Source: Paratrimastix pyriformis
Lineage: Eukaryota > Preaxostyla > Paratrimastigidae
Reading direction: 5' to 3'
Length of the DNA stretch: 64,000 nucleotides
Assembly (NCBI GenBank): GCA_027972325.1
Contig: JAPMOS010000147.1
Location: 22,500-86,499 of the forward strand
In this document: positions 1-64,000 of the stretch, in pieces
How the letters are laid out: every line of letters begins with the position of its first letter
Numbering within the stretch: the stretch's first letter is position 1
Notes under the pieces: generated by a model
Seen by the model: only the letters and a program-made list of their open reading frames with translations
The model's database searches: none
What the model was told of the DNA's origin: nothing
Program-made: the position numbers and the translations under genes

Positions 1-1130
1 AGCAAAGCAAGAGAGGGCGGCGCGCAAGTCCTCCTCGGTGCAGGGCAGGCGCGCCAGCCGCTCAAGGTTGAGCGATTCCCGGTGAAGGCGCTGGAGAAAG
101 CGGAATTCAGCCCTGGACTCGCGGGCAAGGCCCGTGACGGAGCCGAGCTGGGGAAAGTCGCTGGGCACGGCAACGCCCCGGACAAATGCCCGGGCGCGCT
201 CCAGTGCGAGCCTGTCAGAGGCCTCGCGGTCGCCAGGCTGCTGCTGCGGGTCGGCTGCGTGCCGGAGCTCATCCTCGTCGCCGGCGGCGGCAGCGTCGTC
301 CTCGTCCGCAAATTCGCCCTCGGCGCCGGCGGCATCATCGTCGCCGCTGGGCGGGTCGGCCTCCCCCGGAAAGGGACCGGGAGCAGCCCGGGCGAGCCGC
401 CGGAAGGCTGCGGCGGCTGGGACTTGGTTGGACGGGACGATGGTGGCAGTGGCCTGGTCGGGCCGAAAAAACGAGAGCGGAGCAGGCTCATCCGCGGCCG
501 GCACGGCGGCGGCACCACCGGCACCCGGGGGGGCACCAGCAGCACCGCGGGCAGCAAGGCCGGCCTCCTGAGCGGAAGGCAAGGCCGCGGAGGCAGCAGC
601 TGCGGCCACGAGCAAGGCCCGCTGCTGCTCGAGAAAGTCCCCCAGCGAGGCCTCCATCACGCGCCGGATGTAGAGGTCGAGGCCTTCCTGGGGCTGGGGG
701 GTGACGGCAGAGTGATTCTGCAGGGCCGGGGTGGGCACAGGGGGCGCGGGGGGCAGCGGGACGGTCCCCTCGGGCCCGCTCTGGGCGGCACCGTCGTCGT
801 CGAGGTCCTGGGATGGTAGCGGAGCGGTCGCGGTGGCCAGGCCGGACGCAGCCTGCGCAGCGGAAGCAGCCTTGTGGACAGCCGCAGCCGCCTGTAGGGC
901 CTGCGCCGGGCTTGCCGGGCCACCGGGAGCCGCCCCGGACACGCGGGCATCCGTAACCATCAGCCGGTCCAAGAAGGTCGAGCCCGGGCTGCGGGTGCCC
1001 CTTCCGCCGAAACGGCACTCGAAGAGCCACTCGAAGAGCCGTTGGGGGTCGGATTGGGTGTCCCAGGAGTTGGAACCTTGATGTTGATCTTGGGCATCGG
1101 AGGGTCTTGAAGTCGATGAGTAGAGGCCAT
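1..1130 (-). pseudogene. Family A Gag-like protein, long form, truncated and frameshifted
   Basis: The start is the ATG at 1,130 (MASTHRLQDPPMPK), the same start used by the other three family A copies. The protein is Ala/Pro/Gly-rich with an acidic stretch. It includes a segment of about 86 residues (AFVRG...SDFPQLGSVTGLARES) that is present in the copy at 54,686-56,889 but absent from the copies at 34,218 and 41,289. At least two frameshifts separate readable blocks (960-1,130, about 657-950 and below). No catalytic motif is present. The Gag assignment rests on position ahead of RT in the full copy and on the Arg/Gly-rich tail seen there. The end is outside the window. Confidence 0.65.
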
Positions 1131-1815
1131 TGGAGTAGAGTTCGTTGTTGTTCGGTCGGTAGTCCTTGAAAAACGGGTGTTCACCACGAAAACGAAGGCA
1201 CTGTGCTGGTCCGGCGCCCCTTAAGTACTGGAATTGGGCGGGAAATTTCAGATCTCATTTTTCAACTTTTGCTCTGTTGTGATTTCGACATCCGTGCTTT
1301 TTACCCTCTCTTGGGACCCCTTCCGGAGCCCAAATCGGGGTCACTTCACGGTTCGATCATGGACCGTTGGCCCGCAATTACCTTAACGGTTTTCGGAGAT
1401 CGGAGATTTGCCGAATCTCGGGCCGTTAACCCCGAATCTCACCCCTTCCGATGCGTGTTAAATTTTTTCTTTTCGCCCGATGTTCTTGGCTCCCTTTGAC
1501 CTCTCTCTCCGATTTTTGTTGTGATTTATGGACGCGTATTGGACACGCTGCCCGTCGTGACCATACGATTTTAATTTTAGGATTGGTTTTTTTCGGTCGA
1601 ACCAACCCTATCGACTACCGGTCGACCCATGTCCATCCTGACCGGTTCTCCACCCAGGACACTTTTTTTGAGATGTTTCCAAGTGCTTTCACCTGGGTTT
1701 GACTTGTGACTTTTCTGCATTGTGTGGTGTTTATCATGAAGAACAAGGAGATATAGCACCTAGACTGCCGAAGACGGAGGCTGTCGGCTGCTATCCTGAG
1801 TCTTACGATGGATAG
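1..1815 (-). mobile_element. DIRS-like retroelement family A, copy A0 (5' part, cut by window edge)
   Basis: The 5' end lies at 1,815, where the element end CTATCCATCGT reads on the minus strand. It is followed inward by the long family A terminal repeat (about 1,200-1,815) and then gag. The sequence matches the complete copy at 34,218 onward in inverted orientation. The flank after 1,815 is family C sequence matching the uninterrupted stretch near 44,385-44,395, so A0 is inserted in C1. Its RT, recombinase and right end would lie left of base 1 and are not visible. Confidence 0.85.
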
Positions 1816-2544
1816 TGGGATCACACTTCACACACGGACGCGAACTATACTGAGAGCATTTGGTTGGGCGGGCCTGTGTTTGTTTGCGCCCACACCCTCA
1901 CACAGACCGTACAGGGTCAGAAACAACAACAAACTGTGAGACGTCAGGGACGCGCGCATACTTGTGCACCCACGGGTCCCACGCTCGGGGATCGAGAGGT
2001 CCCAACAAGCTGGCGGTCAGGTCAGAAACAACTTTGGGATTTCGGCACTGCTAGGTCTAGATTGGAGAGAATTCACTGACCGCCAGCAAGCCTCATAGTT
2101 GCACGTCGTTCCTCAATGGGTTCTCTTCCGATCCCGTGTGCGCTGTCACACCCGCACCTGAAGTCGTGTTTTTTCCAGGCGGGCCCTCTCTGTGACACAT
2201 CTGGCACACCAACACCAGTGTTCGGTGTTTTTTCTTTGGGGTAGGCCTGCGCTTGCCCATGACCATCACCCCAACACTGGGACCCTTGTGTGATTTCAGC
2301 GCGTATCTGCTCGTTTACGTGCCGCACCGCGGGTTTTCTCATGAGGGCGCTCCGTTGGATTTCCGGATGCCCCTCTGCCTCGGTGTGTACGTTGACTCAC
2401 CAACACCGTGACGATGGCATGCATGCACCGCTGGTTTTTTCATGAGGGCGATCCGTGGTATGTTCGGATGCGGTGCCCGTGGGTACACCAACACCGGGAA
2501 AAATTGGTGCTATGCACTTGAGGGGCTTGCACCTGTTCATGCCC
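1816..2544 (+). other. Non-coding family C sequence
   Basis: This is diverged unique-like sequence repeated in inverted orientation at about 43,400-44,390 and, more distantly, at about 29,000-29,700. Short open frames exist but are not conserved between copies. Confidence 0.6.
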
Positions 2545-3120
2545 CGGTATGTTCATCAGGGCGGGCCTGAGTGCGCCCAACATGCCCCTTGGATGCACTC
2601 TCACACCGGCAGCATCATCACAGCACCACCACCAGCACACGCACCATCAGTGTGGCGTTGCTCAGGGCGGGCCTGTGTGCTCATCATGCCTTGAATGGGT
2701 CCTGGCACACCAGGACATCTGTTTGATGCGTCTGGGGCGGGCCGGAGTGCCCCACATGTCCCCCGGTGTACACTCTCACACCAACAGTATCATCAGCACC
2801 ACCAGTGTGGTGACTTTTCGGGCGGGCCTGTGTGCTCATCATGCCCTTGAATGCGTCCTGACAGCTGCTTGACTGCTTGAGGTGTCTCAGGGCGGGCCTG
2901 TGTGTGCCCACATGCCCTCTGGTGTGCATTCTCACACCAGCAGCAGCAACACCAACACCATCACCCAGCACCACCAGAGTGGTGTTCTGTCGGGGCGGGC
3001 CTGTGTGCTCATCATGCCCCTGAATGCGCCCTGGCACACCAGGACAGCTGCGTGGCGAGGCGTCTGGGAGCGGGCCTGTGTGCCCATATGCCTCCTGGTG
3101 TTCATTCTCACTCCAGCAGC
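2545..3120 (+). repeat. Family C tandem repeat, alternating half-units of about 70-100 bp
   Basis: Half-units begin with GGCGGGCCTG followed by TGTGCTCATCATGCC or TGTGCCCACATGCC. They appear near 2,558, 2,668, 2,739, 2,820, 2,890, 2,993 and 3,070. Stretches rich in CAG/CAC (CACCAACACCATC type) join them. The same repeat occurs at about 29,730-30,030, 40,950-41,288 and 42,983-43,400. His/Gln-rich open frames across it are by-products of the repeat. Confidence 0.75.
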
Positions 3121-3436
3121 AGCATCACACCCACACCAGCGCATTCAGGCCAGAATCACCACACCAGCACCATCAGAGTGGGGCTTTGCTGGGGGCAGTG
3201 TGATGCTCGATGTTTCATGCCTGCTCTCGCATCGACTGATGCCTTCTTGTCTGTCGGAAGCAGTGACAGCACTCGGCACCTTTGGGGAGCGACCCCGGAC
3301 ACACGCGGGGGGACACTGTGGAGTGTGTACCACCTCTCAGCTGTTTGATGCTCGTTCTGGCCCTCCGGCACGCGCACTCCCAACATCAGGATGGGTATCC
3401 GTAGAGCCGGCTCATCGGCCAAGAGTGTTGGGCGGA

Positions 3437-3438
3437 GC
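3437..3438. other. Empty target site corresponding to the family A insertion at 34,218-40,645
   Basis: Here family C reads GGGCGGAG/CATCCCG without interruption. In C2 the same sequence (reverse complement, GGATG/CTCCGCCC) is split exactly by the 6,428-bp element A. No bases are duplicated or lost. Confidence 0.85.
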
Positions 3439-3502
3439 ATCCCGTTAGCCGGGTCACGTAGAGTGCGGAAGGGGGAAAGCTATTCCTTTGGTATGGTGTT
3501 CA

Positions 3503-3623
3503 CTCTTTCTTGGTTTGGGTTTGTTTGGGGCTATCCCACGAGGCTGTCCCTCGTTCTCCGAACTCGTGAAGGAGAATGGTGGGATAGCCGAGTAATCTCT
3601 CCCCAAAAAAACCCAAACCAAGA
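3503..3623 (+). repeat. Internal complementary region (ICR) of family C
   Basis: The inner parts of both family C ends lie head to head here: TTGGTTTGGGTTTGTTTGG, the right-end block GAACTCGTGAAGGAGAA, then TGGTGGGATAGCC and the left-end block ending in CCCAAACCAAG. This is the sequence of the two element ends joined as in a circle, read in reverse complement. That is the ICR hallmark of DIRS elements. Confidence 0.8.
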
Positions 3624-5070
3624 CAAGTCTCCCACCCACCTCCCTGCCTGACGAGTGGCACTGGGTTTGTTTGTTGCTGCTTTCCCCCGCGAAGCTTCGA
3701 CTCAACGTGTACCCCATGGTCATGAATGATGGTGGGCATTTTGTCTTCGCAGCGCAATCTTCGTACGTGCTCCTTGGCTGTACTGCTGCCTGTTCAACCC
3801 GACAATCTGATTGACAAGTCAGGAGGGCTGCCTCGTGGGGAGGCGAGTGTGGCTGTTGTTCAACCTTGTTTGGTTCCCTTTGACAACAATGTGGGGTCTC
3901 GTCGGGGCCTTTGACCTTGAGACACCACCCTTCATGCACCCTCATTCACCCTCGTCTGATGTGATTGGGCATTCATGGTGGGGAGTTGTGGTCATTCACC
4001 CCAGCTACTTTGCTTGAACAACAGCCTATGGTCATCCTGCTCGTTGTACTCTTAAGACATCCATCATGCACCTTCATAGCGGTGTGGGGTGTTGTCTTCC
4101 TCCTTTCTGTTCTGAATGGGCAACAGCTCGAGGAACTGCTGCGGGGTGTTATCTTTCACCCCGTTTTCGTTTTGTTGTGGCACAACTGTGTGGCTTTACC
4201 ATGGTCGTGGTGGGCACCATGCATCCTCCACATTCAGAATGCGGGGGGGTCGGGGTTTGTTATTCACCGTCGTCTGTTCTGTTTTGACAACAGCTCATGT
4301 GATTTCATCGTGGGCGTTGTGCCCGTGAACCACCGCAGCACCCTGAAGTGGCGATCGATACGTCACCTTTTGTGCTCTCTCTCCCTTCGGGGTTTGCGTT
4401 TTGGTGGGGCTTGGGTTCTTTATACAGAATTCGACGCCTGCACGGCAAGGGTGCCTCCACCGCTTCACCGGCGCCGGTCGGCGACTGGTGACGAAGGAGC
4501 CGCGAGCACGGGGCGAGAACCCTCCTGGGATCTGCGAGGCAAGGTGCCTGTCGCGGCTCCGTCGTGCTCTGCGTTTCTCTCGACGCGTGCCTTTGGCCCG
4601 CGGCATGTCGGACAACGAGTCCTCTCGCTGTTTTGTCCGATCTTCTTCGTTGTTTTTATTTGCGGGGGGTCCGACCCGTTGAGGGAAGGATTCCCTATGG
4701 AGGGTGCCGAGTACGGGAAGACTCGGTACCTTCGGGGCCTTTGCAGGTTTCGCCCCTCCTTTTATTTGTGGCTTCTCCTCTCCCACCTGTTTTTGCTGAC
4801 CGGTTACAGCGGTGCGTCGGGGTTTTCTCCAGCCTCCTCTTTCCCTGACTAGACGTGCACCCCCCGGGGCGGGTCGCGACCCGCTTGAGGAGATGTTTGG
4901 GGTTCGCATGGTTGATCATGAATCTCTCTTCTTCGTTTTCATTGAAACCTTCGGGAGCTTTGACTCCCAACTGGATTGTTTTTACTGCGTTGCGCGGTAC
5001 TGACTCCCTTCCCACCTTTCTCTGCGTCGGTGGCTGGCGTGTCGTCGTCCGAACGGGCTTATGCTTAAAG
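3624..5070 (+). other. Family C 3' region, probably non-coding
   Basis: This stretch lies between the ICR and the 3' terminal repeat, where families B and D carry an Arg/Gly-rich frame. A 295-codon open frame (3,965-4,852) is not conserved in C2. A basic alternative frame (about 4,401-4,682) is partly conserved (STPARQGCLHRFTGAGRRLV). The last part (about 4,690-4,870) resembles the family B 3' region near 9,930-10,060, sharing a TTTCTCCA-CCTCCTCTTTCCCT block. Confidence 0.5.
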
Positions 5071-5221
5071 GACAAGTCGACTGCCGGCACTGACATGACA
5101 TGTCAAATTCTTTTTGATAAATTTTTGGATGTCAGTGCCGTTTTGCGTGCTTGCTGTGCAAGTGTTCACTCTTTCTTGGTTTGGGTTTGTTTGGGGAAGA
5201 GATTACTCGGCTATCCCACCA
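5071..5221 (+). repeat. Family C terminal repeat (3' copy in C1)
   Basis: About 150 bp shared in inverted orientation with 15,494-15,665, 32,464-32,620 and 53,277-53,446. It contains the imperfect hairpin GGCACTGACAT...ATGTCAGTGCC and the palindrome TGACATGTCA. Confidence 0.8.
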
Positions 5222-6893
5222 TGCGTACTTTCACATCCCGATCTTTCCACCTCACCGGAAATACCTGGGAGTCGAATGGGAGGGCACGGAATATCGCTTC
5301 CAAGCCCTCCCATTCGGCCTGAATGTGGCTCCCAGAATCTTTACGAAGACCATGAGAGTGGCAATCAAGGAAGCCCGGAGACACGGCATCTTGGGAGTCC
5401 ACTACATCGACGACCTACTGGTGTTGGGCAGGTCACCACAGGAGACCAAACTGCATCCACTGGCACTCCTTCGTCACCTCCTCTCACTCGGGTTCGAGAT
5501 CAGCTGGGACAAAACCCAAGTGGAACCAGTTCAAATGCTGGAGTTCCTGGGGTTTGTCCTCGACACTCGAGCGATGACACTCTCACTCCCACCCGAGAAG
5601 GCACAGAAGGTGAGAGAGATGGCGCACAACACCCAACAGTGCACCACCATCAAAGCCAAATCATTGGCAGCGGTGATCGGGTTCATGTCGTCATGCAGGG
5701 AGACGATTCGCCCGGCCTGCTTGTACCTGCGCAACCTGAACATCGACCTGTCCACGGCGATCAAGGCGCAGGGGGGGTGGCATGCACTGGTGACCCTTTC
5801 GGAGGAGTCACACAGGGACTTGGAGTGGTGGGAACATGCACAGTACCCCACCAGCACCCCACTTCGGACCCCACCAGCAGAGCTGATCCTGACCACGGAT
5901 GCAGCCGAGATGGGCTGGGGGGCAGTGCTGAGGACTCCGGCACAGAGCATCGAGCAGGGCATCCCAGCACACGAGTTGTGGAGAGTGACGGACCTGCAGG
6001 AGATCAGTTCAATAAACCCGCTCGAATTGGAAGCGGGCATCAGGTCACTCCACCTGTTCCGGGAACAGGTCACAGGCAAGTCCGTACTTTGGTTCTCGGA
6101 CAATTCGTCTGTCGTGTGGTCAGTCGGCAGACTCAAGTCACAGAGCCAGCAGCTCAACACCCGGTTGAGAACACTCTGGGAGTTCTGCCAGACACACCAG
6201 ATCACCCTCACCACAGAGCACATTCACGGCACCGACAACGTGAGAGCGGACAGGCTCTCGCGGTGGGTCGACGCCGAAGATTTCCAGCTCCACCCAGCCC
6301 TCTTCAGGGCGGTGGTGAAACTCAGGACGAAGCCGACGGTGGACGCCTTTGCATCGGCGCGAAACCACTTGTGCCCCCGGTTCTGGTCCTTGGTCAAGGA
6401 ACCGGGAGCGGCGGGAGTGGACTTCTTCCGGCAGAACCTAGCCTCAGAAGTGCCGTGGATAAACCCACCGTACTCGCTCATCCTCAGAGTCTTGGAACGG
6501 TTGAGGGAGCAGCGGGGGGAGGCTCTTCTCCTCACCCCGGTGTGGACATCGGCACCGTGGTGGCCAGTGATGCTGCACATGGCAGTGGCACCACCCCTGA
6601 CCTTACCGCGGCAGGAGAACACATTCCTGGCAGGCACGACATGCAACCTCAAGGGAATTGGGCCCCCACACTGGGAGTGTTGTGTGACACAGGTGTCGGG
6701 GGACCCAGTCCGGCAAGCCAGGGCACACCTCGAGTGGGGTTGGCAGACTCTCACCAATCCGGATCTCACCCTCGTCCGGAAGTTCCAGGACCGACAGCTG
6801 CACCCCATGGGTCCAGCCCGGATCTTCGACGACCCGGAGGCCTGGTGGGGGAGCAACGAGCCCCTGATCCCACAGTGGGACAGGGAGCTGTAG
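5222..6893 (+). CDS. Family B reverse transcriptase / RNase H / methyltransferase-like polyprotein (5' truncated)
   Basis: An uninterrupted frame of about 557 codons. It begins at AYFHIPIFPPHRKYLG, inside the RT palm. The RT catalytic motif HYIDDLLVL is at about 5,401. RNase H-type motifs follow: LTTDAAEMGWGA (about 5,888), LWFSDNSS (about 6,090) and NVRADRLSRWVD (about 6,240). The C-terminal part has VDAFASARNHLCPRFWS and WINPPYS (about 6,460); the NPPY box and position match the methyltransferase-like domain of DIRS polyproteins. The first RT motifs are lost because element C1 interrupts the gene. The enzyme would copy element RNA into DNA, but this copy cannot make a full protein. Confidence 0.9.
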
Positions 6894-7221
6894 ACGTCGA
6901 CGCAGACTCGGGAGAGGACATGACCTTAGCCGAGCTGGCAGCGTCTCTGCGCTCAAAGAGCACCACCACCCCCACTCCCATGACGCACCACCCGGAGTCC
7001 TGTGTGACAAACCCGCCGGGTCGGTCGGAAGCACCCACGAGTGGGGCCTGTGATGCCCAGAACACCGCGGGGACACCCGTGGACGGAACTCTGTTTCGCC
7101 CGGGCAAGAAAGGTCCTGCCCCAGGACGCGCGACACCCACACCCACAGCCCGGAAAAAGCTCTCAGATGAGGCTCCTGCTTGGGCCCCTAAGCATCCGGA
7201 GCTGTCGGCAGCGGCAGGTTA

Positions 7222-8508
7222 CAGTATGTCCAACAATAAACGAGCCACTCCTTTTCATGTCAGAGCGAGTGCACCAAGAGGGAGCCGGGGATTTTTCTGA
7301 GTGCCACGCATGCACAACACCACAAGGACTCCACCCATCCACTTAGTATTTGGTGTGGCCACCGTGGGCCCGAATGACGGCACGAAGTCGGTCGGGCATC
7401 GAGTTGGCCAACTTTTCGGGGAGGTCGGCGTCCATGGTGGCCCACTCGGCCTTGAGCACCCGGATCAATCCAGCGAGAGTTTCGGGGTGGCGTTCAAGCA
7501 GCTTCCTCTTGAGGAGTGCCCACACGTTTTCCATCGGGTTGAGGTCGGGGCTCTGGGGGGGTAGCCCGATGTCGGTCAAGTTCTCCTCAGCGACCCGGTC
7601 CGTCACCAAGTGGGACCGGTACTTGGGATCGTTGTCGTGCAGCAGCACCCGGCCCTCGGGGCCCTCAACGCACACCTCGAGGGCAGAGGGCACAAGCTCA
7701 TCACTCACAATCCGGGCCATGAGGGGGCCAGTGAGGTTCTCCTGGAAGGAGAACAGGCGTCCCCATCCACCCTGACCGAAGCATCCGTGGAGGTTAATCT
7801 TGGCCGGATGCTTCACAGTGAGGACAGGCTTGCGCTTCCCAGGGTAGCCCCAACTCTTCGTGGCTTGTGCATGCAGGCGGGCGGTGCACTCGTCAGAAAA
7901 GAGCACGCAGCTCCAGTCACGGTGCAGGTTGGCACGGGCAAAGGCGAGCCGTTTCTTCATGATGGCCGGGGTGAGGGTGGGTTTCTTCGGATTGCCCCCC
8001 CAGCGCAGGCCCACGGTGAAGAGGCGCGAGCGAACAGTCTCATGGGAGGGGTGAGTGCCCTTCGTAGTCTTCACTTGTGCAGCAATGGACCGCAGGGAGG
8101 GCTTGGCCGGGGACATGGAGAGGGAAATCATCTTCCGGTCAGTGGGCGGGGTGGTGGCCCTTGTCCGACCAAGATGAGCCTTGTCCGCCAACGGTTGGCC
8201 GGCGCCAACCCGCACCGCCCAGCGTGAGACAGTGTGCCGGTTCACTCCCAATTCGGCTGCCACCGAGGTGCGGGTGCGCCCCTGCTGCACAAAAACCGCG
8301 ACTCGGGCTCGATCGAGGGCAGAAAGTCGAGGCATGGAAAAAATCAATCCTGTGCTCGGTGTGGGTAGGCGTTTGGGGGGAGGTGGATGGCAGACCTGAG
8401 GCACGGCGGAGCACTGAGCATAATGCAAGGGGCCCCCCGGAGCCCGGGACCCCTCTTGCCCGGGGAACCAAAAAATTATGGGTGGCTAGTTTATTGTTGG
8501 ACATACTG
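7222..8508 (-). mobile_element. Tc1/mariner-type DNA transposon (copy 1)
   Basis: 1,287 bp bounded by inverted repeats of about 28 bp starting CAGTATGTCCAACAATAAAC and flanked on both sides by the TA target dinucleotide (7,220-7,221 and 8,509-8,510). It carries one transposase gene. The same transposon sits at the same position in B2 (20,150-21,436). Confidence 0.95.
7343..8335 (-). CDS. Tc1/mariner DD34E transposase
   Basis: 330 residues. The ATG at 8,335 (MPRLSALDRARVAVF) is chosen because upstream codons run into low-complexity sequence. The N-terminus has a helix-turn-helix (TSVAAELGVNRHTVSRWAVR). The catalytic triad is visible: FSDECT, LHDNDPKYRSH and SPDLNPMENVW, with 34 residues between the second Asp and the Glu, as in the Tc1 family. 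The length is normal for the family and the frame has no stop. The protein from copy 2 is identical over the whole frame, so the transposase may be functional. It would cut the element out at its inverted repeats and insert it at TA. Confidence 0.95.
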   Translation of the reverse strand: MPRLSALDRARVAVFVQQGRTRTSVAAELGVNRHTVSRWAVRVGAGQPLADKAHLGRTRATTPPTDRKMISLSMSPAKPSLRSIAAQVKTTKGTHPSHETVRSRLFTVGLRWGGNPKKPTLTPAIMKKRLAFARANLHRDWSCVLFSDECTARLHAQATKSWGYPGKRKPVLTVKHPAKINLHGCFGQGGWGRLFSFQENLTGPLMARIVSDELVPSALEVCVEGPEGRVLLHDNDPKYRSHLVTDRVAEENLTDIGLPPQSPDLNPMENVWALLKRKLLERHPETLAGLIRVLKAEWATMDADLPEKLANSMPDRLRAVIRAHGGHTKY

Positions 8509-9269
8509 TATTTCATTCAGAGGTCATTGGCAGAGAAAACCTCGAAGAAATACTCACACATCATTCGCCGCTATGAAGAGTGGTGCGCGCTCAAAGACCT
8601 GGCTCCGATCACGGAGGCGACCGACCAGAATGAGGTCCAGGTCGCCTCGTTCATCGCGGATGAAGCCATGGAGAGGGACCTCAGCTCGGGCTCGGCAGGG
8701 GCACGTCGCTCAGCACTGTCCATGTACTTCACCATGAGTGGCCACCCGCAAACTGGTGAAACAAGTCGTCACCGGCATCGGGAAGGACAAACCGGCTGGG
8801 GGCAAAGACCTCGGTCCGGTCTGGGACCTAGCAGACCTCTTGAAATTGCTCGAGGGGGAGTGGGCCGACAATGCGACCCTTGACCAAAACCGGCTCATTG
8901 GTAAAGTCGCCAGCTTGTTGGAGATCGCGGGGTTGAGGGTCATGGACACGACCTCGATCTCTTTTTCCGACTCACGCTTTGAGTTCGGCCAGCCGGGGTG
9001 TGAGCACTCCGTTCGGCTGAAGGTCTGTCCGAAGGAGACACACAACACCAAGATTCGATGGGTCCAGGTGGTCGGGGCTCCCGACAACCGACTGTGCCTA
9101 CACTGCGCCATGAAACAGTGGCTGACCAAGCGGCCCACTGTTGGCGGGTCGGTTCAGTGGCAAACCTCATGAAATGTCGGGGACCGCTGAACCTGACAAG
9201 GGGGACCCCTAGGGGGTTCCCCCCTTTGGCAGGCACGAGTTGGGAGGCAGTGTGATTCCTTTGGCATGC

Positions 9270-9385
9270 TGTCTATTTTCCTGGGGGTTTGGGAAGATGA
9301 AGGTCGTCGAGATTGATTACTCGTTCGCCGAGGCTCCGAGGCTGAAGCGAGGAATCATCGAGACTCTTCTTCTTCCCAAACCCCA
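9270..9385 (+). repeat. ICR of family B (copy B1)
   Basis: CCTGGGGGTTTGGGAAG and CTCCGAGGCTGAA meet GCGAGGAATCATCGAG, followed by CTTCCCAAACCCC. This is the reverse complement of the joined 3' end (GATGATTCCTCGC) and 5' end (TTCAGCCTCGGAG) of B, matching 18,942-19,056 in B2. Confidence 0.88.
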
Positions 9386-9414
9386 GAAATACTCCCACCC
9401 GCCTCCCTGGTGGC

Positions 9415-9927
9415 GTGGAGCACCACATGGCTTACAGCCCCACTGCCTCACCACCTCCTGAGCCTGCCGACACCACCTTTGCTCTTCCTGCCATTTTGAG
9501 GAGCAAAGGGTGGGGAGGGGAGACAGGTCATGTTACCTTTCCCCCCCTCTGTCACAACACAACCACACTCGCCCGCACACAGCCCTCGCGCTGGACCCGG
9601 GCAAGGAACTCGGTCTACAACGCCAACCGGCGCCTGACCGCGGCCAAGCGAGGCTACGATCACCCCAAGGCCGCTACGCGCCTCTTCACTCTGGAAGATG
9701 GGTCGAGGGTGGTCGTTTCCAACACCCACCGCGGCCGCAGTGGACACTGGGTCTCGTCGCGCGGACGCGGAGGCTCTGCTGTTCGAGGCGCGACCCGAGG
9801 ATGGTCTCGGGGTGCTACTCGTGGCCGTGGCCGTGGCCGTGGCGGCCGCAAGTTCTTTTCGGCCGCCTCTTCTGCCCGTGGCAAGAGCTCCGCTGAGGAG
9901 TCTGCTGCGGAGGGGGGGAAGAAGTGA
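9415..9927 (+). CDS. Family B 3' Arg/Gly-rich basic protein, downstream of recombinase and ICR
   Basis: 170 codons from ATG at 9,415 (MEHHMAYSPTAS; a second ATG is four codons on). The N-terminal half is Pro/Thr-rich. The middle is basic (NSVYNANRRLTAAKRGYDH). The C-terminal third is an RGG-type low-complexity domain (RGRGG, RGRGRGRGGRKFF) with an acidic end (SAEESAAEGGKK). RGG domains commonly bind RNA; a nucleocapsid-like role is inference. It lies between ICR and 3' terminal repeat, an unusual place for a DIRS gene. In B2 the same frame is present at both ends but shifted in the middle. Family D has a comparable frame in the same place. Confidence 0.6.
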   Translation: MEHHMAYSPTASPPPEPADTTFALPAILRSKGWGGETGHVTFPPLCHNTTTLARTQPSRWTRARNSVYNANRRLTAAKRGYDHPKAATRLFTLEDGSRVVVSNTHRGRSGHWVSSRGRGGSAVRGATRGWSRGATRGRGRGRGGRKFFSAASSARGKSSAEESAAEGGKK

Positions 9928-10253
9928 ATGGAAGGCGCTTCGTCCCCCGGGGGTCTTTTTCTGAGGCTTCGCCCCCTCTGTATTTTTCCCTGATTTTTTT
10001 GCGTGACCTGGTAAGCCGGAGGTTTCTCCACCCTCCTCTTTCCCTCCGCAGACACATGCTTACCGGGGTGAGCTTCGGCGGCTCATGGGGAGGAGAAGTT
10101 GAATTTTATTGTGCCGATGTTTGATCAATCTTTGAAAGCCTCTTTTGTTTTGTCTCTCTCGTCTTTCTTCTATCTACATTCTTTCTTTGGGATGCGTCTG
10201 GGCCTGACCACACCTTCCGGAGTGGTGCCCGGCCCCTTTGACGTGCTTACGCA
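9928..10253 (+). other. Family B 3' untranslated region
   Basis: Pyrimidine-rich, without a conserved frame. It shares a TTTCTCCACCCTCCTCTTTC-type block with family C near 4,840. Mirrored at about 18,090-18,400. Confidence 0.5.
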
Positions 10254-10390
10254 AGGGCAGGGTACACTATCCGTGTCAGCTGACATGGAATTTCTTTCTA
10301 TTTGTGGTCAGTGCCGCTTTTTGCGTTGCCTGACGTGATGTCTATTTTCCTGGGGGTTTGGGAAGAAGAAGAGTCTCGATGATTCCTCGC
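10254..10390 (+). repeat. Family B 3' inverted terminal repeat (B1)
   Basis: About 135 bp ending GATGATTCCTCGC at 10,390. It is matched in inverted orientation at 17,944-18,080, and its inner part recurs at 26,401-26,515. It contains the palindrome TGTCAGCTGACA and the block GCAACGCAAAA-GCGGCACTGAC (reverse strand), which recurs in the family C terminal repeats. Confidence 0.85.
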
Positions 10391-10894
10391 GGGACCGAAG
10401 ACGCGTCGGGAGGGGTATTTCCGCTCGGCCTTCAGTACTCCGATCTCCAGCGCCGTCTCCTCTGCCGACTCCCCGAGAGGTTGCTCAATCACCAACTGCT
10501 CCACGAAGTCCAGGGCGGACGACACGGATCTCCAACACCGCCGCCGCCAATACCAGTGAACTAACTCCGGCTTATTGGGCAATGAATTTGCTTTTTGCCC
10601 TAAAATTGCGCGGCATTCCAAACTCGAACTTGATGTGGCACGACGTCTTCGGGAATCACACCGAAACAAACCGTCTCTTTCTTCTCTTATATAAATTCTA
10701 CTCTGTGATTCATGGCAAACTCTCCGCTTCTGATGCTGAATCCATTGTATGGGACGATGTTCTTCCACAGGCTCAAGTACAACTCATGAGGCTTCGCCGA
10801 ACGGTGAAACACGCCCAACAAAAACAAAACGGTCAGTGATATTAAAAAGTGTACGTTGTTGAACTTTCCATGACATTCTCAGGATTCACCGAAG
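10391..10894 (+). other. Unrecognised sequence with one possible short exon or ORF
   Basis: This is the flank beyond the B1 end. A frame at 10,582-10,839 (85 codons, MNLLFALKLRGIPNSN...) has ordinary, non-repetitive composition and may be real coding sequence. It is followed at about 10,834-10,882 by a short AT-richer stretch that starts GTCAGT and ends CTCAG, which could be a spliceosomal intron. The splice phase does not join neatly to the next frame, so this is only a possibility. Confidence 0.3.
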
Positions 10895-11848
10895 TTGTCG
10901 TTGCGCAACAAATCGAAAGACCCAGCCGCACTGCTGACCGAGGGCTTCCTTTTTGCGGATGATGAAGAAACGGCCCGCACCGGAAAAGAGGTACCGGAGG
11001 AAATCCTCAGGCTTGACGAGACCGCCGAGCCCGCCAAAGCATCACTTCCGGCCAAGCGTATGAGTGTCGAAGGGGTGCGGGTGAATCCTCCGAGGCCACG
11101 AATGGGTCAAAGTCAAGCTGCGCCAGGCAAGAAGAAGAAAAAACCAACTCCTCCCAAAAAAGAAAAGCCAGCAGCGCCTCCGAAACCCACTCCCCGACCA
11201 GCCCCCTTGGCCCCCTCTCAACGGCCATCGTCATCCCCACCTGCGGTGGACGACGATGATAATGAAGACAGCGAAGACGATGACGGCGGGAAAGAAAAAC
11301 CAGCGCCTCCGAAACGACCAGCCCCCTCCCCCGCTCAACGGCCATCGCCATCCCCACCTGTGATGGACGACGATGATAATGAAGAGAACGAAGACGAAGA
11401 CGGGACAGAGCCACACGACGGGACAGAGCCAGACGACGACGACGGCGCTCAGAATGAACCGTATGTGCTCGTGCGCAACGAATCCTCTCAGGACGAATCC
11501 TTTCCGTCGGGCAAAGGTCTGTCACCCCAACCCTTCGTGCTTCTGGCCTGCCCCTTCCGGGGAACTTCCCACGGTGTTGCAGGTGCTGCCATGGGTGGAT
11601 GCCTCCGTGCCCTGCCGTTCGCCGTTGCCCCACCGTCAGCTCCTCTGGTCCCCCGTTCGCAGCAACCAGCCCCTCGCTCGTTCAGCCACTTCCAGCAACA
11701 ACCCCCTTGCCATGCAGCCTGGGCCTCTTCCTGCCGCGCAGCGCGTCGCACCGGCCAACCCGGCTGGTGCGGGGCGCCCGTTGGTGTGAACTCCCTGCCC
11801 CGCCCCCCCCCCCCCCCCCCCCCCCGCACCCCCAAATCCCTGATGTGA
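10895..11848 (+). CDS. Uncharacterised Pro/Lys/Asp-rich protein
   Basis: An open frame of 317 codons beginning at a TTG. The upstream in-frame sequence continues to about 10,883, so the true start is uncertain and an upstream exon is possible. Residues 60-180 are low complexity: Lys/Pro runs alternate with Asp/Glu runs (PAVDDDDNEDSEDDD, PVMDDDDNEENEDED) in two imperfect repeats of about 45 residues. The last 100 residues are Pro/Ala-rich and may be out of frame. No domain recognised. It could be a host gene or the ORF1 of an unrecognised element. Confidence 0.35.
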   Translation: MSLRNKSKDPAALLTEGFLFADDEETARTGKEVPEEILRLDETAEPAKASLPAKRMSVEGVRVNPPRPRMGQSQAAPGKKKKKPTPPKKEKPAAPPKPTPRPAPLAPSQRPSSSPPAVDDDDNEDSEDDDGGKEKPAPPKRPAPSPAQRPSPSPPVMDDDDNEENEDEDGTEPHDGTEPDDDDGAQNEPYVLVRNESSQDESFPSGKGLSPQPFVLLACPFRGTSHGVAGAAMGGCLRALPFAVAPPSAPLVPRSQQPAPRSFSHFQQQPPCHAAWASSCRAARRTGQPGWCGAPVGVNSLPRPPPPPPPRTPKSLM

Positions 11849-12434
11849 ACGCCCCACACACGGCACCCATACACAGCACCCACACATCACGCATACCTCC
11901 GCATATCTCAATCACCCCATGCCCTCCTCCCTCCACTCTCCCCTCCCTACCCCCCCCCCCCCCCCCTCGTCTGCTTCATCGGGCCTCTTCCACTGACGCC
12001 CAGCAGGCTCCTCGCCTCGGTAAGGTCCGCGGTTTTTGGGCTGTTGATTAAGCTTCTGTCATGTACATCGGCGGGGAATGTCCGTGCTTGGAGTCCACAC
12101 ACACACGGCGGCTCACACGGCGGCTCACACACGGCGGCTCACACACGGCGGCTCACACGGCGGCTCACACACACGGCGGCTCACACACACGGCGGTTCAC
12201 ACACACACGGCGGCTCACACGGCGGCTCACACACACACGGCGGCTCACACACACGGCGGCTCACACACACGGCGGCTCACACACACACGGCGGCTCACAC
12301 ACACACGGCGGCTCACGCACACCCGTTACTTCGTTCCTTCTTTACACGACACACACGGCGGCCCACACACACGGCGGCTCACACACACACGGCGGCTCAC
12401 ACACACACGGCGGCTCACACATACACGGCATTTT
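11800..12434 (+). repeat. C-tracts and a (CACACACGGCGGCT)n minisatellite
   Basis: Poly-C runs occur at about 11,801-11,824 and 11,949-11,968. From about 12,099 to 12,425 a 10-14-bp unit, CACACGGCGGCTCA with a variable number of CA steps, is repeated more than 20 times, with one break near 12,320-12,350. All three frames are open because the unit length varies, giving spurious Thr/His/Gly-rich proteins. Confidence 0.85.
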
Positions 12435-12626
12435 CTCCCTTACTCCCAACTCTGATCCCCCCCACATCCTCCACACCCGGCCCTGTCGTCGCGTTCTACA
12501 CTGTCGTTCGGCCTGCCCTGGTCGTTCGTCTACGTTCGTGGTGTTCCGCCCCGTTCCGTCGTCCCGCCCCGTCGTCCCGTCCCGTTTGTCCTGTCCCGTC
12601 GTCCCGTCCCGTCGTTCGTTACGTCG
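12435..12626. other. CCCGTCGT-type low-complexity sequence
   Basis: Imperfect repeats of CCGTCGTCCCG type. No gene seen. Confidence 0.5.
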
Positions 12627-12831
12627 ATGCGTGTGTGTGTGTGTGTGTGTGTGCTATACTATTCTGAGATCTGAAACCAAACGAAAAAATCGAATGAAAC
12701 AGAAACCAGAAAACCGAAACCCAGCCGAAGCTGGCGGGTAAGATGCCCTCTGCACCCCACCGAGGGGAGGCAGCACAGGAGAGCATCGGGGGAGAGAGTG
12801 AGACTGGAATACCGCAGAGAGACACAACCGT

Positions 12832-13437
12832 TCAAACATGGGGACGAAGGGGCGAAGAAAGGACGGGAAAACCAGAAGAAAGTGACGAGGGAAGCGAAAA
12901 AAGGAAACCAAGATGACAGTTAGAACGAAAAGTACTCATTGCGCCAGCCCGAGGGGGGTCTGGACCCCATCCACCAACTATCGAGCGGTATGATAGTTTG
13001 GGTCCCTCGATCCATCCCCCCCACTCGCGATGCACATCTCCCAAAATCCCACGGTTGGCAACTGGAGAAAGATCGCGGGGGCCAATCTTGCGAGGCGGGG
13101 CCGTAGCAGGGTCAGGCGAAGCAGCAGCGCGAGCCACAGACACAGACACAGGCAACAGAGACACACCAGCACGGAAAGGGACAGCAGGGACAGCAGGGAC
13201 AGCAGGGGCAGGGGCAGGGGCAGGGGCAGGGGCAGGGGCAGGGGCAGGGGCAGGGGCAGGGGCAGGGGGGGGGCACAGGGGCAGGTGATGGCGTGGGTGC
13301 AGCCCGAGCAAAAGGATTCGCAGTGGGGGCGGGCGGGCGTGGTGCCGAAGGTGCCGCAAACGGATTGGAAGGAGACTTGGACCGCTCCTTCTTGGCGGCT
13401 GGGCGGTGATCGCCATCGATAGGTGACGGTCCCTCAC
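12832..13437 (-). CDS. E-element protein, 3' part, with Pro-Ala repeat
   Basis: An open frame of about 201 codons. A PAPAPAPA run comes from the GGGGCA hexamer array, followed by a conserved C-terminal block (WGGWIEGPKLSYRS) shared with E2 (WGRWIRGPSKLSYRS). No enzyme motif is present. The pattern of basic and Pro-rich linker plus one conserved motif fits a nucleic-acid-binding ORF1-like protein. This is inference, and the start is missing. Confidence 0.3.
   Translation of the reverse strand: MRDRHLSMAITAQPPRRSGPSLLPIRLRHLRHHARPPPLRILLLGLHPRHHLPLCPPPAPAPAPAPAPAPAPAPAPAPAVPAVPAVPFRAGVSLLPVSVSVARAAASPDPATAPPRKIGPRDLSPVANRGILGDVHREWGGWIEGPKLSYRSIVGGWGPDPPRAGAMSTFRSNCHLGFLFSLPSSLSSGFPVLSSPLRPHV
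13185..13285 (+). repeat. (GGGGCA)n hexamer minisatellite
   Basis: About a dozen near-perfect GGGGCA units, preceded by GGGACAGCA units. It encodes the Pro-Ala run of E1 on the minus strand. Confidence 0.9.
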
Positions 13438-15493
13438 GGGAGGCGTGGGTGGAAGGGTAATTATGGCCCCTCTGACGACGCATGATATCCAGACAATACT
13501 GGGGGCTTTGCCGGACGGGAAAGCGGCTGGCCCGGATGGAGTGACGGCGGAGATGGTCCATGCTTGTCAGGACGAAATTAAGGAGTGGTTGGGGAGGCGA
13601 TACAACGAGATGTTGGAGAAGTCTGAGGTTCCTGAGGAGCTGAAACTCAGCTCGGTCTATATGGCAACCAAATCGCAGACGGAGCATCCGGGGGATCCGG
13701 CCGGTAGAAGGCCTTAACTTTAATACAGGTTTTTTTGAAAGGACTGCAGGTAGTGATTGCCTCGAGATTTCAAGACTGGTGCGTTGAAAAAGGGGTATTC
13801 GGGGCGGAGCAGTTTGGTTTCCTGAGGGATCGGAGGATTGAGACGCCTATTGCCGAGATTTTGGGGGTGTTGACGGACTCGAAGATTCTGGGAGGTAAGG
13901 AGTTCCACATGTGCGCGCTAGATATAAGAAAGGCCTATGATACAGTTGACATGGAGGCGCTCAGAAGGGGGTTGGGAAGGATGGGGTGGAAGAGGAATTT
14001 GTCAGGTATGTGGACAGCTTGTATGAGGGGAGAAAGGCGCGTGTGATCACGGGGTACGGGTTGACGGATAGCTATGACATTGAGAGAGGAATTAGTCAAG
14101 GGGACCCGTTGTCCTGCCTGCTGTTTATCTCCTTCATGGAGGGAGTCTTGGCGGAGGTGAGACGACAGGAGGGGGGCTATATTCTGGATAGCGGCAGGAA
14201 GGTAAAGGTGTTGGCATTTGCGGACGATATTATGTTGGTGACGAGAACAAGGGAACAGATGGTCCGCTTGGTGAATACGGTAAGGCGGAAAGTGGAAGAG
14301 GCTGGTATGGAGCTGTCGTGGAGCAAGTGTGACTACCTGTGTGGCGGGGAAGGGGAAGACGGACTTGGATCTGGGAGAGGGTCGGAAGATCAGAGTGCAG
14401 CAAAGGGTGGAGCAATTCGGTATCTTGGGATATGGATAGATGAGGAGATGAACATGAAGGTCAACACGGAGAAGGTGATCCAGAAAATGTGTGGGCGACT
14501 GCACAGGCTCATGGACAAGAAGGTCCCTCCGAGGTTGATGGTGCAAATGATTAATGAGTGTGTCTCGACTTGCCTACAATACACGGCGAGGCAGTGCCCA
14601 ATGCCGACAAGGGACTTGGAAACACTGAAGCAGAGATATGCGAGGGTGTTCAGGGAAATCGGAGGTTGTATTGGGAAATGCGACCCGGCAGAGGTGCTGT
14701 TCTTTCCGGAGGAGGAAGGGGTATGGGGCTGAAGGACCCGATTGATGTCCATGATATGATGGTGATGACACAAATTCTGGGGAGGATGGCGGACGAGCAG
14801 GGTGTGGAGTGGTGCTGAGGGAGGAGATCGCGCTGCTGCAGAAATTGTGGACGACGCGTGAGCCGCTGTTGGATGATGCAGGGAAGTGGGTGAAGATGCA
14901 CGGGCAGGAGAAGATGCCGGGGGTCGTGATTGGGGCGTTGCAGGTGATGCACAGGAGAGACATGGCGATCCTGAGGGACGGTGAGAAACTGAAGGAGGAA
15001 GTGAAGTACGGCATGCCGACGACACTGGAAGAGATGGCGGAGCCCTGCAAGATAACAAAGAAGCACAGACAGACCCTCATGAAAAGGAAGATTCGGAGTG
15101 TGGCGGACCTCATCATAGGGGGAAGATTTCATTGGAAAGGGGTGATGCCGCAGTATGTGGAGACGATCAAAAAGCGGGTGTGTCTGTATGGTAACAGGGT
15201 GAGTCCGGACTATCTGCAATTGGCGAGGCGGATTCGGGAGGAGGAGTCGGCGGAGGAGGGGCGGAAGAGGCGGAGAGTGGGGAAGGAAAAGGAGGAAGGC
15301 AATGCAGATAAGGGGAATGAAGGAAGGAGTGAGGGGAGTCGGGGGGTTGGGGCGGTCGGGGGGGAAGCGAAACCAAGAGTCAAGAGGCAAGCAAAGTTGC
15401 AGTGCGTCGGGGGGAAGGTGGCAGTGGTGAAACAGAGGAAACATGGGAGGGAGGATGGGGTGGGAAAGGGGGAGAGTAAGAAGGGAAGGAGCG
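13438..15493 (+). mobile_element. LINE (non-LTR) retrotransposon fragment, LINE1
   Basis: Matches LINE2 (57,710-56,890 and 54,685-53,447, minus). It breaks off at 15,493, where element C3 begins, and this is the same LINE position at which C2 interrupts LINE2. No endonuclease domain is present. Confidence 0.85.
13445..15493 (+). pseudogene. LINE reverse transcriptase (frameshifted, 3' part missing)
   Basis: RT motifs in order: LPDGKAAGPDGVTAEM (about 13,508), EQFGFLRDRRIETPIAEI (about 13,810), LDIRKAYDTVD (about 13,918), GISQGDPLSCLLF (about 14,092), the catalytic AFADDIMLV (about 14,215) and IRYLGIWID (about 14,415). A thumb/connection region continues to 15,493 and ends in a Lys/Glu-rich tail. 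Frameshifts occur near 13,715, 13,985, 14,350 and 14,735-14,820. The one near 13,715 (GGCCTTAAC) is also present in LINE2. The missing RNase H and C-terminal region are represented in LINE2 at 30,034-32,463. Confidence 0.88.
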
Positions 15494-15665
15494 TTCTCCT
15501 TCACGAGTTCGGAGAACGAGGGACAGCCTTCGTGGGATAGCCCCAAACAAACCCAAACCAAGAAAGAGTGAACACTTGCACAGCAAGCACGCAAAACGGC
15601 ACTGACATCCAAAAATTTTATCAAAAGAATTTGACATGTCATGTCAGTGCCGGCAGTCGACTCGT
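15494..15665 (+). repeat. Family C terminal repeat (5' copy in C3)
   Basis: Same block as 53,277-53,446 in reverse. It includes GCACGCAAAACGGCACTGAC and the GACATGTCATGTC palindromic stretch. Confidence 0.85.
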
Positions 15666-16104
15666 CCTTTTGCGCACTAAGCAAATCGCAACGCAATCCT
15701 TTATCCCGGAGTTCTCTATTTTCTCGGTCCTCTCGGACTCATTTTTCATAGCTTATTGGGAACTCTGAAGTCAAAGAAAACTGCATCATTATTGTCCTCG
15801 GGAGCGGGGGTTTGATGATCGACCTCATCTGTTTTGACAATGTCGCTTTCAAGCTTCAACGAGCTCTGGAAAAGATCTGCGCTCTGCTTGGGAACGGTGG
15901 GCGGTGCCCTTTGGCTCACGCGCACTCGCTTCCGCGCCACTTCGGTGGTGCATTATCGCGACCTCCCGCTCATGTATCAGTTGGCACTCGGGGTTTCTTC
16001 GGGGTCCCCCCCGCAGTTGTTATCCTCGTGCTTTTGTTCGTCGTTTGCCGGCTGAAACGGACTTGTGACCCGCTGGGTCTTGTGAGGTGATTGGAGAATG
16101 ATCG
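15666..16104 (+). other. Family C 5' region, no confident gene
   Basis: The sequence is conserved with 52,838-53,276. A 92-codon frame (15,812-16,090) and a 73-codon frame (15,834-16,055) overlap. Neither has a recognisable domain, and the strand of any product is unclear. Confidence 0.45.
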
Positions 16105-16117
16105 GAGGCCCCGGCCT
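16105..16117 (+). repeat. Target-site duplication of E2, left copy
   Basis: GAGGCCCCGGCCT, repeated directly after E2 at 17,545-17,557. The unoccupied site at 52,825-52,837 has it once. Confidence 0.88.
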
Positions 16118-17544
16118 TCCCCCGGCATTGGCGTCCTTTTGAATTCAAATCCGAGCGTCCCGTTGGATGGAAATCTGCTCGGAAAATGACGATCTTGATG
16201 GAGACGTCAGCAACTTCGTCATGATGCATGCCGAAATTAAACGCAATGATGATCCGTTTCTGCGCTTCCTGAACCGCGACATCTCTGAAAAGCATCTCCG
16301 CTATACGGATCTGGACAGCGATTTCAAGGTGCTTACGCAAAAGATGCTTCCTGAGCTTGCGAAATTGTTTGGGTACATCACTGTTCACAAGCAGCGGGTC
16401 GTCTCCAGAGCATTGCTGAAGACGATCGTTGAAATGCTCGGCAGCCTCGAGCGAGAAATGCTCGTTTCGTCTATGACTGACTTCTTTTATCAAGTGCTTG
16501 GCTCTGTCACGTGGCATGCTGGACAATCGGACTTGGAGAGTATCTCATCGGAATCGTCCGAGGAGCTCCCAATGAGTATGCGTTTTGGTGGTCCCGCAGC
16601 CTCATCCAACCGCTCTTTGAAACCGTCTGATTCGTCACGTCACACAACCTCAATGAGTGGGTGTCGGCCGCATCATGTATCACCACCCCACCCCGTCAAT
16701 TGGGTGGAGGTCCGCCACACCCTCGCAGCCCTCCTTCTCCGAAGTCGCTCTCGGGCTCCAAGAAAGGACGGGCTGCCAACCCTTGAGGTCACCACTGTGC
16801 ACCCCTGCGGTCCCGGCCCCTTCGGGAACCCGTTTGCACATCAACCGGCGGCGCCCACCGCCCCGTCCACCCCGGTTCCTGACCCAGTGGTCGCCAAGCC
16901 GCCTGCGAGCTCCCGCACCCCAGCCCCAGCCTCGGCGAAGGGGTGAGCCCGGAGGCAAGAAGTCGATCGCCCCTGCAGTGGGTGCCCCTGCCCCTGCTGT
17001 CCCTGTTGTTGTGCCCCCTTGTCTGTGTCTGGCCCTGCCATGGCTGACACCAAGGCGCCTGATCCCGCTGCCGTGGCGCCGGCTGCTTCCGCTGCTGTTC
17101 GCAAGATTGGTGCCGCCGACCTGGTCCCCAGCCGGGGGGATCATGATGTGGGGAAGGAGCCAGTGTGGGGACGGTGGATCAGGGGACCATCCAAGTTGAG
17201 CTACCGGTCATTCCGGTGCTGGTGGATGGGCAGTAGCCCCCCCTCAGGCTGGCGCGAGGAGTGCTTCTCGTATTAACTTTCGTTTTCTTTTTTCTGTTCT
17301 TCGGTCCCCCCGCCCCCTCATTCTGTCATGTCCTCTTTGTTCCATTTTGTATGCGAGTTGATGTTTCCTTGCGAGTTTCCAGTCTCTCTCTTCCTCCCGA
17401 TGCCCCCTGTGCACCTTCCCCTGGAGGGAGCGCTGGGTGCTTTTACCACCGGCTTCGGCCGGACCAACGGTTTTCATTCACTATTTCTCAGTTCGATTAT
17501 GTCGTGCTGTTTAGGTGATTGAATAGTATAACACACACACACAC
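16118..17544 (+). mobile_element. Non-autonomous LINE-dependent element E2 (complete)
   Basis: 1,427 bp between 13-bp direct repeats, ending in (AC)n (17,529-17,544). It has a 48-bp leader, an ORF1-like frame, and a 3' end with hairpin CCGGC-TTCG-GCCGG (17,449-17,462) followed 67 bp later by GAATAGTATAACAC. It has no RT. Target duplication plus a microsatellite tail indicate target-primed reverse transcription, so it must borrow an RT, most simply that of the LINE in this window. Confidence 0.8.
16167..16946 (+). CDS. E2 ORF1-like protein, unknown
   Basis: 259 codons from ATG 48 bp inside the element. The first 130 residues have balanced, probably helical composition (LRFLNRDISEKHLRYTDLDS, LPELAKLFGYITVHKQRVVS). 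The rest is Ser/Pro-rich, probably frameshifted. The conserved C-terminal block shared with E1 (WGRWIRGPSKLSYRS) lies in another frame at about 17,165-17,215. No domain recognised. It may be a nucleic-acid-binding ORF1. Confidence 0.4.
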   Translation: MEICSENDDLDGDVSNFVMMHAEIKRNDDPFLRFLNRDISEKHLRYTDLDSDFKVLTQKMLPELAKLFGYITVHKQRVVSRALLKTIVEMLGSLEREMLVSSMTDFFYQVLGSVTWHAGQSDLESISSESSEELPMSMRFGGPAASSNRSLKPSDSSRHTTSMSGCRPHHVSPPHPVNWVEVRHTLAALLLRSRSRAPRKDGLPTLEVTTVHPCGPGPFGNPFAHQPAAPTAPSTPVPDPVVAKPPASSRTPAPASAKG

Positions 17545-17557
17545 GAGGCCCCGGCCT
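17545..17557 (+). repeat. Target-site duplication of E2, right copy
   Basis: GAGGCCCCGGCCT immediately after the (AC)n tail. Confidence 0.88.
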
Positions 17558-17943
17558 CCCACCACCCCTCTCGGGTCTGTGTTGATCCCTGGTATTTGCT
17601 CTTCCAGAAGAGACAGACGTGAAAAACTCTGTTCCTTGTTCTCAAATGAACGAAAACAAACAAAAACCAGCACGAAGAAAGAACAAACATTACCGTTTTT
17701 TATACAGACTGCTTGCAGCTTTGAACGTGCTGGTTTGAACTTGGGTCCTCATTTCACACCCGAGGACACGTCTGGTGAAATGCAGTACTGTGGCTGCAGT
17801 TTTGTATTCGATTTCTTCGAACGGCTGCTCGTTTTCACGGGCGCTTCACTCCAGCGCTGCATGCGAGAAATACTCATTGCGAGGGCTCCGATGAGGCGTC
17901 TCTTTGAGGTCTTTGATTGGTTTACCACAAAGACGACACGTTC
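17558..17943 (+). other. Family C segment between E2 and B2
   Basis: Inverted match of 52,438-52,824. No gene seen. The junction GACGACACGTTC with B2 at 17,943/17,944 pairs with the empty site at 52,437/52,438. Confidence 0.6.
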
Positions 17944-18080
17944 GCGAGGAATCATCGAGACTCTTCTTCTTCCCAAACCCCCAGGAAAATAGACATCACG
18001 TCAGGCAACGCAAAAAGCGGCACTGACCACAAATAGAAAGAAATTCCATGTCAGCTGACACGGATCGTGTACCCTGCCCT
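17944..18080 (-). repeat. Family B 3' inverted terminal repeat (B2)
   Basis: Begins GCGAGGAATCATCGAG, then CTTCCCAAACCCCCAGG, GCGGCACTGACC and TGTCAGCTGACA. It pairs with 26,401-26,560. Confidence 0.88.
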
Positions 18081-18403
18081 TGCGTAAGCACGTCAAAGGG
18101 GCCGGGCACCACTCCGGAAGGTGTGGTCAGGCCCAGACGCATCCCAAAGAAAGAATGTAGAGAAGAAAGACGAGAGAGACAAAACAAAAGAGGCTTTCAA
18201 AGATTGATCAAACATCGGCACAATAAAATTCAACTTCTCCTCCCCATGAGCCGCCGAAGCTCACCCCGGTAAGCATGTGTCTGCGGAGGGAAAGAGGAGG
18301 GTGGAGAAACCTCCGGCTTACCAGGTCACGCAAAAAATCAGGAAAAAATACAGAGGGGGCGAAGCCTCAGAAAAAGACCCCCGGGGGACGAAGTGCCTTC
18401 CAT

Positions 18404-18913
18404 TCACTTCTTCCCCCCCTCCGCAGCAGACTCCTCAGCGGAGCTCTTGCCACGGGCAGAAGAGGCGGCCGAAAAGAACTTGCGGCCGCCACGGCCACGG
18501 CCACGGCCACGGCCACGAGTAGCACCCGAGACCATCCTCGGGTCGCGCCTCGAACAGCAGAGCCTCCGCGTCCGCGCGACGAGACCCAATGTCCACTGCG
18601 GCCGCGGTGGGTGTTGGAAACGACCACCCTCGACCCATCTTCCAGAGTGAAGAGGCGCGTAGCGGCCTTGGGGTGATCGTAGCCCTGCTTGGTCAGACGC
18701 CGGTTGGCGTTGTAGACCGAGAGTTCCTTGCCCGGGTCCAGCGCGAGGGCTGTGTGCGGGCGAGTGTGGTTGTGTTGTGACAGAGGGGGAAAGGTAACAT
18801 GACCTGTCTCCCTCCCACCCTTTGCTCCTCAAAATGGCAGGAAGAGCAAAGGTGGTGTCGGCAGGCTCAGGAGGTGGTGAGGCAGTGGGGCTGTAAGCCA
18901 TGTGGTGCTCCAC
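18404..18913 (-). pseudogene. Family B 3' Arg/Gly-rich protein (B2 copy, middle frameshifted)
   Basis: Same start (MEHHMAYSPTAS) and same end (SAEESAAEGGKK) as at 9,415-9,927. Between about codons 33 and 130 the frame is displaced by compensating indels, giving an out-of-frame middle. The RGRGRGRGG stretch is retained. Confidence 0.6.
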
Positions 18914-18941
18914 GCCACCAGGGAGGCGGGTGGGAGTATTT

Positions 18942-19056
18942 CTGGGGTTTGGGAAGAAGAAGAGTCTCGATGATTCCTCGCTTCAGCCTCGGAGCCTCGG
19001 CGAACGAGTAATCAATCTCGACGACCTTCATCTTCCCAAACCCCAGGAAAATAGAC
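18942..19056 (-). repeat. ICR of family B (copy B2)
   Basis: GGAATCATCGAG-type and CTCCGAGGCTGAA-type end sequences lie head to head between TGGGGTTTGGGAAG and CTTCCCAAACCCC. Counterpart of 9,270-9,385. Confidence 0.88.
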
Positions 19057-20149
19057 AGCATGCCAAAGGAATCACACTGCCTCCCAACTCGTGCCTGCCA
19101 AAGGGGGGAACCCCTAGAGGTCCCCCTTGTCAGGTTCAGCGGCCCCGACATTTCATGAGGTTTGCCACTGAACCGACCCGCCAACAGTGCCTCGTCGAAG
19201 CGATCCGTGACTCCTTCCACTGTGCGACCATAGTGCATTTGGTAGGTGCTGGACCTGGAGCTCCAACGATACCTGGTCAGAATCTGTGGCAGTGGAATGC
19301 CCAGTGCAGCGGCTTTCGACGGGGCGGCTGAGCGAATTGAATGGGCACCCCACTGCAGGGGAATGCCTGCCACCGTCATCGTCGAACGCACGCAGTTCCG
19401 GATCCAGTCTGCCGAGATGGCTTTGCCCACCCTGCACTTCACTGAATTATCCCGTGGAAAGACAAAGAAGGTGTCCGACACTGCCTGACCCGCAACCGCT
19501 GGTTCCGTCGGCCGCTTGGTCAGCCACTGTTTCATGGCGCAGTGTAGGCACAGTGGGTTGTCGGGAGCCCCGACCACCTGGACCCATCGAATCTTGGTGT
19601 TGTGTGTCTCCTTCGGGCACACCTTCAGCCGAACTGAGTGCTCGCACCCCGGCTGGCCGAACTCAAAGCGTGAGTCGGAAAAGAGATCGAGGTTGTGTCC
19701 ATGACCCTCAACCCCGCGATCTCCAACAAGCTGGCGACTTTACCAATGAGCCGATTTTGGTCAAGGGTCGCATTGTCAGCCCATTCCCCCTCGAGCAATT
19801 TCAAGAGGTCTGCTAGGTCCCAGATCGGACCGAGGTCTTTGCCCCCAGCCGGTTTGTCCTTCCCGATGCCGGTGACGACTTGTTTCACCAGTTTGCCTTC
19901 CGGTGATAGAGGGTGGCCACTCATGGTGAAGTACATGGACAGTGCTGAGCGACGTGCCCCTGCCGAGCCCGAGCTGAGGTCCCTCTCCATGGCCTCATCC
20001 GCAATGAACGAGGCGACCTGGACCTCATTCTGGTCGGTCGCCTCCGTGATCGGAGCCAGGTCTTTGAGCGCGCACCACTCTTCATAGCGGCGAATGATGT
20101 GTGAGTATTTCTTCGAGGTTTTCTCTGCCAATGACCTCTGAATGAAATA

Positions 20150-21436
20150 CAGTATGTCCAACAATAAACTAGCCACCCATAATTTTTTGGTTCCCCGGGC
20201 AAGAGGGGTCCCGGGCTCCGGGGGGCCCCTTGCATTATGCTCAGTGCTCCGCCGTGCCTCAGGTCTGCCATCCACCTCCCCCCAAACGCCTACCCACACC
20301 GAGCACAGGATTGATTTTTTCCATGCCTCGACTTTCTGCCCTCGATCGAGCCCGAGTCGCGGTTTTTGTGCAGCAGGGGCGCACCCGCACCTCGGTGGCA
20401 GCCGAATTGGGAGTGAACCGGCACACTGTCTCACGCTGGGCGGTGCGGGTTGGCGCCGGCCAACCGTTGGCGGACAAGGCTCATCTTGGTCGGACAAGGG
20501 CCACCACCCCGCCCACTGACCGGAAGATGATTTCCCTCTCCATGTCCCCGGCCAAGCCCTCCCTGCGGTCCATTGCTGCACAAGTGAAGACTACGAAGGG
20601 CACTCACCCCTCCCATGAGACTGTTCGCTCGCGCCTCTTCACCGTGGGCCTGCGCTGGGGGGGCAATCCGAAGAAACCCACCCTCACCCCGGCCATCATG
20701 AAGAAACGGCTCGCCTTTGCCCGTGCCAACCTGCACCGTGACTGGAGCTGCGTGCTCTTTTCTGACGAGTGCACCGCCCGCCTGCATGCACAAGCCACGA
20801 AGAGTTGGGGCTACCCTGGGAAGCGCAAGCCTGTCCTCACTGTGAAGCATCCGGCCAAGATTAACCTCCACGGATGCTTCGGTCAGGGTGGATGGGGACG
20901 CCTGTTCTCCTTCCAGGAGAACCTCACTGGCCCCCTCATGGCCCGGATTGTGAGTGATGAGCTTGTGCCCTCTGCCCTCGAGGTGTGCGTTGAGGGCCCC
21001 GAGGGCCGGGTGCTGCTGCACGACAACGATCCCAAGTACCGGTCCCACTTGGTGACGGACCGGGTCGCTGAGGAGAACTTGACCGACATCGGGCTACCCC
21101 CCCAGAGCCCCGACCTCAACCCGATGGAAAACGTGTGGGCACTCCTCAAGAGGAAGCTGCTTGAACGCCACCCCGAAACTCTCGCTGGATTGATCCGGGT
21201 GCTCAAGGCCGAGTGGGCCACCATGGACGCCGACCTCCCCGAAAAGTTGGCCAACTCGATGCCCGACCGACTTCGTGCCGTCATTCGGGCCCACGGTGGC
21301 CACACCAAATACTAAGTGGATGGGTGGAGTCCTTGTGGTGTTGTGCATGCGTGGCACTCAGAAAAATCCCCGGCTCCCTCTTGGTGCACTCGCTCTGACA
21401 TGAAAAGGAGTGGCTCGTTTATTGTTGGACATACTG
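20150..21436 (+). mobile_element. Tc1/mariner-type DNA transposon (copy 2, inside B2)
   Basis: 1,287 bp, the same length as copy 1, with inverted repeats CAGTATGTCCAACAATAAAC and flanking TA (20,148-20,149 and 21,437-21,438). It lies at the same point of the B recombinase as copy 1. Confidence 0.95.
20323..21315 (+). CDS. Tc1/mariner DD34E transposase (identical to copy 1)
   Basis: 330 residues from ATG at 20,323. The protein is identical to that of 7,343-8,335, including the helix-turn-helix and the D, D, E residues with DD34E spacing. Identity without a single substitution implies very recent common ancestry of the two B copies, or gene conversion. Confidence 0.95.
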   Translation: MPRLSALDRARVAVFVQQGRTRTSVAAELGVNRHTVSRWAVRVGAGQPLADKAHLGRTRATTPPTDRKMISLSMSPAKPSLRSIAAQVKTTKGTHPSHETVRSRLFTVGLRWGGNPKKPTLTPAIMKKRLAFARANLHRDWSCVLFSDECTARLHAQATKSWGYPGKRKPVLTVKHPAKINLHGCFGQGGWGRLFSFQENLTGPLMARIVSDELVPSALEVCVEGPEGRVLLHDNDPKYRSHLVTDRVAEENLTDIGLPPQSPDLNPMENVWALLKRKLLERHPETLAGLIRVLKAEWATMDADLPEKLANSMPDRLRAVIRAHGGHTKY

Positions 21437-21764
21437 TAACCTGCCGCTGCCGACAGCTCCGGATGCTTAGGGGCCCAAGCAGGAGCCTCATCTGAGAGCT
21501 TTTTCCGGGCTGTGGGTGTGGGTGTCGCGCGTCCTGGGGCAGGACCTTTCTTGCCCGGGCGGAACAGAGTTCCGTCCACGGGTGTCCCCGCGGCGTTCTG
21601 GGCATCACAGGCCCCGCTCGTGGGTGCTTCCGACCGACCCGGGGGGTTTGTCACACAGGACTCCGGGTGGTGCGTCATGGGAGTGGGGGTGGTGGTGCTC
21701 TTTGAGCGCAGAGACGCTGCCAGCTCGGCTAAGGTCATGTCCTCTCCCGAGTCTGCGTCGACGT

Positions 21765-23810
21765 CTACAGCTCCCTGTCCCACTGTGGGATCAGGGGCTC
21801 GTTGCTCCCCCACCAGGCCTCCGGGTCGTCGAAGATCCGGGCTGGACCCATGGGGTGCAGCTGTCGGTCCTGGAACTTCTGGACGAGGGTGAGATCCGGA
21901 TTGGTGAGTGTCTGCCAACCCCACTCGAGGTGTGCCCTGGCTTGCCGGACTGGGTCCCCGACACCTGTGTCACACAACACTCCCAGTGTGGGGCCCAATT
22001 CCCTTGAGGTTGCGTGTCGTGCCTGCCAGGAATGTGTTCTCCTGCCGTGGTAGGGTCAGGGGTGGTGCCACTGCCATGTGCAGCATCACTGGCCACCACG
22101 GTGCCGATGTCCACACCGGGGTGAGGAGAAGAGCCTCCCCCCGCTGCTCCCTCAACCGTTCCAAGACTCTGAGGATGAGCGAGTACGGTGGGTTTATCCA
22201 CGGCACTTCTGAGGCTAGGTTCTGCCGGAAGAAGTCCACTCCCGCCGCTCCCGGTTCCTTGACCAAGGACCAGAACCGGGGGCACAGGTGGTTTCGCGCC
22301 GATGCAAAGGCGTCCACCGTCGGCTTCGTCCTGAGTTTCACCACCGCCCTGAAGAGGGCTGGGTGGAGCTGGAAATCTTCGGCGTCGACCCACCGCGAGA
22401 GCCTGTCCGCTCTCACGTTGTCGGTGCCGTGAATGTGCTCTGTGGTGAGGGTGATCTGGTGTGTCTGGCAGAACTCCCAGAGTGTTCTCAACCGGGTGTT
22501 GAGCTGCTGGCTCTGTGACTTGAGTCTGCCGACTGACCACACGACAGACGAATTGTCCGAGAACCAAAGTACGGACTTGCCTGTGACCTGTTCCCGGAAC
22601 AGGTGGAGTGACCTGATGCCCGCTTCCAATTCGAGCGGGTTTATTGAACTGATCTCCTGCAGGTCCGTCACTCTCCACAACTCGTGTGCTGGGATGCCCT
22701 GCTCGATGCTCTGTGCCGGAGTCCTCAGCACTGCCCCCCAGCCCATCTCGGCTGCATCCGTGGTCAGGATCAGCTCTGCTGGTGGGGTCCGAAGTGGGGT
22801 GCTGGTGGGGTACTGTGCATGTTCCCACCACTCCAAGTCCCTGTGTGACTCCTCCGAAAGGGTCACCAGTGCGTGCCATCCCCCCTGCGCCTTGATCGCC
22901 GTGGACAGGTCGATGTTCAGGTTGCGCAGGTACAAGCAGGCCGGGCGAATCGTTTCCCTGCATGACGACATGAACCCGATCACCGCTGCCAATGATTTGG
23001 CTTTGATGGTGGTGCACTGTTGGGTGTTGTGCGCCATCTCTCTCACCTTCTGTGCCTTCTCGGGTGGGAGTGAGAGTGTCATCGCTCGAGTGTCGAGGAC
23101 AAACCCCAGGAACTCCAGCATTTGAACTGGTTCCACTTGGGTTTTGTCCCAGCTGATCTCGAACCCGAGTGAGAGAAGGTGACGAAGGAGTGCCAGTGTA
23201 TGCAGCTTGGTCTCCTGTGGTGACCTGCCCAACACCAGGAGGTCGTCGATGTAGTGGACTACCAAGATGCCGTGTCTCCGGGCTTCCTTGATTGCCACTC
23301 TCATGGTCTTTGTAAAGATTCTGGGAGCCACATTCAGGCCGAATGGGAGGGCTTGGAAGCGATATTCCGTGCCCTCCCATTCGACTCCCAGGTATTTCCG
23401 GTGAGGTGGAAAGATCGGGATGTGAAAGTATGCATGTTTCAAGTCGATCTTGGTGGCCCACATCATGGGCTCCACCACGGCCCTCACCGTCTTCCACCCC
23501 TCCATTTTGAAGGAGGGGCAGAAGATGAAGTGATTCAAGGCGGTGAGGTCCAGGATCAACCTCCATTTCCCGCCGGGCTTGGGCCGCCCAAAATGGGAGA
23601 TCTCATCCCTTTGTCCGACCCCCTGGATCGTTTTCAGTGCCGATATCCCAAGGTACTCCTGGACCACCGCCTCCAAGCCCAGTTTCTCCTCCCCACCAAG
23701 TGGTAAGGGTCCCGGGACCACGTCCCCGGGTTGGGTGGGGTCCCTTGAACGGGATGTGAAACCCTTCCGATACCACCTGTGCCACTTCCCGAGGTGGTCT
23801 GAGGGCCAAC
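21765..23810 (-). pseudogene. Family B RT / RNase H / methyltransferase-like polyprotein (one to two frameshifts)
   Basis: From upstream to downstream: LALRPPREVAQVV (about 23,805), a shift near 23,720, then ISHFGRPKPGGKWRLILDLT, ATKIDLKHAYFHIPIF, VHYIDDLLVLG (catalytic, about 23,250), LTTDAAEMGWGA (about 22,760), LWFSDNSSVVWS, NVRADRLSRWVDAED and WINPPYSLI (about 22,190). A shift near 22,000 precedes the last 77 codons. This copy supplies the N-terminal RT part missing from B1. The YIDD box, the RNase H region and the NPPY box all agree with a DIRS-type polyprotein. Confidence 0.88.
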
Positions 23811-25430
23811 CACTCCTCCCGGTGCCGAGCCAGCCTGCCTGCCAGTGGTCCCCGAGGTGGGTGCTGTGCCAGCAGCCGCAGTTTGGCCTGCTCCCGGTCC
23901 CATTGAGGGTCCAGTCCGAGAAGGAAGGGTCCCTCCCCCCCAGGGGTTAGGACTGTCCCTCCCCCCGAGCTGAGCCCCTTGGGCCGTGTTATGGGGTGAG
24001 GCAGAGTTTCCCCTGAGGGGTGGGGGTGAGTGGGTTCCCGAGTTGGGTGCCTGCCCTCCCGGGACTTGGCACCCTCCTCCGGTCCCGTGACGGGTTGTGG
24101 GGGAGAGCGGGAACAAGACGGGGCGGAGGGGTGAGGGAGTGCATGAAGGGTGGTGCAGGTGTGCTGGACAGACTGCTGCCGCCCTCCCTTGCTCTGGTCC
24201 CACTCCCGGGCCAGGTAGGTCTTGCCCTGCCATTTGATCTGGCCGTTTTGGGGTTACTTTTATCGGCGCCACCCCCAGGGGCGCCTAGTTCCCCCCCACC
24301 CCCCGCACCCGTACCGGAGGGGTGGTGGGGACGCGAGTCGCTGCCTCCGCCACTGAGGTGCATGAGCTTCACCGCCAACGCTAGCGGAACGTGTGAGTGG
24401 GTGTTTCCGGGACCCTGCCTCGCAGACCTCCCCGCGTGTCCCCGCATTGGGGAGTGTGACCGCCTCTGACTGTGTATCGGTCCGTCTCGGGTTCACAAAC
24501 CCCTCGCCCAAGGTCGGCGGATCCTTCTCGCCGGTCTCTGTGTAGCCCCCACGTTCGGGACCTCCTTGGGTGACGCTCGCCCCGCTGAGGTGACGACGCT
24601 AACCTGGGGTGTGAGTTGCTGTTCCGAGTCCCCAACCTCGCAGACCTCCATGAGGGTTTCAGGTTTGCCCGACGAGATCGCCTCCGCATGTCCTTCCGTC
24701 AGCACCGTGTGCTGCCCCTCTTCTCCGGTGAGTGCCTGCCTCACCTGGGGTAATGTCCTCGCGCGGAGGGTTCCGGTGGGTAGTGTTCCCATGCCGCGAG
24801 TCTCCCTGGGTGATGTTCCCTCCATCGACCCGTCAGAGCCTGGACTGGACCCCCAGGCCCGCCCCGACTGCCCCACGGGCTTTGTTGCCTTGTCCTGCTC
24901 TGAGTGTGAGAGTGACTGTGCGGTAGGGCTCATACAGACTGCCTCTCCGAGTGCTGGCGACGACGCCTGCGAGGGTGTGATCACCGGTGCTGATACGTCC
25001 GGTGCCGGTGGAACTGGTGCAGAAGTTGTTTCCAGTTTAGCCACGGTTGTGCCGAGTGGAACACCACAAGGACTGGCTTCCCGGACCAAAGACTGATGAG
25101 TATCGAGTATTTCAGCATTGTGCGGTGCGAGTTGGTGAGCAGCAGACCCTTCACCTTTTTCTTCTTGTTGATTGTAACGTGTCTCTTGGCAAGACAACGC
25201 CACGGAGCGAGGAAAAGGAGGGGCTGCACCCGAATTGAATGCCAATGAGCCTTCTGTGACCCCAGTTGGTTGTGGGCTCTGTGATGATAAGGCCAACGAG
25301 GTTGGTCGAAAAGCGTGCGCCAACGGAGGACCCGAGGGCAGACAAAATTCTGGGGACAGAAAGTGGGTTTTCTTGCGCCGTCTTGACTTTGGAATAACCC
25401 AGAGGTAGTCCGTGCTGTTTGACTTGGTGT
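23811..25430 (-). other. Family B Pro/Ser/Thr-rich linker between gag and RT
   Basis: Long frames on the minus strand (for example 24,493-25,617) encode low-complexity Pro/Ser/Thr/Gly-rich sequence with no domain. It may be the Gag C-terminus or the N-terminal part of the polyprotein. The frame cannot be fixed because of probable indels. Confidence 0.4.
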
Positions 25431-26355
25431 TTTGGGAGTGCCCGTGTCCACACCCAGTGTGGCAGAGGAGGCCATGGGCAGACCCGGGTTTAGTGGCTTT
25501 TTCCTGGCCTCGGTGGCCGTCGTGGCTTTGTTCTTCAAAGCCTCCAGCTCGCTGGCCTCGATGATGCAGGCCTCGGGCATCTTCGTCCCGTCCTCCAGCC
25601 GGCACAGTGGGCGCCACTCGCTCCGGCGGAGGTCGCTAAGGGTCCTCGTCGTTTTCCTTGAGGGCATCCAGAGCCAGGATGCCAAGGTTTCGAGCGGCCT
25701 CGAATGAGAGCTCAGACGGCGATGATGCCGTCGAAAGGTTGGCGAGTGCCACCAGAGTCTGTAGAGGGCGCATAGCGGAGAACACCCTGCTGTAGCCCGA
25801 GCCAGCGCACTGTCCCGTTGAGTCGCCGCCTTCCGCAGGTCTGGATCAATGAGGCGTAAGGCACTCACTGGTGGTGCAACTGCAGGATCGGCCTTGCCTT
25901 GGTCTCGAAAGTTGGGAAACGCGCGGCCGACGTGAACAACGCGAGCGAATTCCTCTTGTGTCGGTGCTTCGTGTTGAAGACGATTGAATTGCAGCCCCAG
26001 CATCTGCAAAGTCTGTGCTTCTCTTTCTGGTAAGGTTGGAGGAGTCACCACCTTTTGTAGGGGCCTCCTTCGCAAAGATGTCCGGTAACTTGGCCGTTGG
26101 TTTGAAATAGATCTGTTGGAGAGTATCGAAGTAGTATTGTCCGACTTCCTCTTGATCTTGATCGCTTTCACCTTCTTTTTCTTCAGGATTTGTTGCACCC
26201 AACAGAGAGCTGTCACCCTCCGCTCCAGTGTCGCCTTCAGGGTCAGGAGGTTGGGTTTGGGGGCCAGGGTTGGCCGGATGTTCAGGGTCAAGGGCGGGCC
26301 CCTGTTGCTGCTGGGTCTGTTGTTGTGGTGTTGCTTGTTGATCTGCTTGATCCAT
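25431..26355 (-). pseudogene. Family B Gag-like protein (frameshifted)
   Basis: ATG at 26,355 (MDQADQQATPQQQTQQQQG), shortly after the 5' terminal repeat. The N-terminus is Gln/Pro-rich, then acidic (EEKEGESDQDQEEVGQYYFD). A helical region (REAQTLQMLGLQFNRLQHEA, PAVAPPVSALRLIDPDLRKA) lies after a frameshift near 26,030, and another shift lies near 25,650. No zinc knuckle or protease is seen. Family D Gag has a similar plan (Gln-rich start, helical middle). Gag identity is inferred from position and composition. Confidence 0.6.
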
Positions 26356-26400
26356 TCTTTGCCCAATAGGGATGCGTCTTGAAGCGTGCGAAACGCAAAG

Positions 26401-26560
26401 GGCGGGGTACACTATCCGTGTCAGCTGACATGGAATTTCTTTCTATTTGTGGTCAGTGCCGCTTTTTGCGTTGCCTGACGTGATGTCTATTTTCCTGGGG
26501 GTTTGGGAAGATGAAGGTCGTCGAGATTGATTACTCGTTCGCCGAGGCTCCGAGGCTGAA
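26401..26560 (-). repeat. Family B 5' inverted terminal repeat (B2)
   Basis: On the plus strand TGTCAGCTGACA, GGTCAGTGCCGC, CCTGGGGGTTTGGGAAG, ending CTCCGAGGCTGAA at 26,560. It matches the 3' repeat except for the outermost about 45 bp, which differ between the ends. Confidence 0.85.
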
Positions 26561-27970
26561 TGGCGTAGCGCAAGTCTGTTTGGATTTGCGTTCGCCCCTC
26601 ATTTGGACCTCATTTTGAGTCTCATTCTCTGGCAGTCCTTCACCCTTTCAACCAAACGCTTCGTCTTGTGTGAGCTGGACACTGTTATTTTAGTGCGGTC
26701 TTTCAAAGCGGGTTTGCCAAGCACTGCACTCATTCTCGGACGCTCGAAATGCTCATTCTTCTTTAGTTCCGCTTCTTTCGCCCAACTCCCCCCTTTTTTC
26801 TTGGAAAACATGCGGGTCCCCTCTTTTTCGGCGGACTATTTTGCAAAGTCTGGGTCTTGGGTCTCGCTCATTCTGGAATGCTCTCGGCTTGAAGATGACT
26901 GAAAGAAAACTCCTGCGAGTCGGGTTCGAGGGCCCTCAATAAACGGCCGGGCCACTTGAAGGAAGTTTGGTCAGTCCGCACTTCACTCATAATCTCGGAA
27001 TGCTCATTCTCCGACAGCTCGAAGTTCTCTCCCGCACCCGTTCGGGCGCACCTTGGGCACTCATCGGCCATGAGCGGACGACAAGTACCGTCGGTCGCCT
27101 TCAGGTCATTCAACTGGAAATTCTCGCAAGCGTGCGCGATGGTCAAAGGAAGTGAACCCCTTCCGCATGAACGGTACAATGCGGGAAAGTGCATCCCCCG
27201 GGACTTGACAACCGTTGGGGGACTCGGGGGGGGGGTGTGAGGAGCCCCTTGTTCAAGAAACCCATGAGGGCATGCTTCCCCGTCCGGCGGAGGCATCATG
27301 CGTTCCCAATCAATGCTGAGGAACTGTGCTGAATCAGGGGACCTTCACTCATGGCCTCCAGGGCGAGTGAGTCTGTCCCCGATGGGGCGCGAGTCCCGTG
27401 CCTCCGGGTCTCCCGCGACGGGGGCTGTGTAGTAGTACTCCGGCTGTTGGGCGATGACCGGTGATACCAATTTTGAGCTCGCCCCAACTCGATGTGACGA
27501 GGGCGGGCGTCCCATGACGCTCATGCTTGCAATCGGCGCGCATGACGCACGAGCACATTGTCAATGAGAGAGTTCAAGCCGTGTTGTCCAAAAAGGAAGA
27601 TCACCGCATTCAGCGTAACCTGGCGGGTGCCTGGGGGAAGCTCCCGCCCCGCGACTTGCCACCTGGTAATGAGGTGCTGATTTGCAGAGGCTCCTCTCCA
27701 CAGTATCTGAGTGGTCTGTCACCAAGACCACGCGTCCCAGTCCGAGCAAGCAAGTCCCGCGCGCCTTGAGCAACCCATCACGCAGTTCAAACCCGGATGG
27801 GAACCCGGCGGGTTGTGCCAGAGCGATCGGAAGAGAAGCCTTCCGAGTCTGTGAGGGTGGTCAACGTGTTCTCCTCAGACTCGAGTGCGCGTTGTCCCGC
27901 GAAAGTGACCAATATATCCGGGCCAAGGGAATGCGCCACCCGGAAGATCATCCAGAGTTTCATTCTCCTT
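26561..27970 (+). other. Family C3 segment, no confident gene
   Basis: 26,561-27,130 is the inverted counterpart of 51,866-52,437. 27,131-27,970 has no counterpart in C2. Short frames occur on both strands with no recognised domain. Confidence 0.5.
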
Positions 27971-27979
27971 CAGAGGCGT

Positions 27980-28371
27980 AATGCCCGAGAGGCGCAATGA
28001 CCGAGAGATGCAATGCAGAGCCAGGTGCAGTGCCAGAGAGGCGCAATGCCCGAGGTGCGGAACTTCCCCACCCCCTGGTCAGTCACACGCCGAAGGGTGG
28101 TGCGTGCTGCCCGCGGCGCGTCATGTCCGCGGTGCGTCATGCCCGCGGTGCGTCATGTCCGCGGTGCGTCATGTCCGCGGTGCGTCATGCCCGCGGTGCG
28201 TCATGCCCGCGGTGCGCCATGCCCGCGGTGCGTCATGCCCGCGGTGCGTCATGCCCGCGGTGCGTCATGTCCGCGGTGCGTCATGCCCGCGGTGCGTCAT
28301 GTCCGCGGTGCGTCATGCCCGCGGTGCGTCATGCCCGCGGTGCGCCATGTCCGCGGTGCGCCATGCCCGAC
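27980..28371 (+). repeat. 16-bp minisatellite arrays of family C3
   Basis: A few units of GAGGCGCAATGCCCGA (27,980-28,060), a spacer (GGAACTTCCCCACCCCC region), then about 16 units of GCGGTGCGTCATGCCC (28,115-28,371). The two unit types are variants of one sequence. The arrays encode Cys/Arg/Pro-rich spurious frames. Confidence 0.85.
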
Positions 28372-30033
28372 GGTCCCCTGGCAAATCCGTGTGGGTACGG
28401 GGCGCGCGTTTCGGGCTGAACACAGTGACCGAAGGCAAAAACTGAGTGGTGAGTGGCGATGCCCCGCCTCTTGTGCAGACCACGTCCGAGTTCCACAGTG
28501 GTTCCAAAATGTACCGAGGGAGCGTCACAACCTCGCGACCCTGCACATGGTGGATCCACGGGCTGACCACCTTGGGTCGAGCTCACATTGGCCATCCAGT
28601 CTCCCCGGGCACCCCACAAACAGCCGTACCGGCCGAGAAATACCCCGTCAACTTTCAGGCGCGACAGGGGGGCCGACTGCCTTGGCAGCAGCAGAGGGAA
28701 AGTCCGTCGGAATGTTCTCTCTCCTTCCTCATTGTGTGACACACCAGTCGCAGCACCCATGTGCACCTTCCTGTCCCTGCCCATCACTCCGTCTCATCCC
28801 ATCCCCTGCTCCAAGGGACATGATGGGGGGGCTCCGTCCCGGGAGGGCGAGCACCCCTGTCTTGGACCCATCACGATCACTCCTGCTTGGGGTCACTCTG
28901 TCCATTCATAAACGAGACTGAGGGCTACTGCGCACTTGACCGCGGTGCCCACAGCGAGGTGGCATTATTCCATCGAATTTCTGCTCCACTGGGGAGCTGC
29001 CCGTAGTAGAGAGTTCACACCTCACACACGGACACTCATTACCAAGAGCATTTGGTTTGGCGAACATGTGCTTGTCTGCGCCCACACCGGGCACGGATGC
29101 TCACACAGACCACTCTCACTGGGTCAGAAACAACAACAGACTGCGAGACCATACCCCGGGAGAAGACATGCTCTTCGGCGTCAGGAACAGGCGCTCATAC
29201 TTATGCACCCACGGGTCTCACACACTGTCGAGGCACCAGCAAAGCTGGCGGTCAGGTCAGAAACAACTTTGGGACTTCGGCACTGCTAGGTGTAGAGAAT
29301 GGAGATAGTTCACTGACCGCCAGCAAGCTTAATAGTTTTCACTTCTTTCCTCAGTGGGTGCTCGTCTGATATCATGTGCGCTGTCACACCCACACCTGAG
29401 GGTGGGTCTGTGCTTGCCTATGACCGTCACCCCAATACTGGGACCTTGGCAGACTTGCACCGCTGGCTTTCTCATGAGGGCGATCCGTTGTATATCCGAA
29501 TGCCCTATGCCAATGGGTGTATATATCCACAGGGGTATGTTTACCCACTCATGCCTCCGCGGCCACAATGAAGGGCGGTGCCGCGAGTGTGTCTTTGCAC
29601 TCATCAGCCAGTGCGTGTTCACGGGCACACCCACACTGTTACCCGGTGGGGGTGTCCTTGAGGGCGGCCTTGCTGGCCTATGGTGCACTGCTACACGGCA
29701 GCACCAAGAGTTGGTGCTTTTCTGGGGCGGGCTTGTGTGCTCATCATGTCCTTGGATCTGTCCTGGCAGACCATCGTCTGGGGCGGGCCTGAGTGCGCCC
29801 AGCATGCCCCCTGGATGCACTCTCACGCCAGTAGCATTATCACAGCACCATCACCACCACACGCTCCATCAGTTTGACGTTTTCTCGGGGCGAAACCTGT
29901 GTGCGCATCGGGTCCTGGTACACCAGGACATCCGTTTGATGCGTCTGGGGTCGGACCTGGGTGTGCACTCTCACACACCAACAGCATCATCAGTACCACC
30001 AGTGCGGTGATTTTTCAGGGCGGGCCTGTGTGC
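28372..30033 (+). other. Family C3 segment with diverged C tandem repeat
   Basis: 28,780-28,990 is the inverted match of about 44,440-44,620. 29,000-29,700 is a diverged relative of C1 1,830-2,480. 29,730-30,030 carries the GGCGGGCCTG tandem repeat. No gene supported. Confidence 0.5.
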
Positions 30034-30216
30034 GTGTGTGTGTGTGTGTGTGATACTTCCCGGCTTGCGCCGAGTCCGGAATCGGGCCGAAGCCCGCGGG
30101 TGACATGATCCCCCCCGGGCCGCCTTCCCGCAGGACAAGTCCTGCAGAAAGAGCACCCCAGGGAGTTCATGGGTCGGCTACCGTCCCTCCAGGGGCGGTC
30201 TCCGCCGACTTCCGGA

Positions 30217-31400
30217 CTACAGCTCTTCTTTCATTCCTGCCTCGAATTTTTCGCACTTCTTCCTTTGCTGAATCGCTATGAGCATCGTTTTCCTGATTCC
30301 TGCCAGCTCGCTTCCCACCTCCTTTTGAGTGTCTTCATCCACAATTCCCATTTCCGCTGCCAGTCTACATGCATTCGCGTATTCCATCTTAAAACCGCAC
30401 TTCGCTCTCAACCTCCTCATCACCTTCGTCACCACCGCCTCCGATATCCCCCTCCAGTTGTAAAGCGCTTCCCCATCTCTCGGGCGGCCCTCATAGTTTA
30501 CCTGCACCATGCAACTCCCGGCCTCCTTCCTCAACATCGCCTCCAAAGCCCACAACGGGGCTGGATCCATCGGGAATCTCTCCCTAGCCCGCCCATTCTC
30601 AAACATCAGAATCCCCACATCAAACCGCACCTTCCCCACCACTTTCCTCCCGGTGCGCCAGAAACTCGGCTCCCAAAAGGCAAACCCACCCTCCTGGATG
30701 ATGAAAAGCTCACGCATCTGAATGTCCCCCTTGATCGCCAAGCTCACACCGTGCTTCGGCTCACTCCCCGGCTGGATTCTGTTCGCTTTCCCTTCCCCGT
30801 ACGGCACAATAACAATGCATCTAAACGCTCTTTTCCCTCCTCTACCAATCGGACTCTCCGCCCACTCTCCAATTGCTCGGAAAAACCGATCCATCTCCTC
30901 CTGGGGGTTATATTCCGGATTCGCATAAATCAACAAGTCCCGATTCTCCTTAAATAGCCCGTACCCATCCACCGAACCTCCCAGGAACCAGTCTTCCTTA
31001 CTCGGCGTTCTATACTCTGGGAAACTGAGATCCGCATTCCCTGGGTGCGAAAACGCCATCACCGTTAGGCTTCCCGCCTGCCTCAGCAACGAAGATATAG
31101 TGTGGGAGTCGTCCATTGGTTCCTCAGCGTACTCATATGCGTCCGCCCCTCCTTTACTGTCGTGCTTTTCCCTTCCTCATATCGGTCACACATCTCAGCT
31201 ACCTCTGTCGAGAACCTTTCCCAAAAACTGTCCCATGTTCTCGCCCGAAACCATCTCCCCCGGGACCTCTCCATCAATTGCCATAGCCTCACCTTCGTGA
31301 TCTGCCTGCCCCTTATCTTCACACACTCGCCCATCGGCTCTACCCACTTCTCCTCGAGCAGCTGGTCCGGGTCTTCAGCTCCTCCGCCTTGTCCAACCAC
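30217..31400 (-). CDS. LINE2 C-terminal extension, unknown
   Basis: A frame of 299 codons (30,217-31,116) plus an overlapping upstream frame (31,083-31,400). Ordinary globular composition (SEPKHGVSLAIKGDIQMREL, MRRLRAKCGFKMEYANACRL). It follows the CCHC finger and precedes the 3' hairpin. An ordered region of this size after the finger is unusual for a LINE. No family recognised. Confidence 0.5.
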
Positions 31401-31419
31401 TCAATTAGCTTCACTGCAT

Positions 31420-32463
31420 CCGCCCCTTTCCATCTCTCCCCACACATCCCGCCATCCCTGGGCACTCAAACACCAAGTGGTTCATGTGGTCCCTCACCCC
31501 ACACCAACACTTCCCATCCCCTCCCCGTTGATGTAGAACCGGATGTTGGCCGTGATATACCGCTGCAGGATTGCCATCATCGCCAGCTTCCCGGACATCT
31601 CACACCTCATCGTTTGCACGTTGATCCCTCCGTTGCGACTCTCTGCGTTAATCAACACAATCTCGTTTTTCTTTTACGAGCCGCCCTCCACATGCGACTT
31701 TTCCTCCCCATTCCTTCATCACCTCTCTGAAGTCTGTCTCCACCTCCTTCCCGTCACTTCTCCGCACCAGCTTGAATCCCCATCCTTTCTCTTCGGGCAC
31801 CACGCTCGGCTCCATCTTTATGCTCCGTCCCGCAATCTTGTCTGCCAATCTGTTCCCTCCGCATCCAGCGACGCACTAGTTTCCTGATGTCCCTTAACCC
31901 AGACCAGTCGTATCTCTCCACGATGCTCCTTCACAATCCGCTGCCCCTCCGCAGCAGTCCCTCCGCCTTCGATTCTATCAGATCCGTTGGTTTCCACCAA
32001 CCCTTTATCAGTCCCTCAACCCACCCCTTTGCCACTTTACTGTCCGTTCTCACTTCCACATTCGCATCCTGTCCAATCCGAATAGCCTCCAGAATAGCCT
32101 CCAACTCCGCTTCATTGTTAGTCTGCCCCCGACCCGAACACCTCCTCCCCGCTCTCACCGCCAGCGCCCCATTTTTTAATCTCTCAATCACCGCGAACGC
32201 CGCCCGTCTTTCCTTCCGGCTTCTTGTCGCACTCCCATCAGTATAAAACAACCTCCATTCCGCCTCTGGCTCCACCACTCTTACTTCCACCTCATCACAC
32301 TCCGCCATCAACTCCTCCCGCCTTTTCCACAATACCTCGTCCCACTCACCAGCCCTCGCCCTCCCCTTCTTGTTCCCCCTCCCCTCCACCTGCCCTTCCG
32401 CCCTCCTCTTCTTCTCGCTCGCCTCAATCTGCATCCGACCCCCCTCCTCCCCATCTTCTTTCT
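31420..32463 (-). pseudogene. LINE2 RNase H domain and CCHC-type finger
   Basis: RNase H motifs in order: RLFYTDGSA (about 32,250), TNNEAELEAILEAI (about 32,110), VEVRTDSKVAKGWV (about 32,050), then after a shift RLVWVKGHQETSAS (about 31,890) with a following Asp. Downstream is a C-x-C-x7-H-x4-C element (KCWCGVRDHMNHLVFECPG, about 31,500), typical of LINE C-termini. Frameshifts near 31,930, 31,700 and 31,510 break the frame. The domain would remove RNA from the RNA-DNA hybrid. Confidence 0.8.
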
Positions 32464-32620
32464 TGGTGGGATAGCCGAGTAATCTCTTCCCCAAACAAAC
32501 CCAAACCAAGAAAGAGTGAACACTTGCACAGCAAGCACGCAAAACGGCACTGACATCCAAAAATTTTATCAAAAGAATTTGACATGTCATGTCAGTGCCG
32601 GCAGTCGACTTGTCCTTTAA
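32464..32620 (-). repeat. Family C terminal repeat (3' copy in C2)
   Basis: Counterpart of 5,071-5,221, with the same hairpin and GACATGTCATGTC stretch. Confidence 0.85.
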
Positions 32621-34022
32621 GCATAAGCCCATTCGGACGACGACACGCCAGCCACCGACGCAGAGTAAGGTGGGAAGGGAGTCAGTACCGCGCAACGCAG
32701 TAAACAATCCAGCTGGGAGTCACAGCTCCCGAAGGTTTCAAAGAAAACGAAGAAGAGAGATTCATGATCAACCATGCGAACCCCAAACATCTCCTCAAGC
32801 GGGTCGCGACCCGCCCCGGGGGGTGCACGTCTAGTCAGGGAAAGAGGAGGCTGGAGAAAACCCCGACGCACCGCTGTAACCGGTCAGCAAAAACAGGTGG
32901 GAGAGAAGCCACAAATAAAAGGAGGGGCGAAACCTTCAAAGGCCCCGAAGGTACCGAGTCTTCCCGTACTCGGCACCCTCCATAGGGAATCCTTCCCTCA
33001 ACGGGTCGGACCCCCCGCAAATAAAACAACGAAGAAGATCGGACAAAACAGCGAGAGGACTCGTTGTCCGGCACGACGGAGCCGCGGCAGGCACTTTGCC
33101 TCGCAGATCCCAGGAGGGTTCTCGCCCCCGTGCTCGCGGCTTCTTCGTCACCAGTCGCCGACCGGCGCCGGTGAAGCGGTGGAGGCAACCTTGCCGTGCA
33201 GGCGTCGAGTTCTGTATAGAGAACCCAAGCCCCCACCAAAAAACGCAAACCCCGAAGGAGAGAGAGCACGAAAGGTGACGTATCGATCGCCACTTCAGGG
33301 TGCTCAACAAATATCCCTCCCGTGAGAGGGAGGTGTGGGGTGAGCGGGGTGGTTCACGGGCACAACGGCCACGATGAAATATCACTCGTCAAAACAGAAC
33401 AGACGACGATGAATGACAAACCCCGACCCCCCCATTCTGGATGTGGAGGATGCATGGTGCCCACCACGGTAAAGCCACACAGCTGTGCCACAACAAAACG
33501 GGGGTGAAAGACAACACCCCGCACCAGTCCCTCGAGCTGTTGCCCATTCAGAACAGACAAGGAGGAAGACAACACCCCCACACCGCCATGAAGGTGCATG
33601 ATGGGTGTCCCAAGAGTACAACGAGCCGGATGACCCATAAGCTGTTGTTCAAGCAAAGTAGCTGGGGGTGAATGACCACACCTCACCCCACCATGAATGC
33701 CCAATCACATCAGACGAGGGTGAATGAGGGTGAATGAAGGGTGGTGTCTCAAGGGCAAGAGGCCCCGACGAGGCCCCAGACACTGTTGTCCAAGGGCACC
33801 AAACAAGGTTGAACAACAGCCACACTCGCCTCCCCCACGAGGCAGCCCTCCTGACTTGTCAATCAGATTGTGTGGGTGAACAGGCAGCAGTACAGCCAAG
33901 GGAGCACGTACGAAGATAGCGCTGCGAAGATAAAATGCCCACCATCAATCACGAAGCTTCGCGGGGAAAGCAGCAACAAACAAACCCAGTGCCACTCATC
34001 AGGCAGGGAGGTGGGTGGGAGA
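32621..34022 (-). other. Family C2 3' region, probably non-coding
   Basis: Inverted copy of 3,624-5,070. Frames differ from C1 through indels, arguing against selection for a protein. Confidence 0.5.
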
Positions 34023-34155
34023 CTTGTCTTGGTTTGGGTTTGTTTGGGGAAGAGATTACTCGGCTATCCCACCATTCTCCTTCACGAGTTCGGAGAACGA
34101 GGGACAGCCTTCGTGGGATAGCCCCAAACAAACCCAAACCAAGAAAGAGTGAACA
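34023..34155 (-). repeat. ICR of family C (copy C2)
   Basis: GGGAAGAGATTACTCGG and GGCTATCCCACCA meet TTCTCCTTCACGAG, followed by CCCAAACAAACCCAAACC. It is the reverse complement of the joined C ends. Confidence 0.85.
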
Positions 34156-34217
34156 CCATACCAAAGGCATAGCTTTCCCCCCCTTCTGCACTCTACGTGA
34201 CCCCGGCTAACAGGATG

Positions 34218-34850
34218 CTATCCATCGTAGACTCAGGATAGCAGCCGACAGCCTCCGTCTTCGGCAGTCTAGGTGCTATATCTCCTTGTTCTTCATGATA
34301 AACACCACACAATGCAGAAAAAAGTCACAAGTCAAACCCAGGTGAAAGCACTTGGAAACATCTCAAAAAAGTGTCCTGGGTGGAGAACCGGTCAGGATGG
34401 ACATGGGTCGACCGGTGGTCGATAGGGTTGGTTCGACCGAAAAAAAACCAATCCTAAAATAAAAATCGTATGGTCACGACGGGCAGCGTGTCCAATACGT
34501 GTCCATAAATCACAACAAAAATCGGAGAGAGAGGTCAAAGGGAGCCAAGAACATCGGGCGAAAAGAAAAAATTTAACACGCATCGGAAGGGGTGAGATTC
34601 GGGGTTAACGGCCCGAGATTCGGCAATCTCCGATCTCCGAAACCGTTAAGGTAATTGCGGGCCAACGGTCCATGATCGAACCGTGAAGTGACCCCGATTT
34701 GGGCTCCGGAAGGGGTCCCAAGAGAGGGTAAAAAAGCACGGATGTCGAAATCACAACAGGGCAAAAGTTGAAAAATGAGATCTGAAATTTCCCGCCCAAT
34801 TCCAGTACTTAAGGGGCGCCCCGGACCAGCACAGTGCCTTCGTTTTTCGT
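34218..34850 (+). repeat. Family A left inverted terminal repeat
   Basis: Reverse complement of 40,030-40,645 apart from a few substitutions and small indels and a different outermost part. Internal short palindromes such as CTATCC...GGATAG and CTTCGGCAGTCTAGG lie near the end. Confidence 0.92.
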
Positions 34851-34906
34851 GGTGAACACCCGTTTTTCAAGGACTACCGACCGAACAACAACGAAACTCT
34901 ACTCCA

Positions 34907-36227
34907 ATGGCCTCTACTCATCGACTCCAAGACCCTCCGATGCCCAAGATCACCATCAAGGTTCCGACTCCTGGGACACCCAATCCGACCCCCGACGGCT
35001 CTTCGAGTGCCGTTTCGGCGGGAAGGGGCACCCGCGGCCCGGGCTCGACCTTCTTGGACCGGCTGATGGTTACGGATGCCCGCGTGTCCGGGGCGGCTCC
35101 CGGTGGCCCGGCAAGCCCGGCGCAGGCCCTACAGGCGGCTGCGGCTGTCCACAAGGCTGCTTCCGCTGCGCAGGCTGCGTCCGGCCTGGCCACCGCGACC
35201 GCTCCGCTACCATCCCAGGACCTCGACGACGACGGTGCCGCCCAGAGCGGGCCCGAGGGGACCGTCCCGCTGCCCCCGCGCCCCTGTGCCCACCCCGGCC
35301 CTGCAGAATCACTCTGCCGTCACCCCCCAGCCCCAGGAAGGCCTCGACCTCTACATCCGGCGCGTGATGGAGGCCTCGCTGGGGGACTTTCTCGAGCAGC
35401 AGCGGGCCTTGCTCGTGGCCGCAGCTGCTGCCTCCGCGGCCTTGCCTTCCGCTCAGGAGGCCGGCCTTGCTGCCCGCGGTGCTGCTGGTGCCCCCCCGGG
35501 TGCCGGTGGTGCCGCCGCCGTGCCGGCCGCGGATGAGCCTGCTCCGCTCTCGTTTTTTCGGCCCGACCAGGCCACTGCCACCATCGTCCCGTCCAACCAA
35601 GTCCCAGCCGCCGCAGCCTTCCGGCGGCTCGCCCGGGCTGCTCCCGGTCCCTTTCCGGGGGAGGCCGACCCGCCCAGCGGCGACGATCATGCCGCTGGTG
35701 CCGAGGGCGAATTTGCGGACGAGGACGACGCTGCCGCCGCCGGCGACGAGGATGAGCTCCGGCACGCAGCCGACCCGCAGCAGCAGCCTGGCGACCGCGA
35801 GGCCTCTGACAGGCTCGCACTGGACGTGGCCCCCGACGTGGCCCGCATGTACGAGTATGTCCGCACCGCTCCCGAGGTCGCCACGGGCCAGAACCTCCAG
35901 CAGCTCGACTTCGCCATCCGCCTCGCTCAGGGCATGCGCGCCCTGCCCGGCCAGCAGCAGCAGCAACGCGGCGGCCAGGCCGGCGGGCGTCGCATGGGCG
36001 GGGGCCGGGATCGCGGCGGGAACGACTTCCGCTCGTCGGGTGGCCGCGGCGGCTTCGGCGGACGCAGCTATGGCGGCGGGTTTGGCGGCGGCGACCGGTT
36101 CAACGATTTTGCCCAGCGCCAGCAGCGCAGCTTTCCGCAGCGGCGCCGCTTCGACAATGGTGGCGGCAACAACGGCTCCGCCGGCGGGCGCCAGCAGGCG
36201 CAGTCGGGCGGCGCCGGCGAGCAGTAA
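34907..36227 (+). pseudogene. Family A Gag-like protein, short form, one frameshift
   Basis: ATG at 34,907 (MASTHRLQDPPMPKITIKVP). A shift near 35,280 moves the reading to the frame that ends at 36,227. Features in order: Ala-rich helical region, acidic linker (EGEFADEDDAAAAGDEDE), conserved block DVARMYEYVRTAPEVATGQN, then a Gly/Arg-rich tail (RGGFGGRSY, RRMGGGRDRGG) ending GGAGEQ. It lacks the roughly 86-residue segment of the long form. The tail suggests nucleic acid binding. The equivalent frame in A'' (41,628-42,833) is intact, so the shift here may be a sequence error. Confidence 0.75.
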
Positions 36228-36433
36228 CGGCGCGCAGAGCCCGCGCGCCGCGGCAGCAACGGGGTCCGCCTTCACCACCACCATCACCGCTGTCCTCCCC
36301 TCTGCCGCCGCCACGGTGCGACCATCCCCCCGCTCTCGGGCCGGCCGCACCACCACCACCACCACCACCTCGCTTCAGCACCGGGCGTCCCTCCCTCCCG
36401 CCCTTCCGGGCCTTCTGGGAGGAGCATTTTCAC

Positions 36434-38296
36434 TTGCCCCGCCCCGTGCACAACTGGCTCCTGCACGGCTTCCGCATCCCGCTCCTCTGCAAGCCGTGCC
36501 GCTCCCATTTGCCCAACTACGTGCACCCCGAGCACGCCTCCTTCGTCGACCAGGAGGTGGCTCGCCTCCTCGAGACGGGCGCGATCCGACCCGTCCAGGC
36601 GCCGCCGCACAACATCTCCCCGCTGACGTGCGCGCCCAAGAAGAACGGCAAGCTGAGGCTATGCATCGACATGCGCTTCGTCAACTCCTTTGTCCAGGCG
36701 CCGGCCTTCAAGCTGGAGGACCTGACCACGCTGGCGCCCCTGCTGCGCGACGGGGACTACATCTCGACGGCGGACCTCTCCGAGGGCTACCATCACCTGC
36801 GCATTCACCCCGACGACCAGCAGCTCTTGGGATTCGCCTGGCGGGGCCGCTACTACGTCTACACGGCCCTGCCCTTCGGCCTCTCATGCGCCCCCTGGGC
36901 GTTTACCAAGTTCCTGAGGCCCCTCTGCGAGTACCTCCGGGGCCCCTCGTGCGGCCTGCGGATGCTCTCCTACATCGACGACTTCATCGTGGCCAGTCGG
37001 CCGGCCGAGGCCGATCGCGAGTGGGCGCGCTTCGTGGCCGTGATGGAGCAGGCGGGCATGAACCTCAAGCTGGAGAAGTGCCATCCGCCCGCCCCGCGGC
37101 AGCAGTTTCTGGGGTACGAGGTCGAGACCGCTCCCCAGGTGCGCTACTGCGTGCCCGCCGAGAAGCGGCGCACCATCCGGCACGAGATCGCCCGGCTGCT
37201 GCGCTGCTCGCGGCCCCACGTGCGCCGGGTGGCCCACGTGGCGGGCCTCTGCCTGTCCGTCTCGCGGGCCGTGGCGCCCGCCAAGTTTCTCCTGCGCAAC
37301 GTCTACCGCGTGGTCGCAGCAGCCCCCAACTGGCACTGCTGCGTGATGCTGGACGAACCGGCCCGGGGAGACCTCCGCTGGTGGCTGGAGGGCCTCGAGG
37401 GCTGGAACGGGGCCTGTCCGCTCCCGGCGCCGGCCGATCTGACCTGCGCCACGGACGCCTCGGACATCGGCTGGGGGGCCTGCTGGCTGGAGCGCAACGA
37501 GACAGCCCAGGGCCCCTGGACGGGCGTCATGCGCGAGACGCCCATCAACCAGCGCGAGAGCATGGCCGTGCTCAACGCCCTGCGCATCTGGGCCGCGACG
37601 CCGGCCTGGCGGGGCCGCACGGTGCTCTTCCAGGTCGACAACGCGACGACGGTGGCCCACCTCAACGGGTTCGGCCGCCTCAACCAGGCCCTGGACGGGA
37701 TCGCCCGGGCCATCCACGCCCTTGCAGCGCGCCACGGGATCACCCTGCAGGCCGAGCACGTGGCGGGCGTGACGGACCAGCTCTCGCGGGACTTCGACCG
37801 CAGCGACTGGATGCTCCACCCGGCGCTGTTCCGCTCGCTGGACCAGCTCTGGGGCCCGCACTCGATCGACCGCATGGCCATCTTCGCGACGCGCCAGGTG
37901 CCCCGCTACGAGAGCCGCCACCGCGATGTGCAGTCCCTGCGCGCCGACACGTTTTCGGCCCGGTGGGAGCCCGGCGAGAACAGCTGGGTCAACCCGCCCT
38001 TTTCGCAGATCCACCGCGTCCTGCGCCACCTGCAGCACTCCGGGCCCGGCGTGGAGTGCACCCTGCTGGCCCCGGTCTGGCCGAGCCAGCCCTGGTGGCC
38101 CCTGCTGCTGGCGCTGACGGTGGACTGGCCCGTGCTCCTGCCGCAGGACCCGCGGGCCTTCCGCCCGGCTGCTTCCGGCCACTCGGAGCCGACGAAGAAC
38201 CTCAGCTGGCGCGTCTGCGCCTTCAGGATTTCTGGGCGGCCGGAGCGGCCCATTGGAGCGCCCAAGGTCGCCAGCTACTTGTCTCGGCTGCTGTAA
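36434..38296 (+). CDS. Family A RT / RNase H / methyltransferase-like polyprotein
   Basis: At least 620 codons; the frame is open upstream (AFWEEHFHLPRPVHNW) and no ATG marks the start. RT motifs: KKNGKLRLCIDMRFVN (residues 69-84), STADLSEGYHHLRIHPD (about 112), LPFGLSCAPWAFTK, SYIDDFIVA (about 180) and LGYEVE. RNase H region: CATDASDIGWGACWL (about 338), LFQVDNATTVAHLN and GVTDQLSRDFDRSDW. The C-terminal domain has NSWVNPPFSQIHRVL (NPPF box, about 519) and PVWPSQPWWP. Its last codons overlap the recombinase frame, as is usual in DIRS elements. All key RT residues are present. Confidence 0.93.
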   Translation: MPRPVHNWLLHGFRIPLLCKPCRSHLPNYVHPEHASFVDQEVARLLETGAIRPVQAPPHNISPLTCAPKKNGKLRLCIDMRFVNSFVQAPAFKLEDLTTLAPLLRDGDYISTADLSEGYHHLRIHPDDQQLLGFAWRGRYYVYTALPFGLSCAPWAFTKFLRPLCEYLRGPSCGLRMLSYIDDFIVASRPAEADREWARFVAVMEQAGMNLKLEKCHPPAPRQQFLGYEVETAPQVRYCVPAEKRRTIRHEIARLLRCSRPHVRRVAHVAGLCLSVSRAVAPAKFLLRNVYRVVAAAPNWHCCVMLDEPARGDLRWWLEGLEGWNGACPLPAPADLTCATDASDIGWGACWLERNETAQGPWTGVMRETPINQRESMAVLNALRIWAATPAWRGRTVLFQVDNATTVAHLNGFGRLNQALDGIARAIHALAARHGITLQAEHVAGVTDQLSRDFDRSDWMLHPALFRSLDQLWGPHSIDRMAIFATRQVPRYESRHRDVQSLRADTFSARWEPGENSWVNPPFSQIHRVLRHLQHSGPGVECTLLAPVWPSQPWWPLLLALTVDWPVLLPQDPRAFRPAASGHSEPTKNLSWRVCAFRISGRPERPIGAPKVASYLSRLL

Positions 38297-39600
38297 AGCC
38301 CACCACCGAGAAGAGCCTCACCAACCGGCTGCGTGCCCTGGCGCGGTTCTGCGCCCGCCGGGGCATCCCGCTGGTGCCCATGCCCGTGAGCGCGCTGGCC
38401 GACTACACCGACGAGGCCACCCGGGCCAGCTGCCGGCCCCGGTCGGCCCTGTCGCTCATCGCCACCGTGGTCAATCTGATTCACGACGCGCTTGGGGTGC
38501 CTTCCCCGGCGCGGGACCACCTCTACGGACGCCTGCGCAAGGCCATCCGTCTGCGCCGCACCACGCAGCCCGTCCAGAAGGGGCTGCCCGTGCCGCCCAC
38601 CCTGCTGGTGGAGCTCTTCCACCGGTGGGGCCCCAACGAGGCGCTTCCGCTGGAGCGCCTCCGCGCCAAGCTGGTCGCCCTGCTGGCCTTCCTGGCGCTG
38701 CTTCGGCCCTCGGACGTGACCCTGCCCACCGTGGCGCAGGTGGCCGTGCCGCCGGCCGCCGATCGGCTGGTGGTCTGCCTGCTGGGCTTCAAGAACGACT
38801 ACACCGCCCAGGGCGCCTCCGTCACCATCTGGCGCGCCGCCGATGCGCTGCTCGACCCGGTGAGCTGCTACCAGTGCTGGCTCCGCCGCACGCGCGCCAT
38901 GCGCCCCGACCCGCCCGGACCGTCGCGGGTCGTCATCCAGCTGCGCCGCCCCTACGAGGGCGTCAAGCCGGCCACCATCAGCCACATCCTCAACGAGGTC
39001 ATCGTCGCCGGCGGGGGCGATCGCTCGCTCCTCTCGGCCCGCGGCTTCCGCCGTGGCGGGGCCAGCTGGGCCATTGCGCGCGAGGTCATGCCCGACAAGA
39101 TCCTGCACCTGGGCCGCTGGGCTTCGGCCAAAGTGTTTGCGCAGCACTACGTGCAGACGGGCGTCGACAGCAACTTCACCGACCTCATGTTCGCCCCGGC
39201 GCCGCCGCCGCCGCCGCCCCGTGCCCCTGGCGCCGCCGCGCCGCTCGCCGCCACGGATCTCGTCCAGGCCGTGCGTCCGGCGCCTCCGCCTCCGCCCCTG
39301 CCGCCAGGCTCGCCTGCTTCGTCGCTCTCGCTGTCGGCGGCCACGCCGCGTCACCGCCCGGCCGCTCCGCCACGCCAGCGCGTTGTGATCTGCGACGACG
39401 ACGTGTCCGATGAGGCGAGTCCTTCGGGCGATGCCACGAGCACGCCTGCTGCGCCTGCTCGCCGCCGCTCGAGCAGGGCGCCTTCTGCTCCGCGCCGCCG
39501 CCGCCGGAGCGCTCTCTGGGCCAGGCCGTCTGATGACGACGACGAGAACGACGAGCCCGAGGCGGATTCGTCCAGCCTGCCCGCCGGCGAGTGCTTTTGA
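38200..39600 (+). CDS. Family A tyrosine recombinase
   Basis: Frame +1 relative to the RT and overlapping its end; the exact start is unknown (coding character is clear from SAAVKPTTEKSLTNRLRALA, about 38,285). Core-binding domain, then LALLRPSDVTLPTV with the first catalytic Arg (about 38,705), LSARGFRRGGASWA in place of the HxxR box (about 39,033), HLGRWASA, and the nucleophile in FAQHYVQTG (about 39,148). The box reads RGFR, so the usual His is Arg. A Pro-rich and then Asp/Arg-rich tail of about 130 residues ends at 39,600. It would integrate the circular DNA. Confidence 0.9.
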   Translation, partial: PQLARLRLQDFWAAGAAHWSAQGRQLLVSAAVKPTTEKSLTNRLRALARFCARRGIPLVPMPVSALADYTDEATRASCRPRSALSLIATVVNLIHDALGVPSPARDHLYGRLRKAIRLRRTTQPVQKGLPVPPTLLVELFHRWGPNEALPLERLRAKLVALLAFLALLRPSDVTLPTVAQVAVPPAADRLVVCLLGFKNDYTAQGASVTIWRAADALLDPVSCYQCWLRRTRAMRPDPPGPSRVVIQLRRPYEGVKPATISHILNEVIVAGGGDRSLLSARGFRRGGASWAIAREVMPDKILHLGRWASAKVFAQHYVQTGVDSNFTDLMFAPAPPPPPPRAPGAAAPLAATDLVQAVRPAPPPPPLPPGSPASSLSLSAATPRHRPAAPPRQRVVICDDDVSDEASPSGDATSTPAAPARRRSSRAPSAPRRRRRSALWARPSDDDDENDEPEADSSSLPAGECF

Positions 39601-39792
39601 GCTGCCGCGCCACTTGTCTGCTTTTTGTTTTCTGTGTTTCTCCGGCTGCCGCCGGCCGACTAGATGCTGGTTTTGGCATGCCTTTCTGGGAATTTTCATT
39701 TTTTCCTTCTTGTCTGCGGCCAGCCGACTAGATGCTGCGCTGCTGTGGGTTTTTCTGTTTTTTGCTTTTCTCCCACGACTCTCTGCATGTGA

Positions 39793-39893
39793 TAGCACCT
39801 AGACTGCCGAAGACGGAGGCTGTCGGCTGCTATCCTGAGTCTACGATGGATAGTGAGTCGACAGCCGAAGTCGAGGCAGGATAGGTGCTACCC
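39793..39893 (+). repeat. ICR of family A
   Basis: TAGCACCTAGACTGCCGAAG through GATGGATAG (reverse complement of the 5' end) is joined to TGAGTCGACAGCCGAAG through GGATAGGTGCTA (reverse complement of the 3' end). It is exactly the joined ends without extra bases. Confidence 0.93.
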
Positions 39894-40029
39894 TCCCTCT
39901 TGTCTGCTGATTTTGATTTTTCTGCTTCTCCCTTGAGCGCTGAACCCACCCGCACCCATCCTGCTGCTACTGACGGGGTTCGTACGCCATTTCAACCGGC
40001 CGCCTCTGCCGCGACTCGTACGGAGAACA

Positions 40030-40645
40030 CCACTCCAAAACGAAGGCACTGTGCTGGTCCGGGGCGCCCCCTTAAGTACTGGAATTGGGCGGGAAATTTC
40101 AGATCTCATTTTTTCAACTTTTGCCCTGTTGTGATTTCGACATCCGTGCTTTTTTACCCTCTCTTGGGACCCCTTCCGGAGCCCAAATCGGGGTCACTTC
40201 ACGGTTCGATCATGGACCGTTGGCCCGCAATTACCTTAACGGTTTCGGAGATCGGAGATTTGCCGAATCTCGGGCCGTTAACCCCGAATCTCACCCCTTC
40301 CGATGCGTGTTAAATTTTTTCTTTTCGCCCGATGTTCTTGGCTCCCTTTGACCTCTCTCTCCGATTTTTGTTGTGATTTATGGACACGTATTGGACACGC
40401 TGCCCGTCGTGACCATACGATTTTTATTTTAGGATTGGTTTTTTTTCGGTCGAACCAACCCTATCGACCACCGGTCGACCCATGTCCATCCTGACCGGTT
40501 CTCCACCCAGGACACTTTTTTGAGATGTTTCCAAGTGCTTTCACCTGGGTTTGACTTGTGACTTTTTTCTGCATTGTGTGGTGTTTATCATGAAGAACAA
40601 GGAGATATAGCACCTAGACTGCCGAAGACGGAGGCTGTCGACTCA
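40030..40645 (+). repeat. Family A right inverted terminal repeat
   Basis: Pairs with 34,218-34,850. Ends GTCGACTCA at 40,645. Confidence 0.92.
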
Positions 40646-41288
40646 CTCCGCCCAACCCTCTTGGCCGATGAGCCGGCTCTACGGATACCCATCCTGATGT
40701 TGGGAGTGCGCGTGCCGGAGGGACAGCACACCAGAAGGAGCATCAAACAGGTGAGACGTCCACACTCCACAGTGTCCCCCCCCCGCGTGTGTCCGCGGTC
40801 GCCCTCCAAAGGTGCGGAGTGCTGTCACTGCTTCCGACACACAGGAAGGCATCAGTCGATGCGTGAGCAGGCATGCAACATCGAGCATCACACTGCCCCC
40901 AGCAAAGCCCCACTCTGATGGTGCTGGTGTGGTGATTCTGGCCTGAATGCGCTGGTGTGGGTCTGATGCTGCTGCTGGAGTGAGAATGAACACCAGGAGG
41001 CACATGGGCACACAGGCCCGCCCCCAGACGCACCGCCACGCAGCTGACCTGGTGTGCCAGGACGCATTCAAGGGCATGATGAGCACACAGGCCCGCCCCG
41101 AAAAACACCCCTCTGGTGGTGCTGGGTGATGGTGTTGGTGTTGCTGCTGCTGGTGTAAGAATGTACACCAGAGGGCATGTGGGCACACTCAGGCCCGCCC
41201 TGAGACGCCTCAAGCAGTCAAGCAGCTGTCCTGGTGACGTCAGGACGCATCCAAGGGCATGATGAGCACACAGGCCCGCCCTGAAAAG
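40646..41288 (-). other. Family C2 segment with C tandem repeat
   Basis: Inverted counterpart of about 2,813-3,437. GGCGGGCC half-units near 41,020, 41,090, 41,200 and 41,275. Confidence 0.65.
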
Positions 41289-42982
41289 TGAGTCGACAGC
41301 CGAAGTCGAGGCAGGATAGGTGCACGTAGTTGGGCAAATGGGAGCTGCACGGCTTGCAGAGGAGCGGGATGCGGAAGCCGTGCAGGAGCCAGTTGTGCAC
41401 GGGGCGGGGCAAGTGGAAATGCTCCTCCCAGAAGGCCCGGAAGGGCGGGAGGGAGGGACGCCCAGTGCTGAAGCGAGCTGGTGGTGGTGGTGGTGGTGGT
41501 GGAGATGCGGCCGGCCCGAGTGCGGGGGGATGGTCGCACCGTGGCGGCGGCAGCGGGGAGGGCGGCGGTGATGGTGGTGGAGAAGGCGGACCCCGTTGCT
41601 GCCGCGGCGCGCGGGCTCTGCGCGCCGTTACTGCTCGCCGGCGCCGCCCGACTGCGCCTGCTGGCGCCCGCCGGCGGAGCCGTTGTTGCCGCCACCATTG
41701 TCGAAGCGGCGCCGCTGCGGGAAGCTGCGCTGCCGGCGCTGGGCAAAGTCGTTGAACCGGTCGCCGCCTCGGCCAAACCCGCCGCCATAGCTGCGCCCGC
41801 CGAAGCCGCCGCGGCCACCCGACGAGCGGAAGTCGCGATCCCGGCCCCCGCCCATGCGACGCCCGCCAGCCTGGCCGCCGCGTAGCTGCTGCTGCTGGCC
41901 GGGCAGGGCGCGCATGCCCTGAGCGAGGCGGATGGCGAAGTCGAGCTGCTGGAGGTTCTGGCCCGTGGCGACCTCGGGAGCGGTGCGGACATACTCGTAC
42001 ATGCGGGCCACGTCGGGGGCCACGTCCAGTGCGAGCCTGTCAGAGGCCTCGCGGTCGCCAGGCTGCTGCTGCGGGTCGGCTGCGTGCCGGAGCTCATCCT
42101 CGTCGCCGGCGGCGGCAGCGTCGTCCTCGTCCGCAAATTCGCCCTCGGCACCAGCGGCATGATCGTCGCCGCTGGGCGGGTCGGCCTCCCCCGGAAAGGG
42201 ACCGGGAGCAGCCCGGGCGAGCCGCCGGAAGGCTGCGGCGGCTGGGACTTGGTTGGACGGGACGATGGTGGCAGTGGCCTGGTCGGGCCGAAAAAACGAG
42301 AGCGGAGCAGGCTCATCCGCGGCCGGTCCGGCGGCAGCAGCACCCGGGGGGGCGCCGGCGGCACCGCGGGCAGCGAAGCCGGCCTTCTGCGCAGAAGGCA
42401 AGGTCGCGGAGGCAGCAGCGGCGGCCGCAATCATGGCCCGCTGCTGACCGAGAATGTCCCCCAGCGAGGCCTCGATCACGCGCCGGATGTGGGCGTTGAG
42501 GCCTTCCAGGGACATGGGACAATCCGCAGAGTGATTCTGCAGGGCCGGTGTCTGCACGGGAGGCCCAGGGGGGGCCCGCAGGAGGGCTCCCTCGGTCCCG
42601 CCCATGCGCATCCCGTCATCATCGAGGTCCGTGAAAGGTGCCGTAGCGGTCGCCGTGGCCGGGCCGGGCGCAGTCTGCGCAGCGGAAGCAGCCTGGCGGA
42701 CAGCCGTCGCCGAAAGGGTACTCGAAGAGCCACTCGAAGAGCCGTTGGGGGTCGGATTGGGCGTCCCAGGAGTGGGGACCTTGATGTTGATCTTGGGCAT
42801 CGGAGGGTCTTGAAGTCGATGAGTAGAGGCCATTGGAGGAGAGTTTCGTTGTTGTTCGGTCGGTAGTCCTTGAAAAAACGGGTGTTCACCACGAAAAAAC
42901 GAAGGCACTGTGCTGGTCCGGGGCGCCTAGACTGCCGAAGACGGAGGCTGTCGGCTGCTATCCTGAGTCTTACGATGGATAG
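41289..42982 (-). mobile_element. Family A derivative A'' (1,694 bp, gag only)
   Basis: Same ends as A (CTATCCATCGTAA... at 42,982; GTCGACTCA at 41,289 on the minus strand). Most of both long terminal repeats, all but the first codons of RT, and the recombinase are deleted. The deletion joins RT codons (HLPNYVH) to the last 36 bp of the element. The unoccupied site is in C1 at 2,812/2,813 (GTGGTGA/CTTTTC). It needs RT and recombinase from a full A copy. Confidence 0.92.
41628..42833 (-). CDS. Family A Gag-like protein, short form, intact
   Basis: 401 residues from ATG at 42,833 (MASTHRLQDPPMPKINIKVP) to the stop at 41,628, the only uninterrupted short-form gag here. Regions: Ser/Gly/Pro N-terminus, conserved LNAHIRRVIEASLGDILGQQ (helical), Ala/Pro linker, acidic block, VARMYEYVRTAPEVATGQNL, Gln run, and an Arg/Gly-rich tail with many FGG, RGG and RSY units. 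That gag is kept intact while the enzymes are gone suggests gag may be needed in cis, or that the derivative is recent. Confidence 0.8.
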   Translation of the reverse strand: MASTHRLQDPPMPKINIKVPTPGTPNPTPNGSSSGSSSTLSATAVRQAASAAQTAPGPATATATAPFTDLDDDGMRMGGTEGALLRAPPGPPVQTPALQNHSADCPMSLEGLNAHIRRVIEASLGDILGQQRAMIAAAAAASATLPSAQKAGFAARGAAGAPPGAAAAGPAADEPAPLSFFRPDQATATIVPSNQVPAAAAFRRLARAAPGPFPGEADPPSGDDHAAGAEGEFADEDDAAAAGDEDELRHAADPQQQPGDREASDRLALDVAPDVARMYEYVRTAPEVATGQNLQQLDFAIRLAQGMRALPGQQQQLRGGQAGGRRMGGGRDRDFRSSGGRGGFGGRSYGGGFGRGGDRFNDFAQRRQRSFPQRRRFDNGGGNNGSAGGRQQAQSGGAGEQ

Positions 42983-45400
42983 TCACCACACTGGTGGTGC
43001 TGATGATACTGTTGGTGTGAGAGTGTACACCGGGGGACATGTGGGGCACACTCCGGCCCGCCCCCAGACGAAATTTAGCTAAATTTATTTTTGTTAAGAA
43101 ACGCTAAATTTAGCGAAATTTGCTAAATTTTGTATGGATTTACAGAATTTGCATTCAAAATTTATTCAAGGCATGATGAGCACACAGGCCCGCCCTGAGC
43201 AACGCCACACTGATGGCGCGTGTGGTGGTGGTGGTGCTGTGATGATGCTGCCGGTGTGAGAGTGCAGCCTCCAAGGGGCATGTTGGGCGCCCTCAGGCCC
43301 GCCCCCAGACGATGGTGTGCCAGGACATATCCCAGGACATGATGAGCACACAGGGCCGCTCCGGAACAACACCAACTCTTGTGCCGCGAAGCAGTGCACA
43401 ACAGAGGCCGCTCTCAAGGACCCCCACAGGGTAACAGTGTCGCACTGGCTGATGAGTGTAAAGACACACCGCGTGGCACCGCCCTTCACTGTGGCCGTGG
43501 AGGCATGTGTGGTGGGTAAACATACCCCTGTCGATATATACCCCGTTGGGGGTGTAAGCTATCCTGCCTCGGTGCTCGGAGTCCACAAACACACCGGGGC
43601 AGAAGGGCGCCCGAGCATAGACTCATAAGAGAACATCGGGGAGCAGTGCGGGTGATGAACAGACAGACACCCCATGAACATACCAGGGCATGAACACGTG
43701 CAAGCCCCTCAAGTACATAGCACCAATTTTCTCGGTGTTGGTGTCGGGCACAGCATCCGGACATACAACGGATCGCCCTCATGAAAAAACCAGCGGTGCA
43801 TGCATGCCATCGTCACGGTGTTGGTGAGTCAACGTACACACCGAGGCAGAGGGGCATCCGGACATCCAACGGAGCGCCCTCATGAGAAAACCCGCGGCAT
43901 GCAAACGAGCAGATACGCGTTGAAATCACACAAGGGTCCCAGTGTTGGGGTGATGGTCATGGGCAAGCGCAGGCCCACCCCAAAGAAAAAACATCAAACA
44001 CTGGTGTTGGTGCGCCAGATGTGCCGCAGAGAAGGGAAAAAACACCTGACTCCAGGTGCGGGGGGGACAGCGCACACGGGATCGGAAGAGAACCCATTGA
44101 GGAACGACGTGCAACTAAGAGGCTTGCTGGCGGTCAGTGAATTATCTCCAATCTCTAGACCTAGCAGTGCCGAAATCCCAAAGTTGTTTCTGACCTGCCC
44201 GCCAGCTTGTTGGGACCTCGATCCCCGAGCGGGGGACCCGTGGGTGCATAAGTATGCGCGCGTCCCTGACGTCTCGCAGTTTGTTGTTGTTTCTGACCCC
44301 GTACGGTCTGTGTGAGGGTGTGGGCGCGGACAAACACAGGCCCGCCCAACCAAAATGCTCTCAGTAGTTCGTGTCCGTGTGTGAAGTGTGATCCCACTCC
44401 AGGCAGGACAGCTCCGAAGAGTACCGAGCAGGGGAGCAGAAATACTATGGAATAATGCCACCCGGCTGTGGGCAAGGCGGACAAGTGCTCAGCCTTGCCC
44501 GTGAATGGACAGAGTGACCCCAAGCAGGAGTGATCGTGATGGGTTCAAGACAGGGATGCTCGCCCTCCCGGGACGGAGCCGCCCCATCATGGCCCTCGGA
44601 GGTGGGGATGGGATGAGCCGGAGTGATGGGCAGGGACTAGAAGGTGGGCACGCACTCGGAGGAGGGAGAGTGCGCAGAGATCACGATTGGTGTTCCACAC
44701 AAGGGCGGAGAGAGGATGACGACGGACTTTCCTCTTTGCTCCCGTCAAGCTTGCCCTACATCTCGGGCCCAGGCTGAGAGTTGAACGGGGTATTTGCAGA
44801 GCGCCCTCGGCCGCTGGCGCTTACCTCCCAGGGGAAAAGGGAACGGCAGCCAGTGTGTCACTCTCATCGGGCGTGCGTTCGTTGCCCCGACGCTCACATC
44901 TACGCTCGTCCGTGAGTAAGGGAAGTGCTCTGTTCGCGAATCCAGACTTTGCAAAAGAGCAGGCCGTCACCAATCCGCGTGAAGCACCCCGTAACGCGAC
45001 CCCGGTGCGCACGGCCGAAGTGGGGCACTCGCCCCTTTCAGCATGGACGCCCTGGCCACAGAAGAGCCAACGTGTGAGTTCAGGAAGCTCACGATCTTGG
45101 GTTTGGGCATCTGGGGGGCTGTTGAGCAGCCAGTGGGTCATGGGAGCCTTTCTGGAGGGGTCCGAGGTGAGCATGACTCTTGTCCGGGCGATGTTGTCCC
45201 CAGCGAACCCCTGTGGGGGAGGTACCAGTGCCACTCCCGCCGGGTGTTGTGGGTTCAATGGGTCAGGAGAAGAGGCCGACTTCGATGACCTCACGCTCGC
45301 ATCTACGCACCCAGAGTAAGGGAAATGCTCTTCCACGAAGCCAGACTTTGTAAAGAGGCACTCCGTCACAAGTTCCCAGATAACACGCGCCGAATGCCCA
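42983..45400 (-). other. Family C2 segment, no confident gene
   Basis: 42,983-44,390 is the inverted counterpart of 1,816-2,812, including tandem-repeat units. A short AT-rich patch at 43,070-43,165 (AAATTTAGCTAAATTT-type repeats) has no counterpart in C1. 44,440-44,620 matches 28,990-28,780. 44,860-45,400 has two short imperfect repeats (GAAATGCTCTTCCACGAAGC type at 44,925 and 45,325) and no recognised gene. Confidence 0.5.
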
Positions 45401-45565
45401 TCTTCCGTCCAAAGTAGGAAGAATGAGAGCTACTCATCGGTAAGGGGGGGCTGTGCTCATGACTAGTCTTCGTATTCACCCGACTTTCAAAGAATAATAA
45501 TAATAAAAATAAAACTGAAAATAGTCCACATCACCCCGTCGTTTCTTCGTCGAACCCGACTGAGA
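45401..45565 (+). repeat. Family D left inverted terminal repeat
   Basis: Contains CTGTGCTCATGACTAGTC and AATAATAATAATAAAAATAA. Matches 50,920-51,047 in reverse except for the outermost 45 bp. Confidence 0.88.
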
Positions 45566-45629
45566 AAAGCAAACATTTTGCGTTACCACTTTTTATTGGT
45601 TTCAAGACAACCAAGCATTACTCGTTACT

Positions 45630-46554
45630 ATGCAACAACAAGATCAACAACAAGAACAACAACAACAAGCACCACCAGCGGCGGCAGAGTCGGCTCCTTC
45701 CAAGGACCAGTTCCTTCCCACGCCGACCTTGGCGGCCGCCTTCTGGTCCTCGCCGGATGCCTTCGAGCACCCGCTTGACCCGGCCCATCCGGAAGTCTTG
45801 TCCTTTGAAGAGGCGCGCCGTCAAGAGGCCGACCCGCTGGCCTGCCTGGGCTCGGGTGTTGACGCTGAGCTGCAGCGCGCGTTCCTCAGGGACCTCGTCC
45901 CTGAGAGTTTCCTGGCCCAGCAACACCACGCACTCCGAGACCCGGAGAAGGCCTATGTGAAGGCCATCCTCAAGCGCTTCCCTCCTCTTAAGCTTCTTGG
46001 GAAGCCCAAGGTGCTCAACGCCCCACCCAAGAGTGCCATGCACGCACGCGGGGCCCCCACAGACCTTATGGCAGCTGACGGCCGCCTGGTGTCCATGTTG
46101 GACACGGTCCAGCTCACCACCAGGGCCTTGGCCTATGGCTACGTGGGGATCTTCGGCTCCGAGTCCGAGGACACGCAGCTGAACGCCGACCAGCTGAAGG
46201 CCGCCCTCAAGGCCGTCCAGCTCGGGTTGGTCATGCTGACGGAGCAGCTCTCCGAGGCCCGCCATGGAGCCCCACCTCGACGCTGCGGCCCTCCTGGCCC
46301 ATGCCCTCCGCCAAGGGGCCGCCGGCCGCCAAGAGCTGCTGGCCGTCAAGGGCCTCAAGCCCAAGTCTGGTGCTGGTGATGAGGAGAATGAGGACGAATC
46401 CGAGGCGGACCAGGGAGCTGCCGCGGCTCTCAACGAGGTCTCCGAGGACCTCTTCGGTCCTGTCGAGATCAAGGGTCTGTCCCGCTCCCGACTGGTGATC
46501 ACCTCGGGGCCGCACTATTGCATGGCAAGAGTCAGTGCGAAGTGTCCAAAGTGA
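45630..46554 (+). pseudogene. Family D Gag-like protein (one frameshift)
   Basis: ATG at 45,630 (MQQQDQQQEQQQQAPPAAAE). Gln-rich start, then a predicted helical body (LSFEEARRQEADPLACLGSG, DQLKAALKAVQLGLVMLTEQ). A shift near 46,260 leads to LAHALRQGAAGRQELLAVKG and an acidic end (GDEENEDESEADQGAA). The stop is at 46,554. There is no Arg/Gly tail; a separate Arg/Gly-rich frame lies after the recombinase. The plan parallels family B Gag. Confidence 0.65.
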
Positions 46555-46966
46555 CAGCGTCTTCACAGACCATTGTCCACCACAAGCCGTTCAACAGGCT
46601 GGCACGGTTTTCCGCGAAGCGCACCGCAAGACAGCAGGCAATTGCATCTGCATCAGCGACCGGTGCCTCGGTGTCGGTGGAAACCGAAAGCAAAAGCACA
46701 GACCATGTACCAGAAGTGCATAAAACCTCGAACCGAACCAGCAGAGAGTGAACAGCGGCAAGCCGCAATTGCATTCGCTGAAGTCGAGAATGGCCGTGAG
46801 GCCCAGTCCGCAAAGACCCAAGTCTTGGAGGTCCAGGACCTAGAATTTTTCCAGTGGGGAGAAATGAAAACCTCACAGTGAAACAAATCCAGACCTCATT
46901 TCAAAGGCGATCGCCATTGGTGGGCCCTCTGGCGGGCCGAGTGAACCGCGAACCACACCGCTCACG

Positions 46967-49109
46967 TTGGCTGAGCCTACCACTACCACTCGAGGTGAAG
47001 AATTGGGTGGAAGAGGGTCTGACCTGGCATTGGTTGGGGACCCACCGATTGCGCCAGTGCGCATCCCGTCGCGCCGCCCGAGAATGGGCCAAACCAGCAA
47101 GACCGAGGAGCCCCAGAACTCCCAGAAAACGGTGGGATGCACCGCACCACTGCAGAGCCCAGAAAGCCGAGCCCCTCTTATAGCAGGTTCTGGAAGGACA
47201 CTGGAAACGGGGGACCAGCAGCTGGCTCGCCGGAGTCCACTATTTTGGACCAGAGAGCAGAGGGAGGTCTCGGCAGTCTTGAGCGAGTATGGAACGCTCG
47301 GGGCAGTGCAGGAGTGTGGTACCAAATTGTTGTGGGAGAGTCCGATCTTCGGCGTCCCCAAGCCCCATTCCTTGAAATGGAGGGTGGTGATCGACTTGTC
47401 CGCACTAAACAGGCGGATCGATTGCCCCATTTCAAGATGGAGGGGCTGGGGACAGCCTTCCCACTAGCCCCACAGGGCACGTTCTTCACGAAAGTCGATC
47501 TTTCGAATGCTTACCTGCACATGGGAGTGGCACCACACCTCATCCCGTACCTGTGTTTCAGCTGGGAGGGGAGGGAACTCCAGTGGACGGCACTCCCGTT
47601 CGGCCTCTCAGTGGCCCCACGCTCATTCACCAAACTGATCAAACAGGCGGTGAGAGTGATGCGGGCAGCAGGCGTCCAGGTAGTCTTCTACCTGGACGAC
47701 CTTCTCTTCATGGCCCAGTCCCCACAGAAGGCACGCAGGGACACGATAGCAGCGATGTATTTCCTCCACCAGCTGGGGTTAACTGTGAACTGGGAGAAGA
47801 CAGACCCCAACCCATCACAGGTCGTCGAGTTCTTGGGATTCCAGCTGGACTCCAGGACGCAGACAGTGCGGGTCCCCGTGGAGAAGATGGAGGGGATCAG
47901 ACAGGAGTGTCGGAACCTCATGAAAAAGGACAGACTGCTCGTCAGGGCACTGGCCCGCATCATCGGCAAGTTGTCCTCGCTCCGCCCGGCCGTCGAGGCC
48001 GCTTACCTGCACACCAGGGGATTGGACCGAGTGAAGTCACGTGCGGTGTGGTCACACGGCTGGGAGGGCATGGCCACCCTCGACGAGGCAGCCAAAGCGG
48101 ATCTCCACTGGTGGGCCATGGTGCCCCAGGACCAGTGTCAGCAGTGCTGGAGGGCAGTCCCCAGCGTGGGAGCTGACCACCGACGCAAGCGCCTACGCAT
48201 GGGGCGCGACGCTGCGCAGTCTCCATCCCCCGCAGGCGGGCAGGCCACCCCCGCAACCGATCCACGCACGGGAAATCTGGGAGAAGGACTTCCTGGAGAC
48301 GCAGACATTCTCCTCGGTGAATCGCCTCGAGCTGGAGGCGGGCATCAGGGCGGTAGCTCTCCTCCACAGCCACTTGCAGGGCCAGACGGTCCAGTGGCGC
48401 TCGGACAACAAGGTAGTTGTTGCCTGCGTGGGGAAGTGGAAGGGGAAGAGCGTGGACATGACCGAGGGCACCCAGAAACTGCACAACCTCTGTCAGCAGT
48501 GGGACATCACTCTCCTCCCAGAGTATCTTCCCGGGGAAGACAACGGAGTGGCGGACCAGCTCTCCAGAGAGGTCGAGCGCGAGGATTGGATGCTCAATCC
48601 GGCGATCTTCCAGCTGGTCACGAACCTGCGCTTCCGCCCCATGGTGGACGGCTTCGCCTCAGCGCGCAACCACCTGTTGCCAAGGTGGTGGAGTTGGGTC
48701 CTCGAGCCGGGTTGCTCGGGGTGGATTTCTTCCACCAGCCCCTCCGGGGCTGCCCTTGTGGCTCAATCCGCCCTTCTCCATGATCGGGAGGGTGCTGGCA
48801 GCTCTACGGGATCAGAGAGGGGAAGCATTAGTCCTGATCCCAGAGTGGGACACGGCCCCATGGTGGCCAATGGCCCAGGGGATGCAGATCTCACCCCCCC
48901 TGGCGCTCCCTCGGGTGGACTGCCTCTTCCTCCCGGGCCGCACCCGGAACCAGACCCCAGTGGGGCCACCCAGATGGCAGAGCAGGGTGATTCATGTCAG
49001 CGGGGAGCTGGCGAGGGTCGCGACAGCGAGGCAGACGTGGGGGAGGCTCCATCAGCTGGACCTGTCGTTATTGACCTCGTGGGAGAGGACTCACCCCCCC
49101 ACCAACTGA
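46967..49109 (+). pseudogene. Family D RT / RNase H / methyltransferase-like polyprotein (three frameshifts)
   Basis: Blocks in three frames: IFGVPKPHSLKWRVVIDLSA (about 47,345); after a shift near 47,440, FTKVDLSNAYLHMGV, LPFGLSVAPRSFTK and FYLDDLLFM (RT catalytic, about 47,688); after a shift near 48,160, LTTDASAYAWGATLR, WRSDNKVVVACV, GVADQLSREVEREDW and VDGFASARNHLLPRWW; after a shift near 48,725, LWLNPPFSMIGRVL (NPPF box, about 48,757) to the stop at 49,109. Coding sense is kept across every shift, so sequence errors or recent decay are both possible. Confidence 0.88.
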
Positions 49110-50046
49110 GTGAGGCAGCCCGGCAGCTCATCGCTCACTCGGTCGAGAGCAAGACTCAGAAAAACTACGATACGGCCGTTGCCCAGTTTGCTGCCCACTT
49201 GGGAAAAAAATGAGCGGGAGATCTTGCAAGCGACGGACACAGACCTGGCAAACTTCCTCGCGGAAGGTAGCAAGAAATGGGCGCCCAGCACCGCGATGAA
49301 AAAGAGATCCGCCATTGCTCGCTACTTCCTCCTCCACGGGAGGCCTGATCCAGGCACCTCAGCCACAGTGAAGGCCGTTTTGACGGGGATGGAGAAGACA
49401 AAGCCAGTGTCAGTCAGGAAGGGAACCTTCGACACGGACCTCATCTGGCGCCATCTCAGATCACTTGGGACAAATTCCAAGCTGGACCATCGCGACCTTC
49501 TGGGAAAAATTGTCCTGTTGGGCGAGGCCCTCGGACTGAGTGGACCTCAACACCGCACGGTTGGAGGACCTTCGCCTCATTGATGGCGACCACATGTGCG
49601 AACTCAAAGTCCTGCCCAAGGAAAGGAGAAAGAAGGAATGGGTCATGCAAAAAATGGGAGGAAACGAGGCTGACCCACTGCTCTGTTTTCACTGCGCGGT
49701 GATTGAATTGAATGACCGCCGTCCAGAGCGGTGCACCCCAGCTCTGATGTGGAAGCTCAAGAATGGGGAAAAATGCACAACAACATGGTTGTTGTCTTGT
49801 GGCAAGCGGCTGATGCTGGCCGCAGGCTTGGGCAAAGAGTGGGGCCCGCACTCTGTCAGGGCCGCTGCGGCCTCGAAGGCAGCGTCGACTGGGCTTGACG
49901 GGCTGGCTGTGTCTGCACAGTTTCGGTGGTCGCGCAAGGGTGCGACACTCACCAAACATTATCTCCACCAGTCGGTTGGCACTGCAAAGGCTTTGGCTTC
50001 GGCAGTTTTCGGGCCGGCAGATGCTGCCGGGCTCGATCGAGAATAG
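49080..50046 (+). pseudogene. Family D tyrosine recombinase (two frameshifts)
   Basis: LIAHSVESKTQKNYDTAVAQ (about 49,127) opens the core-binding domain. A shift near 49,207 leads to SAIARYFLLHGRPDPGTSAT. A shift near 49,545 falls where the first catalytic Arg is expected (after GEALGL). The catalytic domain has LLCFHCAVIE, GPHSVRAAAASKA (HxxR box, about 49,850) and TKHYLHQSVG (Tyr, about 49,955). The stop at 50,046 is 36 bp before the ICR. It is closely related in plan to the B recombinase, whose box is HSIR. Confidence 0.87.
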
Positions 50047-50081
50047 AATGAGGACCCAGGTCGGCATTTCCTTTCAATTGT

Positions 50082-50171
50082 CATGAGCACAGCCCCCTTA
50101 CCGATGAGTAGCTCTCATTCTTCCTACTTTGGACGGAAGATGGATGAGCTACAAAGGGGGGCTGTGCTCAT
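50082..50171 (+). repeat. ICR of family D
   Basis: CATGAGCACAGCCCCCTTAC through TACTTTGGACGGA joined to AGATGGATGAGCTAC through GGGGCTGTGCTCAT. It is the reverse complement of the joined D ends. Confidence 0.9.
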
Positions 50172-50439
50172 CGCTCCCACCCTCCCACCGCAATGTGATG
50201 TCGACCAGGTCCTCTTTGGCTCCAGCCTTGTTTTCGTGCATTTTGCTGACACCAAGGCTGATAGTTTTCGCACGCAACTCCATGGGAGTAGTGCGGTCAA
50301 GTTCGATGATCTCGGGGTGCTATGAGCACCGGGAGGTCTCATCTTTTCACTTTGTTTCCCTCTCTTCGCTGTCCCTTTTTTCCTTTGTCTTCCTCGTGCC
50401 TGGCACTTTGTCTTCCCCGCAGAGCGCATCGCGGGCAAC

Positions 50440-50724
50440 AAGGCGGCCGCGGCTCTGTTCAAGGCGGCCAACTTGGGCGTCCCCTCCCTGGCGGGCCGCA
50501 AGCACCAACGCGGTTTCTTCCAGCGTGGTCGCGGCTCGGCTCCTGCGTCCGGCTTCTCTTCCGGCGGCCAGCACCAGCCCTCTTCTGGTTTCTCTGGCCG
50601 TCCTTACCGGTTCGCGCGCTTCAGGGGCGGTTTCTCCCGGCCCGGGCCTGCTGCGGGGGCGCCTCCAGCGGCCTCCACTCCTGCGCCGCAGCGGCAGCAG
50701 AAGTTCCAGCGGCCGCGCCGCTAA
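50440..50724 (+). CDS. Family D 3' Arg/Gly-rich basic protein, downstream of recombinase and ICR
   Basis: An open frame ending at 50,724 (QQKFQRPRR). It has NKAAAALFKAANLGVPSLAG followed by an Arg/Gly/Phe-rich region (RGFFQRGRGS, RFARFRGGFSRPGP). The first in-frame ATG is not obvious. The frame opens after a long pyrimidine tract ending CCCCGCAG (50,421), which looks like a 3' splice site, so this may be a spliced exon. Position, size and composition parallel the B frame at 9,415-9,927. RNA binding is inferred from composition only. Confidence 0.5.
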   Translation, partial: KAAAALFKAANLGVPSLAGRKHQRGFFQRGRGSAPASGFSSGGQHQPSSGFSGRPYRFARFRGGFSRPGPAAGAPPAASTPAPQRQQKFQRPRR

Positions 50725-50919
50725 GCCATTGGAGGTGGTTTTCCCTTTTGTGACCTCGTTCTGGCTTTTTTCCTCTCTTCTTCTTGACTTCGTGCTGGAT
50801 TTCGCGTGGTAGGTCTTCTCACCTCAACCTCGCGGTCCTTTTCCGTGGTCTTTCCTTCTTTGCTGACTTTTTTCCTACTTATATGTTAGTTCCCCCACCC
50901 TTCCCATCCCATTTTGGAT

Positions 50920-51047
50920 TGGATTCGACTCGAAACGACGGGGTGATGTGGACTATTTTCAGTTTTATTTTTATTATTATTATTCTTTGAAAGTCGGGTG
51001 AATACGAAGACTAGTCATGAGCACAGCCCCCCCCTTTGTAGCTCATC
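50920..51047 (+). repeat. Family D right inverted terminal repeat
   Basis: Pairs with 45,401-45,565. Includes TTATTATTATTATT and GACTAGTCATGAGCAC. Confidence 0.88.
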
Positions 51048-51060
51048 CAAGATGCGCAGC

Positions 51061-51720
51061 GCCCGCGTGAGAGGCGCAATGCCCGAGAGATGCCATGCCC
51101 GAGAGGTGCAATGCCCGAGAGGCGCAATGCCCGAGGGGTGCAATGCCCGAGAGGCGCAATGCCCGAGAGGTGCAATGCCCGAGAGGCGCAATGCCCGAGA
51201 GGTGCAATGCCCGAGAGGCGCAATGTCCGAGAGGCGCAATGTCCGAGAGGTGCAATGCCCGAGAGGCGCAATGCCCGAGGGGTGCAATGCCCGAGAGGCG
51301 CAATGCCCGAGAGGTGCAATGCCCGAGAGGCGCAATGCCCGAGGGGTGCAATGCCCGAGAGGCGCAATGCCCGAGAGGTGCAATGCCCGAGAGGCGCAAT
51401 GCCCGAGAGGCGCAATGCCCGAGAGGCGCAATGCCCGAGAGGCGCAATGCCCGAGAGGCGCAATGCCCGAGAGATGCAATGCCCGAGGGGCGCAGAGCCA
51501 GGTGCAGTGCCAGAGAGGCGCAATGCCCGAGGTGCGGAACTCCCCCACCCCCTGGTCAGTCACACGCCGAGGGGTGGTGCGCGCTGCCCGCGGTGCGTCC
51601 TGCCCGCGGTGCGTCATGCTCGCGGTGCGTCATGCCCGCGGTGCGCCATGTCCGCGGTGCGCCATGTCCGCGGTGTGCCATGTCCGCGGTGCGCCATGTC
51701 CGCGGTGCGCCATGCCCGAC
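51061..51720 (+). repeat. 16-bp minisatellite arrays of family C2
   Basis: About 26 units of GAGGCGCAATGCCCGA (51,069-51,500), then a spacer, then about eight units of GCGGTGCGTCATGCCC type (51,587-51,716). They encode REAQCPRGAMPE-like spurious repeats in all frames. Confidence 0.88.
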
Positions 51721-52436
51721 GGTCCCCTGGCAAATCTGTGTGGGTCCGGGGCGCGCGTTTCGCGCTGAACACAGTGACCGAAGGCAGAAACTGAGTGGTG
51801 AGTGACGATGCCCCGCCTCTTGTGCAGACCACGTCCGAGTTCCACAGTGGTTCAAAAATGTACCCCTTGCGAGAATTTCCAGTTGAATGCCCTGAAGGCG
51901 AACTGACGGTTCTTTGTCGTCCGCTCATGGCCGATGAGTGCCCAAGGTGCGCCCGAACGGGTGCGGGAGAGAACTTCGAGCTGTCGGAGAATGAGCATTC
52001 CGAGATAATGAGTGAAGTGCGGACTGACCAAACTTCCTTCAAGTGGCCCAGCCGTTTATTGAGGGCCCTCGAACCCGACTCGCAGGAGTTTTCTTTGCAG
52101 TCATCTTCAGGGGAACCGAGAGCATTCCAGAATGAGCGAGACCTAAGACCCAGACTTTGCAAAATAGTCCGCCGAAAAGAGGGGACCCGCATGGTTTTCC
52201 AAGAAAAAGGGAGTGAGCGAAAGAAGCGGAACTAAAGAAGAATGAGCATTCCGAGCGTCCGAGAATGAGTGCAGTGCTTGGCAAACCCGCTTTGAAAGAC
52301 CGCACTAGAATAACAGTGTCCAGCTCACACAAGACGAAGCGCTTGGTTGAAAGGGTGAAGGACTGCCAGAGAATGAGACTCAAAATGAGGTCCAAATGAG
52401 GGGCGAACGCAAATCCAAACAGACTTGCGCTACGCC

Positions 52437-52438
52437 AG
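52437..52438. other. Empty target site corresponding to B2
   Basis: C2 reads GCTACGCCA/GAACGTGTCG here. In C3 the same sequence is split by B2 (17,944-26,560) with no duplicated bases. Confidence 0.9.
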
Positions 52439-52824
52439 AACGTGTCGTCTTTGTGTTAAACCAATCAGAGACCTCAAAGAGACGCCTCATCCGACCCCTC
52501 GCAATGAGTATTTCTCGCATGCAGCGCTGGAGTGAAGCGCCCGTGAAAACGAGCGGCGGCGTTCGAAGATCGAACACAAAACTGCAGCCACAGTACTGCA
52601 TTTCACCAGCCATGTCGTCGGGTGTGAAATCAGGACCCAAGTTCAAACCAGCACGTTCAAAGCTGCAAGCCGTCTGTATAAAAAACGGTAATGTTTGTTC
52701 TTTCTTCGTGCTGGTTTTTGTTTGTTTTCGTTCATTTGAGAACAAGGAACAGAGTTTTTCCACGTCTGTCTCTTCTGGAAGAGCAAATACCAGGAATCAA
52801 CACAGACCCGAGAGGGTTGGTGGG

Positions 52825-52837
52825 AGGCCGGGGCCTC
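52825..52837. other. Empty target site corresponding to E2
   Basis: AGGCCGGGGCCTC occurs once; in C3 its reverse complement flanks E2 on both sides. Confidence 0.88.
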
Positions 52838-53276
52838 CGATCATTCTCCAATCACCTCACAAGACCCAGCGGGTCACAAGTCCGTTTCAGCCGGCAAACG
52901 ACGAACAAAAGCACGAGGATAACAACTGCGGGGGGAACCCCGAAGAACCCCGAGTGCCAACTGATACATGAGCGGGAGGTCGCGATAATGCACCACCGAA
53001 GTGGCGCGGAAGCGAGTGCGCGTGAGCCAAAGGGCACCGCCCACCGTTCCCAAGCAGAGCGCAGATCTTTTCCAGAGCTCGTTGAAGCTTGAAAGCGACA
53101 TTGTCAAAACAGATGAGGTCGATCATCAAACCCCCGCTCCCGAGGACAATAATGATGCAGTTTTCTTTGACTTCAGAGTTCCCAATAAGCTATGAAAATG
53201 AGTCCGAGAGGACCGAGAAAATGGAGAACTCCGGGATAAAGGATTGCGTTGCGATTTGCTTAGTGCGCAAAAGGAC

Positions 53277-53446
53277 GAGTCGACTGCCGGCACTGACATG
53301 ACATGTCAAATTCTTTTGATAAAATTTTTGGATGTCAGTGCCGTTTTGCGTGCTTGCTGTGCAAGTGTTCACTCTTTCTTGGTTTGGGTTTGTTTGGGGC
53401 TATCCCACGAAGGCTGTCCCTCGTTCTCCGAACTCGTGAAGGAGAA
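53277..53446 (-). repeat. Family C terminal repeat (5' copy in C2)
   Basis: Same block as 15,494-15,665. Outer end GAACTCGTGAAGGAGAA. Confidence 0.85.
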
Positions 53447-54685
53447 CGCTCCTTCCCTTTTCCCACTCTCCCTCCCATGTTTCCTCTGTTTCACCACTGC
53501 CACCTTCCCCCGACGCACTGCAACTTTGCTTGCCTCTTGACTCTTGGTTTCGCTTCCCCGACCGCCCCAACCCCCCGACTCCCCACTCCTTCCCTTCATT
53601 CCCCCTTATCTGCATTGCCTTCCTCCTTTTCCTTCCCCACTCTCCGCCTCTTCCGCCCCTCCTCCGCCGACTCCTCCTCCCGAATCCGCCTCGCCAATTG
53701 CAGATAGTCCGGACTCACCCTGTTACCATACAGACACACCCGCTTTTTGATCGTCTCCACATACTGCGGCATCACCCCTTTCCAATGAAATCTTCCCCCT
53801 ATGATGAGGTCCGCCACACTCCGAATCTTCCTTTTCATGAGGGTCTGTCTGTGCTTCTTTGTTATCTTGCAGGGCTCCGCCATCTCTTCCAGTGTCGTCG
53901 GCATGCCGTACTTCACTTCCTCCTTCAGTTTCTCACCGTCCCTCAGGATCGCCATGTCTCCTGTGCATCACCTGCAACGCCCCAATCACGACCCCGGCAT
54001 CTTCTCCTGCCCGTGCATCTTCACCCACTTCCTGCATCATCCAACAGCGGCTCACGCGTCGTCCACAATTTCTGCAGCAGCGCGATCTCCTCCTCAGCAC
54101 CACTCCACACCCCTGCTCGTCCGCCATCCTCCCCAGAATTTGTGTCATCACCATCATATCATGGACATCAATCGGGTCCTTCAGCCCCATACCCCTTCCT
54201 CCTCCGGAAAGAACAGCACCTCTGCCGGGTCGCATTTCCCAATACAACCTCCGATTTCCCTGAACACCCTCGCATATCTCTGCTTCAGTGTTTCCAAGTC
54301 CCTTGTCGGCATTGGGCACTGCCTCGCCGTGTATTGTAGGCAAGTCGAGACACACTCATTAATCATTTGCACCATCAACCTCGGAGGGACCTTCTTGTCC
54401 ATGAGCCTGTGCAGTCGCCCACACATTTTCTGGATCACCTTCTCCGTGTTGACCTTCATGTTCATCTCCTCATCTATCCATATCCCAAGATACCGAATTG
54501 CTCCACCCTTTTGCTGCACTCTGATCTTCCGACCCTCTCCCAGATCCAAGTCCGTCTTCCCCTTCACCCCGCCACACAGGTAGTCACACTTGCTCCACGA
54601 CAGCTCCATACCAGCCTCTTCCACTTTCCGCCTTACCGTATTCACCAAGCGGACCATCTGTTCCCTTGTTCTCGTCACCAACATA

Positions 54686-56889
54686 CTATCCATCGTAGAC
54701 TCAGGATAGCAGGCGACAGCCTCCGTCTTCGGCAGTCTAGGTGCTATGACTCCTTGTTCTTCATGATAAACACCACACAATGCAGAAAAAATCAATCACA
54801 AAAAATCGTATGGTCACGACGGGCAGCGTGTCCAATACGTGTCCATAAATCATCACAAAAATAGGAGAGAGAGGTCAAAGGGAGTCTGGAACTTTGGCCG
54901 AAGCCAAAAAATTAAACACGCACAGGAAAGGGGTGAGATGCGCGTGAACGGCCAGATGCGTTGCGCATCCGAATCTCCGAAAACCGTTCGGAGTGTTCCA
55001 GCCACGGTCGCGGCCCCCGCCCATGCGACGCTCGCCGGCCTGGCCGTCGCGTTGCTGCTGCTGCTGGCCGGGCAGGGCGCGCATGCCCTGAGCGAGGCGG
55101 ATGGCGAAGTCGAGCTGCTGGAGGTTCTGGCCCGTGGCGACCTCGGGCGCGGTGCGGACATACTCGTACATGCGAGCCACGTCGGGGGCAAGTGCCGTGT
55201 GCACCCAGGCGAGCCGCTTGCGGTCCACGATGGCGGCGGCAATGGCGCGAGCAAAGCACGAGAGGGCGGCGCGCAAGTCCTCCTCGGTGCAAGGCAGGCG
55301 CGCCAGCCGCTCAAGGTTGAGCGATTCCCGGTGAAGGCGCTGGAGAAAGCGGAATTCGGCCCTGGACTCGCGGGCGAGGCCCGTGACTGAGCCGAGCTGG
55401 GGAAAATCGCTGGGCACAGGGACGCCCCGGACGAAGGCCCGGGAGCGCTCCAGTGCGAGCCTGTCAGAGGCCTCGCGGTCGCCAGGTTGGTGCTGCTGCG
55501 GGTCTGCGGCCTGCCGCTGGTCATCCTCGTCGTTGGCGGCGGCGGCAGCATCGTCCTCGTCCGTCAAGTCACCCTCGGCGGCGCCATCGTCGCCGCTGGG
55601 TGGATCGGCCTCCCCTGGAAGGGTCCCGGGGGCGGCAAGAGCGAGTCGCCTGAAGTCGGCCGGCGCAGCGGCGGAGGTGCCAGACGGAGCGGCCGGCCCA
55701 CGGGTGACAGGCACCCGCTGGCCGACGCCTGGCATGGCCGGAGCGCGGGCGGCATTCGCAGCAGTGAGCTGGGACTCGTCCGGGAGCAGGTTGGACGGGG
55801 CAGGAGCAGGGGCCTGGTCGGGCCGAAAAAACGAGAGCGGAGCAGGCTCATCCGCGGCCGGTCCGGCGGCAGCAGCACCCGGGGGGGCGCCGGCGGCACC
55901 GCGGGCAGCGAAGCCGGCCTTCTGCGCAGAAGGCAAGGTCGCGGAGGCAGCAGCGGCGGCCGCAATCATGGCCCGCTGCTGACCGAGAATGTCCCCCAGC
56001 GAGGCCTCGATCACGCGCCGGATGTGGGCGTTGAGGCCTTCCAGGGACATGGGACAATCCGCAGAGTGATTCTGCAGGGCCGGTGTCTGCACGGGAGGCC
56101 CAGGGGGGGCCCGCAGGAGGGCTCCCTCGGTCCCGCCCATGCGCATCCCGTCATCATCGAGGTCCGTGAAAGGTGCCGTAGCGGTCGCCGTGGCCGGGCC
56201 GGGCGCAGTCTGCGCAGCGGAAGCAGCCTGGCGGACAGCCGTCGCCGAAAGGGTACTCGAAGAGCCACTCGAAGAGCCGATGGGGGTCGGATTGGGCGTC
56301 CCAGGAGTGGGGACCTTGATGATGAGCTTGGGCATCGGAGGGTCCTGAAGTCGATGAGTAGAGGCCATTGTAGTCGTAGTCCTTGAAAAAACGGGTGTTC
56401 ACCACGAAAAAACGAAGGCACTGTGCTGGTCCGGGGCGCCCCCTTAAGTACTCGGAATTGGGCGGGAACGGTCCGACCGCACTTTTTCATCTTTTTCCCT
56501 GTTGTGTTTTCGCCTCCGCTCTTTTTACCACCCCCTTTCGGACCTCTTCCGAAGCCCAAAGTGGGGTCACTTCACGGTTCGATCATGGACCGTTGACCCG
56601 GAACACTCCGAACGGTTTTCGGAGATTCGGATGCGCAACGCATCTGGCCGTTCACGCGCATCTCACCCCTTTCCTGTGCGTGTTTAATTTTTTGGCTTCG
56701 GCCAAAGTTCCAGACTCCCTTTGACCTCTCTCTCCTATTTTTGTGATGATTTATGGACACGTATTGGACACGCTGCCCGTCGTGACCATACGATTTTTTG
56801 TGATTGATTTTTTCTGCATTGTGTGGTGTTTATCATGAAGAACAAGGAGTCATAGCACCTATCCTGCCTCGACTTCGGCTGTCGACTCA
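54686..56889 (-). mobile_element. Family A derivative A' (2,204 bp, gag only)
   Basis: Same outer ends as A (GTCGACTCA at 56,889 and CTATCCATCG at 54,686 on the plus strand), with its own diverged terminal repeats (about 54,686-55,000 and 56,385-56,889). RT and recombinase are absent. Inserted in LINE2 between CAACATA and ATATCG; LINE1 reads across the site at 14,230/14,231. No target duplication. Confidence 0.93.
54875..56368 (-). CDS. Family A Gag-like protein, long form, intact but ending in the terminal repeat
   Basis: 497 codons from ATG at 56,368 (MASTHRLQDPPMPKLIIKVP). It contains the long-form segment of about 86 residues (RAFVRGVPVPSDFPQLGSVT, LPCTEEDLRAALSCFARAIA) between the acidic linker and the VARMYEYVRTAPEVATGQNL block. 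The Arg/Gly tail is lost: after GGGRDRGWN the frame runs into the terminal repeat and stops at 54,875. A nucleic-acid-binding tail would therefore be missing. Confidence 0.75.
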   Translation of the reverse strand: MASTHRLQDPPMPKLIIKVPTPGTPNPTPIGSSSGSSSTLSATAVRQAASAAQTAPGPATATATAPFTDLDDDGMRMGGTEGALLRAPPGPPVQTPALQNHSADCPMSLEGLNAHIRRVIEASLGDILGQQRAMIAAAAAASATLPSAQKAGFAARGAAGAPPGAAAAGPAADEPAPLSFFRPDQAPAPAPSNLLPDESQLTAANAARAPAMPGVGQRVPVTRGPAAPSGTSAAAPADFRRLALAAPGTLPGEADPPSGDDGAAEGDLTDEDDAAAAANDEDDQRQAADPQQHQPGDREASDRLALERSRAFVRGVPVPSDFPQLGSVTGLARESRAEFRFLQRLHRESLNLERLARLPCTEEDLRAALSCFARAIAAAIVDRKRLAWVHTALAPDVARMYEYVRTAPEVATGQNLQQLDFAIRLAQGMRALPGQQQQQRDGQAGERRMGGGRDRGWNTPNGFRRFGCATHLAVHAHLTPFLCVFNFLASAKVPDSL

Positions 56890-57827
56890 ATATCGTCCGC
56901 AAATGCCAACACCTTTACCTTCCTGCCGCTATCCAGAATATAGCCCCCCTCCTGTCGTCTCACCTCCGCCAAGACTCCCTCCATGAAGGAGATAAACAGC
57001 AGGCAGGACAACGGGTCCCCTTGACTAATTCCTCTCTCAATGTCATAGCTATCCGTCAACCCGTACCCCGTGATCACACGCGCCTTTCTCCCCTCATACA
57101 AGCTGTCCACATACCTGACAAATTCCTCTTCCACCCCCATCCTTCCCAACCCCCTTCTGAGCGCCTCCATGTCAACTGTATCATAGGCCTTTCTTATATC
57201 TAGCGCGCACATGTGGAACTCCTTACCTCCCAGAATCTTCGAGTCCGTCAACACCCCCAAAATCTCGGCAATAGGCGTCTCAATCCTCCGATCCCTCAGG
57301 AAACCAAACTGCTCCGCCCCGAATACCCCTTTTTCAACGCACCAGTCTTGAAATCTCGAGGCAATCACTACCTGCAGTCCTTTCAAAAAAACCTGTATTA
57401 AAGTTAAGGCCTTCTACCGGCCGGATCCCCCGGATGCTCCGTCTGCGATTTGGTTGCCATATAGACCGAGCTGAGTTTCAGCTCCTCAGGAACCTCAGAC
57501 TTCTCCAACATCTCGTTGTATCGCCTCCCCAACCACTCCTTAATTTCGTCCTGACAAGCATGGACCATCTCCGCCGTCACTCCATCCGGGCCAGCCGCTT
57601 TCCCGTCCGGCAAAGCCCCCAGTATTGTCTGGATATCATGCGTCGTCAGAGGGGCCATAATTACCCTTCCACCCACGCCTCCCGTTACCTCCTTCAGTCT
57701 TTGCCCCCGTCCCCACCGGCAGCTTCCTTTTTGCAAGCCCCGCCATGAATCCCCACCATCCCCTCTTAACCTCCGCCGGGTCCGACACCACCCTGTCCAT
57801 CTTCCCCTCCGCATTTCGAGTCACGAG

Positions 57828-58725
57828 TAGTTATAAAAGGAGAGTTCTGAGACAATCGATTTTCACACACAATTTTTCACGCTTGCGTTGTTATTTGAGG
57901 CAAAAATCGATTTCTTCAGAACAAAATCTTTTTTTCTCATTATATTTTATCGAAAAGGAGCATTTTATTTTATCAGCTTTGAATGATTTAAGCATTAATT
58001 TTCTCGAGCTACAAACGTTATTTGAGGCAAAAATCGATTTCTTCAGAGCAAAATCTTTTTCTCAATGTTTTTAAGTAAAACGAGCATTTTATTTTTATCA
58101 GCTTGGAATGATTTAAGCATCAATTCATTCGAGCTACAAACGAAATTAGAGGCAAAAAGCGAATTCTCCATGCATTTTCAATTTTTTTCCATTTTTTTGT
58201 CCCAGAAATTATTTTGGCATTTTTGTCAAATCAAACAATTCAATCATCTTAAGCATCAAACGAAAGAGAATTCAATCAGAAACAGCTTATCTCTTCATTC
58301 AAAATAAAATTGTGACAAAAGTGCTTTTCAAAAGTGATCATTAAATAATGCATCAATCTTAAGTAAATGATGCATTCTTTTTGATTGAATCAGCTCAAAT
58401 AATTGATTCTAAGAAAATGGAAAAGTATGACAAAATGATAAAACAATATGAAATTTGATTTCAGCACCGAGCCCTTTAAAGCAAAAATGTACTCAGCTTT
58501 GACATGAATTGAAAGAGAAATCAATCAGATTTACCTTCTATTTCAAAGAGATAAAAAACAGCGTTTCATCATTTGAGCTCTGAGTGTTTTAAGATGATAA
58601 TTCAATGAGCAACTGATGATATAATGAGGAATATCTCATCAGAATGCGCACTCATTATAATCACTGAATCAGTAAAGGTATTTTAAGAAAAATTATTATC
58701 TATAGTTAGTATATAATAACCAGTA
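57828..58725. repeat. AT-rich non-coding border with tandem repeats of about 125-130 bp
   Basis: GAGGCAAAAATCGATTTCTT occurs at about 57,897 and 58,026, with a diverged copy near 58,151. GAATGATTTAAGCAT and TCGAGCTACAAACG blocks alternate with them at the same period. Further down, GAAAGAGAATTCAATCAG and GAAAGAGAAATCAATCAG form another loose pair. Base composition changes sharply at about 57,828. No gene is seen before 58,726. Confidence 0.7.
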
Positions 58726-59406
58726 ATGTCAAGCAAGCAATCTGTTGAGTCTGATATGCCAGTTGTGATCATTCCGAATGATTTTGTAGTGAAGAAAGTG
58801 TCAATTGAAGCATTATCTGAATCATCCAGGAAGCAAGAGAAGACAATGAAGATGTGTCACATTGAACATAATGGTAGTAACCTATTAGTTCAGACGCCAC
58901 AAATCGACTTAGGACCTTATGGAGTGAACTTTTACGAGAACACTAAAACCATCAGGTTACCAGTTGAGAATGTAGGCGATGACTTTAAGAAGATGATAGA
59001 CAAGCTCGAGAAGTACTGTCAAAACAATGTGGAAAGCATTGTGAATGGTACTTTTGAAGAAGGCAAACCAGATGAATTTCAATACAAATCATTTGCCAAG
59101 ACGAGTGATAATGACAAGTTTCCGAGCTACTATAAAGTAGCAGTTGGATATGCAGATACACTGTATCCGAGTGTCTTCCGAAAAGATGAAGATGGTGAGG
59201 TAAAACAGGACACAACAATACAAACAAACGAGGATTTACGGAAAGCCGTCAATCCAGGGAGCACAGTTAAAATGATAGTCCAACTTAAAGTATGGGTTGA
59301 TGATAAGCAGCATTATGGAATCTCAGCCTCATGCAAACAGCTACTTATAGTGAAAGAAGGGAAGAAGAAAGCAGACAATTCAAAGTCTCTTTTTAAATAT
59401 TGGTAG
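58726..59406 (+). CDS. Virus-type small protein, possible single-stranded-DNA-binding protein
   Basis: 226 residues from ATG at 58,726, uninterrupted, in AT-rich sequence with AT-biased codons. No Shine-Dalgarno sequence. The layout (LLVQTPQIDLGPYGVNFYEN near residue 50, a helical FKKMIDKLEKYCQ, a FPSYYKVAVGY strand region, KVWVDDKQHYGISASCKQLL near the C-terminus) resembles, from memory, a family of unknown-function or putative ssDNA-binding proteins widespread in large and mid-size eukaryotic DNA viruses. The match is by motif arrangement only. The Lys-rich C-terminus (KEGKKKADNSKSLFKYW) is compatible with nucleic-acid binding. Its 3' end overlaps the convergent fibre gene by 14 bp. Confidence 0.55.
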   Translation: MSSKQSVESDMPVVIIPNDFVVKKVSIEALSESSRKQEKTMKMCHIEHNGSNLLVQTPQIDLGPYGVNFYENTKTIRLPVENVGDDFKKMIDKLEKYCQNNVESIVNGTFEEGKPDEFQYKSFAKTSDNDKFPSYYKVAVGYADTLYPSVFRKDEDGEVKQDTTIQTNEDLRKAVNPGSTVKMIVQLKVWVDDKQHYGISASCKQLLIVKEGKKKADNSKSLFKYW

Positions 59407-62336
59407 CTTGTCGTACATTGTTTATCTTCCATGTAGCCTTCAGTGTTGAGTCATCAGCGAGATAGAATGCCATTTTACCATTATCAATTGAAGAAGGTTG
59501 AGTAGTTTCGAACGTAACAGAAATCATCTGTCTGATTTCCGCTACAGCAGTTTTAAGTGTTTCTATTTGAGCTTTTAATGACATGTTTTCATCAGTGAGT
59601 GAATCACAATGTGCCTTTAGTTTTTCATCTCATTGAGCATCATGAAAGGCAAACGATCTTGTCGAATACCTTCAACAGCGCCATCCTTGTAATATACTAA
59701 ATCAGGACATACATCAACATTCTTCAGCTATTAGACCATAGCATTTGACCTTTTCTCATCAGCCTTGTAATTGAAATTGACGGGACGTAACTTATATAAA
59801 TATGACGTATCAGCCATATCCATTACGTTTTCCTTGTATCGAATTGAGGATGTAGGAACATGTATTTTTCCAGTAGTATCGATGTACATTTGCAGAGAAT
59901 CACCAGTTGATTGAGCAGTAGCTAATATGACAGGTGAAGTCACACGAGTCTTACCAAAGTTAATCACATTAGCCCCTCCAACATTAAAAACAACTCCAAA
60001 GTTAGCGTTATTTGCATTAAAGTATGAACTTGTAGTATCACCAGAAATGTTAATAAGATTATTATTCGATGAGATATTAGTGGAAGAGCCACTATTAGCA
60101 GCGAGAGACTGAGCAGAAGTGGAAGTTACAGTAGTTGCGTGATATTACCATTTGCATCACTATATAGATATCCGGAGGTGTTGTTAGGTAGTTTTAAGCC
60201 ACCATTCAGTGTTGCCATGCCACGTAGCCAAAGATTACCACTGTTTGCATTGCATGAGAGGTTCATGACATTGTCACTATTTTCGAATATCATACCGCAG
60301 TTAGCATTGTTATATGCACGAAGTCGAAGTGCTTGACCAGAGAAATCATTTCCAACGCATGCAGTTGAATTGTCAAATGAAGTGGTTGCAGACATGTAAG
60401 CGCCCCAGGCGTTATCAACAGTTCCATTGAAACCAATTCTAAGCCCGAGATTTGCGGAAGAAGCAGGTGAACTGATTTTAGGGCTTGCCAAATTTCCACC
60501 AGCCGTCAGCAGTCCACGAGTCCAGAAAGTACCAGTGTTAGCATTTGCAGAGAAGTTGCATACATTGTTTGAGTTTTCGAAGATTATTCCAGTTGAAGAA
60601 CTGTCATAGACACGGAATCGAATTGCATTGTTCATATCAAAGCCGGCGCATGCAGAACCAGTACCAGAGAAGTCAGCATTTGCACCAGAGCTTGCTTGAT
60701 AAATGCCCCAGTTTGTGTTACCATAAGGATACATTGATATTTTGAGAGAGCCAGTGTTTGAGCCAATAAATGGACATTCAAATGGAAATGCAGTCTTAAC
60801 TTTAGTGAATATATAAAAGCATGTCAGTTGCGCCAATAGTGAATGTATGATTTGGAGAAGTGTCATTAGCATTGTAATCACTATTGTATTTTATGTTGCC
60901 TTTTGACTTAATAGTGAAGGTAGTGTTATCAGCATTTTCGAATGTGGTGTCAGTGGAATTTACCGAAGTTACCTATTTTGAGAAGTATTAAGAGGAATTA
61001 TGTTGTCAACAGCTATTGGATTGTTTATGATTAAGTTGCCACCAGTAGTTGTTATTGAATTAGCCGTTACAGCGAGTGGAAAAGCACCAGTTACAACATA
61101 TCCAGATGAGTCAGTTCCGAGGATTGGAGCATCTGTTATTGTAGTCTTTAGAGTTCCAGTGCATAGAACAGCACCAGAAGTGATAGAATTGCATGAGATG
61201 GCAGGAACACTCAATGTTGCACCAGTAGGAGCCACTTTATCAGCTACCACAGTAGCACAGTATATTGCTATTAGCATCACGTTGCACAATTGTTGAAGGC
61301 GCATTAGGAATAGATAAAGAGGCTATTTTGCATCAGTCACAGCTCCATCAACGATATCAGTCGATATGATTTTAGATACAGCCAATTCACCAGTTGCAGT
61401 GGAATGAACTATATTAGCAGAAGCCATTGTAGGAATGATAATTTTTCCAGCATCATTCACTTGGAACAAATGTAGAGGCGCCATTGTTTGTAGTTACAGT
61501 GAAGTTTTTGCCCGTTTCATTATTGTCATTATCAATATCAATGTTTACATTACCATTTGATTGAATGTCTAAGTTCCAGAAGTCACTGATTTGACAGAGT
61601 TTGCTAATACAGTGTTTGCAGAGGATTGTTTACTTTAGTGTCACCACTTGCATTTCTAAGAACAATAGTGGAGGCAGAACTTGCATCAGTAGCAGTTGTA
61701 GCAGAGTTAGCTATTTTCCAGCGGTGCTAATAGTGTTAAGTTTAGAATCATTAATTGTGCCATCAGTAATATCAGAATTTATCAAAGTTGATGATGACAT
61801 ATTTCCAGAGGCGTCACAATGAACCAATCCAGCGGTGGTAAAAGAGGTGATTTGTGCATTAGTTGCGGTGATTTTTCCAGAAGCCAGAAGAACATTATTA
61901 ACTGAAGTGCCATTACCGGCAGACATTTCTGTGATGGTATTGTATTTAGCAGTGGTTGATTCATTTGCAGCTGAATTCTTCCAGCATTGTGTGAAGCGTC
62001 ATAAAGTAGTGTTTGTTTATCGACAAGTCCAGTTGACACATCCACATTAGACAGTTGTCCAATTGACATGTCAGGAATAGGAGCAGAAGGCAAAATGACA
62101 TCACTATTGAATTTGACAAGTCCATTAAAATAGTTTCACCATTGACTGTATGAGTGCCATTGATTGTAAGATTGTTTCCTAACACTGTTTCTCCATCAAT
62201 AGTTACATCTTTCTTTAATACAGCATCATCTAAGTTCAAGAGGATTTTCGTTCTGAGTTTCGACGGCTACTCTATCGTAACAAAAGTGTTAGAGAGAGAT
62301 TCTGTCAGTAAAGATGACTTTCTTTTGTGGTTCCAT
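59393..62336 (-). pseudogene. Fibre-like virion protein with C-terminal S74 (endosialidase-type) chaperone domain, many frameshifts
   Basis: About 980 codons from ATG at 62,336 (MEPQKKVIFTDRISL) to the TAA at 59,393. Blocks in changing frames: KDVTIDGETVLGNNLTINGT; repetitive beta-rich stretches (NSDITDGTINDSKLN, STDIVDGAVTDAK, TITDAPILGTDSSGYVVTG); two copies of a roughly 95-residue unit (GIIFENSNNVCNFSANANTG and GMIFENSDNVMNLSCNANSG). The C-terminus has SSIRYKENVMDM, YLYKLRPVNFNYKADE and a helix (LKAQIETLKTAVAEIRQMIS). The RYKENV and P-V-x-F-x-Y motifs mark the intramolecular chaperone that trimerises and cleaves itself from phage and viral fibres. More than ten single-base shifts, many at homopolymers, interrupt it, yet coding sense continues each time. 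Confidence 0.8.
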
Positions 62337-62405
62337 CTATACCGCAATAGAAAAATACAAAAACATGAAAAAGATTAAGGTGTTGATTGATGATAAGTTT
62401 ATAGC

Positions 62406-62816
62406 TTAGAGGATGTAAGGACGAATCATGTCACCGCCAATTACAGAGCAAATTACACAACGATTGAGCAGACTCACATCAAGTTTTTGAACCGAATGCA
62501 AAACGAAGAGCCAGATACACAGCCATTGACATGCCACCATCAACGAGAGCATTCTTTAGCATGGTTGAGTCGAATGATAATCCAGCCATCAGGTCTCTTC
62601 CATCGAGGAGATTTTGTAGAATAGGAGCCACAATTGTAAGTCCACCAGCTCCAGCCAGCCCGACATTTAGATAGTCAGCATAATCACTCCGGTGACAGAG
62701 TTTTTAGTGATAAGCCAATACAATGAGACACCACTGATTGATTTGATGGTGATGTCTCTTTTAGGTCGATTGCAGATTTAGTGTGTCGAAGCCATGAATG
62801 ATTCAATACTATTCAT
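62406..62816 (-). pseudogene. Small hydrophobic protein, frameshifted, unknown
   Basis: About 137 codons from ATG at 62,816 (MNSIESFMAST). Blocks: ISGVSLYWLITKNSVTG, DYADYLNVGLAGAGGLTIVA, DGRDLMAGLSFDSTM, MSMAVYLALRFAFGS, and a final CVICSVIGGDMIRPYIL. At least three frameshifts. Gly/Ala/Leu-rich segments could form two to three membrane helices. It lies between the fibre gene and another small membrane-anchored gene on the same strand. No family recognised. Confidence 0.45.
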
Positions 62817-62843
62817 GGATAAAAAATTAAGGACAAATAAGAA

Positions 62844-63183
62844 TTAGGAGAAGAAGACATACTTAGTTGTGATTAGAAGAAGACATCCGATTCCGATGTA
62901 GCCGAACGTGGTAATACAGTTTGCGACACGGGTGAGTTTTTGGACAGTGTCGAGGGTTTCTTTTGGCTTTAACGACAACAGACTTAGCGGCTTTCATATT
63001 AGAACTGACTTGTCCGAGTAAGTTTCCACCGAGAATCATCATCAATTGATACTTAGGTTGCATCATCTTAGACTTTAATAAGCCTTCCATATCACCATTC
63101 TTAATCATTTCATCGAGGCATTTTGAATCTCCTCTTGAGAACATTCCAATGAGTCACGATAACCATGAAGGATATTTAGGCAT
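62844..63183 (-). pseudogene. Small protein with C-terminal transmembrane segment, frameshifted
   Basis: About 113 codons from ATG at 63,183 (MPKYPSWLS). A helical, charged body (CLDEMIKNGDMEGLLKSKMM, LMMILGGNLLGQVSSNMKAA) is followed, after a shift near 62,965, by LDTVQKLTRVANCITTFGYI and a hydrophobic end (GIGCLLLITTKYVFFS). An early shift lies near 63,155. The start codon overlaps the stop of the upstream gene (TAATG), a compact arrangement. No family recognised; a virion membrane protein is one possibility. Confidence 0.45.
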
Positions 63184-63867
63184 TATCTTTCAGTTATATC
63201 AGCAGTCTTAAGCAGCATTTCAGTTATGTTTGCTACTGTGAAAGGATTCATCCATTTTGCATCAACAACTTTAAAGAGGTCAATTTGAATTGCATCAGTT
63301 CATCATCAGACATTGCGGCGAAGAATGCCACATTGTATTTTTCTTGGTCCATACCGAGTTGATTAGTCAGTACGAGCAGCTCATTGATGTCGTTTTCACG
63401 TTTGAGTGAAATCTTTGCCTTCTTAGGTTTCTTTGGAGGCTTAGGGAAATGAATTGCACGAGGTGCTCTTGGACGTGCTTTTGAGTGCTTGTTTTGCTTG
63501 TTCCTGTTGTTGTTCGAATTCTTCTACAGCCTGTTGCATGAGTTTTGTTCAGTTTCGACTTGTTCCTTTGTCTTAAACACAATTTTACCATCAGGTATTT
63601 CATTGTGTGGTTGGTCTTTACAGAAGAAGGAAGTCCATATTATCAATCAGTTCATCCGACGATTTTTCTTTAGGCTCTTCTTTGGAGCTCATCTTTTGAG
63701 TCATCATCAGACTCCTCAGTATCATTTGATTCAACTGAGGCATCATCATTGACACTTTGAGAATCTTCACTATTTTCATCATCTCCATAAGGTATAGATA
63801 TTTCACTCGATGAAGAGACAAAAGACTGTAAATCTCATCAGATTCAGATACACTTTCCTTAAGACAT
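63183..63867 (-). pseudogene. Acidic-then-basic protein, frameshifted, unknown
   Basis: About 228 codons from a probable ATG at 63,867. The N-terminus is Ser/Asp/Glu-rich (SVNDDASVESNDTEESDDDS), the middle Lys/Glu/Gln-rich (VEEFEQQQEQAKQALK), then a basic Pro stretch (RAIHFPKPPKKPKKAKIS). The C-terminal part looks folded (INELLVLTNQLGMDQEKYNV, KWMNPFTVANITEMLLKTAD). At least five frameshifts. The stop overlaps the next start as TAATG. The acidic/basic architecture suggests a protein- or DNA-binding role, but nothing specific can be assigned. Confidence 0.45.
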
Positions 63868-63926
63868 ATTGGTATGGCAGTTCACACACAAATATTTTTC
63901 TATATAGATTATAGTTACAATTCAAA
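63868..63926. promoter_or_regulatory. Divergent intergenic region with candidate AT-rich promoter motif
   Basis: 59 bp between two divergent starts. Contains ATTTTTCTATATAGATTATAG. A similar ATTTTTCTAT...TATAG lies just before the fibre start (62,337-62,360, minus), and TATCTATAGTTAGTATA lies 15-35 bp before the gene at 58,726. Candidate motif only. Confidence 0.3.
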
Positions 63927-64000
63927 ATGTCGTCTGACTCAATTCCAAGGCAAAGAATGGTGAAAGCCATTCATTTCGAATCCCATGGGATATGGACATT
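63927..64000 (+). CDS. Start of an unidentified gene, cut by the window edge
   Basis: ATG at 63,927 (MSSDSIPRQRMVKAIHFESH) reads open to the end of the window. It starts like the gene at 58,726 (MSSKQS) and is divergent from the gene at 63,183-63,867. Too short to identify. Confidence 0.4.
   Translation, partial: MSSDSIPRQRMVKAIHFESHGIWT

What the first reader, a model, noticed from the sequence alone, without database searches (positions are those of the whole stretch)
57828..64000. AT-rich virus-like gene island abutting a GC-rich retroelement nest
Base composition changes abruptly at about 57,828. The AT-rich side is compact: convergent genes overlap by 14 bp, a TAATG stop-start overlap occurs, and one intergenic region is only 59 bp. 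It encodes a fibre with an S74 chaperone, small membrane-type proteins and a protein resembling a eukaryotic DNA-virus family. Nothing on this side resembles the neighbouring elements. An integrated or endogenised DNA virus (virophage, Polinton-like or larger) fits best. YR retroelements clustering with endogenous virophage-like elements is known from the flagellate Cafeteria, so the association may be meaningful.
Basis: partly seen in the sequence, partly recalled or inferred. Interest (0 to 1): 0.85.

Follow-up and report, generated by a model that had tools for sequence, protein, structure and literature searches.

The report
Polinton provirus family in Paratrimastix
The AT-rich stretch is the left end of a roughly 23-kilobase virus-like jumping element (a polinton) that sits in about a hundred places in the genome of the anaerobic flagellate Paratrimastix pyriformis; it is a real insertion, of a kind already known from other protists.

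Summary
The AT-rich island is real and is the left 6.2 kb of an endogenous polinton. The contig (G000:C54) ends at window position 64,000, so the rest is missing here. The host is Paratrimastix pyriformis. The boundary is a true element end at 57,826: an uninterrupted copy of the flanking repeat shows the empty site, and the same terminus (5'-AGTAGTTATAAAAGG) borders unrelated flanks elsewhere. A 24-base form of it occurs 158 times in the genome, 0 in the control. Relatives on C18, C410 and C477 run 22.6-23.5 kb from end to end. The copies read carry the 226-aa gene, an S74 fibre, an A32-type packaging ATPase, a putative 402-aa capsid protein, a protein-primed PolB with an endonuclease VII domain and a retrovirus-type integrase. 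A 6-bp target duplication is clear in C18 and likely in C477; C410 shows 4 bp. A special link to YR retroelements and a viral family for the 226-aa protein were not supported by what I tested. Much of the gene breakage in the window looks like sequencing indels. New member of a known kind; I found no report of it in the papers searched.

The parts
57826..58715 (+). Left terminal inverted repeat, about 890 bp, beginning 5'-AGTAGTTATAAAAGG; the right-hand end of the C410 element matches it in inverted orientation
   Evidence: matches L031:5514-4641 at 94%; 24-base terminus 158 times in the genome, control 0
57890..58198 (+). Two overlapping direct repeats of about 183 bp, offset by 127 bp, inside the TIR
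   Evidence: 57,890-58,072 against 58,017-58,198, 82.8% identical
58726..59406 (+). 226-aa protein of unknown family, first gene inside the TIR, intact here; matches merge to about 100 places in the genome
59393..62370 (-). Fibre gene with Peptidase_S74 (chaperone of endosialidase). Shown by protein match for 59,620-62,069, in four segments lying in two frames; the C-terminal ORF 59,393-59,584 and the N-terminal limit near 62,370 are inferred
   Evidence: tblastn with the 823-aa ORF of L025; S74, E 3.3e-7, on that ORF
62409..62816 (-). Small (about 140 aa in L025) membrane-type protein, in two frames here
   Evidence: called membrane-type by eye only
62866..63867 (-). Acidic protein (335 aa in L025), in pieces lying in three frames here
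63927..64000 (+). Start of the A32-like packaging ATPase gene, cut by the contig end
   Evidence: contig C54 ends at 86,499 = window 64,000; DNA alignment to L025 runs into its ATPase gene; (Pox_A32, E 7.2e-10, on L025)
56859..57825 (-). Not part of the element: reverse-transcriptase repeat (LINE-like, type judged from recall) interrupted by it; 39 further copies among those scored, one read and uninterrupted at this point
   Evidence: (RVT_1, E 1.6e-16)

Best explanation
The island is the left end of an endogenous polinton, a DNA virus-like element of about 23 kb in Paratrimastix pyriformis. Shown: inverted terminal repeats, a 5'-AG terminus, insertion into pre-existing repeats with a 6-bp target duplication (clear in one of three elements, likely in a second), and a gene set of rve integrase, protein-primed PolB carrying an endonuclease VII domain, A32-type ATPase, S74 fibre and a conserved capsid-like protein. 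Inferred from the known families: the polymerase starts at the inverted ends with a terminal-protein primer, the integrase inserts the linear DNA, the ATPase packages it into an icosahedral capsid built from the 402-aa protein, and the fibre, trimerised by its S74 chaperone, binds the host. The 226-aa protein may be an early DNA-binding factor; that is a guess (about 0.3). The window copy is cut off by the contig end.
For: Terminus 158 times with control 0. Empty site at 57,825/57,826. Same end in different flanks; none of the 19 flanks compared matches another. Elements followed end to end: C18:51,497-74,066, C410:211,045-234,514 and C477:113,386-136,606; C18 has a 6-bp ATCACA duplication, and the C477 flanks overlap by 7 bp on an uninterrupted copy. 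TIR about 890 bp. rve, A32 ATPase and S74. PolB: 7,848 relatives among 7,985 scored candidates, 7 of the 120 listed carrying PF03175, conserved exonuclease/polymerase motifs in a 10-sequence alignment (motif names recalled). Virus contig L042 from IMG/VR has the same module set.
Against: The capsid call is indirect: no Pfam, PDB or viral-contig relative, no match to the capsid candidate of L042, and a poor model. No maturation protease or minor capsid protein was recognised. C410 has only a 4-bp flank match. PF03175 was not hit in our own PolB. The C18 copy shows only part of PolB (residues 519-1190) and its 226-aa gene in two pieces; the C410 PolB has six stops.
Confidence: 0.93

Rival explanations
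1. A mavirus-type virophage (like the EMALEs of Cafeteria) that depends on a giant virus, rather than a polinton or polinton-like virus.
For: Low-GC element in a high-GC flagellate genome, TIRs of about 0.9 kb and a length near 20 kb, as reported for EMALEs (PMC8547959, passages); mavirus also has pPolB and an rve integrase (PMC7805220, passages).
Against: [quoted passage not shown] No superfamily 3 helicase or virophage-type capsid hit among the 20 ORFs scanned; not every ORF was scanned.
Confidence: 0.12
2. A pure transposon (Maverick) that has lost the ability to form particles.
For: High copy number, nested insertions, many fragments and degraded copies.
Against: 31 of 116 rows of the capsid-like gene cover the whole 319-aa query piece without a stop, and the ATPase is open in many copies. 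Conservation of both suggests fairly recent use.
Confidence: 0.2
3. Chimeric contig or contaminant DNA joined to a host repeat.
For: The island runs to the contig end, and the culture is polyxenic (PMC10703272, section 6).
Against: Same ends inside many contigs with different flanks; exact empty site; about 100 loci on 79 contigs.
Confidence: 0.01

Closest known systems
Polintons/Mavericks (pPolB + rve integrase elements)
   Same: pPolB and rve integrase together, TIRs, 5'-AG end, 6-bp duplication in C18, about 23 kb, A32-type ATPase
   Different: Capsid candidate too diverged to match anything searched; S74 fibre present; no maturation protease recognised
Polinton-like viruses, e.g. IMGVR_UViG_3300028392_002905 (L042)
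   Same: S74 fibre, A32 ATPase, GIY-YIG, EndoVII-type PolB (43% identity over 1,082 positions; its Endonuclease_7 match is below cut-off) and rve integrase (27% over 259) on one 17.4-kb contig
   Different: Its 477-aa capsid candidate and its 151-aa small protein do not match ours; gene order differs
Metamonada capsid group (Trichomonas, Streblomastix) of PMC10120064
   Same: Streblomastix is also one of the Preaxostyla (listed with them in PMC10703272)
EMALE virophages of Cafeteria burkhardae (PMC8547959)
   Same: Low-GC TIR-bounded elements in a GC-rich flagellate genome with many retroelements
   Different: PolB keeps exonuclease motifs and an EndoVII domain; no special link to YR retroelements seen in what was tested

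Membership tests
Polinton | rve-type integrase | tested here: met
   PF00665 on L032:3677-4708, E 2.6e-9, 37.7 bits against cut-off 32.6; the shorter C410 copy reaches 31.3, just below
[quoted passage not shown]
   long relatives at 43-54% identity, 7 of 120 listed carrying PF03175; invariant DFE and DTD motifs; PF03175 itself not hit in our copy
Polinton | terminal inverted repeats with 5'-AG ends | tested here: met
   that 5'-AG is typical is recalled
Polinton | about 6-bp target-site duplication | tested here: met
   C18 6 of 6 bases; C477 7-bp overlap with a few extra terminal bases; C410 only 4 bp (not met there). The 6-bp norm is recalled; 5-7 bp is given for PLVs in PMC7805220 (passages)
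Polinton | A32-type packaging ATPase | tested here: met
   PF04665 E 7.2e-10, 39.2 bits against cut-off 22.8
Polinton | double jelly-roll major capsid protein | tested here: inconclusive
   402-aa candidate next to the ATPase, similar to the 418-aa protein of a second lineage (E 4e-10 for the single comparison); AlphaFold2 pLDDT 33.7 on its relative P0008; no PDB hit; no match to L042 capsid candidate
Polinton | maturation protease and minor capsid protein | tested here: inconclusive
   not recognised in the 20 ORFs scanned; not every ORF was scanned
Mavirus-type virophage | pPolB with only a remnant exonuclease domain | tested here: not met
   exonuclease motif DFE kept and invariant
Mavirus-type virophage | separate superfamily 3 helicase | tested here: inconclusive
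   no helicase family among the 20 ORFs scanned; not every ORF was scanned
Mavirus-type virophage | dependence on a giant virus | not testable with these tools
   needs culture work

The most novel reading that the evidence does not exclude
Paratrimastix carries at least two separate populations of particle-forming polintons: an AT-rich one (the window) with about 100 loci, and a GC-matched one whose capsid-like gene is 99-100% identical and unbroken in 19 copies. One or both could still be moving or making particles, and could serve the host as a store of antiviral or gene-transfer elements in a lineage (Preaxostyla) known for losing mitochondria.
Probability: 0.3. Interest if true: 0.6.

Novelty: new member of a known kind. 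Interest (0 to 1): 0.42.

Why it matters
Polinton-like proviruses are known across protists (PMC10120064, passages). In the searches I ran (listings) I saw no paper that reports them in Paratrimastix; of the 22 papers holding that name I searched inside two, and the main text of its genome paper has no occurrence of virus, viral, transpos- or Polinton. PMC10120064 does not name Paratrimastix in its main text; supplements were not readable. About 100 loci in a 56-Mb genome would add a long-read, TIR-resolved population from a free-living metamonad, with a second lineage of different base composition alongside it. It also warns annotators: some predicted host genes (PAPYR_13119, 10457, 9146 and others) belong to the element.

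Tried and rejected
Structure prediction gave poor models for both proteins tried: the 226-aa protein (pLDDT 42.0, 4-sequence alignment) and the 402-aa relative P0008 (33.7, single sequence); no fold search was run on them. Seven scans of viral contigs were answered: six (three single type-1 proteins and the 226-aa protein, the 418-aa protein, the capsid alignment) found no relative, and the PolB alignment found one contig. Dating by left-right TIR divergence was dropped: left and right TIRs of one element (98.3% and 98.4% identical, gaps not counted) differ more than left TIRs of different elements (98.9-99.6%), so left and right forms seem to be inherited separately. The 18S search for host identity did not complete; the host came from protein names and contig lengths instead. 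A chimeric contig and a bacterial or phage contaminant were rejected.

Results against my reading: the C410 flanks share only 4 bp; the candidate capsid protein matches nothing known; many copies are fragments or carry stops. The indel-rich comparison that makes me suspect sequencing error in the window is not unique to it: C410 against C41 has 90 mismatches and 32 gap events. Counts from the genome search are lower bounds: one search scored 37 of 280 candidates, one search scored 40 of 189, one search scored 40 of 203.
Full report
What was checked. The window is G000:C54:22,500-86,499; the contig ends at 86,499, the last base of the window. The genome has 56,060,509 bases in 495 contigs. The nearest proteins of the 226-aa ORF are annotated as Paratrimastix pyriformis (PAPYR_ names), two of the contigs concerned having the lengths of C41 (106,711) and C129 (49,528). 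The published assembly of that species has 56.6 Mb and 60.9% GC (PMC10703272, section 6).

The boundary. GC is 51-74% in 1-kb steps up to 57,000 and 32-40% from 58,001 on. DNA matches to other copies begin at 57,826 in L011, L014, L020, L028 and L030 and at 57,822 in L025. The ends found share 5'-AGTAGTTATAAAAGG (one has an A less), with different flanks before it. An exact 24-base form of the end occurs 83 times forward and 75 times reverse in the genome, against 0 and 0 for the control. The flanking DNA (57,450-57,825) is part of a repeat with an RVT_1 domain; 39 further copies at 98-99% identity were listed, 40 of 203 candidates being scored. The one copy read, on C124, runs straight on past the point where the element begins. 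So the boundary is an insertion point, not an assembly join.

The element. The integrase-side end on C410 matches window 57,826-58,715 in inverted orientation, so the TIR is about 890 bp. Two elements can be followed from end to end by coordinates: C18:51,497-74,066 (22,570 bp) and C410:211,045-234,514 (23,470 bp). A third, C477:113,386-136,606, of a lineage about 75% identical in DNA, lies inside another element of its own lineage, near the start of that element's capsid-like gene. C18 is flanked by ATCACA on both sides. The C477 flanks overlap by 7 bp on an uninterrupted copy, with a few extra terminal bases. C410 shares only CGAG. Gene order along C18 and C410 is: 226-aa gene, ATPase, capsid candidate, PolB (opposite strand), integrase; on C18 the PolB match is partial and in both the 226-aa gene is in two pieces. 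In the second C410 copy (L025) the fibre lies between the 226-aa gene and the ATPase.

The proteins. Integrase: PF00665. ATPase: Pox_A32, E 7.2e-10, with a C2H2 finger below cut-off. Fibre: Peptidase_S74, E 3.3e-7. PolB: 1,259 aa on C477, Endonuclease_7 at E 1.9e-5, with 7,848 relatives among 7,985 scored candidates; the 120 listed are 45-54% identical, from metagenomes and from animals such as Dendronephthya and Gigantopelta, and 7 of them carry PF03175. Residues of its exonuclease and polymerase motifs and of the endonuclease domain are invariant in ten sequences (motif names recalled). PMC11071308 (passages) says that polinton pPolBs carry homing endonuclease domains at various positions. 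A separate GIY-YIG protein is present on C477. Capsid candidate: 402 aa, next to the ATPase, no Pfam hit, 22% identical over 264 positions to a 418-aa protein of a second lineage (E 4e-10). Neither sequence search nor modelling confirmed the fold, so the name is inferred. The 226-aa protein has no known family.

Copy number and state. The 226-aa protein gave 151 matches; the 150 listed rows merge to 100 loci on 79 contigs. Of those rows, 45 cover at least 222 of 226 residues at 97-100% identity, 44 of them without an internal stop (counted by eye). Many others are fragments or carry stops. For the capsid candidate 31 of 116 rows cover the whole 319-aa query piece without a stop. In the window copy the fibre, membrane-type and acidic-protein genes are spread over two or three frames each. 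Against the near-identical copy L025 the window has 37 mismatches but 56 gap events, 39 of them bases missing in the window; the pair L025/L030 has 130 mismatches and 7 gap events, though L025/L012 has 90 and 32. This points mainly to uncorrected long-read indels at the contig end rather than decay, without proving it. PMC10120064 (passages) reports such artefacts elsewhere.

Surroundings. Of 19 flanks compared (one only 34 bases long, two belonging to one element), none matched another, so no preferred site was seen. Six flanks (five besides the window's own) match repeats of this window over long stretches, a seventh has only a 62-base match, and four (one of them already counted) match related AT-rich elements. 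The element thus lands in repeat-rich DNA of many kinds. Of 28 long open stretches in the window left of the island 10 were scanned: they include a Tc1/mariner-like transposase, an RVT_1 element and one weak phage-integrase SAM match below cut-off. The interrupted repeat is itself an RVT_1, LINE-like one. That is no evidence for a special tie to YR retroelements as in Cafeteria (PMC8547959, passages), but the nest was not fully annotated.

Placement and novelty. One IMG/VR contig carries the same modules, so the combination is known in nature. S74 fibres are described as ubiquitous in PLVs of most eukaryotic groups, except ochrophytes, parabasalids and amoebozoans (PMC12220804, passages). PMC10120064 has a Metamonada capsid group including Streblomastix, also Preaxostyla (passages). 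I found no report for Paratrimastix; supplementary files and most preprints could not be read. Verdict: a new member of a known kind, securely placed as polinton-like, with the capsid assignment still to be proved.

Noticed in passing
L013 (G000:C41:67,001-77,000), with copies on C313, C215, C310, C487, C447, C122, C173 and others: A second polinton-like lineage of about 55% GC: ORF with a Pox_A32 match, capsid-like protein of 418 aa, and a protein beginning MGAS that recalls poxvirus L1-type membrane proteins (recalled, untested). 19 copies of the capsid-like gene are 99-100% identical and without stops; a third type (37% identical) is on C111.
   Followed up: partly
G000:C477:102,027-136,606 and beyond: A diverged element (about 75% DNA identity to the window copy) interrupted near the start of its capsid-like gene by another element of its lineage: nested proviruses.
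   Followed up: yes
G000:C54:3,096-5,171 (left of the window): Another integrase-side end of the same family, with stops in the integrase, near the other end of the window's contig.
   Followed up: no
G000:C419:207-10,206: Four integrase matches on one strand about 3 kb apart, suggesting a tandem array of short derivatives.
   Followed up: no
window 7,346-8,485 (-) and 20,173-21,312 (+): ORFs of 380 aa on opposite strands whose printed first 70 residues are identical; the first has DDE_3 and Tc3-type HTH domains (Tc1/mariner-like).
   Followed up: no
window 57,226-57,685 and 13,436-13,895: A 460-bp stretch of the interrupted RT repeat recurs at 100% identity in inverted orientation elsewhere in the window.
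   Followed up: no
C410 and C18 elements, TIRs: Left and right TIRs of one element differ more than left TIRs of different elements, so they seem to be inherited as two forms and cannot be used to date insertions.
   Followed up: partly
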